46,792 nt of DNA, from positions 1 through 46,792 of the forward strand of contig CACWWC010000013.1 in NCBI GenBank assembly GCA_902764545.1, in the 5' to 3' direction. Origin of the DNA: an uncultured Erysipelotrichaceae bacterium. Lineage in GTDB: Bacteria; Bacillota_I; Bacilli_A; RF39; UBA660. A program made the translations under genes and the position numbers. The number at the start of each line of letters is the position of its first letter. The first letter of the stretch is position 1. The notes under the pieces were generated by a model, which saw nothing but the letters and a program-made list of their open reading frames with translations, was not told where the DNA came from and did not search any database. Of the stretch, positions 1 through 46,792 are shown piece after piece.

Positions 1-222
1 TTTAAATAAAATTTTACTATATCCTTCTTCAACTTTAAAATCAAACTTTACATTTTCGCCGTTTGCTTTATATTTTAAACACTCTGAAAAAATTTTTTTT
101 AATTCTTCTGTACTACAATCATTAATATTTAGTTCTATAACCTTTTCGAAATTAAATTCTAAAATATCAATATTATCTTTGTTTTTTAAATATACAATAA
201 TTTCTTTATTTTCCTGCTTCAT
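1..222 (-). CDS. Small partner protein of the PHP-ATPase, truncated at window edge
   Basis: An open frame of 74 codons runs off the left edge of the window. It starts at ATG 220-222, inside the last codons of the PHP-ATPase gene (17-bp overlap), so the two are surely co-translated. The visible part is charged and rich in Lys, Glu, Asn and Ile: it begins MKQENKEIIVYLKNKDNIDI, followed by an amphipathic stretch with Cys at about 36 and 48. I recognise no domain. The overlap suggests a functional partner of the ATPase, but no function can be given from this fragment. Confidence 0.7.
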   Translation of the reverse strand, partial: MKQENKEIIVYLKNKDNIDILEFNFEKVIELNINDCSTEELKKIFSECLKYKANGENVKFDFKVEEGYSKILFK

Positions 223-2329
223 AAACAAAACTCCTCTCTTCAAAAGCTTCTTCTCCACCCTCTAAAATATTCAAACTTTCCTCTTTCCAATCTAATATAT
301 TATTCTCATTATCAATATCTATTAATTTATTTGTAAAAGGATTTCCTAAATAAGTATTATATATACCATTATTATGTGTTCTTAATATTGACAAATATGG
401 TAGGGTTCTAACCGCAATATTAGCATTGTGTGTTGCAATTACAATTCTTTTTCTGGCATTTGCTAGCTTATTTAATATCGGAACAATAGTACTACTTATA
501 TATTGATTTCCAAGACTTAATTCTGGTTCATCTAATATATAATTATCAGCATCCTGATTTAATTTTAGATTAAGAAGTAACATAGACTTTTCGCCTTGTG
601 ATGGTTTATATACATCCCCAGATTCAATTCCAACATATTTTGTTACCCCAACAAATTCTAATCCATCTTTTATTATTACATCTAATGTTTTTAATTCTTC
701 TATTTTTTGTATTAATACATCATTATAAATATTTTCTTTACATATCTCTAATATCTTCTTTATTTCTCTTAAATCTGTTATTTTATTTGTACTAAACTCG
801 GAAGCCACTGATTTTTCTCCATTAGAATCTAATAATTTAAATTTTGTATATTTATATATATTACCTTTATCAACCAAATTTCCTAAATATTTTTCTTTAA
901 CAATATCGGTTGTGTTATTTAAATAATCTAATACAATATCTATATTTTCTTTTAAACAAAGTCTATTCTTTATAAATTTAGATATACCAGTTTCACTAGG
1001 AACTGATTTTGACTGTGAATGCATAGCAGTTATATTTTTTATTTTATCAATAGAATAATTAACTAAATCTGTTGAGTATTTATCAATCCATGCATTTTTT
1101 TTAAATGTGCTTTGATTTACTTCTATTTTTGTTAGTAAATCCTTTAGTTGAGTAAACTCTAAATCACTTAATCCATAATTACTATTATCACTATTTATAT
1201 ATTCTATAAAGTCATCAATTTTCTTTAATCTATCTGTTTCTTTATTATATATTTTTTTATCAATTGCATCCAAATTCAACAAGTCACAAATTTTAAGTGA
1301 TTTCTTATTTTCATTATTATCTTTAGTTTCATACCATTCAATATAATCCTTTAATGAAGTTGGATCAACATCATTCCAAGAATATATATATTCAAATGCA
1401 TCTTTTACTTTTTCATTATAAATTTTTGTATCATTTATAAAGTAATCATCCCTATTTATTAATTTATCAAATTCACTATCTTTTTCATTTCCATAATATG
1501 TTACTACGTCCATATTCTTATTTATCATTGATTGTTCTAATGATTTTAACATTTCAGTTTTTCCTGTTCCTTTATCCCCAAAAATTATATTTATATCTTC
1601 ATATAGTTCAATTGATAAACTAACTGAATTATGGGGTTTCATATTGAACTTTTCTTTATTTTTTTTATTTAATAAGGTTGTAATTATAGTTGGTTCTTTT
1701 TTAGAAAGTAATAAGAATTGATTAAATGAATCAACATCTAATTTTAAATTAGAGAAATTACATTCTTTATATTTATTCCAATCTTGAACATCAGAACCAA
1801 TAATAACGTTATTATTAAAAGTAGCAAATATTCCCAATGTTTTATAATTACTTGGCTCTTTAAAAATTCTTGTTTCATCTATTCCTGATTTTTCAATATC
1901 AAGTATTATATCATCATTAATCACTGGCTTCTTTTTGTAATAATGACATATGTAAATACAATTTAATTTTTTAGTTTTCTCTCCTAAAGTTTTAATATCA
2001 ATACTATAATCATCTGCTTTATCTTTAGGCATATCAAAAATTTTACTAAACTCCTCTTTGTTTTTAGGATCACATATAACTATCATATGTCCATCTTTAG
2101 GTTTTTGTTTAATGTCTAATTCAATTCCTGGCCATACCATTGTTGTTTCTTTCACACTTTCGCTAAATTCATTATATTGGTTCAAGTCAAAATAATTATG
2201 ATTAGTTATTGCTACTATTTTGATTTCTAAATCTTTCATATACTTTAAAAAATCTTCTACAGTTACATTTCGATTTATTCCATCAGATTTTTTTGTCTTA
2301 ATTGTATGACAGTGCAAATCTATTTTCAT
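206..2329 (-). CDS. PHP-domain plus ABC/AAA-type ATPase (TrlF-like), candidate defence protein
   Basis: A 707-residue two-part protein. Residues 1-190 look like a PHP metal-dependent phosphoesterase: HCHT at 6-9, HN at 44-45, a His at about 129 and a GSD at 178-180 as likely metal ligands. Residues 240-650 form an SMC/ABC-like ATPase: Walker A GDKGTGKT at 251-258, a helical middle, signature SQGEKS at 577-582, Walker B YILDEPE at 597-603 and an ATHN switch at 632-635. PHP-ABC fusions of this kind (TrlF family) are found in bacterial conflict systems, so a nucleic-acid-triggered phosphoesterase is a reasonable inference; the substrate is unknown. A GGAGGA ribosome site lies just upstream, and an extended -10 (TGATATAAT, 2411-2419) may drive it. 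A small gene overlaps its 3' end. Confidence 0.82.
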   Translation of the reverse strand: MKIDLHCHTIKTKKSDGINRNVTVEDFLKYMKDLEIKIVAITNHNYFDLNQYNEFSESVKETTMVWPGIELDIKQKPKDGHMIVICDPKNKEEFSKIFDMPKDKADDYSIDIKTLGEKTKKLNCIYICHYYKKKPVINDDIILDIEKSGIDETRIFKEPSNYKTLGIFATFNNNVIIGSDVQDWNKYKECNFSNLKLDVDSFNQFLLLSKKEPTIITTLLNKKNKEKFNMKPHNSVSLSIELYEDINIIFGDKGTGKTEMLKSLEQSMINKNMDVVTYYGNEKDSEFDKLINRDDYFINDTKIYNEKVKDAFEYIYSWNDVDPTSLKDYIEWYETKDNNENKKSLKICDLLNLDAIDKKIYNKETDRLKKIDDFIEYINSDNSNYGLSDLEFTQLKDLLTKIEVNQSTFKKNAWIDKYSTDLVNYSIDKIKNITAMHSQSKSVPSETGISKFIKNRLCLKENIDIVLDYLNNTTDIVKEKYLGNLVDKGNIYKYTKFKLLDSNGEKSVASEFSTNKITDLREIKKILEICKENIYNDVLIQKIEELKTLDVIIKDGLEFVGVTKYVGIESGDVYKPSQGEKSMLLLNLKLNQDADNYILDEPELSLGNQYISSTIVPILNKLANARKRIVIATHNANIAVRTLPYLSILRTHNNGIYNTYLGNPFTNKLIDIDNENNILDWKEESLNILEGGEEAFEERSFVYEAGK

Positions 2330-2443
2330 TTACTTCCTCCTACTAAAAAAGCCAATACAAAAACTTATAAAATATAAGCCTGTACTAGCGCTTCCTTTAT
2401 ATATATATCAATTATATCACAAATTCTTTTAATTTTATTATAT

Positions 2444-2508
2444 AAATGACACAGTGACGCATTGTTTATGGGTACCCTACATGCATTTATAGTGTCATAG
2501 TGTCATTT
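2444..2508. other. Imperfect inverted repeat between the PHP-ATPase and murG
   Basis: AAATGACAC (2444-2452) is matched by GTGTCATTT (2500-2508), with further partial matches inward and a GGGTACCC palindrome (2470-2477) between them. It lies directly downstream of the murG stop. It could form a long stem in RNA or act as a protein site. No U-tract follows, so it is not a standard terminator. Confidence 0.45.
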
Positions 2509-2509
2509 G

Positions 2510-3571
2510 TTATTTATTATTTTGTAATTCTATTATTCTATTTACAATATTTTTAATATTACCTATTTCTTTCTGATTTTTCATATTTTCTTTCATTGTA
2601 TTACTATTTTTGTATGTATTTTTTATTTGCTCTAGTAAATTATCTTTTATTTTTTCATCTTCTAATATATTACAATAGCCTTTTGATTTAAAGTATTTAG
2701 CATTTTCTATTTGATCTCCTCTACTTTGACTTAATGGTAATGGTATTAATAGCATTGGTAGATTAAGTGATAGAAATTCAAATATTGAGTTAGCTCCTGC
2801 TCTTGATATTACCATGTCTGCAACCTTAAAAATATGTTTTAAATCATCTTTTACAAATTCAAATTGTATGTAATTATCTCTTTTTATATTTTTATTTACT
2901 GAATTTTTTCCACATATATGTATAACATTAAATTCTTTTAATATTTCATCTATATTATCCCATATTGCTTCATTTATACTTCTTGCTCCAAGGCTACCAC
3001 CCATAACCAATATTGTAGGCTTGTTATTATTTATATTGCATATTTTTTTACCTTTTTCTTTATTTCCAGTTTTTATTTCTTCTCTCACTAGTGCTCCTAC
3101 ATATTCTCCTTTTTCTTTAAATTTATTATTTTTATCTTCAAATGTTAAGAATATTTTTTTACAGAATGGAGATGCTAGTTTGTTTGCAAGGCCTGCTGAT
3201 AAATCTGATTCGTGTGCTACTACTGGTATATTATTTAGTTTTGCTCCTATTACTACTGGAAGTGATACAAATCCGCCTTTTGAAAAAACTATATTTGGTT
3301 CGATCTTCTTTATTATTCTTTTTGATTCAATTACTCCATTAATAACTCTAAATGGATCTTTAAAATTTTCTATTGAAAAATATCGTCTAAGTTTTCCTGT
3401 AGAAATTTCATGATATTTTACATTCTTTAGTTCTTTTATTATTTCTTTTTCCATTCCATTTTTTGAACCAATATAATGTACTTCATACCCTAGTTCAATA
3501 AAATGTGGAATAAGTGCAAGATTAAGAGATATGTGTCCTGCAGTACCTCCACCAGTAAATATAATTTTCAT
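2510..3571 (-). CDS. murG: UDP-GlcNAc:lipid I N-acetylglucosaminyltransferase MurG
   Basis: MurG adds GlcNAc to lipid I at the inner face of the membrane, making lipid II for peptidoglycan. The N-terminal Rossmann half carries the TGGGTAGHI loop at residues 6-14. The C-terminal half has the GGSLGA nucleotide-binding loop and the SRAGANSIFE block that binds UDP-GlcNAc, and the length (353 residues) is typical. I chose ATG 3571, preceded by AGGTGATTGG; an upstream in-frame start at 3613 would add 14 unconserved residues without a ribosome site. It is not in a dcw-type wall cluster here: its neighbours are accessory genes and its coding strand has the same A-rich skew as they do. It may be a second or displaced murG copy. 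Confidence 0.9.
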   Translation of the reverse strand: MKIIFTGGGTAGHISLNLALIPHFIELGYEVHYIGSKNGMEKEIIKELKNVKYHEISTGKLRRYFSIENFKDPFRVINGVIESKRIIKKIEPNIVFSKGGFVSLPVVIGAKLNNIPVVAHESDLSAGLANKLASPFCKKIFLTFEDKNNKFKEKGEYVGALVREEIKTGNKEKGKKICNINNNKPTILVMGGSLGARSINEAIWDNIDEILKEFNVIHICGKNSVNKNIKRDNYIQFEFVKDDLKHIFKVADMVISRAGANSIFEFLSLNLPMLLIPLPLSQSRGDQIENAKYFKSKGYCNILEDEKIKDNLLEQIKNTYKNSNTMKENMKNQKEIGNIKNIVNRIIELQNNK

Positions 3572-3627
3572 CCAATCACCTATATTTCTTCTATTTAATA
3601 CATCATCACACATATTTATAGTGTATT

Positions 3628-4176
3628 TTATTCAAATATTATTTTTTCATTCTCATCAATGAATATTGCTTGATTATTTGTTAAATATATATCATTATTA
3701 GAATTAATTACTCCATTAGGTATTCCTTTATCACAATGAACATCTAATATATTTTCAATAAATCCAAGTCCATCCTTATATTTTCCACTAGCACAAACAC
3801 TACCAGCACTAACTCCAATATAAATACCACCATTTTCTATATATTTATCTATAACTGGTTTTATATTTAATTCTTTAATTCTATCAACTAAATACTTTGT
3901 GCTTCCCCCACAAACATATATTGCATCATATTTATTAATTTCTTCTTGTGATATTAATTTATGCATATCATAAACAGTTATATTATTATCTATAATACCA
4001 CATTTAGTTAAATCATCTAAACACCCAGATAGTATTCTAACTGCATCTGGATCATTAGCAGCAGTTATTATAAATAACACTTTAGCATCTTTTACATCTA
4101 CGTTTAATAAATCTATAAATTTATTCATTATATTCTCATTATCAAAACCTGTACTTGTTAAAAGAATCTTTTTCAT
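3628..4176 (-). CDS. Peptidase S51 family (dipeptidase E-like) protein
   Basis: A class I glutamine-amidotransferase-like fold of the S51 peptidase family, which includes peptidase E (Asp-X dipeptidase) and cyanophycinase. The nucleophile elbow GVSAGS sits at residues 121-126 (Ser123 as nucleophile), and the likely His is in DVHCDKG near 147. The length (182) is a little short for PepE (about 230). It is the last gene of a four-gene operon and overlaps the previous stop by one base. A ribosome site AAGGTGA precedes it. The substrate cannot be told; with a kinase and an acetyltransferase upstream, small-molecule or peptide processing is possible. Confidence 0.75.
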   Translation of the reverse strand: MKKILLTSTGFDNENIMNKFIDLLNVDVKDAKVLFIITAANDPDAVRILSGCLDDLTKCGIIDNNITVYDMHKLISQEEINKYDAIYVCGGSTKYLVDRIKELNIKPVIDKYIENGGIYIGVSAGSVCASGKYKDGLGFIENILDVHCDKGIPNGVINSNNDIYLTNNQAIFIDENEKIIFE

Positions 4177-4637
4177 TACTTCACCTTCTTATTTTCATTT
4201 TGAACTTCAACATACATTGTTGGTATGTTTGATTTTTTAATTTCTTCCTCTATCTTTTGTTGCATATTCTTAGCATTCAAAAAATCAATATTCCTTAATT
4301 TAGTTCTTTCAAGTAATAGCTCATCATTAATATGTAGATAAACAATCAAATCACAATCTAATAAAACAGTACCAAACATTGGAGTACCTGGATTAATACT
4401 TAACTTTGTTCTAACAAGTTCATCCATCTTATTTCCTATTTCTTCAGTCCAAGGAGTTTGACATACATAATCTGTTTCTTCTTGTGTTAGTAACGGGAAT
4501 ATTTCTTCATCCATATCTAACCCCACATTAGTAGCATTTATTAATGTAGTCTTACCTGTACATGTAGTTCCTAAAACACATATTCTTTTATCTTTATTTT
4601 CTTCAAATATTTTACCTAATTCTTCTATGTTTGACAT
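4176..4637 (-). CDS. P-loop kinase-like protein
   Basis: A 153-residue protein with a Walker A loop GTTCTGKTT at residues 23-31 and a later LLDCDLIVYLHI strand that looks like the second nucleotide-binding strand of small-molecule kinases. An Arg-containing segment (ERTKLRNIDF) could be the lid. It most resembles nucleoside/nucleotide kinase-type P-loop proteins, but no specific family is certain. It sits in the middle of the operon, 13 bp after the APH-like gene, with AAAGGTGA as ribosome site, and its stop overlaps the next start (TAATG). Confidence 0.68.
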   Translation of the reverse strand: MSNIEELGKIFEENKDKRICVLGTTCTGKTTLINATNVGLDMDEEIFPLLTQEETDYVCQTPWTEEIGNKMDELVRTKLSINPGTPMFGTVLLDCDLIVYLHINDELLLERTKLRNIDFLNAKNMQQKIEEEIKKSNIPTMYVEVQNENKKVK

Positions 4638-4650
4638 TTATATTCACCTT

Positions 4651-5505
4651 TTATATACCTCTAATTTTTTCTAAACCTTCATTATACATTTCTTGTAATT
4701 CTTTTGATTTGCCACCTAATATTTGTTCGATAGGATAATACTCATCATTTAAATCAGACTTTAATACTGCATTCTCCTTATTTGGATGATTATAATAATT
4801 CAAAACTTTCAATCCAAAATTTCTTCCTAATTCCTCACTACTATTCTCAAGTAAATATATAAAATCTTTATCTCTATCAGTAATTGCAACATCACCAAAA
4901 TCTATAATTCCTGCTACTTTATTATTTTGCATTATAATATGATTACAACTTAAATCATTGTGACATAAGACTCTTACATACTTAGTTATTCTTTCATCAG
5001 ATAATATTCTTTTAAATAGATTATCTAGGTATTCTTTTGATTTGTCAGGTATTTTATCATATATCATTTTTTTTAATTCAGCATAGTCATTCTTATAATC
5101 TTCAATTACATTAAGTTCTAGATCATCTATATTAGGTAATGGTAACGAATGAAGTTCTTTTAAAAATTGAGCAATATCATTTGCAAGTTTATCTTTTTCA
5201 GACTCACTCATTTTATCATACATATCAGATGTAAGTTTATCACCCTTTATTTCTTTATAACCACATACACTATATTTTTCACTATAAAATTCTATATTAG
5301 GTATTTGTAATGTTATTTTACCTTGTAAATAGTCTAAAACTTCAATTTCTTTCTTTAAATTTAATCTTGCTTCTTCATGTTTTGACATTTTAAAAATGTA
5401 CTCTTCGTTAACTAAATAAGCAATACTATCTAACCCTTGTCCTAAAACAACAATATTTTTTACTTTAAATCCAAATTCACTTTCTATAATGCCTTTTATA
5501 TCCAT
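4651..5505 (-). CDS. Aminoglycoside phosphotransferase (APH) family kinase
   Basis: A protein-kinase-like phosphotransferase. The ATP-binding Lys is probably in the YIFKM segment near residue 39, the catalytic loop is HNDLSCNHI at 182-190 and the metal-binding IDFGD at 201-205. The length (284) and motif spacing fit the APH(2'')/Mph-like branch. Families with this fold phosphorylate aminoglycosides, macrolides or homoserine, and often other alcohols. Two bases separate it from the GNAT gene, whose last codons carry its ribosome site. The linked acetyltransferase makes drug modification an attractive guess, but many such genes in gut bacteria confer no resistance. Confidence 0.82.
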   Translation of the reverse strand: MDIKGIIESEFGFKVKNIVVLGQGLDSIAYLVNEEYIFKMSKHEEARLNLKKEIEVLDYLQGKITLQIPNIEFYSEKYSVCGYKEIKGDKLTSDMYDKMSESEKDKLANDIAQFLKELHSLPLPNIDDLELNVIEDYKNDYAELKKMIYDKIPDKSKEYLDNLFKRILSDERITKYVRVLCHNDLSCNHIIMQNNKVAGIIDFGDVAITDRDKDFIYLLENSSEELGRNFGLKVLNYYNHPNKENAVLKSDLNDEYYPIEQILGGKSKELQEMYNEGLEKIRGI

Positions 5506-5507
5506 AA

Positions 5508-5933
5508 CTACTTCCCCTCAAAATTATAAGCATACACTATTTCATCATCTGCCTTATTAATTCCACCTGACTTTTCATAACACTTACATGCAGAAACATT
5601 GCTTTTATTTGTTATTAAAAACATTTTATAACATCCAGTATTTTTTATATAATCACAAATATATGAAATTAATCCAGTACCAATACCTTTTCCTTGATAA
5701 TTAAGCATTACATCAATAGCATGAAGATAAAAGGTTTTTCTACCATCTGGTTTTAATAATATGTAACCAAAAGCAAAACCTAAAATTTTATTATTTTCTT
5801 TTGCAATAAAACCATAAGTATTAACTTCATTAACAAATTTTTTTAAATCATCTAAATTATATTCAGTATTTTCATCATCAATAAAATCTAGCATTAAATT
5901 TAAATCCTGTTCTTCTAATCTCTTATATTCCAT
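5508..5933 (-). CDS. GNAT family N-acetyltransferase, AAC(3)-I-like
   Basis: A 141-residue single GNAT domain. The acetyl-CoA pyrophosphate loop is QGKGIGTG at residues 80-87, preceded by a FYLHAIDV strand and followed by SNVSACKCYEKSG, which is typical of motif B. The overall layout resembles gentamicin 3-N-acetyltransferases (AAC(3)-I), but also many uncharacterised small-molecule GNATs. It is the first gene of the operon 5933-3628 and has a good ribosome site (AGAAGGTG) seven bases before the ATG. Upstream lies the 40-bp hairpin array that separates it from the Fic gene. Confidence 0.8.
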   Translation of the reverse strand: MEYKRLEEQDLNLMLDFIDDENTEYNLDDLKKFVNEVNTYGFIAKENNKILGFAFGYILLKPDGRKTFYLHAIDVMLNYQGKGIGTGLISYICDYIKNTGCYKMFLITNKSNVSACKCYEKSGGINKADDEIVYAYNFEGK

Positions 5934-5980
5934 TTTATAACACCTTCTATTTGTTAATTGTTTAAAGATTAAAATTTTCT

Positions 5981-6092
5981 TAAAACAAATTTTTTTGATT
6001 TTTCGTTTTATATTTTTTTATAGAACGAATTTTTTGGTTTTTTCGTTCTATAATTTTTTTTAAAACATTTTTTTGATTTTTTTCGTTTTATA
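5981..6092. repeat. Three tandem 40-bp hairpin repeats
   Basis: Units begin at exactly 5981, 6021 and 6061. Each starts TARAAC, runs through a T-rich core with GATT or GGTT, and ends CGTTYTATA, so each can fold into a hairpin with a homopolymeric loop. In units 1 and 3 the arms are TAAAAC/GTTTTA; in unit 2 they are TAGAACGAA/TTCGTTCTA. The A-to-G change in one arm is matched by a T-to-C change in the other, so pairing is preserved. The array starts three bases after the Fic stop codon, in the 3' leader of that operon. On the minus transcript the loops are A-rich and no U-tract follows, so it is not an ordinary terminator. Confidence 0.85.
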
Positions 6093-6094
6093 AA

Positions 6095-7234
6095 TTATTC
6101 TGATAAAAATATCTCTACATACTCAGAAAATACAAATATTTGATTTCTACTATATCCAGTTGTTTCTTTTATTATATTAGCAGACTTCAATTCATTTATT
6201 ACACCATTAACAGTAGATTCTGGCATTTCTAATGCTTCAGATATTTTTTTTCTTGATGAATATGGTTCATCATAAAAGTAATCTATAATTTTTTTAGCAT
6301 TATCATATTTAACTTTTAAGTCTGATATTTGAACATCTACTTTTTTAGTAAGTCCTACAACTTTTTTAAATTTTTCTTTTGCGATTTTAGCTGTTTCTAT
6401 TATTCCCTCTAAGAAAAACTTTATCCATCCAATAATATCATTTTTAACTCTAACATCATTTAATTTTTGATAATATAAGTCTCTATTTTTTTCAAAAAAG
6501 AAGGATATGTATAAACATGGATTATCTAAATATTTTTTACTTTGAAGATATAAAGGAATTAATAATCTACCAATTCTTCCATTACCATCTAAAAATGGAT
6601 GTATTGATTCAAATTGATAATGAATTATAGCTATTTTTATTAAATCTGGTGTATCTATTTCTTCATTATTAATAAATAACTCTAAATCTTTTAAGCAATC
6701 AGATAAATCTTCTACTAATGGTGGCACATAAGCTGCAGTTGATGGCATTGTTCCACCTATCCAGTTTTGTGATATTCTAAATTCTCCTGGTGTCTTTTTC
6801 TCTCCTCTGACACCATTTAATAATATTTTATGTATTTCTCTAAATAATCTGTTACATACTGGAAAACCTTCATTAATTCTAGCAATACCATAATTAGTTG
6901 CTTTAACATAATTTTGAACTTCTTCCCAATCATCTCTTTTTTCTGGATTTATATCTTGTAAATCTGATAAATCTTCTTCTATTGTTGTTCTTGTTCCTTC
7001 AATTCTACTAGATTTATTAGCTTCAATTTTTACATGCATCTTAATATATAAATCAACATTAGGAAGTAGTAATGAATAAGCATTTAATTCACCAATTTGT
7101 CTATTTGCTTCTGCAAGTAAAGAATCTAATTTTGTATCATCCCAACCCCAGTTATAATTAATATTACTTGGTAAAAATGCTTTATATCCTGTTCCTTGCT
7201 TATATTCTCCGGCTTTATATTCTTCTAACTTCAT
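6095..7234 (-). CDS. Fic family protein (class II, with inhibitory helix and C-terminal winged helix)
   Basis: Fic proteins usually transfer AMP from ATP to a hydroxyl side chain of a target protein. The catalytic motif HPFLDGNGRIGR is complete (about residues 212-223). The N-terminal inhibitory signature SxxxEG (SSRIEG, about 75-80) is present, so activity is probably self-restrained (class II). A C-terminal segment (EPYSSRKKISEALEMPEST) looks like a winged helix, as in many stand-alone Fic regulators. I chose the second of two close ATGs (7234), because the AAAGGAG site is only one base from the first. It follows the XRE gene by 18 bases and is probably co-transcribed with it. The target is unknown. 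Confidence 0.87.
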   Translation of the reverse strand: MKLEEYKAGEYKQGTGYKAFLPSNINYNWGWDDTKLDSLLAEANRQIGELNAYSLLLPNVDLYIKMHVKIEANKSSRIEGTRTTIEEDLSDLQDINPEKRDDWEEVQNYVKATNYGIARINEGFPVCNRLFREIHKILLNGVRGEKKTPGEFRISQNWIGGTMPSTAAYVPPLVEDLSDCLKDLELFINNEEIDTPDLIKIAIIHYQFESIHPFLDGNGRIGRLLIPLYLQSKKYLDNPCLYISFFFEKNRDLYYQKLNDVRVKNDIIGWIKFFLEGIIETAKIAKEKFKKVVGLTKKVDVQISDLKVKYDNAKKIIDYFYDEPYSSRKKISEALEMPESTVNGVINELKSANIIKETTGYSRNQIFVFSEYVEIFLSE

Positions 7235-7252
7235 AATCATTCTCCTTTCACT

Positions 7253-7774
7253 CTAGTTTTTCTTTGGTAATTTACTATAATCGTATTTATGTTCTGCAAA
7301 TTCTAATTCATCAAAAGCGTACTGAATATCTTCTATTGCTTTATCAATTGTATATAAGCTATCTTTATTATCTTTCATTATTTGTAAGTGTTCTATTGTA
7401 TAGAATAGTTTTTGTCTTGCATCACTTACTTTTTTTCTTTTTTCAGTATCGAAATCTAATAATTTTCTTTGAGATTCTTCATAATTTTTAATCATGTCTT
7501 TTAAATCTTTACTAGATTTATTTGCATATTTATCTTTAGAAAAATAGAAAAGCATTTCATCATAACCTGCAACTTTTAATAATTTTTGCAATGACATATC
7601 TAAAGTTTCAGCAATTTTTCGTAGATCATCAATATCTACTTTTTTTATTTTCCCATTAATTAAATCATTTAAAGTACTTCTACTTATACCAGTTAATTTA
7701 GCAAGTTCTCTTTGAGAAATACCTTTTTCAACTCTTGCAGATTCAATTAAATTTTTAAGTTCTTCTGAGTTCAT
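7253..7774 (-). CDS. XRE-family transcriptional regulator
   Basis: A 173-residue protein with an N-terminal lambda-repressor-like helix-turn-helix (about residues 8-65, core GISQRELAKLTGISRSTLND). A second helical, charged half may be for dimerisation or for binding the Fic partner. It is divergent from the mobile-element operon, and its promoter overlaps operator repeats of the form TTGTC-N10-GACAA. It is therefore the likely repressor of both directions, like phage and ICE immunity regulators. With the Fic gene right behind, the pair also has the layout of a toxin-antitoxin or regulated effector module. Confidence 0.85.
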   Translation of the reverse strand: MNSEELKNLIESARVEKGISQRELAKLTGISRSTLNDLINGKIKKVDIDDLRKIAETLDMSLQKLLKVAGYDEMLFYFSKDKYANKSSKDLKDMIKNYEESQRKLLDFDTEKRKKVSDARQKLFYTIEHLQIMKDNKDSLYTIDKAIEDIQYAFDELEFAEHKYDYSKLPKKN

Positions 7775-7814
7775 TTAATCACTTCTTTCTTCCCTTTTGT
7801 TCCTTCACAATTTA

Positions 7815-7915
7815 ATTTTAACACTTTTTTATTAATTTGTCTATATTTTCGGACAAAAAGTGTTGACATCTTTTTCGGACAATGTTATATTTAAATTGTC
7901 CTTAATATCGGACAT
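7815..7915. promoter_or_regulatory. Divergent promoters with three TCGGACA operator sites
   Basis: Rightward promoter: TTGACA at 7863-7868, a 17-base spacer and TATATT at 7886-7891. Leftward promoter: TAGACA (reverse of 7838-7843), 17 bases, TAAAAT (reverse of 7815-7820). Two full palindromes TTGTC-N10-GACAA/T lie at 7837-7856 and 7896-7915, and a half-site TCGGACAA lies at 7876-7882 inside the rightward spacer. Site 1 covers the leftward -35, the half-site covers the rightward core, and site 3 covers the rightward start region. This is the classic arrangement of a repressor-controlled switch; the XRE protein encoded to the left is the obvious candidate. Confidence 0.82.
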
Positions 7916-7937
7916 AATTATAGAAAGGAGGATTTGT

Positions 7938-8195
7938 ATGAGATTATTTAAGAAAGAATCTACTAATGATTATATAATACCTAAAGATTTATCAGTTGGT
8001 GCTATAGGTATGCTTAACTCTCTATTAGTTAAATCTAATGATGAACTTGCTAATATCGACCTCTACTCTCTTAGTAAAGATAGCAGAAAAGATGTTGCTC
8101 TAGCATTTAGAGAGTTAAGAAAAAAGAAATATATTATTTATAGTTCATTAGATGATACATATTACATTTATATATCACCAATAAAAAATATTTAG
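7938..8195 (+). CDS. Small winged-helix-like protein of the mobile element
   Basis: An 85-residue protein, first gene of the rightward operon. ATG 7938 follows AAAGGAGG at the right distance; an in-frame upstream codon would lie inside the promoter. The pattern IPKDLSVGAIGMLNSLL, then a polar helix and RELRKKKYIIY, resembles the winged-helix domain at the N-terminus of phage and plasmid replication initiators. A DNA-binding or regulatory role in replication or excision of the element is inferred. No specific family is certain. Confidence 0.65.
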   Translation: MRLFKKESTNDYIIPKDLSVGAIGMLNSLLVKSNDELANIDLYSLSKDSRKDVALAFRELRKKKYIIYSSLDDTYYIYISPIKNI

Positions 8196-8211
8196 AAAGG
8201 AGGAAAAAAAT

Positions 8212-8463
8212 ATGTCTGCAGAAGAAACATTAAATTTAATAGCTAAGCAATGGTGCACCCTAGAAGATATTATGAAGTTGGGACATCTTGGAAGAAATTC
8301 TGCACTAAAGGCTAAAAAGAAGATAAAAGATAAATTAGAAAAACAAGGTTATCTTATTCCAAAGTCTGTCGTTCCAACTAAAGAAATTGTCGCATTCTTT
8401 GATATAGATATACCTTATTTAGAATCTAGAGTTTCTAGTAAAGAATTGATTAAAAAATTGTAA
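8212..8463 (+). CDS. Small DNA-binding/excisionase-like protein (DUF3173-like)
   Basis: An 83-residue protein with AGAAAGGAGG upstream of its ATG. The central part (DIMKLGHLGRNSALKAKKKI, then KLEKQGYLIPKS and VPTKEIVAFFDI) matches the layout of short proteins common in streptococcal-type ICEs (DUF3173), often beside integrase or replication genes. This assignment is from memory of the pattern. It may be a directionality factor or a helper of the next gene, the RepA-like helicase, 14 bases downstream. Confidence 0.6.
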   Translation: MSAEETLNLIAKQWCTLEDIMKLGHLGRNSALKAKKKIKDKLEKQGYLIPKSVVPTKEIVAFFDIDIPYLESRVSSKELIKKL

Positions 8464-8477
8464 GAAAGGAGATACAA

Positions 8478-9428
8478 ATGAAACAATTAAATGAAATAAA
8501 TAAAACCATAAAAAAAGATATCATCGTCGAAAACCTAATGATATCAAATGGAGTTTATCTACTTGTATCTCATCCTAAGGTTGGCAAGTCAATGTTTGCC
8601 CAGCAACTTGCCTTCTCTCTTACTACTGGAGAAGATTTTTTAGGATTTAAAGTAAATCCCTCTCCTGTCTTATATATTACCACAGAGGGAGATATAAATC
8701 AATTAGAAACAAGATTTAAGTTAATGAATTTAAAGCCTAAATTAGATAAACTTAACATAATAGATTCAGATGATATATCAGATTTTTATATTAGAGATAT
8801 CGAATATGATATTCATCAGTTAGCATCCAATAATCAAAAACTATTTGTAATTATGGATATGTTAAAAGATATAAAGTTTGATACTAGTTATGATTTAAAT
8901 AACTATCAAGAAATAAATGATGTTGTATTTAGAAAATTAAAAGAATTATGTAAAAAGTATAATATCACATTACTTGTTACTCATCACTTAAATAAAAGAG
9001 ATGACACTATGGGTAGTGTTGGATTAAATGCTGATGTATCTGGAATTATTAAATTAAAGGAATCAAGAAATGATTATAATAAACTAACTTTGGATTATAA
9101 AGGTAGAGATTTAGGTAGATTAGAATTAAATTTAAAAAGAAATGGTAATCAAACATTTAGTGTTGTAGATGAAAATACAGATGAAGAAACTGATTATAAT
9201 CTACTTCTATTTATAAAATATGCAGTTTCTAAAAAAGATTTTGATTATACAATATCAGATATTTTATCTAAAACAAATATTTTATTAACTCCAACACAAC
9301 TTGGAGGTTTAATTCAAAGAAACCTAAAAGTGTTGGAGCATGAAGGTCTTCATATAACAAATAAGAGAAATGGTAATCAAAGATTATGGCATTGTACTTA
9401 TGAAGAACCTTCAAAAGATGATGAATAA
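8478..9428 (+). CDS. RepA-like hexameric helicase (AAA_25) of the mobile element
   Basis: A 316-residue RecA-fold ATPase with Walker A SHPKVGKS at 31-38, Walker B FVIMD at about 123-127 and a VTHHLNKR segment near 167 that matches the sensor strand of RepA/DnaB-type helicases. The C-terminal 80 residues look like a winged helix. Such proteins unwind DNA for replication of mobilizable plasmids and IMEs, which suggests this element replicates after excision. The ribosome site is AGAAAGGAG. Spacing within the operon is 14 bases to the previous gene; the next coding gene is separated by the structured spacer. Confidence 0.82.
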   Translation: MKQLNEINKTIKKDIIVENLMISNGVYLLVSHPKVGKSMFAQQLAFSLTTGEDFLGFKVNPSPVLYITTEGDINQLETRFKLMNLKPKLDKLNIIDSDDISDFYIRDIEYDIHQLASNNQKLFVIMDMLKDIKFDTSYDLNNYQEINDVVFRKLKELCKKYNITLLVTHHLNKRDDTMGSVGLNADVSGIIKLKESRNDYNKLTLDYKGRDLGRLELNLKRNGNQTFSVVDENTDEETDYNLLLFIKYAVSKKDFDYTISDILSKTNILLTPTQLGGLIQRNLKVLEHEGLHITNKRNGNQRLWHCTYEEPSKDDE

Positions 9429-9684
9429 ACGTGGCACGTTCTGACCTGTAAGGTTGGAAGTGGCGATAGTGAATTCATTATAAATTAATTAAAGGATATA
9501 GTATATCGTTTAATTAATCTTGTAATAGAGGATGCCTTTATTTGATTATTCAAATATTGGCTCTAGCTATTACAAGCATAAAGGATTCTAAGGAATATTC
9601 CTTAGCTCACGGTTGGGCATATAATTATGCCCTAGTGAGATAGAGTATTATTTTAAAAACAGATTTGAAAGGAGGAAAAAATAA
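9429..9684 (+). other. Highly structured 256-bp spacer before the relaxase (candidate oriT or structured RNA)
   Basis: No gene fits here; instead there is a chain of inverted repeats. AACGT/ACGTT lies at 9428-9440. ATTAATTAAA/TTTAATTAAT (9484-9493 with 9509-9518) encloses GATA/TATC. CTTGTAATAG/CTATTACAAG (9519-9528 with 9567-9576) encloses GCC/GGC and TTTGA/TCAAA. A perfect 18-base palindrome, CTAAGGAATATTCCTTAG, is at 9588-9605. CTCAC/GTGAG (9606-9610 with 9635-9639) encloses GGGCATA/TATGCCC (9615-9621 with 9626-9632). MobV relaxases usually act on an oriT just upstream of their own gene, so oriT is the first guess. The extent of folding also fits a structured leader RNA. Confidence 0.75.
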
Positions 9685-11067
9685 ATGTACTCAGGTAAAC
9701 AAGCACTACGATTAGAGAAATTTAAAGCATCAGATATTGGTGGATTAGATAAAGAATTAAAAGAAAGAAAAGGTTCAGGTAAATATGATAGCACTAGAAC
9801 TCCTTATAATATAGAATTAATAAATTATGATGGCCCTACTCTTGCTAGTTCAACTTATGATTATCTTTATTCAAACAATATAAACTATAATCCAAATAAA
9901 AAAAGTACTAAGGTATTAAATGGATTAATAATATCAAGTGGTCAGGAATTTTTTGAGCATTATGGAATGGAATTTAAAGATACTGGAGAAGTTTATAAAA
10001 CTGGGGATAATGCTGGTAAACCAATCAGACATGTAATTATAGATAAAGAACATGTATTACCTACTGAAATAAGAAGATTCTTTGATGAAAGTCTTAACTT
10101 TATTTCTAATTATGTTGGTAAAGAAAATATTAGATATGCAGCAATACATCTTGATGAATCTACTCCACACATGCATATTTACTTTACTCCAGTTGTAAAT
10201 GAAGTTAAAAGAAAAGTATTTGAACCAGATGAAAATGGTCATCAATTAAAACATGAAATAACGAATAAAAACGGAGAAAAGAAACTAGTACCTATTCAAA
10301 AGAAAGATGATAACGGGAAAAATATTTATGAAACTGTTAAAGGTAAATTTCTAAATTCAGATCAATTTTGGAAACAAAAAGGTGGTAATGCTTCTTATAC
10401 TCTACTTCAAGATGACTATAACGAATTTATTAAATCTAAAGGTTATAACCTATTTAGAGGAGAAATTGGTGGAGATAAAACTCATTTAACTAATGCTATG
10501 AAACAACAAAAAGAATTAAATGCTTTAAACAAAGAAATAAGAAAAGAAAATGAACTATTAAAAGAGGCAAATAAAAGCGAAAATGAGTTTATTGATAAAG
10601 TTGATAAAGAAACTTCTAAAGATATTTTAAATCCTGTTAAAAAAGGTCTTATTAAGCAATATAAAGATGAAGATATAGATAATCTATCTACTTATTCAAA
10701 AGAACTTGCTGAAGATAATTTAAGAAAGGATTTAGAAATTAAAACACTCACAAAACAAGTAAATGATTTTAAATCAGGAAAAACCTATAAAGAACAAAAT
10801 AAGATTATTAGTAATCAAAAACAAATTATTTATGAAAAAGATAATGAGATAAATGATTGGAAAACAAGATTTCAAAAATTATCTAATGAATTTAAATTAT
10901 TTAAAGAAAAAATTCAAAATAAAATATATTCTCTTACTTCTAAAGTATTTGATATTCTTCATATACCATATACTTGGCATGAAGCAAATGATATTGATTA
11001 TGCTATTGATACTACAAGAGATTATTTAAAGAAACATTCAAAATCTAAAGATGATTTAGAAAGATGA
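9685..11067 (+). CDS. MobV-family relaxase
   Basis: Relaxase of the HUH class that nicks one strand at oriT and pilots it during conjugative mobilization. The metal-binding motif HLDESTPHMH is at residues 155-164 (His155, His162, His164). Upstream is a basic region with Tyr residues that may include the nicking residue. The C-terminal third is rich in Lys and Glu and likely coiled coil. The length of 460 fits the MobV/Pre family. GGAGG precedes the ATG. It needs a helper conjugation machine, since no coupling protein or type IV secretion genes are in the window. It lies between the structured spacer and the integrase. Confidence 0.88.
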   Translation: MYSGKQALRLEKFKASDIGGLDKELKERKGSGKYDSTRTPYNIELINYDGPTLASSTYDYLYSNNINYNPNKKSTKVLNGLIISSGQEFFEHYGMEFKDTGEVYKTGDNAGKPIRHVIIDKEHVLPTEIRRFFDESLNFISNYVGKENIRYAAIHLDESTPHMHIYFTPVVNEVKRKVFEPDENGHQLKHEITNKNGEKKLVPIQKKDDNGKNIYETVKGKFLNSDQFWKQKGGNASYTLLQDDYNEFIKSKGYNLFRGEIGGDKTHLTNAMKQQKELNALNKEIRKENELLKEANKSENEFIDKVDKETSKDILNPVKKGLIKQYKDEDIDNLSTYSKELAEDNLRKDLEIKTLTKQVNDFKSGKTYKEQNKIISNQKQIIYEKDNEINDWKTRFQKLSNEFKLFKEKIQNKIYSLTSKVFDILHIPYTWHEANDIDYAIDTTRDYLKKHSKSKDDLER

Positions 11068-11151
11068 TTTATAATATTATCAGTTTATATGATAGAATAA
11101 GATTGTTACGAACTGGTATATTTATAAATTCCAACAAAGGAGGAACGATAC

Positions 11152-12270
11152 ATGGGAATATATAAATTACCTAAAAATCAATTGACTAAAGATGGTCGTA
11201 AATATAAATATTATTGGAACGAAAAAGATAAGAGTGGAAAATGGAAGAAGAAATTTTCACAAGCATATAAAACTAAACTAGATGCAATGAATGCTGAAAG
11301 AGAGTTTCTAAATAATAAGGTTGAATTCGGTGGAGATATGGATATGACATTTGGTACTCTTACTGACCAATATATTGAATCACAAAAAAATAAAGTTCGT
11401 AGAAGAACTATGGAAACATATTTAAAAAGAAGAAGATATTTTACTAGTTTTGAAAATGTTAAGTTAAAGGATATGGATGGTAATCTATATCATAAATTTC
11501 AACAAGAACTATGGGATAAACCTATTAAATGTTCTAGTAGAAATGATATTCAAAAATTTCTAAAAATTATTCTTAACTGGGGTATGAAAATGTATGATAT
11601 TAATTTAATGAGTTTTTATAAAAAAATAGAATTCTTCAAAGATCCGAATGAGATGAAAGAAGAAAAAGATGTTTATACTTTTGAAGAATTTCAAAAATAT
11701 ATTATGGGTGCATCTAATCTAAATGATAAGACAATGTTTGAAATGTTATATTATTGTGGATTACGTCGTGGTGAATGTCGAGGGCTTCAATGGTCTGATA
11801 TAGACTGGAATAATAAATTAGTATCTATTACTAAACAAGCTAATAGCGTTAAAGATAGTCAAAAATATTATGAACTAACCCCACCTAAAACTCAAAAGAG
11901 TATTAGAACATTACCTCTTACTGATGTCTTATACAACGATTTAGTAAACCTTTATAATGAAAAAAAGAAGTATTATGGATTTAATGAAAAATGGTTTATC
12001 TTTGGAGAATTAGATCCATTAACATTTGGTATGATGCATAGAATAAATAAACGAATAGCTGAAAATGCTGATATCAGAAGAATTCCACTACACTCTTTTA
12101 GGCATAGTTGTGCATCACTTTTAATAAATACAGGACAACCAGTAACAACTGTATCTAAGTATTTAGGACATGCTAGTACTAAAGAAACACTAGATACCTA
12201 TGCTCATATGTTTCCAAATAATCTTACTAATGTAAAAAATACCATAGATAATTTAAATCTAGGTATTTAA
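11152..12270 (+). CDS. Tyrosine-recombinase integrase
   Basis: A 372-residue integrase that inserts and excises the element. It has an N-terminal arm-binding domain (about 1-60, KYYWNEKDKSGKWKKKF), a SAM-like core-binding domain (about 65-170) and a catalytic domain with Arg205 (GLRRGE), Lys near 246-249, His314 and Arg317 (HSFRH), His340 (LGH) and Tyr350 (DTYAH). All catalytic residues are present. AAAGGAGG precedes ATG 11152. It is the last gene of the rightward operon, so the attachment site should lie just beyond, in 12271-12531; I could not find the matching left end. Confidence 0.92.
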   Translation: MGIYKLPKNQLTKDGRKYKYYWNEKDKSGKWKKKFSQAYKTKLDAMNAEREFLNNKVEFGGDMDMTFGTLTDQYIESQKNKVRRRTMETYLKRRRYFTSFENVKLKDMDGNLYHKFQQELWDKPIKCSSRNDIQKFLKIILNWGMKMYDINLMSFYKKIEFFKDPNEMKEEKDVYTFEEFQKYIMGASNLNDKTMFEMLYYCGLRRGECRGLQWSDIDWNNKLVSITKQANSVKDSQKYYELTPPKTQKSIRTLPLTDVLYNDLVNLYNEKKKYYGFNEKWFIFGELDPLTFGMMHRINKRIAENADIRRIPLHSFRHSCASLLINTGQPVTTVSKYLGHASTKETLDTYAHMFPNNLTNVKNTIDNLNLGI

Positions 12271-12292
12271 ATAAACTTAAATAAAAAATAAA

Positions 12293-12337
12293 TTTGGTAT
12301 CTGAAAAAAGGTTTTTGGTATCTGGTATGGTATCTAG
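12293..12337 (+). repeat. Iterated TTTGGTATCTG repeats after the integrase
   Basis: TTTGGTATCTG occurs at 12293-12303 and 12314-12324, and TGGTATCTAG at 12328-12337. Short direct repeats next to an int gene are usually arm-type integrase binding sites or part of the attachment site. This places the right end of the element close by. The host core repeat cannot be defined without the left end. Confidence 0.65.
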
Positions 12338-12378
12338 AAAAAATTAAAAACCTCAGAAACCCTTATAAAACAAAAAGT

Positions 12379-12515
12379 GTTCCCTCTTTCGAGGGAACTT
12401 CAGGGGGTTCGGTTGAATATACTCTAACATTAAACCGTTAGAGATATCGGCATGATATTATCTATCATGCACTTTAATCATAAATGATAATTACTAAAAT
12501 GTCAATTCCATTTTA
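12379..12515. other. Four hairpins in the 12271-12531 gene-free stretch
   Basis: GTTCCCTC/GAGGGAAC (12379-12386 with 12391-12398, TTTC loop), CTCTAAC/GTTAGAG (12422-12428 with 12437-12443), GCATGATA/TATCATGC (12450-12457 with 12463-12470) and TAAAATG/CATTTTA (12495-12501 with 12509-12515). All stems are perfect. None is followed by a clear U-run on the plus strand. They may end the integrase transcript, form an RNA, or be part of the element's right end. The rest of this spacer shows nothing gene-like. Confidence 0.6.
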
Positions 12516-12531
12516 ATAAAAAAAATTTAAT

Positions 12532-12906
12532 TTACAAATAATGTCTAATAAACACCTTCTGATTAGATATATAATCAATATTTTCCTTTAAATACTTTTT
12601 TCCTAGTATTATCAACTTATCCTCAATAGAAATATCCGTTAGATACCCACTTTCATTATTCAAAACATATCCATTTTTATCAAAATAATTTAATTCTTTA
12701 AAATATCTCTTCGCAGATATTTCATAATAAAAATGATAATATTCAATATACAATGAAGGTAACATCTTCTTAATGTAATCATCATCCCTATTACTATTTA
12801 GCATACATACAACTTCTTCTAATAAGTCAACAAAAAACAAACCTCCAGTTATACTAGTATCGTACCCCAACTCAATTAAAAATTCTCTACATTCCTTCAA
12901 GAACAT
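12532..12906 (-). CDS. Hypothetical protein, possibly a degenerate Spo0A C-terminal-like domain
   Basis: A 124-residue protein. The segment FLIELGYDTSITGGLFFVDL and the following helices loosely match the spacing of the Spo0A DNA-binding domain (IGVPAHIKGYLYLREAI in Spo0A). The recognition region (TTASRVERAIRH in Spo0A) is not conserved, so the idea is weak. A promoter TATAAT lies at 12922-12927. AAAGGAGA is only one base from ATG 12906; a TTG codon at 12900 is at normal spacing and may be the true start. It sits just outside the mobile element, downstream of recG. Confidence 0.6.
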   Translation of the reverse strand: MFLKECREFLIELGYDTSITGGLFFVDLLEEVVCMLNSNRDDDYIKKMLPSLYIEYYHFYYEISAKRYFKELNYFDKNGYVLNNESGYLTDISIEDKLIILGKKYLKENIDYISNQKVFIRHYL

Positions 12907-12936
12907 TCTCCTTTCAATTCAATTATATTTTATTCG

Positions 12937-12962
12937 AAAAAAAACTACGAAAAAATTTCGTA
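12937..12962 (-). terminator. recG terminator
   Basis: TACGAAA/TTTCGTA (12946-12962) is followed on the minus strand by a run of eight T. It lies 75 bases after the recG stop. The intervening bases include a second small hairpin (GACT/AGTC near 12987-13000). Confidence 0.7.
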
Positions 12963-13036
12963 CTTTTTAACTACTTTTTTCCCACTGACTAAAACAGTCG
13001 GAAATAAATAATAACAAACTTTTTTTAATTTGTCAA

Positions 13037-15037
13037 CTAAGATTCTTTAGATGAAATTGAATTAATTAATAATTTTTTTAAATCATCTCCATCGCTATTC
13101 TTATCAAGTAAATAATCATTTGAATCTTTTTTTGCCTGTAATAAAATCTTATAGTCGTTTTTTATAGAAGCAATTTTGAAATTCATGTCACCAGATTGTT
13201 TTGTTCCAAATAAATCTCCATGTCCTCTTAACTTAAAATCTTCTTCAGAAATAACAAATCCATCATCTTCTCTTTCCATAATCTTAAGTCTTTCTGCATC
13301 ACTATCACTAATTAATATACACTGGCTTTTTGAACTACCTCTGCCTACACGCCCTCTCAACTGATGAAGTGTAGACAACCCAAATCTATCCGCGTCAAAA
13401 ATAACCATAGTAGTAGCATTAGGAACATCAACACCAACTTCAACAACAGTAGTTGAAATTAAAATCTGAACTTCATTATTTTTAAACTGATTCATAATAA
13501 TGTCCTTAGCTCCACTTGACATTTTACCATGAACAATATCAATTTTATATATATCCTTAAACGCTAATTTCATTTGCTCCCTCAACTCATTTACAGTCGT
13601 TAAATCACTATTTTCACTTTCCTCAATAAGTGGAGCAATTACATATACCTGATGACCAATTTTTAATTGCTTATACATCATTTCCAGTACATCTTTTATT
13701 TCACTACTTTTCTTTACAAATGTATCTATCTTTTGCCTTCCCTTTGGTCTTTCTTTTATGGTAGACACATCCATATCTCCAAATATAGTCAATGCATATG
13801 TTCTAGGTATTGGTGTAGCACTCATATATAAGACATCAGGAGTTATACCTTTATTCTGCAAATTAGCACGTTGATGTACTCCAAATCTATGTTGTTCATC
13901 AGTAATCACTAATCCTAAATTTTGATAAATTACCTCATTTTGAATTAAAGCATGAGTACCAATTACCATGTTTATTGTTCCATCTGCCAAACCTTTATAG
14001 ACTACATTTTTCTCTCTTTTAGTTGTAGACCCAGTAAGCAAAGCAATTTTAACATCAGTATCTTTTAAAAACTCAACTAAATTATTATAATGCTGAATAG
14101 CTAAAATTTCAGTAGGAGCCATCAAAGCACTCTGATATCCACTTAAGTAATTAGCATACATACCAGTAAATGCAACAACAGTTTTTCCTGAACCAACATC
14201 ACCCTGTAATAACCTATTCATTCTGTTTTTTGCTTCCAAATCATCAACTATTTCACTAATTGCCTTTTCTTGATCAGTAGTAAGCTTAAAAGGTATTTTT
14301 TTTATAAAATCATTTATTTTATTTCTATCAATAATTCTAGAAAGACCATTATTTTTCTTCTTACTCATTAATTTCAAATAATTAATTTTAAACATAAACT
14401 CAAATAATTCCTCATATTTAAGACGAACAGTTACTTCCTTTAATTTTTCATTAGTACTAGGATTATGAATAACATTTAATGAAGTCTTTTTATTTAAAAA
14501 ATTATACTTGTCAACATATTCTTTAGGTATATAGTCAATAATCTCTTTACCATACATAAGTAAAGCCATATTAATATATGTAGACATATTTTTATTTGTT
14601 AAACCACTAGTACAATGGTAAATAGGCTCTATTTTGATTTTATTAGATAAAGTTTCCATTTTAATATCACTAGCAGTAATAACATTCTTCTTTTTATCAA
14701 ACTTACCAATTACAGTAACACCAATACCAATTGTTAACTGACTTTTCAAAAAAGCCCTATTAAAAATTGATACCCCAACAACACCTGATTGCGTAACAAG
14801 TCTAAAATTCATTTTATTAAGCCCAGCCTTAAACCGCATTAATATTGGTATACTTTCAACCTTACCATCAATGACAATTTTATCACCATCACTCACTTTA
14901 CTTAAATCGCATCGTTCTAAAACATCATATCTAAATGGATAATGTGTAACTAGGTCATTGATAGAATGAATGCCAATCTTATTTAACAAAGCAAGAGATT
15001 TAGGCCCAATTCCCTTTACATCCTTTAACTCAGCCAT
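13037..15037 (-). CDS. recG: ATP-dependent DNA helicase RecG
   Basis: RecG remodels stalled forks and Holliday junctions. There is an N-terminal wedge/OB region (about 1-230, starting with an HhH-like KGIGPKSLALLNKIGI), followed by superfamily 2 helicase motifs: Walker A GDVGSGKT at 279-286, DEQH at 380-383, SATPIPRT soon after, and a C-terminal QLRGRVGRG. The length of 666 is normal. AGAAGGAAGTGG precedes the ATG. An extended -10 at 15085-15093 is its likely promoter. It is a single-gene unit with its own terminator. Confidence 0.95.
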   Translation of the reverse strand: MAELKDVKGIGPKSLALLNKIGIHSINDLVTHYPFRYDVLERCDLSKVSDGDKIVIDGKVESIPILMRFKAGLNKMNFRLVTQSGVVGVSIFNRAFLKSQLTIGIGVTVIGKFDKKKNVITASDIKMETLSNKIKIEPIYHCTSGLTNKNMSTYINMALLMYGKEIIDYIPKEYVDKYNFLNKKTSLNVIHNPSTNEKLKEVTVRLKYEELFEFMFKINYLKLMSKKKNNGLSRIIDRNKINDFIKKIPFKLTTDQEKAISEIVDDLEAKNRMNRLLQGDVGSGKTVVAFTGMYANYLSGYQSALMAPTEILAIQHYNNLVEFLKDTDVKIALLTGSTTKREKNVVYKGLADGTINMVIGTHALIQNEVIYQNLGLVITDEQHRFGVHQRANLQNKGITPDVLYMSATPIPRTYALTIFGDMDVSTIKERPKGRQKIDTFVKKSSEIKDVLEMMYKQLKIGHQVYVIAPLIEESENSDLTTVNELREQMKLAFKDIYKIDIVHGKMSSGAKDIIMNQFKNNEVQILISTTVVEVGVDVPNATTMVIFDADRFGLSTLHQLRGRVGRGSSKSQCILISDSDAERLKIMEREDDGFVISEEDFKLRGHGDLFGTKQSGDMNFKIASIKNDYKILLQAKKDSNDYLLDKNSDGDDLKKLLINSISSKES

Positions 15038-15084
15038 AAAACCACTTCCTTCTTTTAAATCTAATTCACTTTACTTCTTGGCAT

Positions 15085-15093
15085 ATTATATCA
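15085..15093 (-). promoter_or_regulatory. Extended -10 promoter of recG
   Basis: On the minus strand this reads TGATATAAT, 48 bases before the recG start. No good -35 is visible, as expected for an extended -10 promoter. Confidence 0.65.
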
Positions 15094-15224
15094 TAAAAGA
15101 AGCTTTTTTTAAAGAAAAACCAGGGTAACATAAATAATATTTATACCATAAACATAATAATATAAAACAACATTTTGGCAAGCAAAATAAACTAAAAAAA
15201 AACAACATTTTTTTTCATTTTTTG

Positions 15225-15253
15225 TTGACAAATTGCACCTTTTCAATTAGTAT
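15225..15253 (+). promoter_or_regulatory. Promoter of the small RNA after recG
   Basis: TTGACA at 15225-15230, a 17-base spacer and TAGTAT at 15248-15253. It points away from recG into the structured region; no plus-strand gene follows. Confidence 0.7.
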
Positions 15254-15259
15254 AGTAAT

Positions 15260-15392
15260 CACCAATTCGGAATTAGGCGAATTGGTCGCTAGTATCACAC
15301 TAGCCAACCCCTTTTTATTCTTTTTGGAGACTGCCCCAGGGGGTGCAGTCTCTTAGTTTGACAAAAAAAGATGATTACAATCATCTTTTTTT
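15260..15392 (+). ncRNA. Candidate stand-alone small RNA
   Basis: A promoter is followed by three perfect hairpins and an intrinsic terminator within about 133 bases: ACCAATTCG/CGAATTGGT (15261-15269 with 15278-15286), GCTAGT/ACTAGC (15288-15293 with 15299-15304), GAGACTGC/GCAGTCTC (15327-15334 with 15345-15352, with a C-rich/G-rich loop), then the terminator at 15363-15392. The only other gene nearby is convergent on the minus strand, so this is not a leader. It does not match tmRNA, SRP RNA, RNase P or the 6S layout as I know them. Confidence 0.68.
15363..15392. terminator. Bidirectional terminator
   Basis: A 14-bp stem (AAAAAAAGATGATT with AATCATCTTTTTTT) with a two-base loop, serving the small RNA on the plus strand and the 15401-15814 gene on the minus strand. 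Confidence 0.9.
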
Positions 15393-15400
15393 ATATATTA

Positions 15401-15814
15401 TTATTCTTCAGTAAATTTATTTAAAAAATACATAAAGAAGTAACCGAAGAAAAATGCAATAACTAAACCAAGTATATATAAAAATAAACTTTTAAATTTA
15501 CCCTGAGTAATAAAGTATGCACTTAGTATTATAGCAATAACTACTCCAATAATTCTAAACCACTTTGAAAAAACTGATAAAAATGAAATTAATGGACTAT
15601 CACTATCATAAGTGTACTTACTTTCAACATCAGAATCATTATACTCTTCAGTATCATCATCATAATCCTCTGTATCAGAGTCAACCTTAAAGAAGTTTTC
15701 ATATTCTGATTCATCATCTATTGATGCATCCTTAACAGATTCAGTACTATACAAATTTTCATCATCAACATAATCCTCTAAATATAAATCAAATTTATCT
15801 CTATTCTTCTTCAT
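15401..15814 (-). CDS. Acidic membrane protein with two C-terminal TM segments
   Basis: A 137-residue protein. Residues 1-75 are very acidic (runs of Asp, Glu and Ser), then come two hydrophobic segments (about 86-104 and 111-130). I chose ATG 15814: an extended -10 (TGTTATAAT, 15842-15850) lies inside the longer in-frame extension, and AGGGGTGATGG precedes this ATG. I recognise no family. It follows PFOR but has its own promoter and terminator. Confidence 0.75.
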   Translation of the reverse strand: MKKNRDKFDLYLEDYVDDENLYSTESVKDASIDDESEYENFFKVDSDTEDYDDDTEEYNDSDVESKYTYDSDSPLISFLSVFSKWFRIIGVVIAIILSAYFITQGKFKSLFLYILGLVIAFFFGYFFMYFLNKFTEE

Positions 15815-15841
15815 AACACCATCACCCCTTAATTTGGCTAT

Positions 15842-15850
15842 ATTATAACA
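15842..15850 (-). promoter_or_regulatory. Extended -10 promoter
   Basis: Minus strand TGTTATAAT, 28 bases before ATG 15814. It decides the start of the acidic membrane protein. Confidence 0.65.
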
Positions 15851-15860
15851 CAAAAACAAA

Positions 15861-15886
15861 AAAAAATCAACAATTGTTGATTTTTT
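15861..15886 (-). terminator. PFOR terminator
   Basis: A perfect palindrome with core TCAACAATTGTTGA flanked by six A and six T. It overlaps the last bases of the PFOR stop codon region and ends that transcript. Confidence 0.85.
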
Positions 15887-18800
15887 ATTCATTATCCACT
15901 AAAGATTCATAATACTTATATGTTTCTTCTGCCTGTTCTTTATTTTGATTTAATAAAATATCTCCTTCTTTATTAATCTTCTTAAGAGATCGATATCTAT
16001 CCTCTCCCAAAGTAAATTCATCGTAAAGTGAGAAATCAGCTTTGCTATCAAGCTTAAATTCATGACTTTCAGGATTATAATGGAATAATGGGAAATACCC
16101 TGATTGTGTAGCTGTTTTTTCTTCATTAATGGAATTTTTCATTCCTTTAATAATACCTTGAGCAATACAAGGGGCATAAGCAATTATAATACTTGGTCCA
16201 TTATAAGCTTCAGCTTCCTTCATAACTTTGATAGCCTGCATTGCATTAGCACCCAATGAAATAGTTCCAACATATACATGAGGATAGCTCATAGCAATTT
16301 TAGCTAAATTCTTCTTAGCAGTTTCCTTACCGCCAGCAGCAAACTTCGCAACAGCACCAGTTCTAGTAGACTTAGAAGCTTGACCACCAGTATTTGAATA
16401 AACCTCTGTATCCAAAACCAAAATATTAACATTTTCCTTATTTGCTAAAACATGATCTATTCCATTATAACCAATATCATATGCCCAACCATCTCCACCA
16501 ATCATCCATACAGACTTTGGCATAACAAAATCTTTAAGTTTTAATAATCTTTCAATTTTAGTATCATCAATAACATTAATAAGAGCTTGAGCATTTTCTA
16601 TATTCTGTTCTTCACAGTAAGATTTATAAATATCAGCCTCACTTCTCTTAATCTTATCTTTATTATTTTTAATTAGAGTAACGATTTGATTTTTCATTGC
16701 CTCATCAGCAACCTTCATACCAAATCCAAACTCAGCATTATCTTCAAATAATGAGTTTGCCCAAGGGATAGAATAAGGCATAGAAGGAGTGCTAGCTCCA
16801 TATATAGAAGAACATCCTGTAGCATTCGCAACAATCATTCGATCACCAAACAACTGAGTAAGTAATTTAAGATAAGGAGTTTCTCCACATCCAGCACAAG
16901 CACCAGGAAATTCAAATTTCGGACTTACAAACTGACTTCCCTTAACAGTATTTGTTGGCATAACGTCTTTTTTTTCTTTTACCTCATTGAACAAATATTT
17001 ATACTCTTCAGTTTTATTATCATTATGTAACTCACTCTTCATTTTCATAACTAATGCTTTAGCACCTTTTTTACCTGGACAAACTTCACTACACAAACCG
17101 CAGCCTGTACAATCCGGTAAACTAACACCAATTGTAAACTTATAATCCTTATCCTTTATATTTGCATCAAGTAAATTGCGAGAAACAGAATCAGGAGCAT
17201 CAATTACTTCCTTTTCATCAAGTAAGAATGGTCTTACTACGCCATGAGGACATACTAAACTACACATATTACATTCAATACAATTTTCACTACAATAACT
17301 AGGAGCAACATCACTACTATCCCTCTTATCTAACTTAGAAGTGCCAGCCTCAAATTCTCCGTTAGGCATTTTTATGAAACTACTTACAGGTAATGAATCA
17401 CCCTCCATAGAATCAATCACTTCAAACAAAGAACGCCTACCATCAAACTCTACAGCATAATCAACATTAGGAACCTTAACTGGAACTAAACATTCTAGTG
17501 AATTATCAATAGCTTTAATATTCTTTTCAACAAGAGAACCGCCTTTATTAGCAAATTTAACACTTAAATTTTCTTTTATTTTAGAAACAGCAAATGTAAA
17601 ATCAACTATTTTACCAAGTTTAAAAATAATAGTTTCCATAATAGTACTGATCTTACCAGGAATACCTGCCTCATTAGCAATATGAGAAGCATCAACAATA
17701 AACATTTTAATACTTTTAGCTTTTAAAATTTGCTTATCATGACTACTCATCATAGAAAGAACTTCATCTGGACTCAAACTAGTATTAAGAATAAATACAC
17801 CCTTTTCCTTAATTTTATCCAACATTTTAAGTCTTTTTAAATAACTATCTTTAGTACAAACAACTATACTTGCAGATTGAACATAATATGTAGAAGATAT
17901 AGCATTTTTAGCAAACCTCAAATGAGAAATAGTAATACCACCACTTTTTTTAGAATCATATTGAAAATATCCCTGCACAAAAGCATTTGTATAAGTACCA
18001 GTAATTTTCATCAAATCTTTTGAAGCAGAAACCATACCATCACTACCATAACCGTATATTAAAAATTCAATATTTTTGTTTGGTAACCTAAATTTATCAT
18101 CATATGTAATACTTAAATTAGTAACATCATCAGTAATACCTACAGTAAAATTAGAATGTACATCACGTGTATCCAAGAAGTCCAGCACACCCTTAATCAT
18201 AGCAGGTGTAGTGTTTTTACTAGACAAACCATATCTTCCACCATAAACACTAACTCTAGCATCTATCTCTTTAATTGTTTTAACGACATCTAGATATAAT
18301 GGTTCACCATTACTACCAGCCTCTTTCGTTCTATCTAAAACAGCAATCTTTTTTACAGACTTAGGAAGTTCACGTAAAAAATATTTTGTACTAAAAGGCC
18401 TATATAAATGAACCTCCAATAATCCAACGGATTCATTTTTTTCTTTATATAAATACTCAACCGTTTCTCTAACTGTTTCACAAACAGAACCCATCGCAAC
18501 AATAACCTTTGTAGCATTAGGATTTCCATAATAATTAAATGGCTTATAATTCTTTCCAGTAATCTTATTTATCTTCATCATATAATCATTAACTATATCA
18601 GGAAGGTCATCATAATATTTATTTCTAACTTCAGAAGCTTGAAAATAGATATCTTCATTTTGAGCAGTTCCCCTAATACTTGGCTTATTAGGATTCATCG
18701 CTCTATCTCTAAATTCATTCAATTTTTTTTCATCTATTAACTTTTTTAATTTTTCAGTGTCAATTACTTCGACTTTCTGCAGTTCATGACTTGTTCTAAA

Positions 18801-19310
18801 TCCATCAAAAAAATTTACAAAAGGAACACTTCCCTTAATTGCACTTAAATGAGCAACTCCAGTCAAATCCATAACCTGTTGTACAGAACTTTCGGCAAGC
18901 ATCGCAAATCCAGTACTTCTTACAGCATAAATATCTTGATGATCACCAAATATAGACAAAGCATGAGTTGCTAAACTACGAGCAGCTACATTAATAACAC
19001 AAGGAAGCAATTCCCCCGCAATTTTATACATATTAGGAATCATTAGTAATAGACCCTGACTTGCAGTATACGTCGTAGTTAAAGCCCCTGCCTGTAAAGA
19101 ACCATGCACCATTCCGGCGGCTCCTGCTTCACTCTCCATCTCAACCACTTTAACAGGAGTATCAAAGTAATTTAATTTCCCCTCACTACTCCATTTATCA
19201 GTTAATTCTGCCATAGGAGAAGCAGGTGTAATAGGATATATTCCAGCAACTTCAGTAAAACCATAAGAAACGTGAGCTGCCGCTTCATTACCATCCATTA
19301 TTCTCATCAT
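15885..19310 (-). CDS. nifJ: Pyruvate:ferredoxin (flavodoxin) oxidoreductase
   Basis: A single-chain PFOR, 1141 residues, that oxidises pyruvate to acetyl-CoA and CO2 with ferredoxin or flavodoxin as acceptor; it is the main pyruvate route of strict anaerobes. The N-terminus MDGNEAAAHVSYGFTEVAG and GIYPITPASPMAE are canonical. Two 4Fe-4S clusters are carried by CIECNMCSLVCP (about 677) and CTGCGLCSEVCP (about 733). GACAGCGETPY holds further cluster ligands, and the thiamine-diphosphate site is GDGWAYDIGYNGID (about 940) with SNTGGQ. It has an extended -10 at 19336-19344 and GAGAGG before the first ATG. Confidence 0.96.
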   Translation of the reverse strand: MMRIMDGNEAAAHVSYGFTEVAGIYPITPASPMAELTDKWSSEGKLNYFDTPVKVVEMESEAGAAGMVHGSLQAGALTTTYTASQGLLLMIPNMYKIAGELLPCVINVAARSLATHALSIFGDHQDIYAVRSTGFAMLAESSVQQVMDLTGVAHLSAIKGSVPFVNFFDGFRTSHELQKVEVIDTEKLKKLIDEKKLNEFRDRAMNPNKPSIRGTAQNEDIYFQASEVRNKYYDDLPDIVNDYMMKINKITGKNYKPFNYYGNPNATKVIVAMGSVCETVRETVEYLYKEKNESVGLLEVHLYRPFSTKYFLRELPKSVKKIAVLDRTKEAGSNGEPLYLDVVKTIKEIDARVSVYGGRYGLSSKNTTPAMIKGVLDFLDTRDVHSNFTVGITDDVTNLSITYDDKFRLPNKNIEFLIYGYGSDGMVSASKDLMKITGTYTNAFVQGYFQYDSKKSGGITISHLRFAKNAISSTYYVQSASIVVCTKDSYLKRLKMLDKIKEKGVFILNTSLSPDEVLSMMSSHDKQILKAKSIKMFIVDASHIANEAGIPGKISTIMETIIFKLGKIVDFTFAVSKIKENLSVKFANKGGSLVEKNIKAIDNSLECLVPVKVPNVDYAVEFDGRRSLFEVIDSMEGDSLPVSSFIKMPNGEFEAGTSKLDKRDSSDVAPSYCSENCIECNMCSLVCPHGVVRPFLLDEKEVIDAPDSVSRNLLDANIKDKDYKFTIGVSLPDCTGCGLCSEVCPGKKGAKALVMKMKSELHNDNKTEEYKYLFNEVKEKKDVMPTNTVKGSQFVSPKFEFPGACAGCGETPYLKLLTQLFGDRMIVANATGCSSIYGASTPSMPYSIPWANSLFEDNAEFGFGMKVADEAMKNQIVTLIKNNKDKIKRSEADIYKSYCEEQNIENAQALINVIDDTKIERLLKLKDFVMPKSVWMIGGDGWAYDIGYNGIDHVLANKENVNILVLDTEVYSNTGGQASKSTRTGAVAKFAAGGKETAKKNLAKIAMSYPHVYVGTISLGANAMQAIKVMKEAEAYNGPSIIIAYAPCIAQGIIKGMKNSINEEKTATQSGYFPLFHYNPESHEFKLDSKADFSLYDEFTLGEDRYRSLKKINKEGDILLNQNKEQAEETYKYYESLVDNE

Positions 19311-19335
19311 TATATCAACCTCTCAATCATAATTA

Positions 19336-19344
19336 ATTATATCA
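19336..19344 (-). promoter_or_regulatory. Extended -10 promoter of PFOR
   Basis: Minus strand TGATATAAT, 26 bases upstream of the PFOR start. Confidence 0.65.
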
Positions 19345-19374
19345 CAATTAACAATCATTATAAATATTATTATT

Positions 19375-19400
19375 AAAAGAGACAGTAATTTGTCTCCTTT
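19375..19400 (-). terminator. Terminator of the 22.1-19.4 kb operon
   Basis: GAGACA/TGTCTC with a six-base loop, followed on the minus strand by TTTT. It lies just after the stop of the 64-residue protein. Confidence 0.8.
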
Positions 19401-19406
19401 TGTATC

Positions 19407-19601
19407 TTAATCAATTATTTCTATAACACGGGCATAATTAACATTTATTAAATTACCACTATCAAGTTTAATCCAAATAGTATTCTCACCATAATATACT
19501 ATTTTTTCAACAATTCCTTTATATTTTTTTGAAACAGAATTTGCAAATTCTGCCATTTCAATTACAACGTTTTTTCCCTCTATCTCTTTGCTTAGTAACA
19601 T
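19407..19601 (-). CDS. Small conserved-looking protein, SH3-like beta pattern
   Basis: A 64-residue protein with AAGGAGATTTT before the ATG. An amphipathic helix (IEMAEFANSVSKKY) is followed by alternating beta-strand residues (KGIVEKIVYYG, IWIKLDSGNLINV), resembling a small barrel domain. It is the last gene of the operon behind a phosphodiester glycosidase. The function is unknown. Confidence 0.7.
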   Translation of the reverse strand: MLLSKEIEGKNVVIEMAEFANSVSKKYKGIVEKIVYYGENTIWIKLDSGNLINVNYARVIEIID

Positions 19602-19610
19602 AAAATCTCC

Positions 19611-20690
19611 TTACTTATAATTATTCTTGTCAGGAAGTTGAGCTGCCTTCCCCTGTTTATTTGTAACTATCCACGCGTTAGATACTGTCCTTCCACCATA
19701 TTCAGCACCAGCAGATGGTCTATTCCATAGTTTCCCACCAATACTCATTGTACATGATGCACCACCATCCAAGTTAGCAGCATTATATGCTTTATATCTT
19801 AATAATATTTCTATAACATCATTCATAGTAGCACCAGTAGAATAACCCGGAAGTCTTCCTTCAATACTTAATAACAGCACAACTCCGTCTTTTCTTTGAG
19901 CAATAACAGATCTTGGAGCAGTTCCCCATCCGCCATCTCCATGTATTTTAGAAGTATTACCATTTACAATTAAAAATGGTCCAAAGTCAACGGCATCCAT
20001 CATTCCATCAGCAATTGCTTCACTAGGAGATTTATCTGTCAAATACATTTTATGTTCCTTTGTAAACCCAATCAAACCACCAGAACCTCCAGAATGTTCC
20101 CAAATAAGTTCTCCATTTTTTATAATTGCACCATAAGGAATTGAGCCATTTCCCCATCCATCTAAATCTTCAAATCCACCACCATTAATACCAACAAGGC
20201 CATCATTTTCTTTAACTAAAGTATTAACAGATTGTCCAGCTTTACCAAGTTTACTACTTACAGCAAGCTCTACATCACTTGGATCATAAATAGCAGTTAA
20301 CCATCCCTTGTATTTAGATTCATTTAGACGAATAAGCTTAAAAACATCATTACCAGGATCCTTAGTAAATAACTCCTTTTCATATTTACTAGTATATCTC
20401 TTAGTAAACATATCATTATTATTTACAACAATATCATCCAAATTAATCTTTTCAGTATTTAACTCCATATAATTTTCACTCATAATTTTATTAACTGTTT
20501 TCTCATCATACAAAGTATATGCAAGATATTTATGAGACATCGTTGTCATTGCAGTTGGAATCCAAAAAGTTTTAAAATCTTTTGTATTTATAATAACAAG
20601 CCCTAGAACAACACAAATATCCATCAAAAATACAAAAACAGTAAATATACTTAGTTTAAATTTTAGCTTTTTTTTCCTTTTTTTTGCCAT
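19611..20690 (-). CDS. Membrane-anchored phosphodiester glycosidase family protein (NAGPA/DUF2233), copy 1
   Basis: About 359 residues. A basic N-terminus and one TM segment (about 10-33) anchor an extracellular domain. The domain has GINGGGFEDLDGWG, GPFLIVNG, GWGTAPRSVIAQRKDG, LLLSIEGRLPGYS and YNAANLDGGASC, the hallmark blocks of the family that includes N-acetylglucosamine-1-phosphodiester alpha-N-acetylglucosaminidase and many bacterial exopolysaccharide proteins. ATG 20690 is used, preceded by GGGGTGA; an in-frame GTG lies within that site. Its paralog is at 23175-24209; both share an AMTTMxHxxLA segment after the membrane helix. Confidence 0.85.
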   Translation of the reverse strand: MAKKRKKKLKFKLSIFTVFVFLMDICVVLGLVIINTKDFKTFWIPTAMTTMSHKYLAYTLYDEKTVNKIMSENYMELNTEKINLDDIVVNNNDMFTKRYTSKYEKELFTKDPGNDVFKLIRLNESKYKGWLTAIYDPSDVELAVSSKLGKAGQSVNTLVKENDGLVGINGGGFEDLDGWGNGSIPYGAIIKNGELIWEHSGGSGGLIGFTKEHKMYLTDKSPSEAIADGMMDAVDFGPFLIVNGNTSKIHGDGGWGTAPRSVIAQRKDGVVLLLSIEGRLPGYSTGATMNDVIEILLRYKAYNAANLDGGASCTMSIGGKLWNRPSAGAEYGGRTVSNAWIVTNKQGKAAQLPDKNNYK

Positions 20691-20695
20691 AAAAA

Positions 20696-22102
20696 TCACC
20701 CCACAACATAAGGATCATCAATTCTTCCAGTACCACCTTTAATTATATCGGAATTTATTGATATTACAGGAACTATATGCTTCATCTCTTTTACATCAGT
20801 CTCTTCCACAATACCATTAGAATAAGTAACATATTGTACATCCCCTACTGATGAAGTAGTATTATTTCTAAAGAAATCTGTTAATTCATTATTAGAAACA
20901 TAATCAAATAAGTTTAATAAAGAAATAGAGCCATCAAAATTATTACTATAAATATTCTGATAATTATATCCAGTCTCAGCACTCATCTCTCCCAATGGAT
21001 AAGTACTTGTCACAATATAATCCCTATATGGAAGACTATTTAAATAACTGTTTATTAAGTAATATGCAATATTCTTTCTGTCTGAATAATCAAAATGGCT
21101 ACTTGAACCACTATAACTCATTAAAACCTCATCCCCATCAACCACAATGTATCCATTTAAATACATTTTAAGAATTCCGTTATTATCAAAAGAAACTTTA
21201 TAAAGATCATCACCTAACTTAACATAGCTATCTACATAATTAATATCTTTTCCTTGATTTATCACATAAGGATTATTAACTGAGCCATCACCTTGAGATA
21301 CAACTAGGTTCTTATTTAATGTAATAACACTTCTCACACCATAAGCATCTAAATTATCACAAACCTTTATACTACCATCTTCTTCAACATATAAATTTTC
21401 ATTATCAGAACTAAAACCAAGTAAATAAAAAAGTTTACCATTATTTAAAAATCCATCTTTACTTCCACTTCTAATATAATCACTAAGTGTTAAAGAAACA
21501 ACATTATCAGCTTTCCTCTCTTCTCCAGACTTAACAGTCCCCTTCTTTAAAGAATCGATAGTATATGATGTCTTTTTTATAAACTTATTTGGATTTGGGA
21601 TTGTCTTATAATATACACCAGCATGTTCAGAATCATCATCAGTTAACCACAATCTTATATTTGACTTATCATATGATGTCTCTTCCCCCCACATAAACAT
21701 TGATACAAGATCATTACTAACTAATTTAACAGTATTATCCTGGTTAACCTCTAAAACTCTAAACATTCTATTCGCAAACCATACATAATTATTTATCTCC
21801 CGACCTCTAAAATAATACCCAGTTTTATCTTGATAAAGTCCATCACCAGATTGAACTAATTTATTATTTTGAATTATAAGTCCATTTAAAGTCATTTCAG
21901 TATCTTTTTGTTTTTGGCTCTGCAAACTATAGTAATAAAAACATCTACCACCAAAATAAAACAATACAACCAAAGCAAAAACTATACTAATAAAATTAAA
22001 AGCAAATTCTTTAACACCTATGAAATGTTTCTTTTTATTCTTTTGTTTTTTAATATTTTTTGTATGCATATCACTATCTTTTTTCTCTTTCTTTTTAGCC
22101 AT
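20696..22102 (-). CDS. Surface protein with N-terminal anchor and DUF6273-like repeats
   Basis: About 468 residues: a Lys-rich start, one TM segment (about 30-53) and a large extracellular part. The blocks NYVWFANRMFRVLEV, NIRLWLTDD, FYLLGFSSDNENLYV and AYGVRSVITLNKN resemble the DUF6273/C-type-lectin-like fold common in gut Firmicute surface proteins. DSYVKLGDDLYKV starts a second, weaker copy. ATG 22102 has GGAG at nine bases; the upstream in-frame ATG at 22117 would sit at the transcription start given by the extended -10 at 22126-22134. Followed at once by the phosphodiester glycosidase. Confidence 0.75.
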   Translation of the reverse strand: MAKKKEKKDSDMHTKNIKKQKNKKKHFIGVKEFAFNFISIVFALVVLFYFGGRCFYYYSLQSQKQKDTEMTLNGLIIQNNKLVQSGDGLYQDKTGYYFRGREINNYVWFANRMFRVLEVNQDNTVKLVSNDLVSMFMWGEETSYDKSNIRLWLTDDDSEHAGVYYKTIPNPNKFIKKTSYTIDSLKKGTVKSGEERKADNVVSLTLSDYIRSGSKDGFLNNGKLFYLLGFSSDNENLYVEEDGSIKVCDNLDAYGVRSVITLNKNLVVSQGDGSVNNPYVINQGKDINYVDSYVKLGDDLYKVSFDNNGILKMYLNGYIVVDGDEVLMSYSGSSSHFDYSDRKNIAYYLINSYLNSLPYRDYIVTSTYPLGEMSAETGYNYQNIYSNNFDGSISLLNLFDYVSNNELTDFFRNNTTSSVGDVQYVTYSNGIVEETDVKEMKHIVPVISINSDIIKGGTGRIDDPYVVG

Positions 22103-22125
22103 ACAACAACACTCCATCTTTAAAA

Positions 22126-22134
22126 ATTATATCA
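22126..22134 (-). promoter_or_regulatory. Extended -10 promoter
   Basis: Minus strand TGATATAAT upstream of the DUF6273-like gene. It places the start point near 22119 and argues for ATG 22102. Confidence 0.65.
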
Positions 22135-22139
22135 AAATA

Positions 22140-22166
22140 AAAGTATAAGTACAACCCTTATACTTT
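22140..22166 (-). terminator. Terminator of the SGNH operon
   Basis: AAAGTATAAG/CTTATACTTT (22140-22149 with 22157-22166) overlaps the SGNH stop codon. On the minus strand it is followed by a T-rich stretch, then the next promoter. Confidence 0.75.
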
Positions 22167-23165
22167 ACTTTTTATGTAGTCATGAATAAGCTTATTTGTA
22201 GCTCCACCATAATGTAATCCATCCCCAGATGAAAAACCATTTTGTTCTAAAATAGTATAAGTATCAATCCAATTAACTTGATTACTAAGCTTACTTTTAA
22301 TAGAAGAATTAAAATACTGAATACTAGAATTCATGTGGCTATAGCTACCACTACAAGGATTAACTGATACAAAATAAACTGAACTTCCAGAGCTCTTCCA
22401 TGAATTTACATTACTATTTATATAATTGACATAATCAGAAACAATCGAACTAGTACCACTATTATTGCATCCATACATGCAAACATCATTTACACCCATT
22501 AAAATAACAATTGCAGTCCCACTGCCAAAATATTGTTTTGCAGCAGGCATACCAGTTGACTTCATCCAATTTAGTCCCTTCGCTCCCTGAGCAACATAAA
22601 TATCATTTCCAACCATATGAACTCCACCATCAGAATAGTTAGAACTAGTCCAATTACCACTGTAAGTAGCATACATTTGAGTAGTTCTGGAGTCACCTAT
22701 AAAAATGATTTTATTTGCCTTTTGAGTAGTTCTTGAAGATGAATCTCTATTTGTCTCAGTTGTTGCCTTAGCAGTCCCGCGCTGAAAATATGACGGATCA
22801 GACACAATTTTAGCACGTTCTCTGTTAACGTCAATTTCAATGTACTGTGCCTTGTTATTAGAACTTGTATCAATATTGTTCCAACAACTACTAACAATAA
22901 ATGAATCATCTAAAATATAAAATACTGCATTAACTATTACAGGAATAAAAAACATAATAATCAGAGCCAAAAGACTATTAGTAATTCTTTTAGGTAACTT
23001 TTTATCATCTGGTTTATTGACTAACATTATAAATGTATAAACAAGACTTACAATCGCTAGCAAAGGTCCTAGCAATTGAATAAGACCAAGTATTTTTTTT
23101 ACGATTAAAAGAATTTCTTTTAAAGAAGAATCATTACATGAAGTTATAATATCAATGATATGCAT
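22158..23165 (-). CDS. Membrane-anchored SGNH/GDSL hydrolase
   Basis: 335 residues. The first 90 residues hold two or three hydrophobic segments (about 16-49 and 61-85), an arrangement like small TrbC/pilin-type membrane domains. A Ser/Thr-rich linker follows, then an SGNH esterase domain: IFIGDSRTTQ (Ser159), GVND at 224-227 and DGLHYG with Asp315 and His318. Such enzymes commonly remove acetyl groups from extracellular glycans or peptidoglycan. It lies between two envelope genes, so modification of a surface polymer is likely. GAGGTGTGTGA precedes the ATG. Confidence 0.82.
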   Translation of the reverse strand: MHIIDIITSCNDSSLKEILLIVKKILGLIQLLGPLLAIVSLVYTFIMLVNKPDDKKLPKRITNSLLALIIMFFIPVIVNAVFYILDDSFIVSSCWNNIDTSSNNKAQYIEIDVNRERAKIVSDPSYFQRGTAKATTETNRDSSSRTTQKANKIIFIGDSRTTQMYATYSGNWTSSNYSDGGVHMVGNDIYVAQGAKGLNWMKSTGMPAAKQYFGSGTAIVILMGVNDVCMYGCNNSGTSSIVSDYVNYINSNVNSWKSSGSSVYFVSVNPCSGSYSHMNSSIQYFNSSIKSKLSNQVNWIDTYTILEQNGFSSGDGLHYGGATNKLIHDYIKSKV

Positions 23166-23174
23166 TCACACACC

Positions 23175-24209
23175 TCACTTTACAATCCAGAATGTAGACA
23201 TATCTCTTAAGCCGTCACTACCTCCAGCAACAGGAGTATTAATAATAGAATTATTAATCACAAGTTCAGAAGAACTACCTCCATCTAAGTTGGCAGCATT
23301 GTATGCTCCATAATTTTCCATAACGTCACATAAATCAACCATATCTGCACCAATACTAGAAGCAAGTCTTCCATTTATAACTAAAAATAAAACAATTCCA
23401 TCTTGTCTTTGACCAATAGCGGTTCTAGGAGCAATCCCCCATCCTCCATTACCTTTAATAAAACTTCTTTTTCCATTAACAATCAAATAAGGGCCAAATT
23501 CAATAGCATCTCTATATCCAGTTTCCAAGGCTTTTTCTTTAGACATATTTCCAAGAATTAACTTGTTTTCAGTTGTAAATCCAATAAAGCCGCCACCCAT
23601 TCTAGCATCATCATAATCACTAACAACCTTACCATTTGATATAACTGTACCATGAGGAAGTGCTCCATTACTGTTCCAATCAGGATCATAAAAACCCCCA
23701 GCATTCATTGCAATAATAGCACCCTCTCTTTTACTTACGGTTAGTATTGATTCCCCTCTAACACCAAGATAAGCAGTAGTTGCAATACTTACCCGAGAAG
23801 GATCATATATTGCAACTAAAAATCCTTGATAACCCTTACCACTTATATTAATTAATTTATATAGTTCATTAGCCTTATGATTAAGAATTTCCTTCTCATA
23901 TTCATTTTTATATATTGTAGAGGTATACTTCTTAAATCTTATTTGATTAGGATCACTCACCTCATTAACTTCAATTATACTATTCTTCATTAATACTTTT
24001 TGAATATAACTATCACTATAAAGCCACTTAGCCAAAAATTGATGATTCATTGTAGTCATGGCACTAGTTATCCAAAACTCTTTAAAACTATTAATAGGTC
24101 CATAAAACAAAAAAATAAAAGAAGAAAAAAAGATAATATATAAAAAACATACAGTCATAAGTATTTTTCTTTTTAAAGGCATCTTATAACTATTACTTCT
24201 TTTCTTCAT
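23175..24209 (-). CDS. Membrane-anchored phosphodiester glycosidase family protein (NAGPA/DUF2233), copy 2
   Basis: 344 residues with one N-terminal TM segment (about 14-35) and the same extracellular domain as copy 1: AMNAGGFYDPDW, GPYLIVNGK, GWGIAPRTAIGQRQDG, LVINGRLAS and NAANLDGGSSS. The conserved AMTTMNHQFLAKWL segment lies just outside the membrane. The two paralogs are separated by the SGNH and DUF6273-like genes and belong to adjacent transcription units, suggesting a shared envelope pathway with different substrates. GAAGGGG upstream is the ribosome site. Confidence 0.85.
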   Translation of the reverse strand: MKKRSNSYKMPLKRKILMTVCFLYIIFFSSFIFLFYGPINSFKEFWITSAMTTMNHQFLAKWLYSDSYIQKVLMKNSIIEVNEVSDPNQIRFKKYTSTIYKNEYEKEILNHKANELYKLINISGKGYQGFLVAIYDPSRVSIATTAYLGVRGESILTVSKREGAIIAMNAGGFYDPDWNSNGALPHGTVISNGKVVSDYDDARMGGGFIGFTTENKLILGNMSKEKALETGYRDAIEFGPYLIVNGKRSFIKGNGGWGIAPRTAIGQRQDGIVLFLVINGRLASSIGADMVDLCDVMENYGAYNAANLDGGSSSELVINNSIINTPVAGGSDGLRDMSTFWIVK

Positions 24210-24211
24210 AA

Positions 24212-24775
24212 TTATGCCCCTTCTTTACCCTCATACTTCTTATCTTCATTGTAATCAATATATTTCTTCTTAGTTTTATACTCCTTTAATTTAATACCAG
24301 CTTGTTGTAAATCAACATTACACTGACTCACATTTTTATTATAAACTGAAACATCACTGACAAAATAATTCACAACCTGTTCATAAATATTTTTATAATT
24401 AGAACACTTACTATTAACAGAACTATCAGGATAATAAACCTCATCACAAAGTTTATCCATTTTTACTACTTTTTTATCTATCTCATCAACAATATTTTCA
24501 TAATTAGAAAGCTTATTTTCAACTACTGTATAATTAGTTGCTAATTGATCACAAACAATCCCTTGTAAAACCTCAGCATATAAATCATCCCTATAAGATT
24601 CAAAAATAGACGTAGTCGCACTAAAGTCCTCAAAAATACCGTTAACTTCTTCCATCCTATTTAATGTAACTTGTTTATCATTTCTAAGACTTGTAACAAA
24701 TAAAGAGAATCCACCTGACATTATTAAAACAAAACTTAATCCCAAAAGACTATATGCAATCTTATTAATCTTCAT
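24212..24775 (-). CDS. Membrane-anchored helical protein
   Basis: 187 residues: one TM segment (about 8-28) and then a mostly helical, coiled-coil-like extracellular part with several Cys (CDQ, CDEV, SKCSNY, SQCNVD) that may form disulphides. I recognise no family. It is the first gene of the unit 24775-22158, driven by the 24793-24821 promoter, with AGGTGATAAT before the ATG. Confidence 0.7.
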   Translation of the reverse strand: MKINKIAYSLLGLSFVLIMSGGFSLFVTSLRNDKQVTLNRMEEVNGIFEDFSATTSIFESYRDDLYAEVLQGIVCDQLATNYTVVENKLSNYENIVDEIDKKVVKMDKLCDEVYYPDSSVNSKCSNYKNIYEQVVNYFVSDVSVYNKNVSQCNVDLQQAGIKLKEYKTKKKYIDYNEDKKYEGKEGA

Positions 24776-24792
24776 ATTATCACCTAATTATA

Positions 24793-24821
24793 ATTATATC
24801 AAAATACAAACAATTTGTCAT
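24793..24821 (-). promoter_or_regulatory. Promoter of the 24.8-22.2 kb operon
   Basis: Minus strand: ATGACA (24816-24821), 17-base spacer, TATAAT (24793-24798), with the extended TGA directly before the -10. Confidence 0.78.
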
Positions 24822-24834
24822 TATTCCACATCAT

Positions 24835-25461
24835 TTAATCATCATCTTTAGGATAATCAACTATACTTACACAATTTTCATTAAATGTATTCTCACCTCT
24901 TATTAAATCATTACGACTTTCTACATCACCCGAAGCCAATTTATCATAATCTCCTTTTGTAATATTAAACACTTGCACTCTACTATTATAGTCTCGCGAA
25001 TTTAACTGATCTAAAGTTGAAAATTTTACTCCCTTAAATTTTATTTTTTCAAAGTCATCATCACTACTCAAATAACTATCAATATCATCACTAGAGTTAT
25101 TAGTATACCCCTCTACTAAATTAACACCATATAAATTACCACCTTTTTTTATTTTAACAGCAACATACGAATATTCAGGAATATATTTTCCTTTATTAGG
25201 AGATTCAGAAAAACTACCATCATCTAAATAGTCAAAACTAAAAACAATGATATCATCATAATCAGGTACATCAATTTTTAAGCTATCAGCTCTTAACTTA
25301 TACTCAGCTTGTGCAATAAGTCTTTTAGCATCCTCAATATAAGATTTATTTCTATTTTTACCAACTAAGTTCATAACTGTAGGTATTCCCAAAGTCATTA
25401 AAATACCTAACAAAACTATAACAGCCAATAGCTCAACTAAAGTAAAACCTTTTTTTTTCAT
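24835..25461 (-). CDS. Type IV pilin-like protein with prepilin N-methylation site
   Basis: About 208 residues. MKKKGFTLVELLAVIVLLGI is a textbook class III prepilin leader: cleavage after Gly5, methylation of Phe, and Glu at +5 of the mature protein. The rest is a soluble domain with acidic loops. ATG 25461 follows AGGGGAATTGATT. No prepilin peptidase, assembly ATPase or inner-membrane platform gene is in the window, so the pilus or pseudopilus machinery must lie elsewhere. It is the last gene of the glycosyltransferase operon. Confidence 0.85.
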   Translation of the reverse strand: MKKKGFTLVELLAVIVLLGILMTLGIPTVMNLVGKNRNKSYIEDAKRLIAQAEYKLRADSLKIDVPDYDDIIVFSFDYLDDGSFSESPNKGKYIPEYSYVAVKIKKGGNLYGVNLVEGYTNNSSDDIDSYLSSDDDFEKIKFKGVKFSTLDQLNSRDYNSRVQVFNITKGDYDKLASGDVESRNDLIRGENTFNENCVSIVDYPKDDD

Positions 25462-25463
25462 AA

Positions 25464-26348
25464 TCAATTCCCCTTTTTAAAAATTATCAATTTGCTAAAC
25501 AAATAATTAATAATAATCACAAATATATTGGAAATAATCTTAGATATTAACTCTCCACATCCAATAACATCAATCATTAAAAACATAAATCCCATATCAA
25601 ATACTAAAGACAACAATCTAAATAAGAAAAAACTAACCATTTCATATATATTTCTTGAAAAAGATGAATTCTTACTTTCAAAAACAAATATTTTATTAGT
25701 AAAAAAAGCAAACACCACAGACAAAAACCATGCTATACCATTACTAAAATACATATTAATTTTAAAGAGTCTTAATAATATAAATGAAACAATATTTACT
25801 AATGTAGTACAACCACCAAAAAATAAATATAATAAAACTTCTTTATATTTATGATACCAAGATATATTATTTGACTCCACAATATAATTATCAATCAAAT
25901 TAATCATATTTTTAGTATTACTCTTAAACTTTTTAGGTTTAAAGTTTTTACTTTTCTTTATTAAATCATATAGATTATCTCCATCACAATATTCCAATAA
26001 ATAACCCATTTCACTAAACTCAGATATAATCTGTTTTTGATGATCATTATGATGCTCCTTATATTTTGATAATCTTGCACAAGCAATTATCTTTTTCCCT
26101 TTTTTTATTGCAGAAAGAATAGTACCTGCACCGCCATGAGTAATTATTAAACTTGCATCTTCAATTAATTTTTCAAATTCCGGAGCCGGTATCAAAGAAA
26201 GAACTTTCATCCTTTTAGATTCATAAGTAGTCTGTCCAGCTTGAACAATAACCTCTTCCTTTATATGACCAAGCTCAATTTCTTTTTCTACATCTTCAAT
26301 CAAACGTCTAAAAGGTTTATCTTGAGTACCTAAAACAACTAAAATCAT
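25464..26348 (-). CDS. Fusion of Alg13/PssE-like glycosyltransferase subunit with GtrA-type membrane domain
   Basis: About 294 residues. Residues 1-150 match the Alg13/PssE C-terminal-type glycosyltransferase subunit (MILVVLGTQDKPFRRLIEDV, ITHGGAGTILSAI, HNDHQ). Residues 165-290 form four TM segments of the GtrA family (YLFFGGCTTLVNIVSFILL, FFTNKIFVFES). GtrA proteins are thought to move lipid-linked sugars. The partner Alg14/PssD-like subunit is encoded just upstream and the genes overlap (TAATG), so the two probably form one membrane glycosyltransferase. The fusion with GtrA is unusual. Confidence 0.85.
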   Translation of the reverse strand: MILVVLGTQDKPFRRLIEDVEKEIELGHIKEEVIVQAGQTTYESKRMKVLSLIPAPEFEKLIEDASLIITHGGAGTILSAIKKGKKIIACARLSKYKEHHNDHQKQIISEFSEMGYLLEYCDGDNLYDLIKKSKNFKPKKFKSNTKNMINLIDNYIVESNNISWYHKYKEVLLYLFFGGCTTLVNIVSFILLRLFKINMYFSNGIAWFLSVVFAFFTNKIFVFESKNSSFSRNIYEMVSFFLFRLLSLVFDMGFMFLMIDVIGCGELISKIISNIFVIIINYLFSKLIIFKKGN

Positions 26349-26824
26349 TAAAAAATCCACCCTCCAAACTCACTTTTAGGATATAGATTCTTCATACTCT
26401 TCCACTGTACAATAAATTTATCACTAAAATGATATATAATTTTTCCGGTAGAAGTTTTAGTAACCATATTAGCAAAAGTCTCAATATATACTATCTTACT
26501 ACCAAAAATTTTGCCTATACAACACATAGGCCCAGCAGTATGTGTGCCAGTTGTAATTATATAATCAGGAGCATACTTTAAATATAAAAATAAACTTTTA
26601 AAACAATTATATAATAACTTAAAAGGATAACTAAAAATATGAAATTTAGTGCCATAAACCAAAAAATCAATTCTTCCAGAATAAACATTAGCTAAGTATT
26701 CATTAGATTTTGTCTTTTCCGTAACAATGTGATAATCATATTTTTTAAACATGGGAGAAAGTTGTAATAATTCTTCCAAATGCCCACCAGTAGAAGAAAT
26801 AAACAAAACTGACTTTTTACTCAT
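26348..26824 (-). CDS. Alg14/PssD-like glycosyltransferase subunit
   Basis: About 158 residues. SVLFISSTGGHLEELLQL and YIITTGTHTAGPMCCIGKIF are the signature blocks of Alg14/PssD, the membrane-recruiting, donor- or acceptor-binding half of a split GT28-type enzyme. The N-terminal start is ATG 26824, which overlaps the previous gene by eight bases. The next gene supplies the Alg13-like half. The likely role is the second sugar addition to a lipid-linked exopolysaccharide or glycolipid. Confidence 0.85.
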   Translation of the reverse strand: MSKKSVLFISSTGGHLEELLQLSPMFKKYDYHIVTEKTKSNEYLANVYSGRIDFLVYGTKFHIFSYPFKLLYNCFKSLFLYLKYAPDYIITTGTHTAGPMCCIGKIFGSKIVYIETFANMVTKTSTGKIIYHFSDKFIVQWKSMKNLYPKSEFGGWIF

Positions 26825-27968
26825 AAACACCACTCTCTTCAATTAATGTAAACCATTCTTCCCCGACAACATCACTCGTATATTTTGAAATACTGTCTCT
26901 AGCATTCTTACCAAGTCTCTTGCGAATATCCTTGTCATCAATTAAATCGGCAATCTTTCTAACCATCATTTCATAATTTCTATTTCTTATCAAATAACCA
27001 TTATAACCACTATTAATTATCTCTCTCGCACCTTCAGCCGAATCCATCGCAATACAAGGAAGTCCATGACTCATAGCTTCAATCAAAACAATACCAAATG
27101 ATTCAGTATAAGAAGTCATCAAATAAATTGACGAATTATTCATTAAACTATCTATATATTTTTTATCTCTAAATCCATGTAAAGTAACTTTATTATTTAG
27201 ATCATTACGCCTTATATAATCTACTAACTTGTAATACTCATCTCCATCCCCAACAATATCTAATGTCCAATCCGGATAATTAACTGAAAGCATTTTATAA
27301 ACACGCAATAAGTCAATAAATCCTTTTTCAGAAGATAATCTACCAACACTTATTAACTTCTTATTATTTAACTTGGATATTTTTCTAGGAACACTATCAA
27401 CACAGTTAGGAATATAAACACACATACAACTATATTTTGATAAAGCATTATGATAATATTTTTGTAAATCAGAAGATACTAACACCAAATAATCAAGCTT
27501 CTTTGCACTATTAGTAATTCTTCTTGCATATTTATAATTATTATGAAAATGATTATGTTCCCATCCAATTCTTATCTTAGAAGTATCAGCATATATACTT
27601 AACCACTCATTAAAAATATCTCTTGTTGAAATAATAACATCACTATTTGTATTCTTTATATAATTAACCATTCCTCTCTTACGATGATGCAATACTTTAA
27701 AAGAAAATAACAATTCCTTTGCAATCAAAAATGGATTGTGCTTTTTTATAGAACTTTTCAAAGTCTTATGATTAGGAACTATATCCATACTATTGAGATA
27801 AGTCACTTTAACTCTATTATCTAACTCAAAAATAGATTTACCATATAAATTATAGCAAACGGCAATTTCAACATCATATTTTTCACACAATAAGTTAGCC
27901 AATGAAACAACCGATTTTTCAATACCTCCATATCCCAAATGTAAAGCTAGAATGGAAACTTTTTTCAT
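26817..27968 (-). CDS. Glycosyltransferase family 4 protein
   Basis: 383 residues with a GT-B fold. The N-terminus has HLGYGGIEKSVVSLANLL; the C-terminal half has LISVGRLSSEKGFIDLL, DIVGDGDEY and the ESFGIVLIEAMSHGLPCIA donor-binding block with the conserved glutamates. Members transfer UDP- or GDP-sugars to lipid-linked glycans. It is first in a four-gene operon (GT4, Alg14-like, Alg13-GtrA, prepilin), with AGGGTGATCTT before the ATG and the extended -10 TGTTATAAT at 27986-27994. Confidence 0.9.
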   Translation of the reverse strand: MKKVSILALHLGYGGIEKSVVSLANLLCEKYDVEIAVCYNLYGKSIFELDNRVKVTYLNSMDIVPNHKTLKSSIKKHNPFLIAKELLFSFKVLHHRKRGMVNYIKNTNSDVIISTRDIFNEWLSIYADTSKIRIGWEHNHFHNNYKYARRITNSAKKLDYLVLVSSDLQKYYHNALSKYSCMCVYIPNCVDSVPRKISKLNNKKLISVGRLSSEKGFIDLLRVYKMLSVNYPDWTLDIVGDGDEYYKLVDYIRRNDLNNKVTLHGFRDKKYIDSLMNNSSIYLMTSYTESFGIVLIEAMSHGLPCIAMDSAEGAREIINSGYNGYLIRNRNYEMMVRKIADLIDDKDIRKRLGKNARDSISKYTSDVVGEEWFTLIEESGVYE

Positions 27969-27985
27969 AAGATCACCCTAATAAA

Positions 27986-27994
27986 ATTATAACA
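27986..27994 (-). promoter_or_regulatory. Extended -10 promoter of the glycosyltransferase operon
   Basis: Minus strand TGTTATAAT, 18 bases upstream of the GT4 start. Confidence 0.65.
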
Positions 27995-28014
27995 TTATTT
28001 TATATAAATATAAA

Positions 28015-28038
28015 AGAAAAAAGAAGGTTTTCCTTCTT
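28015..28038 (-). terminator. Terminator after the Pro/Val-rich protein gene
   Basis: AAGAAGG/CCTTCTT with a four-base loop and a T-rich tail on the minus strand. Confidence 0.85.
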
Positions 28039-28086
28039 TATATTAATATAACTATTTTTAGGTTGATATACAAATAAGTTAACTAA

Positions 28087-28180
28087 ATTAACTATTGTTG
28101 GGTTGATATATAGATTAACTATTGTTGGGTTAATATATAGATCAACTATTGTTGGTTGATATATAGATTAACTATTGTTG
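28087..28180. repeat. 27-bp tandem repeats spanning the stop codon of the Pro/Val-rich gene
   Basis: Units start at 28087, 28114, 28141 (26 bp) and 28167 (partial); a decayed copy may precede at about 28050. Each contains TTAACTATTGTTG and GATATATAG-like blocks. On the coding strand each unit carries CAACAATAG, the last two Gln codons and stop of the gene, so the 3' end of the gene itself has been duplicated into the 3' untranslated region. Confidence 0.85.
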
Positions 28181-29305
28181 AGGCGGAACAACACCAACTG
28201 TAGGCTGAACTGGTGCAACAGATGGGCCTGTAGTAACTGGAGATACCTGAGGAATATTAACAGGTGATTCCATAACAGGAGGCGCAACTGGAGTAACAGG
28301 TTGAACTGGTGCAACTTGAGGAACAGGCTGTGTATTTTCTAACGGATCTGCACCACCATAGATCTGATGACTTTGATTATCATTAACCATTACATTCCCA
28401 ACTGTAGCCGTTGGATTCGCACCACCATAAATAACTGGCCCGTTAGAAACACTTCCATTATCAGCAGGTGTTACAGGAGAAACACTATTATCAACTGTAG
28501 CCACAGGCGCAACACTTTCTAATGGTGCGGGCTGAATTGGTGCAGGTTGAACAGGATTGCCCAAAACCTCAACAGTTGGATTAACCGCAACATCTGGAAT
28601 AACAGGTACCGCCGGCATAACTGGAGCTGCAAAAGGTTCTGTAGAAGGTTGATTCATTACACTTGCATCTGTTACAGGTGAAACTCCAACATCTGGAGTA
28701 CTAGCTATAGTAGTTTCTTGTGGCATCGCCATACCAACAGGCTGAGCATCAGGCACTGGTGTGCTCACAGGAGAAACATTATTCATTGCTACTGAATCTA
28801 CATTATTAACTGAAACATCAGTAACTGGCTGTATATTATTATTTATATCTACCGGTTGAACTACATTAGAGTCCACAACAGGTTGAACTGCAACATCATT
28901 TGTCAAAGGAACACTTGCAGTAGTATCTACGGCTACTGGCTGTACAACCGTAGGATCTACAACAGGAACATCCATAACAGGCTGAACTGCTACATCATTT
29001 ACAGCCGGCATCGTCCTAGCACCTTGAAGTGTAGCATCAGGCATACCTATAGAACCTTGAGCAACACCATCATTAACTCCAACAGTAGCTACAGGTTGAA
29101 CTGCAACACCATTCATAACAGCATTAGGATCTTGTACCGCAACAACATTTTGGGTAGCAGTACCATTAACATCCATTTCTGCTTTTTCCTTTTTAGATTT
29201 CTTTCCTTTTACAAATAAAAGAATTAAAGCTAAAATTAAAAGTACAACACCAGAAGATATTAATATACCTGGCAAAGTCAAAAACCATGAAAAATTCAAA
29301 TTCAT
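28172..29305 (-). CDS. Membrane-anchored Pro/Val/Gln-rich repeat protein
   Basis: 377 residues. One TM segment (about 7-32) and a basic patch (KGKKSKKEK) precede some 330 residues of low-complexity sequence built from VAVQPV, VDPTVVQPV and SPVTP-like units. The orientation by the positive-inside rule puts the repeat part in the cytoplasm if the N-terminus is outside. Such tails act as spacers or wall-spanning stalks. Two YGGA(N/D)P motifs near the C-terminus are the only complex pieces. There is no known catalytic domain. GAGGGAGT precedes the ATG. Confidence 0.78.
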   Translation of the reverse strand: MNLNFSWFLTLPGILISSGVVLLILALILLFVKGKKSKKEKAEMDVNGTATQNVVAVQDPNAVMNGVAVQPVATVGVNDGVAQGSIGMPDATLQGARTMPAVNDVAVQPVMDVPVVDPTVVQPVAVDTTASVPLTNDVAVQPVVDSNVVQPVDINNNIQPVTDVSVNNVDSVAMNNVSPVSTPVPDAQPVGMAMPQETTIASTPDVGVSPVTDASVMNQPSTEPFAAPVMPAVPVIPDVAVNPTVEVLGNPVQPAPIQPAPLESVAPVATVDNSVSPVTPADNGSVSNGPVIYGGANPTATVGNVMVNDNQSHQIYGGADPLENTQPVPQVAPVQPVTPVAPPVMESPVNIPQVSPVTTGPSVAPVQPTVGVVPPQQ

Positions 29306-29351
29306 TTAATATCTACTCCCTCTATTCTATAATCTAAATTTATTTTAACAA

Positions 29352-29377
29352 AAAACATTCGCAAATGCAAATGTTTT
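29352..29377 (-). terminator. Terminator after the pseudouridine synthase gene
   Basis: AAAACATT/AATGTTTT (29352-29359 with 29370-29377), followed by T-rich sequence on the minus strand. Confidence 0.75.
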
Positions 29378-29391
29378 ATTATTAATATTTT

Positions 29392-30048
29392 TTAAAATGT
29401 AAACAATGACCAATATTCATTTTTAGGCGGATATTCTATGAACTCCATTTTCTTCTTAGTAACTGGATGAATAAATGACAAATAATAAGAAAATAAACAT
29501 ATTTGACAATTATCTCTAATACCATATCTCTGATCTCCTAAAAGGTAATGCCCTCTAGATGAAAATTGAACTCTAATTTGATGATGACGCCCTGTTTCTA
29601 AAACAATAGATACTAGGCTACAATCATTTTCCTTATTATAAGATAATAAATTATAGGTTAATATTGCAATTTTACCATTATTATCAATAAAAGCATTTCC
29701 ATTTTTATCTTTTGATAATTTATCCACAAATTTACCCGAATCAGAAACTTTACCGTGAACAATTGCTAAATATTTTTTTGTAATATTATGTTCATTAAAC
29801 ATTTTACTAAGTCTGGATGCAGCTTTACTAGTTTTAGCAAAAACCATAATGCCCCCAACAGGTCTATCTAATCTATGAACTAGTCCTAAATAAACATTGC
29901 CAGGCTTATTATATTTATTTTTTATATAATTCTTTATAATATCCACAATTGAAATATCTGAAGTAATATCTCCCTGACTTAAAACATTATATGGTTTAAT
30001 AACAACAATAATGTGATTATCTTCATATAGTATTTTTAAATTATTCAT
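29392..30048 (-). CDS. RluA/RluD-family RNA pseudouridine synthase
   Basis: About 218 residues. It converts uridine to pseudouridine in rRNA or tRNA. The catalytic block VHRLDRPVGGIMVFAKT has the nucleophilic Asp, and ETGRHHQIRVQFSSRGHYLLGD is the second family motif. There is no N-terminal S4 domain, as in RluA-type short forms, so the substrate is not fixed. I chose ATG 30048, which overlaps the upstream gene by eight bases, consistent with translational coupling to the methyltransferase. Confidence 0.88.
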   Translation of the reverse strand: MNNLKILYEDNHIIVVIKPYNVLSQGDITSDISIVDIIKNYIKNKYNKPGNVYLGLVHRLDRPVGGIMVFAKTSKAASRLSKMFNEHNITKKYLAIVHGKVSDSGKFVDKLSKDKNGNAFIDNNGKIAILTYNLLSYNKENDCSLVSIVLETGRHHQIRVQFSSRGHYLLGDQRYGIRDNCQICLFSYYLSFIHPVTKKKMEFIEYPPKNEYWSLFTF

Positions 30049-30913
30049 TATTTTCCCATCTTCCATATATACCACAAGGTAAAATCAAGTTAGAATTAGT
30101 AATTGGTATCCCAACTTCTCCACATGTCAATTTTCCTGGAAATTTATTATTAATATATATATCAAGCAAATTTCGAAGAACATAACAACTTAATCCTGTT
30201 GTATAAGAATTAATCAAAAAGAATAAAGGACTATCACTAAGTATTTGGCTACACAATTCAACCAAATAACATAGATTTTTTTCTATATCCCAAACTTCAC
30301 CATTTGCTCCCCTGCCATAGCTAGGAGGATCCATAACAATCGCATCATATTTATTTCCACGTCTTATCTCGCGTTTAACAAATTTAACAACATCGTCAAC
30401 CAAATATCTTACTTCAGCATCTTGGTAACCACTACTTTTCACATTCTCTCGACACCAATCAACCATTCCTCTAGAAGAATCTACATGAGTAACAGAGGCT
30501 GAAGCTGACAAACAAGCAACAGTAGCTCCCCCAGTATATGCAAATAAGTTAAGAACCTTAATCTTTCTACCACTTTTTTTGATTTTATTAATCATAAAGT
30601 CCCAGTTTACAGATTGTTCTGGAAATAAACCCGTATGCTTAAAACCCATTTGTTTGATGTTAAAAGTTAAGTTTTTATAATTGACACTCCAAGCACTAGG
30701 AGTATTTTTAAGATTGTCCCAATGCCCTCCACCTTTATTACTTCTATAGTAAACTGCATGAATCTTATCATGATATTTTTCAAATAAATCACCATTATTC
30801 CATATCACCTGTGGATCTGGTCTCAACAAATAAATATTTCCCCATCTTTCATATTTCATACCTGATGATGCATCAATTAATTCATAATCCTTCCAATTAT
30901 TAGATAAAAGCAT
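30041..30913 (-). CDS. Class I SAM-dependent rRNA methyltransferase (RlmI-like)
   Basis: About 290 residues. SAM-binding motif I is VLNLFAYTGGATVACL, acidic motif VTHVDSSRGMVDW, and the catalytic-type motif IVMDPPSYGRG. These match the COG1092 family of 23S rRNA cytosine-C5 or guanine methyltransferases. The PUA domain of RlmI is absent. It is paired with a pseudouridine synthase, so both may modify rRNA. ATG 30913 follows GGGGTGA, and an extended -10 lies at 30937-30945. Confidence 0.85.
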   Translation of the reverse strand: MLLSNNWKDYELIDASSGMKYERWGNIYLLRPDPQVIWNNGDLFEKYHDKIHAVYYRSNKGGGHWDNLKNTPSAWSVNYKNLTFNIKQMGFKHTGLFPEQSVNWDFMINKIKKSGRKIKVLNLFAYTGGATVACLSASASVTHVDSSRGMVDWCRENVKSSGYQDAEVRYLVDDVVKFVKREIRRGNKYDAIVMDPPSYGRGANGEVWDIEKNLCYLVELCSQILSDSPLFFLINSYTTGLSCYVLRNLLDIYINNKFPGKLTCGEVGIPITNSNLILPCGIYGRWENNE

Positions 30914-30936
30914 AAATTTCACCCCACTACTTGGTA

Positions 30937-30945
30937 ATTATATCA
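30937..30945 (-). promoter_or_regulatory. Extended -10 promoter of the RNA-modification pair
   Basis: Minus strand TGATATAAT, 24 bases before the methyltransferase start. Confidence 0.65.
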
Positions 30946-30952
30946 CATTATA

Positions 30953-30976
30953 AAAGAAAAAAAGACAAATGTCTTT
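30953..30976 (-). terminator. Terminator of the lipoprotein gene
   Basis: AAAGACA/TGTCTTT with a two-base loop and a T-run on the minus strand, between the lipoprotein stop and the next promoter. Confidence 0.85.
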
Positions 30977-30979
30977 AAT

Positions 30980-31813
30980 TTATGAAGATGCATTAAATAC
31001 CATTTTATATTTAGTAATTATTACATTTCCATTATACGCTAATATATAATCCTTATATTTTTCAAATGATTCAAACTCTTTCATCTTATATTTACAAGCA
31101 ATATCAACATATTTGCCACATTCATCAGTATTTATAGTAGTCATTTTGTAAGCTTTATTTTCAGTTCTAGCAAATGTTGCAGGACTATCACCAGCATAGT
31201 TGAAATCAATTATTTCACCTAAATAATCATTTTTATTATAAACAATAGATGTCCCGACAATTGACATAGGTGTATTTCTATCTGCCTTAGAAACAGTATA
31301 ACTATATACATTTCCATCATTTTTTAAAACATAATATATTCCATTACTAGAATCGACAGTAATAACCTTCAAAGTACCATCTTGACCTAATAGCAAATTG
31401 TATAATGAATATGAACTATTATTAGAATCAATCTCAGAATATGCAGATACTGTATTATCTTCAATCAATGAATAGTACTTTCCATCACTAGCTTTAACAA
31501 CTTTACCATCAAAAATAGCTTGTACCTCAATTTCTGTATTGGCAACTCTACAATTAGCTTTATTTGAAAACTGTCCGCCCAAAGATATTTCATATATTTT
31601 TCCTTTATCAGTAATAAAATGAGAAGCAGTTAAATATTTTATTTTTTCATAATCAGTATCATCCTTCTTTTTTGGATATATACTATCACATACAAATTCA
31701 CTCCCCATACTAAAACCTGCATGTCTTAAAGCCCTTGTAACATCACCATCACATGCACAACATGAGAAAACTAATAAAAACAATAATGAAAATAAACAAA
31801 ATTTACGTATCAC
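30980..31813 (-). CDS. Putative lipoprotein with beta-rich repeat pattern
   Basis: 277 residues starting with GTG after a GGGATGATAA site. The signal segment FCLFSLLFLLVFSCCAC ends in a lipobox-like Cys. The mature part has repeated short strands with Gly/Asp turns (TDKGKIYEISLG, SDGKYYSLIEDN, NGIYYVLKNDGNVYSY), suggesting a beta-propeller-like sensor or binding domain. No family name is certain. It is transcribed alone. Confidence 0.72.
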   Translation of the reverse strand: MIRKFCLFSLLFLLVFSCCACDGDVTRALRHAGFSMGSEFVCDSIYPKKKDDTDYEKIKYLTASHFITDKGKIYEISLGGQFSNKANCRVANTEIEVQAIFDGKVVKASDGKYYSLIEDNTVSAYSEIDSNNSSYSLYNLLLGQDGTLKVITVDSSNGIYYVLKNDGNVYSYTVSKADRNTPMSIVGTSIVYNKNDYLGEIIDFNYAGDSPATFARTENKAYKMTTINTDECGKYVDIACKYKMKEFESFEKYKDYILAYNGNVIITKYKMVFNASS

Positions 31814-31865
31814 TTATCATCCCTACCTTCCACTAAAATATATCATATTTTAAATGAAAATGAAA

Positions 31866-32705
31866 CTAAAACTTTTTTATAATATCATATATATACTTAA
31901 CATACTGATTATCATATCCATAATAATCATCAAAAATCTTATTAATATCATTATTTTTCTTTTTATCGTAAAGCTTAGCAATTTTTTTATAAACAATGCT
32001 TATACTCTCGCTATCACTAATAAACTTTTTACTTTCTACTTGCATAATACCAAGCTTACTTTTACCACCATTGATTTTATACATAAAATTATCATAGTCT
32101 CTTAAAAACTTACTTCTTCTATTATCTTCATAAATCATAATAGCATATAAAATATTAGAAAAGTCATTATCTTGATGTTCACAATCATCATAAAACATAT
32201 ACTTAAATCTAGAATAATTATTTAAAACACTACGCACGCTCATATATTTATTATTCTTTATAACAGTATTTCCAAAAGGTTTCTTATTTTTAATAAAGTT
32301 ATATAAATATATAATAATCAAGAGCCATATAACTAATCTCAAATCATCCCCAGACGGAAATATAAATGACACCCTATTAATAAAATTTTGATTAACAAAG
32401 AATCCAATCAGAATCATAACTATATAGTAAATTATATTTCTTTCATTTTCATCAAAAAAGTCTCTACCAACTATATAAGTATTAAATATGATATCAGTTA
32501 TCATCATAAAAACAAAAACTAAAAATAAATTATCAGTATACTTAATTAAATAATTAAAGAAAAAACCTGCCACGAATATTAAAAGAATGATAGAAAATAC
32601 AATTTTATCTATTTTACTAAGATTATATTTATTATCAATAAATGATATAATAAAATAAAATATAATTCCTAAAAAAACATACAATATCCATCCAAATAAC
32701 CCCAC
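31866..32705 (-). CDS. Multi-TM membrane protein with a degenerate lysozyme-like C-terminal domain
   Basis: About 279 residues. Six or so TM segments occupy residues 1-155. The C-terminal part contains IYEDNRRSKFLRDYDNFMY and KSKLGIMQVES, which resemble the active-site region of SLT-type transglycosylases (E...GLMQI/V). The topology would have to place it outside the cell for wall cleavage. GTG 32705 is chosen because AGAGGTGA lies five bases upstream, and an earlier in-frame GTG is inside that site. The function is uncertain. Confidence 0.65.
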   Translation of the reverse strand: MGLFGWILYVFLGIIFYFIISFIDNKYNLSKIDKIVFSIILLIFVAGFFFNYLIKYTDNLFLVFVFMMITDIIFNTYIVGRDFFDENERNIIYYIVMILIGFFVNQNFINRVSFIFPSGDDLRLVIWLLIIIYLYNFIKNKKPFGNTVIKNNKYMSVRSVLNNYSRFKYMFYDDCEHQDNDFSNILYAIMIYEDNRRSKFLRDYDNFMYKINGGKSKLGIMQVESKKFISDSESISIVYKKIAKLYDKKKNNDINKIFDDYYGYDNQYVKYIYDIIKKF

Positions 32706-32759
32706 AAAAATCACCTCTATTAAGAAAATATTATAAAACCTTTACATAGTTTTGTAAAT

Positions 32760-33056
32760 TTATTTCTTATCATACTTCTTTAATCTTTTCTTAACAAGTA
32801 ATACTAAATCCATAGATGCATTAACCTTATTTAATACAAGTAAAGCATCTTGTAGTTTTACTTTATCACTTAACTCATCATTTACTTTAGAAGCCTCTTT
32901 TTTGTAATCAAAATTATCAATAGGATTAACATTAATAAAATTAATAATATAGTTTTTTATATCTTCCAAAACATATTCTTTAAGAGGATATTCATCCATT
33001 AACTCAACACCATAATATCCACCTACTAAATATCTAAACGTATCTCTTAATTGCAT
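32760..33056 (-). CDS. Hypothetical small helical protein
   Basis: 98 residues with AGGTGATGTT before the ATG. Mostly charged helices, starting MQLRDTFRYLVGGYYGVEL. There is no signal or membrane segment. It sits between membrane-protein genes in the same direction. Not recognised. Confidence 0.6.
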   Translation of the reverse strand: MQLRDTFRYLVGGYYGVELMDEYPLKEYVLEDIKNYIINFINVNPIDNFDYKKEASKVNDELSDKVKLQDALLVLNKVNASMDLVLLVKKRLKKYDKK

Positions 33057-33089
33057 AACATCACCTAAAAATTATTTTACTATAAAATA

Positions 33090-33110
33090 AAAGAGTATTC
33101 AAATACTCTT
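33090..33110 (-). terminator. Terminator of the S26-like gene
   Basis: AAGAGTATT/AATACTCTT hairpin overlapping the stop codon, followed on the minus strand by TTTATTTT. Confidence 0.85.
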
Positions 33111-33678
33111 ATATAATCTCATCATCAACAAATTTAAATTTATCATTTTTATCTTCCTTCTTATTGCTGGTATTTATATTCTTGCTTTCATTACTAAAAA
33201 CAATAAACTCATACACCTGATATATAAAAACTATTAATATTGGTAAAAAGACAAAAATTAAAAATCCACTTTTACTTTCCGATACATTTAAAAATGCCCC
33301 AAGAATCATTAAAGAAAAGCTTTTTTTCCCAATTACACGATCAGCATCTAAAACATCTGACTTATTTACTACACATCTGCCAGATTCAACATCAGTAACA
33401 ATATCACTTCTTACAGTATACTTTTCATTTTTAACATAATAATAATATACCGTATCTCCCTTTGATAGTTCTTTCTTATTATTAGCCACCAATAAATCTC
33501 CTAATTTTACACCAGAAGAATTTTTTAAGATAGTGTTATCAACATTAATAAAAGTATATTTACCTATCTGAGTAAAACCATATTTATTTTTACTCAAAAA
33601 TAATATAGTAATTAGTACTACATAAATTAAGATAACAACTTCAACTATTCCCCAAATTCTTCTTAAAACCTTTTCCAT
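33109..33678 (-). CDS. Signal-peptidase-I-like membrane protein lacking the catalytic Ser motif
   Basis: 189 residues: TM (about 9-28), an extracytoplasmic beta domain (about 35-120), TM (about 140-160) and a charged cytoplasmic tail. The strand order and SGVKLGDLLVANNKKELSKGD resemble SipW/archaeal-type signal peptidases (S26), but the SM-P catalytic motif is replaced by DNTILKNSS. It may be a pseudo-enzyme, or the likeness may be only structural. GGAAGGGAATA precedes the ATG. Confidence 0.6.
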   Translation of the reverse strand: MEKVLRRIWGIVEVVILIYVVLITILFLSKNKYGFTQIGKYTFINVDNTILKNSSGVKLGDLLVANNKKELSKGDTVYYYYVKNEKYTVRSDIVTDVESGRCVVNKSDVLDADRVIGKKSFSLMILGAFLNVSESKSGFLIFVFLPILIVFIYQVYEFIVFSNESKNINTSNKKEDKNDKFKFVDDEII

Positions 33679-33696
33679 ATTATTCCCTTCCTACTC

Positions 33697-34218
33697 TTAG
33701 ATATTATATTCTCTTAAAAAACCTGTATAAATAAGGTTTACACCAGATATTCTCTGAAAATCATCAGGTTTTATAACATCAGGTAAATCTAAATTCAAAT
33801 TAGTATTATCAAATATATATTTTACAAACTCTGCACAGTAGAAACACTTATCTCTTTTTAAATGAATATTTAACATAACAGCAACAAGACCCATTACGTT
33901 AAACTTATAATTTTTCTTATCAGTATTAATTTTATTAATTAAGTCCTTAATCACTTCATACTGTTCTTCATCTATATCTAAAGAATAAATTTTACTCTTA
34001 GTATTTTTAAATCTCTTAAAAGTACCATATTTAGGTGACTCCTGTACAAAGCCTCCCCAAAAAGGATTATAAGGATTAAGTCTACCAAAACTATACATAT
34101 TGTTAAGTTCCTTATCTAATGATATAGAAACATGAGAGTATTCCTTTTTTGTATATAGTTTTACTACTTTAGCAAGAACAGTACCCGTATACGTTAACAC
34201 AATGTATATCTTCTTCAT
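33697..34218 (-). CDS. NlpC/P60-superfamily-like protein (YiiX/YaeF type)
   Basis: About 173 residues. The order His (KEYSHVSISLD) then Cys (KCFYCAEFVKYIF) is that of the permuted papain-like amidases, together with a WGGFVQES segment. Members are thought to act on amide or acyl bonds in envelope or membrane substrates. No signal peptide is visible, so it is probably cytoplasmic. ATG 34218 is placed after GGAGAGGTTTG; the promoter TGTTATAAT is at 34247-34255. Confidence 0.7.
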   Translation of the reverse strand: MKKIYIVLTYTGTVLAKVVKLYTKKEYSHVSISLDKELNNMYSFGRLNPYNPFWGGFVQESPKYGTFKRFKNTKSKIYSLDIDEEQYEVIKDLINKINTDKKNYKFNVMGLVAVMLNIHLKRDKCFYCAEFVKYIFDNTNLNLDLPDVIKPDDFQRISGVNLIYTGFLREYNI

Positions 34219-34246
34219 CAAACCTCTCCTCATATTATTTAAGAAA

Positions 34247-34255
34247 ATTATAACA
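34247..34255 (-). promoter_or_regulatory. Extended -10 promoter
   Basis: Minus strand TGTTATAAT, 29 bases upstream of the NlpC-like gene. Confidence 0.65.
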
Positions 34256-34286
34256 TCTAAATATAAAATTCACAATAACAATAATC

Positions 34287-35555
34287 CTAACGTTTCAATA
34301 AATTCTTAACTTTTCTATATAATAAAAAGCTAATCTTATATAACCTATATCTAGATTTATCAATAACCAAATCAAACTCACCAACAAGCTCATGAACACA
34401 AGCATTAAATCCACGTTTAAAATCAAATAATCCATATCCCTTAGACTTTTCATCAAAATTACCATCTATTCCGTAAAAATTAAACGCTCTATATCCATTA
34501 TCAATAGCATACTTTATCATATTATATTGAAGCAAATATTGTGAATTATACTTCATAAATTGTTTATAACTAGCCCCAAAAAGATAGTTTACCTCACAAC
34601 CATAAAGCATATACCAACCACCAGCAATTATCTTTTCAGAACCATATTCATCAATAGTATGAGTAAGAACATCAATCTTCTTTTCTAGGCGTTCCTGTTC
34701 TAAGATTACCTCTTTTAATTGTTTTTCACGTCGCCCATGTTCCTTTAACTCCTCCTGCTTTTTAATGTTCTCATCAAGACTCTTCTTAGACTTTTCCAAT
34801 AACTCTTTAAAGTTTATTTTAACAAGTAAAACTTTAACCATATCTTTGCTTTTAAGCACTTTAAACATATTCTGATAATAAGATAATGGTCTATCAACAA
34901 ACTCTCGTCTCTCAGCAGTATGTTTCATCAAATTTTTAAATTCAAATAAATTATCTAAATCAGCCTCAATTATTTCCAAAGAATTCTTCCTTGAGTTATT
35001 TATTCTCCACTTAGTACTACTTCTCATATTTTTATATGCATCATCAATAGATGAAATACCATTTAAATCAAGTACAGAAATCCATCTAGGCTCCAAATCA
35101 TCTTTTTTATCCTGATCAATATAAAAACCATTATGCCTAAATCCTAAATCCTTTAATTTGTTCATCAAAGAAGTACAAGCAGTATCAGGAACGACATCAC
35201 CATCAACAGTTCTTTTTTGATAATCAATATAAGGATTAATTTTCAAAAATAGAGCATTCTTATCCTTTAAAAACTTTTTTATTCCATCAGTAAACTTTTC
35301 TAATACTTCTAAATTATTATAATCTAATAAAAAACCACGTGGAGCATAAAACATATTTTTAAAGAACTTTATTTTTTTAGATAATAAAAGCGTTGCTGCT
35401 ACAATCTTTTTCTTATCCTTAAGTCCAACATAATAATGCTCCCACCCATTATTCTTTTTTACCTCTGCCCATAACGGTTGCTGAAAAAAACTAGTAATTG
35501 GACTATTTTCAGAGAATTCTAAAAATTCATTTTCTTCAAGTGTTACAAACTCCAT
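34287..35555 (-). CDS. FemAB-family peptidoglycan interpeptide-bridge aminoacyltransferase
   Basis: About 422 residues. Fem proteins use aminoacyl-tRNA to add residues to the lipid II stem peptide. Two GNAT-like halves are visible, and between them a charged coiled-coil arm of about 60 residues (EKSKKSLDENIKKQEELKEH and on) like the FemA helical arm. Typical blocks are FFQQPLWAEVKK, MRSSTKWRINNSRKN, GGWYMLYGCEVNYLFGAS and FNFYGIDG. It shows that the organism makes cross-bridged peptidoglycan. ATG 35555 is chosen over the closer ATG 35561 because of the GGAG spacing; the extended -10 TGGTATAAT is at 35581-35589. Confidence 0.9.
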   Translation of the reverse strand: MEFVTLEENEFLEFSENSPITSFFQQPLWAEVKKNNGWEHYYVGLKDKKKIVAATLLLSKKIKFFKNMFYAPRGFLLDYNNLEVLEKFTDGIKKFLKDKNALFLKINPYIDYQKRTVDGDVVPDTACTSLMNKLKDLGFRHNGFYIDQDKKDDLEPRWISVLDLNGISSIDDAYKNMRSSTKWRINNSRKNSLEIIEADLDNLFEFKNLMKHTAERREFVDRPLSYYQNMFKVLKSKDMVKVLLVKINFKELLEKSKKSLDENIKKQEELKEHGRREKQLKEVILEQERLEKKIDVLTHTIDEYGSEKIIAGGWYMLYGCEVNYLFGASYKQFMKYNSQYLLQYNMIKYAIDNGYRAFNFYGIDGNFDEKSKGYGLFDFKRGFNACVHELVGEFDLVIDKSRYRLYKISFLLYRKVKNLLKR

Positions 35556-35580
35556 AATCATCTCTCCTCATTCTATAAAA

Positions 35581-35589
35581 ATTATACCA
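35581..35589 (-). promoter_or_regulatory. Extended -10 promoter of the FemAB gene
   Basis: Minus strand TGGTATAAT, 26 bases before the start. Confidence 0.65.
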
Positions 35590-35590
35590 C

Positions 35591-35614
35591 AAAAAAATAC
35601 GTATAACACGCATT
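35591..35614 (-). terminator. Terminator of the 35.6-36.2 kb gene
   Basis: AATGCGT/ACGTATT on the minus strand (one G-U pair) with a five-base loop, then a T-run. Confidence 0.75.
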
Positions 35615-35621
35615 TTATAAA

Positions 35622-36176
35622 TTATAAGCTTTTAATAGGCATTTTAGGCTCATCAGAATTATCTAATTCTGCTTTTCTAAGTCCCATCATAGTGATTTCA
35701 TCATTAAACATTTGAATCAATATTGCCATCTCACTTATTTCACATACCCTTGATTTTCTTCTAACCTCATCTCCAAATAAACGATATGTACTATCTTTCA
35801 ACGAAAAAGAAGATAACTCATGACACAATCTATAATATTCATCCATATCAGTTTTATCAATATTAGAATAAACTCTAAATTGAAAACCACCATTAGAATT
35901 TTTACTTATAAACTTTTTTAAACTATCTACAGCTCTATTTATAATATCTTTTAAATGAAAAAGTGCTGAGTTAAATACCAATGAGTTATTAGAATCAAGA
36001 TTATAATCTGCAAGTTCACGAGAGATTTCATTAATTTTGCTCTTATAATAAATTCCAATATTATTAAAGTCATGATATTTTGGAAAAGAAGATTTTGCAT
36101 ATCCAATTAACTCACCAACTTGGCAAATAATTAGATCTGAATCATTCAAAATATTATCCAAATTACTATTAGGCAT
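35622..36176 (-). CDS. Hypothetical helical protein
   Basis: About 184 residues, all helical by pattern and without signal or membrane segment. ATG 36176 follows GAGGGGGTGAAATA; a longer in-frame start would overlap the promoter (TGATATGAT near 36206-36214). Some features (SSFSLKDSTYRLFGDEVRRK, MAILIQMFNDEITMMGLRKA) suggest a helical bundle, but I do not recognise a family. Confidence 0.65.
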   Translation of the reverse strand: MPNSNLDNILNDSDLIICQVGELIGYAKSSFPKYHDFNNIGIYYKSKINEISRELADYNLDSNNSLVFNSALFHLKDIINRAVDSLKKFISKNSNGGFQFRVYSNIDKTDMDEYYRLCHELSSFSLKDSTYRLFGDEVRRKSRVCEISEMAILIQMFNDEITMMGLRKAELDNSDEPKMPIKSL

Positions 36177-36233
36177 TATTTCACCCCCTCTTTGTGCAGC
36201 GAAAAGTATCATATCACAAAATATCTATAAAAA

Positions 36234-37046
36234 TCAAGATAAATTATATTTAACAACTTCACTACAAGAACCATCACCATAAGCATAACAAGGATACATA
36301 TATAATTCTTCATTATCTCCATTAATTTTTTTATAATTCACAACATTAATTACTAAAATCTTTTGATTATAAGTATCACGGCCCAATTCCAAAACACCCT
36401 CCATCTCATACCATGTATTATCTTTAATCTTAGACAAATCATTAATCTTAGCCATAAATCCACCAAAAGAACTATCCGCAGCACAACAACTTATCAAATA
36501 CTTTCCAATGCCAAAATAATTTTTAGGTAAAAAACTACTCCTCTTCAAAGTAAAACCTCTTAACCTAATAGTTTTTCCAACCAAACTTGAAGGATTAGAA
36601 TTATATACAATTTCATCACTTAACCCAGCATAATTCTCATCAATAATTTCAAAATCAACATCATCAAAACTAACATCACTATAATCATTATAAGTGTCAT
36701 TTCTATTTTTATTACTATTCTTATGAACATTCTTTTTCTTTATATTATTGCCAAAAGATTTAAAAGTACTATTTCTATTAGAAGCAAAATCAGTAGTAAG
36801 CCTACCATTTCCTGCAAAAAATAAAATAATTAATGGCAATAACAATATTAAATCAAATATAGAAAATTTATTAGACGATTTAGAAATAAATAATGAAATA
36901 CTAGTAAAAATCAAAAAAGGACAACTAATAATTATATATTTTTGCATACTAGGAGACAAATAGTTATTCATTTGATTAGACAAAATAATAAACAATATTA
37001 TTCCACAATATATCAAACAAACAAAACCTATAAATTTATTCTTCAT
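36234..37046 (-). CDS. TIGR03943-family permease partner (YcgQ-like)
   Basis: About 270 residues. Two N-terminal TM segments and a third near residue 70, then an extracytoplasmic OB-like domain with LVGKTIRLRGF, LISCCAADSSFGGFMAKI and WYEMEGVLEL, the hallmark blocks of the TIGR03943/YcgQ family. It always accompanies a UPF0718 permease, as here (ATGA overlap). A metal or thiol role for the CC pair is an inference. It is the last gene of the metal cluster. Confidence 0.82.
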   Translation of the reverse strand: MKNKFIGFVCLIYCGIILFIILSNQMNNYLSPSMQKYIIISCPFLIFTSISLFISKSSNKFSIFDLILLLPLIILFFAGNGRLTTDFASNRNSTFKSFGNNIKKKNVHKNSNKNRNDTYNDYSDVSFDDVDFEIIDENYAGLSDEIVYNSNPSSLVGKTIRLRGFTLKRSSFLPKNYFGIGKYLISCCAADSSFGGFMAKINDLSKIKDNTWYEMEGVLELGRDTYNQKILVINVVNYKKINGDNEELYMYPCYAYGDGSCSEVVKYNLS

Positions 37047-37960
37047 ATAATACTCACCACCATACAAAAAATAAATATAACTATAAATAATAGACTAATA
37101 AAAGTAAAAACAAATTTTGATTTATAATTTCCAAGTAAAACAATTGTATTTTTAATATCAATCATTGGCCCCAAAATTAAATATGCCAAAATACCTGATG
37201 CTGAAAAAGACGATAACAACGACTTTCCGACAAAAGAATCAGAAGTTGAACAAAGTGATATTAAATACGCAAACATCATCAAAACAATAATAGATAATAT
37301 ATCATTATTGCTAAATAAAATAATAGCACTTTTTGGTAAAACAACCTGAACAATACTTGCTATCAAATCTCCAATAATTAAAAACTTAACCACCTCAAAT
37401 AAGTCTATACCAGTATTTTTAAAAATACTAACCAAATGGCTATCTTTATGAATACTATATTTCTCCAATTCCTTAAATTCATCATCACAATCATGACCAT
37501 GACAACATGTCGTATCGGAATCTCCATTCTTTAAAACATCTTTTTTTCTAAAGATAATTCCCATAATAATACCAACAATTAAAGCAACTATAATACCTAA
37601 AAATATTCTCTCATAAAATAAAGATTTATTTGTATTATAAAAAGCATAATAAGTAGAAAGCAAAACTACAGGATTAATTATTGGAGAAGAAAGCATAAAA
37701 CTAATCGCAACATTTAAAGGTACTTTTTTCTTAATAAGACGCTTAGAAATTGGTATTACCGCACAATCACAAGCCGGAAGAAAAAAACCAAGTATTATTC
37801 CAATAATTGAACCAAAAAAGACATTACTAGGTATTAATTTACTTATAGTCTCACCATCAATAAACTCTTCAATAATTGCAGATATAAAAGAACCTAATAA
37901 TAAAAAAGGTAAACTTTCTAAAAAAACAGATAAAAATAATATTGAAACATTATGTATCAA
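37043..37960 (-). CDS. UPF0718/DUF318 permease (YcgR-like)
   Basis: 305 residues with about eight TM segments. GFFLPACDCAVIPISKRLIKK and MLSSPIINPVVLLSTYYAF are the conserved permease blocks. A cytoplasmic loop at about 145-160 has a CCHGHDCDDE metal-binding-like motif. The start is TTG 37960 after AGGAGGGGATTAT; no ATG lies nearby. Its position behind a ZIP transporter and a Fur-type regulator suggests metal transport. Confidence 0.82.
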   Translation of the reverse strand: MIHNVSILFLSVFLESLPFLLLGSFISAIIEEFIDGETISKLIPSNVFFGSIIGIILGFFLPACDCAVIPISKRLIKKKVPLNVAISFMLSSPIINPVVLLSTYYAFYNTNKSLFYERIFLGIIVALIVGIIMGIIFRKKDVLKNGDSDTTCCHGHDCDDEFKELEKYSIHKDSHLVSIFKNTGIDLFEVVKFLIIGDLIASIVQVVLPKSAIILFSNNDILSIIVLMMFAYLISLCSTSDSFVGKSLLSSFSASGILAYLILGPMIDIKNTIVLLGNYKSKFVFTFISLLFIVIFIFCMVVSII

Positions 37961-37971
37961 ATAATCCCCTC

Positions 37972-38706
37972 CTATTCAAAAAATGAACTACACACTATTA
38001 CAAGAACACCTATAAGAATTCCTATAATAGATAGCTTTTTATTCTGACCGTGTAATATGTGAGGAATAAGTTCAAATAATACAATATATAAAATCATACC
38101 TAAAGTAACACATATTAAAATACCAATAATAAACTCACTGACCATAGAACTAATCAAAAACATTATTAGTCCTCCAAAAAATGTTGAAAGTGATGCAAAC
38201 AATAAAGCAATTAACTTATACATATTTGATTCATGTTCCAAAGTAGATGCAACTATCATACCCATAGGAATATTATGAAGGCCAACACCTAGGGCAATCA
38301 ATAAACCAGATCTAAAAGATTCATTCGCAATATTATAAACGGCCATCCCTTCTATTACATTATGAAGAACAATCGCAACTAAAGAAACAATCCCTATATG
38401 AAGTAAATTCTCATCAGAACAATTATGATGGATACTATGATTATGATCATGTTCTGGAACAAAAATATCAAGCATCTTTAAAACAAGAACACCACATATA
38501 ATAAGAATAATAATTAATACAATAGACTCTCCCTCCATATGCTCAAACATTTCTGGAAATAAATCAAAAATAATAAGAGAGGACATAGTTCCTAAAGCAA
38601 TAGAAATCGATAAATTTTCAACATTTTTAGTATTCTTACTAAACTTAGTAAAGAAAGCCCCAACAACAAAAAATAGTCCTAATAACAAAGTAATTAATAA
38701 ACCCAT
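37972..38706 (-). CDS. ZIP-family divalent metal transporter
   Basis: 244 residues with about eight TM segments. The intramembrane metal-site motifs HNVIEGMAVY and GVGLHNIPMGM are present, and a His-rich loop HDHNHSIHHN lies between TM3 and TM4. ZIP proteins import Zn2+ (sometimes Fe2+ or Mn2+). AAGGAGG precedes the ATG. It directly follows the Fur-family gene and is surely under the same operator. Confidence 0.9.
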   Translation of the reverse strand: MGLLITLLLGLFFVVGAFFTKFSKNTKNVENLSISIALGTMSSLIIFDLFPEMFEHMEGESIVLIIILIICGVLVLKMLDIFVPEHDHNHSIHHNCSDENLLHIGIVSLVAIVLHNVIEGMAVYNIANESFRSGLLIALGVGLHNIPMGMIVASTLEHESNMYKLIALLFASLSTFFGGLIMFLISSMVSEFIIGILICVTLGMILYIVLFELIPHILHGQNKKLSIIGILIGVLVIVCSSFFE

Positions 38707-39102
38707 TTAAAATACCTCCTTACATTTTTCACAAATTCCATTGATAATGATATGACGACTATTGGGTATAAATTTATGATGATTAATAATATGATCAGTA
38801 AGTTTATCAATAAAATCACACTCTACATGAGTTAATATTCCACAATTATTACATTTTAAATAAAAATGATGATTACAACTACACCTTTCAATATATTGAT
38901 AATAAGTATTATTATCCTTACCAATCATCTTATTTAAAAGTCCATCTTTAGTTAATTTATCCACTAATCTATATATTGTAGTGATAGATGTAGTATCCTT
39001 AACCTCCAAATAAATATCTTTGATAGTAAAATCTTTATTATATTTTTTTATAATATTCAAAATAATATCTTTTTGTTTAGTATTATAATTTCCTCTTGTC
39101 AT
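38707..39102 (-). CDS. Fur-family metalloregulator (likely Zur/PerR type)
   Basis: 131 residues: an N-terminal winged helix (about 8-75, TTIYRLVDKLTKDGLLNK) and a C-terminal metal domain with CSCNHHFYLKCNNCG and CEKC, the structural zinc site. It is the first gene of an operon with a ZIP transporter, so zinc control (Zur) is the best guess; sequence alone does not separate Zur from Fur or PerR. A perfect 7-1-7 palindrome upstream is its own operator. Confidence 0.88.
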   Translation of the reverse strand: MTRGNYNTKQKDIILNIIKKYNKDFTIKDIYLEVKDTTSITTIYRLVDKLTKDGLLNKMIGKDNNTYYQYIERCSCNHHFYLKCNNCGILTHVECDFIDKLTDHIINHHKFIPNSRHIIINGICEKCKEVF

Positions 39103-39117
39103 ATAACCACCTCAATT

Positions 39118-39147
39118 TGAAAATCATTTTCATTTTCAATGATAACA
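39118..39147 (-). promoter_or_regulatory. Fur/Zur-type operator and -10 of the metal operon
   Basis: TGAAAATCATTTTCA (39118-39132) is a perfect 7-1-7 inverted repeat of the Fur-box class. On the minus strand an extended -10 TGTTATCAT (39139-39147) lies just upstream of it, so the bound regulator would cover the transcription start. Confidence 0.82.
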
Positions 39148-39152
39148 TAAAA

Positions 39153-39176
39153 AAAATAAAAAATCTACATAGATTT
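39153..39176 (-). terminator. Terminator-like hairpin upstream of the fur-type gene
   Basis: AAATCTA/TAGATTT with a two-base loop, followed on the minus strand by a T-rich tail. It insulates the metal operon from the Fic gene. Confidence 0.7.
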
Positions 39177-39213
39177 CCTTTTTTTGTATATAAAAAGAAA
39201 TGACTTAATAAAA

Positions 39214-39236
39214 GAAAAAACAATCAAAACGATTGT
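39214..39236 (-). terminator. Terminator of the second Fic gene
   Basis: ACAATC/GATTGT with a five-base loop and TTTTTTC on the minus strand, 57 bases after the Fic stop. Confidence 0.75.
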
Positions 39237-39292
39237 CATAACTTCTAAATATAAAAATAGTGACTGTAAAAAAGAAGTAATCACAACTCAAA

Positions 39293-40372
39293 TTATAAAA
39301 TATCTTTACCAACAAATACATTATAAATTTCATTATATCTATAACCAAGTTTTGCATATGTTGAATCAGAAACAATAATACCCATTTCTTCTAACTTATC
39401 AATTAAAGTTGAAACAGTATTTCTTGATACCCCCGACTCATCTTCTATTTCTTTTTTAGTAAATACTATCTGATGCATTATAGCTGGCATAATTCTATAA
39501 ATGGCATTACTTTTTAATGTTTCAATTAAAGCCATATCTTTTTCATATAATTTTTGAATACGATTTATTTTGGCAATGTAATTATTGCATTGTTCAATTA
39601 TACATTGAAGAAAAAATTTTATAAAACCTAACATATTACCATTTCTACTCTCATTTAAATATTTATGATAACTTGGTTTATATAGTTCTATTACTTCTGA
39701 TAAAAATAAAATTGGTTCTTCATTTGTAAATAATGCTAATTGAATTGGAATAAGCGCTCTACCTAGTCTACCATTTCCGTCTCTATATGCATGAATTGTT
39801 TCAAATTGTGAGTGAGAGATTGCCATATTTATAAATATTGGATCAATGTATAAATCATTCATATAGTCAAATAAATTATCTAATAATATAGGCACTTCCT
39901 CAGGTGAAGGTGGAACAAATATTGCCTCCTCAATTGTACATCCTTTAGGACCAATCCAATTTTGAACATTTCTAATTTTTCCAGGTTCCTTATTATTTCC
40001 TCGTACACTATCTAAAAGTATTTTATGCATATCATTTAATTTCCTAATATCTAATTTGTCTTTATTATTTATAAATTTTTTTGAATAATCTATAACTTTT
40101 TTTAAATTTTGGATTTCACTTGTTTCATCAGTTTTTGGCATATACTTTAAATAATACATTTCATCTTGTGAAATTTGAGTACCTTCAATTTGAGTTGATT
40201 TTAAGCTTTCACTTAATATTATAGAATCTAAAAAGAATGTTGAATCAAATTTACTATTCTTTAGATTAGATTTGTATTCACCATATTTTTCATTTGCTTC
40301 AGATATCAATGATAATAATTCTTTATCTATGTTATATTCAATTGGTAATTTGCTTACTTTAAATGACTCCAT
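39293..40372 (-). CDS. Second Fic family protein (class II) with C-terminal winged helix
   Basis: About 359 residues. The catalytic motif is HAYRDGNGRLGR (about 194-205), so the usual Pro-Phe is Ala-Tyr while the His, Asp, Gly-Asn-Gly-Arg core is intact. The inhibitory STQIEG (SxxxEG, about 59-64) is present. The C-terminus has DESGVSRNTVSTLIDKLEEM, a winged helix. It shares the domain plan of the first Fic protein but is clearly divergent and has no XRE partner; the flanking inverted repeats may be its own operator. ATG 40372 follows GAGGTGA. Confidence 0.87.
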   Translation of the reverse strand: MESFKVSKLPIEYNIDKELLSLISEANEKYGEYKSNLKNSKFDSTFFLDSIILSESLKSTQIEGTQISQDEMYYLKYMPKTDETSEIQNLKKVIDYSKKFINNKDKLDIRKLNDMHKILLDSVRGNNKEPGKIRNVQNWIGPKGCTIEEAIFVPPSPEEVPILLDNLFDYMNDLYIDPIFINMAISHSQFETIHAYRDGNGRLGRALIPIQLALFTNEEPILFLSEVIELYKPSYHKYLNESRNGNMLGFIKFFLQCIIEQCNNYIAKINRIQKLYEKDMALIETLKSNAIYRIMPAIMHQIVFTKKEIEDESGVSRNTVSTLIDKLEEMGIIVSDSTYAKLGYRYNEIYNVFVGKDIL

Positions 40373-40420
40373 ATTTTTCACCTCAAATAAAATATATCAT
40401 ATTTTTTATAAAAAGCAAAT

Positions 40421-40500
40421 AAAATGCACAATATTTTGAATATATTGTGCATTTTACCGTTTTTTTTATATTCTTTTTCACTTTTATTGTGCATTTTTAT
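40421..40500. promoter_or_regulatory. Inverted and direct ATTGTGCATTTT repeats upstream of the second Fic gene
   Basis: AAAATGCACAATAT (40421-40434) and ATATTGTGCATTTT (40442-40455) form a perfect 14-bp inverted repeat around seven bases. A third TATTGTGCATTTTTAT lies at 40485-40500. On the minus strand the sites precede an AT-rich -10 region of the Fic gene. A self-regulating role of the Fic winged helix is inferred. Confidence 0.7.
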
Positions 40501-40557
40501 ATAAAACCAAACTATATAGTTCGAATAATTCTTTTATGGTGCGAGTGTCGTAGATAT

Positions 40558-41169
40558 CTACAACTTTTTTATTAATCTTGGAGATAACTCCTCAACTCTT
40601 TTTATATCACCATTTTCGTTAACATATATTGTCTTAAAACCTAGTGATTTAGGAACATCAATATCCAATCTTTTATCATCACCAACTATTACACATTCAC
40701 TTGGTTGGTATATTCCTTGAGCCTGTCTATAAGCTAATTCATTTGGTTTCATAATACTTTCACCATAATATTCACTAAAATAATCATTGATTCCCATAGC
40801 AGTTAATCTATTTCTTTGTGATTCTTCAAAATAATTAGATAATAATACTAGTTCATATTCATTCATTGCTGCTAGCATTGATTTTATTTTTTCAGCATTT
40901 TCAGGAATTGCTTTTCTTAATTCCTGAAAGAATATTTCTAAAAAATGATTATCTAATTCACATCCTAATTTATCACCAAAAAATTTTAAGTATAGATTTC
41001 TATCATAGCTATTATATGTTTTTTCATACTCTTTCATATTTAACAAAAATTGTTTTGTCTTTTCTAAGTCTTCAATGCCATATTTTTTAAGTGTATTTGC
41101 TACATAAGATGAAAAATCTACGCCAGTAATCAAAGTACCATCGATATCAAATATTATTCTTTTTATCAT
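40558..41169 (-). CDS. HAD-family hydrolase
   Basis: About 203 residues. Motif I is FDIDGTLITG, motif II LVLLSNY, Lys in SIMKPNELAYRQAQ, and motif III/IV CVIVGDDKRLDIDVPKSLG, all in the order of haloacid-dehalogenase phosphatases with a helical cap. The substrate is unknown. ATG 41169 follows AGGTGGTTTT. It ends next to a GTAGATATCTAC palindrome. Confidence 0.85.
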   Translation of the reverse strand: MIKRIIFDIDGTLITGVDFSSYVANTLKKYGIEDLEKTKQFLLNMKEYEKTYNSYDRNLYLKFFGDKLGCELDNHFLEIFFQELRKAIPENAEKIKSMLAAMNEYELVLLSNYFEESQRNRLTAMGINDYFSEYYGESIMKPNELAYRQAQGIYQPSECVIVGDDKRLDIDVPKSLGFKTIYVNENGDIKRVEELSPRLIKKL

Positions 41170-41329
41170 AAAACCACCTAACATTAAATAGATGATTATA
41201 TTATACTATATATATTAATCTTTGTATATTATTTTGTTTTGACAAAATATTTAACCCCCTAGGTATTTTGACATTACTATCAAAATACTATGGTTTATTA
41301 TATATAATAGAAAAAATATAGTAAAACTA

Positions 41330-41358
41330 TTGAGTCGCGAATAAATGTTTGGTATAAC
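41330..41358 (+). promoter_or_regulatory. Promoter of the candidate type I toxin mRNA
   Basis: TTGAGT (41330-41335), 17 bases, TATAAC (41353-41358) with an extended TGG directly before it. It predicts a transcript starting near 41365 with AGGAACATTTAATG. Confidence 0.72.
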
Positions 41359-41364
41359 TTTATT

Positions 41365-41597
41365 AGGAACATTTAATGTGAGTGTCGTCCTCCAGTCTTG
41401 AAAAAGGAAGGAGGTAGATATCGATGAAAAAAAGAGTTTATGTGATTAAACTCCTAAGATACATCTGTATCATTTTATCACTTCTTACCTTATTGGTATT
41501 AGTCATAAAAAAATAGACACTCATCTGCTTAGATAGGGTGTCCAACTCAATTAATTGAGGCGACATTCACTTGCAACTTTAAATGTTCCTCTTTTTT
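41365..41597 (+). other. Toxin mRNA with 5'-3' long-range pairing and sequestered Shine-Dalgarno
   Basis: The predicted 5' end AGGAACATTTAA (41365-41376) is the exact complement of TTAAATGTTCCT (41579-41590). GTGAGTGTCG (41378-41387) pairs with CGACATTCAC (41561-41570, one G-U), and CCTC (41389-41392) pairs with GAGG (41557-41560). Alternatively, CCTCC (41389-41393) can pair with the ribosome site GGAGG (41410-41414). The 3' part also has GACAC/GTGTC and CTCAATTAATTGAG hairpins and ends in TCTTTTTTATTTT. This architecture is typical of type I toxin messengers. Confidence 0.72.
41424..41516 (+). CDS. Candidate type I toxin, 30-residue membrane peptide
   Basis: The gene encodes 30 residues: a basic start (MKKRVYVIKLLR), one hydrophobic helix (YICIILSLLTLLVLVI, about 13-28) and a KK end. 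Size and charge are those of Fst/TxpA/Ldr-type toxins that act in the inner membrane. AAGGAAGGAGG precedes the ATG with nine bases between. The messenger has the long-range pairing described in the adjoining entry, and an antisense promoter lies downstream. It matches no family I know by sequence, so the call rests on architecture. Confidence 0.7.
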   Translation: MKKRVYVIKLLRYICIILSLLTLLVLVIKK

Positions 41598-41625
41598 ATT
41601 TTATGCAAGTTTTCTTGCTAAATAC

Positions 41626-41654
41626 ATAATAACATAAAAAAGAACTTTTTGCAA
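41626..41654 (-). promoter_or_regulatory. Candidate antisense (antitoxin RNA) promoter
   Basis: Minus strand TTGCAA (41649-41654), 17 bases, TATTAT (41626-41631) with TGT before the -10. It would start an RNA near 41618 running antisense to the 3' part of the toxin mRNA. It overlaps the tRNA terminator stem, so it needs testing. Confidence 0.5.
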
Positions 41655-41659
41655 GTTCT
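41635..41659 (-). terminator. tRNA-Leu terminator
   Basis: AGAACTT/AAGTTCT (41641-41647 with 41653-41659), followed by TTTTTT on the minus strand. Confidence 0.8.
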
Positions 41660-41698
41660 CTATATATAAAGTTCGAATAGTTCGAACAGATTCGTCAC

Positions 41699-41785
41699 TG
41701 GTGCTTCCATCCGGACTTGAACCGGAACTCTATCGCTAGAAGCAGATTTTGAGTCTGCCGCGTCTACCAATTCCGCCATGGAAGC
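41699..41785 (-). tRNA. tRNA-Leu(CAA)
   Basis: An 87-base tRNA with encoded CCA. The acceptor stem is GCTTCCA/TGGAAGC, the D-loop contains AATTGGTAGACG, and the anticodon arm is GCAGA-CTCAAAA-TCTGC (anticodon CAA, reading UUG). A long variable arm is present as in class II tRNAs, and the T-arm is CCGGTTCAAGTCCGG. An extended -10 (TGTTATAAT, 41796-41804) lies 10 bases upstream. Confidence 0.95.
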
Positions 41786-41795
41786 AACTAAAAAA

Positions 41796-41804
41796 ATTAT
41801 AACA
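41796..41804 (-). promoter_or_regulatory. Extended -10 promoter of tRNA-Leu
   Basis: Minus strand TGTTATAAT, 10 bases upstream of the mature 5' end. Confidence 0.68.
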
Positions 41805-41829
41805 TAACAATAATAAAAAAGAAAGATTT

Positions 41830-42414
41830 TTATTGATTTATTTCAGATTCTGTATATTTTGAAGTATATAAATCAGTATTTTCTTCCTCATCATTCTTAT
41901 CAACACTATTCATAATATCATCAATATTAGGTAAATCTTCTATAGAAGAAAGACCAAAATAATCCAAAAATTCATGTGTAGTTTCATATAAAATTGGTCT
42001 TCCTGGCATATCACTTCTACCACTTTCTTTAATAAAACCTTTCGCAACCAACTTCCTAATAATAGAAGTAGAGCCAACACCTCTTATATTATCAACCTGT
42101 AATCTAGTAACAGGCTCATTGTATGCTATAATTGCCAAAGTCTCAAGAGCTGCTTGACTCAAAAAATTAGTTTCAGGATTTTCAATTAATTTTTGATAAT
42201 ACTCTTTATGTTCAAACTTAGTAGTGATTTTAAACCTATTCCCCAAAAAATCTATCCTCAAACCACGAGATGAATCTTCATAATCTTTTTTTAATTCCAT
42301 AATCAAATTTTTTGAAGTCTCTTCATCAACTCCTAAAACATCTTTTATCTGATCTATAGTAAGTCCGTCCTCCCCAACAACAAATAAAAGTCCTTCAAGT
42401 ACAGCCTTATGCAT
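41830..42414 (-). CDS. scpB: Segregation and condensation protein B
   Basis: 194 residues with two winged-helix domains (LEGLLFVVGEDGLTIDQIKD at the start; ALETLAIIAYNEPVTRLQVDNIRG near 90). ScpB dimerises and binds ScpA in the SMC-ScpAB condensin. The C-terminal tail is acidic and variable. It overlaps scpA by eight bases, as in most Firmicutes. Confidence 0.95.
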   Translation of the reverse strand: MHKAVLEGLLFVVGEDGLTIDQIKDVLGVDEETSKNLIMELKKDYEDSSRGLRIDFLGNRFKITTKFEHKEYYQKLIENPETNFLSQAALETLAIIAYNEPVTRLQVDNIRGVGSTSIIRKLVAKGFIKESGRSDMPGRPILYETTHEFLDYFGLSSIEDLPNIDDIMNSVDKNDEEENTDLYTSKYTESEINQ

Positions 42415-43123
42415 TATTATTCACCTCACATATTATGTCATCAAAATTATTTTCCTGTTTTATTACTAACTCACGACTTTTAGCCATCTCAAGTATTGCC
42501 AAAAAAGTCGCAACAATATACTCCTTAGAAACAACAGGAAATAATTCAAAAAAAGAAATTCTTTTTTTTTCGCTTAAAATCTTCTTTATATCATGTCTTC
42601 TAGAAGATACACTTATCTCATTAACAGTAACCTTAGTCTTTAATGGTTTATTATCATTTTTTCTCTGATAATAATTTACTAAAGCATTAACTAAATCATC
42701 TAACGTAACATCAGCATGAATTTCATGACTATCATCAATATAATTGTTAATATTTTCAGGAGTTTTAGTATAAATATCTCTTCGTAATAATTCCTTGTCA
42801 TGCAAAGTTTTAGTAATATCTTTGTAAGCCTGATACTCAAGCAATCTACTAATTAATTCCTCTCTTGGATCTTCAGCCTCTACATTTTCCTCATCTTTAT
42901 TATTAGGAAGAAGTAATCTCGATTTTATTTCTAATAGTTCTGAAGCAAGAACTAAATATTCAGAAGAAACCTCCAAATTCATCTTTTCCTGTTTATCAAG
43001 AAAAGCCATATATTGCTTAGTTATTTCTTCTATTTCAATATTCATTATATCCATCTTTGATTCTTTTATTAAATGTAATAATAAATCAAGAGGACCTTCA
43101 AAATCATTAATAATAAAATCCAT
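42407..43123 (-). CDS. scpA: Segregation and condensation protein A (kleisin)
   Basis: 238 residues. DFIINDFEGPLDLLLHLIKE and MDIMNIEIEEITKQYMAF are the ScpA N-terminal blocks that contact the SMC neck. The C-terminus has a short winged helix (FFELFPVVSKEYIVATFLAILEMAK). ScpA bridges the SMC heads. GGAGTGATATT precedes the ATG, and the extended -10 TGATATAAT at 43146-43154 drives the pair. Confidence 0.95.
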   Translation of the reverse strand: MDFIINDFEGPLDLLLHLIKESKMDIMNIEIEEITKQYMAFLDKQEKMNLEVSSEYLVLASELLEIKSRLLLPNNKDEENVEAEDPREELISRLLEYQAYKDITKTLHDKELLRRDIYTKTPENINNYIDDSHEIHADVTLDDLVNALVNYYQRKNDNKPLKTKVTVNEISVSSRRHDIKKILSEKKRISFFELFPVVSKEYIVATFLAILEMAKSRELVIKQENNFDDIICEVNNNA

Positions 43124-43145
43124 AATATCACTCCGAACTATAAAA

Positions 43146-43154
43146 ATTATATCA
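43146..43154 (-). promoter_or_regulatory. Extended -10 promoter of scpAB
   Basis: Minus strand TGATATAAT, 23 bases before scpA. Confidence 0.65.
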
Positions 43155-43182
43155 AAAAAAATAATAGTTTAAAACTATTATT
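43153..43182 (-). terminator. Terminator of the exported-protein gene
   Basis: AATAATAGTTT/AAACTATTATT with a one-base loop and a T-run on the minus strand; it overlaps the stop codon and abuts the scpAB promoter. Confidence 0.85.
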
Positions 43183-44251
43183 TATGATAACTATTATTAT
43201 TTTCATTACTATAAATATCATTTAAATAACTATCTATAAGTAATGCATCACAAACTTTACTATCAATTGCAACTCTAACAGCTAAAACTTTTTCATAAAG
43301 ATTTTTTTGATTATAATCTAATAATCCACATATTTGATTACTACTATCAACAAATACTGCTTCATCATTAACTATACTAATCATACAATCATCCTCTGAA
43401 AAACCATATTGTGCTGCACCCTGAGAAATAATACTATTAATTATAGAGTCACAACAATCAGAAGCTTTAGTTGTATTAATAACATAACAAACACCATCAT
43501 CATCAGTATTGGTAATCTGTAAATATCTATTAAATAAAGCTGAAGGTACCTCGCCTAACCACTCCATTCTAGAATTAATATCGGATAGATTAGTATCACC
43601 AACAATTGGATCATTACCACCTAAAAATCTAATTTGTTTACCATTATCTAAACTTAGATTACCATATTGATAAACATAATTACCAAAATCATCATACTTA
43701 ATATTACTTTGATATTGACTATCCAAATTATTCATAACTAAAGTTTCAAATAAATAGTTCTTAGAAATACTATAACTACTATTAATTAATTCAGTCCCAA
43801 CTTTATAACAAACATCAGTATTATTAGACTCATATGCTGAAATATACTTACAGATTAAATTATATATATTTGTCATTTCTCTATCAATATAACCAGACTC
43901 ATTAGCATTTAAAGAAACACCAGAATTAATAATCTTTTCAGAAACAGAATCACCATTTTTTAAAAGTAATTCATAATTAGCCTTTGCATTAAGCAAAGTA
44001 TTATAAATATCATAATTAAAATACATTTCAATATCACTAGGTAAGACACCACTTGTAACATCAATATCCAAAGTTGTTGGTTGAGTCATAACATCAGTAG
44101 AAGATGTTGAAGACTTATTATTATTTCTATTTTTTAATATCCCCTTAGCAATCTCTGTGTCAACACAAGACTTAGCAGTTAAAGCAATGGTTCCCCCAAT
44201 AACAGAAACTAATAAAATACCACCAATACATCCAAAAGTTCTTTTAGCCAT
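43178..44251 (-). CDS. Exported or membrane-anchored hypothetical protein
   Basis: 357 residues with one N-terminal hydrophobic segment (IGGILLVSVIGGTIALTA, about 9-26), an Asn/Ser/Thr-rich linker and a large helical then mixed extracellular domain with several Cys (CDTEIA-like SCVD, CYVI, DCCDS, DDCMISI). I recognise no family. It has the extended -10 TGGTATAAT at 44277-44285, divergent from the RNHCP gene. Confidence 0.72.
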   Translation of the reverse strand: MAKRTFGCIGGILLVSVIGGTIALTAKSCVDTEIAKGILKNRNNNKSSTSSTDVMTQPTTLDIDVTSGVLPSDIEMYFNYDIYNTLLNAKANYELLLKNGDSVSEKIINSGVSLNANESGYIDREMTNIYNLICKYISAYESNNTDVCYKVGTELINSSYSISKNYLFETLVMNNLDSQYQSNIKYDDFGNYVYQYGNLSLDNGKQIRFLGGNDPIVGDTNLSDINSRMEWLGEVPSALFNRYLQITNTDDDGVCYVINTTKASDCCDSIINSIISQGAAQYGFSEDDCMISIVNDEAVFVDSSNQICGLLDYNQKNLYEKVLAVRVAIDSKVCDALLIDSYLNDIYSNENNNSYHK

Positions 44252-44276
44252 ATAAATTCCCCCTCATTGATTGCGT

Positions 44277-44285
44277 ATTATACCA
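44277..44285 (-). promoter_or_regulatory. Extended -10 promoter of the exported-protein gene
   Basis: Minus strand TGGTATAAT, 26 bases before its start. Confidence 0.65.
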
Positions 44286-44298
44286 CAAAATACTCATT

Positions 44299-44327
44299 TT
44301 GTCAAAAATAGAACTTTGTTATATAAT
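44299..44327 (+). promoter_or_regulatory. Promoter of the RNHCP gene
   Basis: TTGTCA (44299-44304), 17-base spacer, TATAAT (44322-44327). The gene start follows after GGTGATATAA. Confidence 0.82.
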
Positions 44328-44343
44328 AAATACGGTGATATAA

Positions 44344-44646
44344 ATGAAACGTTTTAATGAACTAGATGAAGGATTTATATGTGAACATTGTAATAAAGAA
44401 GTAAAACCATTAATATACTCATCAAGAGATCATTGTCCATACTGTCTATATTCAAAACACGTAGACATTAATCCAGGAGATAGACAAAATCTATGTAAAG
44501 GATTATTAAAACCCATAGAAATAGAAAAATATAAAGACACATATAAAATAATATATAAATGTGAAAAATGTAATAAAACACATAAAAATATCATCGCAAA
44601 AGACGATGATATGAATGAAATAATAAAAGTATCTCAAATAAACTAG
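44344..44646 (+). CDS. RNHCP-domain zinc-ribbon protein
   Basis: 100 residues. CEHCNKEVKP, SSRDHCPYCLYSKHVDINPGD and C-KGLLKPI, then CEKCNKTHKN near the C-terminus match the RNHCP family (named for its Arg-Asn-His-Cys-Pro motif; here Arg-Asp-His-Cys-Pro). Four CxxC pairs would bind two zinc ions. The function of the family is not known; a nucleic-acid-binding role is likely. Its stop TAG shares the CTAG at 44643-44646 with the convergent reverse transcriptase stop. Confidence 0.9.
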   Translation: MKRFNELDEGFICEHCNKEVKPLIYSSRDHCPYCLYSKHVDINPGDRQNLCKGLLKPIEIEKYKDTYKIIYKCEKCNKTHKNIIAKDDDMNEIIKVSQIN

Positions 44647-45674
44647 ATTTTTCTTAAATATTCAATATATTTAAAACTATCCCCTTGATTTATATACGCA
44701 ATACATAATTTAATCATCCTTCGTATTTTTCTTCTTTGTCTATATATTGTATCCTTACATGGTATTAATATAACATTTCCATTCTCATTAATATTATACT
44801 TCCACTTACAATATTTAAAATATTTTCTTATAGGTACAATCTTTGTCTTTTTCTTGTTTACTTTAATATGCAAACTATCACATATTAAATAATAGTCATT
44901 CAATACTTTAACCGCTTCATCATAATCACCACATATAAAGAAAGTATCATCCATATACCTCTCTATCATATAACCTTTAGACTGAAGAAAATGATCAAGC
45001 CTATTTGGTATAATACAAGCTTCTTTTTGAGCAATTTCAACTCCAAGAGCAATTCCCTTACCAATAAACAAATAGTCTTCTATTATCTTAATTAATCTAT
45101 CATTATAAATATATCTTTTATGAATACTATGTATTACATCATGAGAACAATTTTCAAAAAATTTAGAAAAATCAATTAAAACTACATATCCATTTAATCC
45201 ATATTTTCTATTCCACTTTTTTAGTTTTGATTTTACTCTTTTAATTGCAAATCCAAAACCTTTTCCTTTGGTACTTGCTCCATTATCATATATCATATGA
45301 GGTGTATATATAGGAAGTAGTATTTCATTTGAAATTACCTTATGAACAAGTCTATCTGTTATATGAGGTGCATCAATATTCCTAATTTTTCCTCTTTCAT
45401 TTATTTTAAATTTATAAGTCTTTCCAACAACATAAGTTCCATTTTTTATATTTCTACAAGTATTAGCAATATTAGTAAACATGTGAAGTTGAAAATTCTG
45501 TGTTGATTTTTTATATCTAACACCATTGCAACATTTATCAGCATAATACATTACCTTATGAAAACAAAATATTTCTTCAATATTTCCATATTTATTGCTT
45601 CTCTCAATAGTCTTTAATTCTCTTAATCTCTTTCTTCTTAAGTATCTTGCATCTTTTCTTTCTCTACTATTCAC
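44643..45674 (-). CDS. Reverse transcriptase of a diversity-generating retroelement
   Basis: 343 residues. It contains VVLIDFSKFFENCSHD (motif A, about 165-180), GIALGVEIAQKEACIIPNRLDH (about 207-228) and RYMDDTFFIC with the catalytic YMDD (about 240-243), then KVNKKKTKIVP. DGR enzymes carry LGxxxSQ at the second motif; here it is LGVEIAQ, with Ala for Ser. It copies the template repeat with adenine-directed errors. The start is GTG 45674: GGAGG sits six bases upstream, directly behind an intrinsic terminator, so the longer in-frame extension is not likely to be translated. It follows the template region and the Avd-like gene on the same strand. Confidence 0.88.
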   Translation of the reverse strand: MNSRERKDARYLRRKRLRELKTIERSNKYGNIEEIFCFHKVMYYADKCCNGVRYKKSTQNFQLHMFTNIANTCRNIKNGTYVVGKTYKFKINERGKIRNIDAPHITDRLVHKVISNEILLPIYTPHMIYDNGASTKGKGFGFAIKRVKSKLKKWNRKYGLNGYVVLIDFSKFFENCSHDVIHSIHKRYIYNDRLIKIIEDYLFIGKGIALGVEIAQKEACIIPNRLDHFLQSKGYMIERYMDDTFFICGDYDEAVKVLNDYYLICDSLHIKVNKKKTKIVPIRKYFKYCKWKYNINENGNVILIPCKDTIYRQRRKIRRMIKLCIAYINQGDSFKYIEYLRKI

Positions 45675-45684
45675 TAAAAACCTC

Positions 45685-45710
45685 CAAAAAAAGAGACGAA
45701 AAACCGTCTC
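45685..45710 (-). terminator. Terminator/attenuator between template RNA and reverse transcriptase
   Basis: Minus strand GAGACG/CGTCTC (45705-45710 with 45693-45698), followed by seven T and then the reverse transcriptase ribosome site. It would end most template-repeat transcripts before the enzyme gene. Confidence 0.8.
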
Positions 45711-46121
45711 AGTTTTGACCAATGTATAGCAAAATGAATGTTTAACTAGCTACATAGCTTTGTCCATGAAATTCAAAGCACTCATTCAAACTTTGAACCA
45801 TGCAAGAAGCGTCCGAACAAAGTCATCATTGATCTTCTTCAAGATATAAAACCTCAAGGAGAAACCAATCCTTCCTTTTATGAAGCAGTTTGAGGAGTTA
45901 TCACAAAACATCAACTCATTTAACCTGTCCTGCACATTATCCAGGAATCTGGAGCCAAACCGTTGTTAGTATTATTAGCATTATTGTTGTTCAAGTTACC
46001 ATAGTTAACATTACGGAAATTGTTGTTATTATTAGAATTGGCCGGACGCAACCACTGCACCCAAAAAGCTAAACTAACGGTAAGCACATAATTTTCATCG
46101 GTTTTCCTTATTCCAAAAATA
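45700..46121 (-). ncRNA. DGR template repeat (about 45930-46075) and spacer RNA
   Basis: On the minus strand about 46060-45945 reads, if translated, as WLRPANSNNNNNFRNVNYGN, then NLNNNNANNTNNGLAPDSW: 17 Asn (AAY) codons in 27 positions. An adenine-loaded repeat like this, between an avd-like gene and the reverse transcriptase, is the template repeat of a DGR. The 225 bases after it form the spacer, with CCTCAA/TTGAGG, TTCAAAGTTTGAA and ATGTAGC/GCTATACAT-type pairings, and end at the terminator. In the phage BPP-1 system the template and spacer form the functional RNA with Avd and the enzyme. The exact ends need the variable repeat, which is outside the window. Confidence 0.82.
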
Positions 46122-46685
46122 TTATTCAAATATAATTTGAAAATATTTTGAAACCAAAATTTTAATTATTTCTTCATCAGATATATTATCATAATCTCTT
46201 TTCTTATATTTTTTATTATCTGAATCAAGTACACCTTTTATGAGACTATACTGTTTTTCAAACATTGTACCTAATACTTCAAGTCTACCATCAAGCATCT
46301 TTGTAGCTTCAGAGTTCGTATAATTCTTACCATTTTTTCTTGAAAAACATTTTGAAGGGTTCATATATAATATTCTTATCGCATCCATCAATCTTTTTTC
46401 AAGAACTTGGAGATAAGCTCTAGACATTTTTAGGAGCCATCTTCTTGTTATGTAGTCTTCTACACTTTGAATATTTATACTATGTGCCATATTTACAAAA
46501 TCAGCTTGTTTACAAGCATATTCATCTATTGGTTGTTGGTATATTCTTGCCCATCTTGCAGATAACTTTGATGCAAGAATCATCACTTCTTTTTGAAGTT
46601 CATATGCATTGTCTACATAATCAAGACCACTTGGTAATCTTTTAAACAAGGTTACTGATTTATCAGTTGTATTATTATACATCAT
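46122..46685 (-). CDS. avd: Avd-like four-helix-bundle protein (DGR accessory)
   Basis: 187 residues, all helical: ELQKEVMILASKLSARWARI, then ACKQADFVNMAHSINIQSVE, RRWLLKMSRAYLQVLEKRLM and a fourth helix near EVLGTMFEKQYSLIKGV. This is the pattern of the accessory variability determinant, a pentameric basic barrel that binds the template RNA and the reverse transcriptase. The C-terminal extension (DSDNKKYKKRDYD) is longer than in phage Avd (128 residues). The ATG pair at 46680-46685 has no ribosome site; a good one (AAGGAGAGATAA) precedes a four-codon frame upstream (see the repeat entry). Confidence 0.8.
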   Translation of the reverse strand: MMYNNTTDKSVTLFKRLPSGLDYVDNAYELQKEVMILASKLSARWARIYQQPIDEYACKQADFVNMAHSINIQSVEDYITRRWLLKMSRAYLQVLEKRLMDAIRILYMNPSKCFSRKNGKNYTNSEATKMLDGRLEVLGTMFEKQYSLIKGVLDSDNKKYKKRDYDNISDEEIIKILVSKYFQIIFE

Positions 46686-46707
46686 GCTTAGGTTACTGAC
46701 ATTTATC
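46649..46707. repeat. Near-direct repeats flanking a 41-bp insertion at the avd start
   Basis: AGGTTACTGATTTATC (46649-46664) and AGGTTACTGACATTTATC (46690-46707). On the coding strand the outer copy gives ribosome site + ATG-TCA-GTA-ACC-TAA (MSVT stop); the inner copy encodes KSVTLFKR inside Avd. Loss of 41 bases between them would join the good ribosome site and ATG to SVTLFKR in frame. Confidence 0.82.
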
Positions 46708-46727
46708 TCTCCTTATTATCAAAACTA

Positions 46728-46760
46728 ACACCATGAACTTTTTATGAAAGTTCATGGTGT
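46728..46760. terminator. Perfect 14-bp hairpin upstream of avd
   Basis: ACACCATGAACTTT/AAAGTTCATGGTGT (46728-46741 with 46747-46760), loop TTATG. The tail on the minus strand is TTAGTTTTG and on the plus strand is U-rich, so it probably ends a transcript from the gene beyond the window edge, perhaps the DGR target. No gene can be seen in 46708-46792. Confidence 0.65.
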
Positions 46761-46792
46761 ATTCTTATTTCTTTATTTTCAAATGACTAAAT

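Follow-up and report, generated by a model that had tools for sequence, protein, structure and literature searches.

Evidence for a host-chromosomal diversity-generating retroelement with a DUF6273 target in an uncultured member of the gut Bacilli

The right-hand end of this contig raises the question of whether a reverse transcriptase gene, an asparagine-rich stretch and a gene for a small helical protein together constitute a diversity-generating retroelement (DGR), the machinery that introduces random changes at adenines into the terminal part of a gene, and, if so, which gene is rewritten. The window, that is, the whole stretch of 46,792 nucleotides analyzed here, is the entire contig C13 of a metagenome-assembled genome (1.57 Mb, 45 contigs, 27% GC), and contig and window both end at 46792. 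The earlier note on this DNA had described a YMDD reverse transcriptase (RT), an Asn-codon-saturated stretch and a four-helix Avd-like gene, in the order avd, template, RT on one strand and with a hairpin upstream of avd, and had read them as the architecture of a DGR. All of these parts were found, with an RT-2 structured RNA in addition: avd, the template repeat (TR), the RNA and the RT gene follow one another in that order on the minus strand. From the parts and their order, the adenine specificity between template and target, the clade of the RT, the family of the RNA and the modeled fold of the accessory protein, we put the probability that the element is a host-chromosomal DGR at roughly 95%. 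The surrounding genes on C13 encode ScpA, ScpB, a HAD hydrolase and a Fic protein, the contig that carries the target (C37) has spoVAC/AD and nrdD, and no phage genes were seen among the neighbors of the DGR on C13 or on C37, a setting that argues for a chromosomal location. Complete DGRs can thereby be assigned to the chromosomes of gut Bacilli that are uncultured and have small genomes.

The TR core (WLRPANSNNNNNFRNVNYGNLNNNNANNTNNGLAP; positions 45949 to 46054, minus strand) has 37 adenines in 106 bases and was recognized both by its codon content and by an adenine-specific counterpart. With 17 AAY codons in 26, it is by far the densest such stretch in the window, where the runner-up across all frames is a 27-codon stretch with 10 (binomial P of about 9e-13 for the TR at 8% Asn). 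A BLAST search of the TR region against its own genome (G000) returned one strong second site, C37:10818-10927, in which the counterpart of the TR core (G000:C37:10819-10924) lies 79 bases from the end of the contig. Over these 106 bases, 24 of the 37 adenines are changed, compared with 4 of 69 other bases (Fisher p = 9.6e-11). The expectation that the variable target would lie outside the window, detectable as a near-copy altered at template adenines, is thus borne out within the same genome. This variable region (VR) forms the C terminus of a DUF6273 gene, and a search for further targets matching the 3' half of the TR returned C37 only. DUF6273 is a DGR target domain in the Faecalibacterium phages Roos, Pioen and Lelie (PMC11792537). 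As assembled, the target open reading frame is broken twice, once by a tandem repeat of 50 bases and again by another frame change; the gene may be dead, or the assembly may be wrong at this point. We infer surface display of the target and a role of the DGR in varying ligand binding. One relative's target has a type IV pilin-type N terminus (PF07963), and targets in this genome and genus have a TasA-like hydrophobic leader, a likeness seen by eye only, with no family model matching. A DGR target would carry its VR in a domain of the C-type lectin type; here, the AlphaFold model of the target was too poor to show such a fold (pLDDT 42) and was left unused, and a profile search of the target domain against the PDB gave no match.

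The gene avd (46122 to 46685, minus strand) encodes an accessory protein of 187 amino acids that is 59-66% identical to the product of the gene in the same position in five related DGR loci and matches PHROG 30516 (E = 3e-16), with no match in Pfam. Its AlphaFold model (pLDDT 82) is a helical bundle that aligns with Avd of BPP-1 (4dwl; 2.1 Å over 108 residues) and with chains of DGR ribonucleoproteins (8ub7/8ub8) at a Z score of 12.4 in both cases, a value within the range that helical bundles can reach by chance (about 13). Part of the weight is therefore borne by the conserved site beside the TR and RT, and on the model and this position together the accessory protein is assigned the Avd fold. 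The spacer between the TR and the RT gene (45697 to 45906, minus strand) matches Rfam family RT-2 (RF03077) over the full model length (83.8 bits, E = 5e-19). This family, reportedly introduced by Weinberg in 2017, occupies the same position in seven other Bacilli DGR loci and in four phage loci; it precedes the RT in Pioen, a Roseburia phage and two further phage contigs (E = 4e-34 to 3e-42). In BPP-1, that position is held by RF03022 (Phage_DGR). Among 193 genomes sampled from the host family, RT-2 scored above threshold in seven. RT-2 is probably a DGR spacer RNA, which would tie this Rfam family to the spacer of one DGR branch.

Nine related loci, all from uncultured gut Bacilli, were compared. 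Three of them are on contigs long enough to show the whole arrangement (L055, L057 and L061), and in each the target with its VR is followed by avd, the TR and the RT. From TR to VR, adenines are changed at 20 of 38 positions and other bases at 0 of 58 in L055, at 16 of 36 and 3 of 60 in L057, and at 15 of 36 and 2 of 60 in L061 (summed, 51 of 110 adenines and 5 of 178 other bases). Flanking sequences differ among the related loci, and the cassette therefore occupies different host sites. L061 also contains an exact 1.9-kb direct repeat (83-2004 and 5708-7629, 5,625 bases apart on a 7.7-kb contig) that includes the target and the start of avd and is an assembly artifact, a tandem copy or a small circle.

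The earlier note had suggested that the target might lie directly upstream of avd. These three relatives support that position, as does a remnant of the same element in the sister species G136; here, C37 and C13 share no overlap, and the adjacency has to be reconstructed from such comparisons. The remnant (L152; G136:C15:60500-66450, minus strand, first 850 bases) lies at a contig end and has a target VR followed successively by the hairpin CTCCGAACGGAAGTGAGGAC, by the window's avd-leader hairpin (ACACCATGAACTT ... AAGTTCATGGTGT, at 46728 to 46760, the hairpin already noticed upstream of avd), by the last part of avd and by a TR in which the 5' part is fused to the 3' end of a VR. Nothing is left of the body of avd, the spacer RNA or the RT, which marks the remnant as a deletion scar, and the variable end of a target gene adjoins it; in this sister species, the element was deleted and targets were kept. 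Because the scar holds on a single contig, with a hairpin between them, the counterparts of the end of C37 (CCAATACCGATA) and of the start of C13's strand, the adjacency of C37 and C13 is likely, and it is very probable that the C37 target sits immediately upstream of avd. A hairpin after the VR (CTCCGAACGNAAGTGAGGAC) is conserved in L055, L057, L059 and the G136 scar, and BPP-1 requires a hairpin in this place (PMC3240598). The motif is absent from this genome as assembled, as expected if it falls between C37 and C13, and presumably it lies in that gap. A simple hairpin score was also applied downstream of paralog VRs but was dropped, as it failed to recover the known hairpins.

Following the known mechanism of DGRs, we propose that the TR would be transcribed along with the RT-2 spacer RNA, that the RT and Avd would make cDNA from the TR with misincorporation at template adenines, and that this cDNA would replace the VR at the 3' end of the DUF6273 gene on C37. 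By this analogy, the DGR would be active. Alternatively, it may have decayed, so that the machinery is still recognizable while diversification has ended and the target has become a pseudogene. The broken target on C37, the four non-adenine differences between VR and TR, the scar of the same element in G136 and the lack of such an RT in most genomes of the genus would all fit this explanation, but neither the RT nor avd is disrupted or shortened, adenine specificity is still plain in the TR/VR pair, and frame breaks near contig ends in a multicopy family are typical assembly errors. We consider decay unlikely and favor a putatively active DGR.

The same genome has four more genes, on C30, C6, C16 and C39, that end in a TR-like stretch; a pattern search for a second TR serving them found none. 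Relative to the TR, their ends are enriched in adenine changes (p = 4e-4 to 1e-6) and have an NNY signature, together with 8-12 nonadenine changes and small indels. They have therefore not been written recently from this TR and are probably older or occasional targets. Near contig ends, target paralogs at C16:9180-9439, C30:95-400 and C37:9660-10941 are frame broken or lack the middle of the domain, representing either assembly collapse or real cassettes. Across the genus, PF19789 (DUF6273) was detected in 34 of 39 genomes, at up to 13 places in each, with an RT of any kind in 10 of the 39 and one of DGR type, judged by motif, in only about four. At four-fold codons, C or T makes up 95% of third bases in the variable ends of the four genes of this genome and 22% in the rest of them; in the 19 genus genes that were read fully, the corresponding values are 70-80% and 33-35% (p for the bias of variable ends, 1e-10 to 1e-26). 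We infer that the variable ends throughout the genus were written by DGRs, and the C/T content of four-fold codons offers a template-free test for genes that were once so written.

The extra NNY-rich DUF6273 ends could instead have arisen by ordinary diversifying selection or by recombination among paralogs, with no part played by DGRs. In keeping with this, no RT was found in the carriers G001 (96% complete), G023 (71%) and G026 (93%), the paralogs differ in their third bases, and the conserved post-VR hairpin follows only 1 of the 19 genus paralogs read. Yet selection on amino acids leaves the C/T bias at four-fold codons unexplained, and G136, which lacks an RT, contains a DGR scar. Such an origin is in our judgment quite improbable, although recombination of cassettes that DGRs had written is possible. 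Under DGR writing, the plain reading would be that DGRs have been gained and lost repeatedly and have left their targets behind, by analogy with Treponema denticola. A bolder version, which we offer tentatively and with the odds somewhat against it, is that DGRs visit the genus while each genome keeps a persistent library of up to 13 DGR-written surface genes, maybe reused or reshuffled without an RT. How DGR-made diversity is gained, lost and reused among the surface proteins of gut bacteria can now be tested directly. The genus also contains a second, different DGR (L113; G017:C21:15000-20000), in which a target with another variable C terminus is accompanied by an avd-like open reading frame and an RT that has LGNQTSQ and YMDD and is divided between two frames. 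At L120 (G002:C114) and L124 (G017:C25), RTs of equal score that contain IGAMTSQ and YMDD adjoin DUF6273 matches; they probably represent a third DGR type common to two species.

The RT gene (44643 to 45674, minus strand) begins with GTG after GGAGG and encodes 343 amino acids, including the motifs LGVEIAQ and YMDD, with matches to RVT_1 in Pfam (8e-11) and to PHROG 1423 (3e-53). The earlier note had proposed a tree as a check, and one was built from the RTs of the window and its Bacilli relatives together with those of phage DGRs, BPP-1, group II introns and retrons. The window RT falls within the DGR side (support 100/99), away from retrons and group II introns, in a Bacilli clade (100/100) whose sister is the Faecalibacterium phage Pioen plus one unannotated phage contig. 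A tree constrained to place the Bacilli RTs on the non-DGR side was 67 log units worse (AU test, p = 1e-6). This placement and the adenine-specific near-copy in the same genome together uphold the reading of the locus as a DGR. No relatives of the RT were confirmed in viral contigs. A group II intron or retron RT that merely adjoins an unrelated Asn-rich stretch is almost certainly not the explanation: the top NCBIfam match is a group II RT model (80.9 of 300 bits, far under the cutoff) and the PDB sequence matches carry group II and retron-type RT annotations, but the tree and the AU test, the adenine-specific VR, Avd, the RT-2 RNA and the gene order kept in relatives all oppose it, and the RT lies outside that clade with the motif LGVEIAQ, not QGxxxSP. 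The departure of LGVEIAQ from the hallmark LGxxxSQ had been thought to mark a separate branch, and the tree agrees: LGxEIAQ is present in all seven RTs of the 100/100 Bacilli clade. As Pioen has LGVEPSQ, these motifs suggest that the serine was probably lost on the Bacilli branch.

Three known systems come closest. One comprises the DGRs of the Faecalibacterium phages Pioen, Roos and Taranis, whose RTs are 41-42% identical to the window RT. Pioen is sister in the RT tree and has RT-2 RNA before its RT, and Roos and Pioen share the DUF6273 target (PMC11792537). These DGRs are phage borne, with LGVEPSQ (in Pioen) and a tail-type target, whereas the DGR described here is chromosomal, with LGVEIAQ and predicted surface targets. 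BPP-1 (mtd-avd-TR-brt) resembles it in the order target, avd, TR, RT (known here through relatives), in the Avd fold, in a structured RNA after the TR and in a hairpin after the VR (seen here in relatives), but has a distant RT, an RNA of family RF03022 and Mtd as its target in place of a DUF6273 protein. The DGR of T. denticola is likewise host resident, with several remote targets per genome, and isolates lacking the RT or TR keep leftover targets in a pattern of repeated gain and loss (PMC4891356). Its targets are spirochete lipoproteins, in contrast to the Bacilli DUF6273 proteins, which reach 13 copies per genome across the genus.

Variation was also seen in the templates of three close loci, L059, L060 and L063. 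Five of the six differences between their TRs fall at an adenine of one copy and run from A to T or G, as though the template itself had mutated; VR reads mixed into the assembly could account for them.
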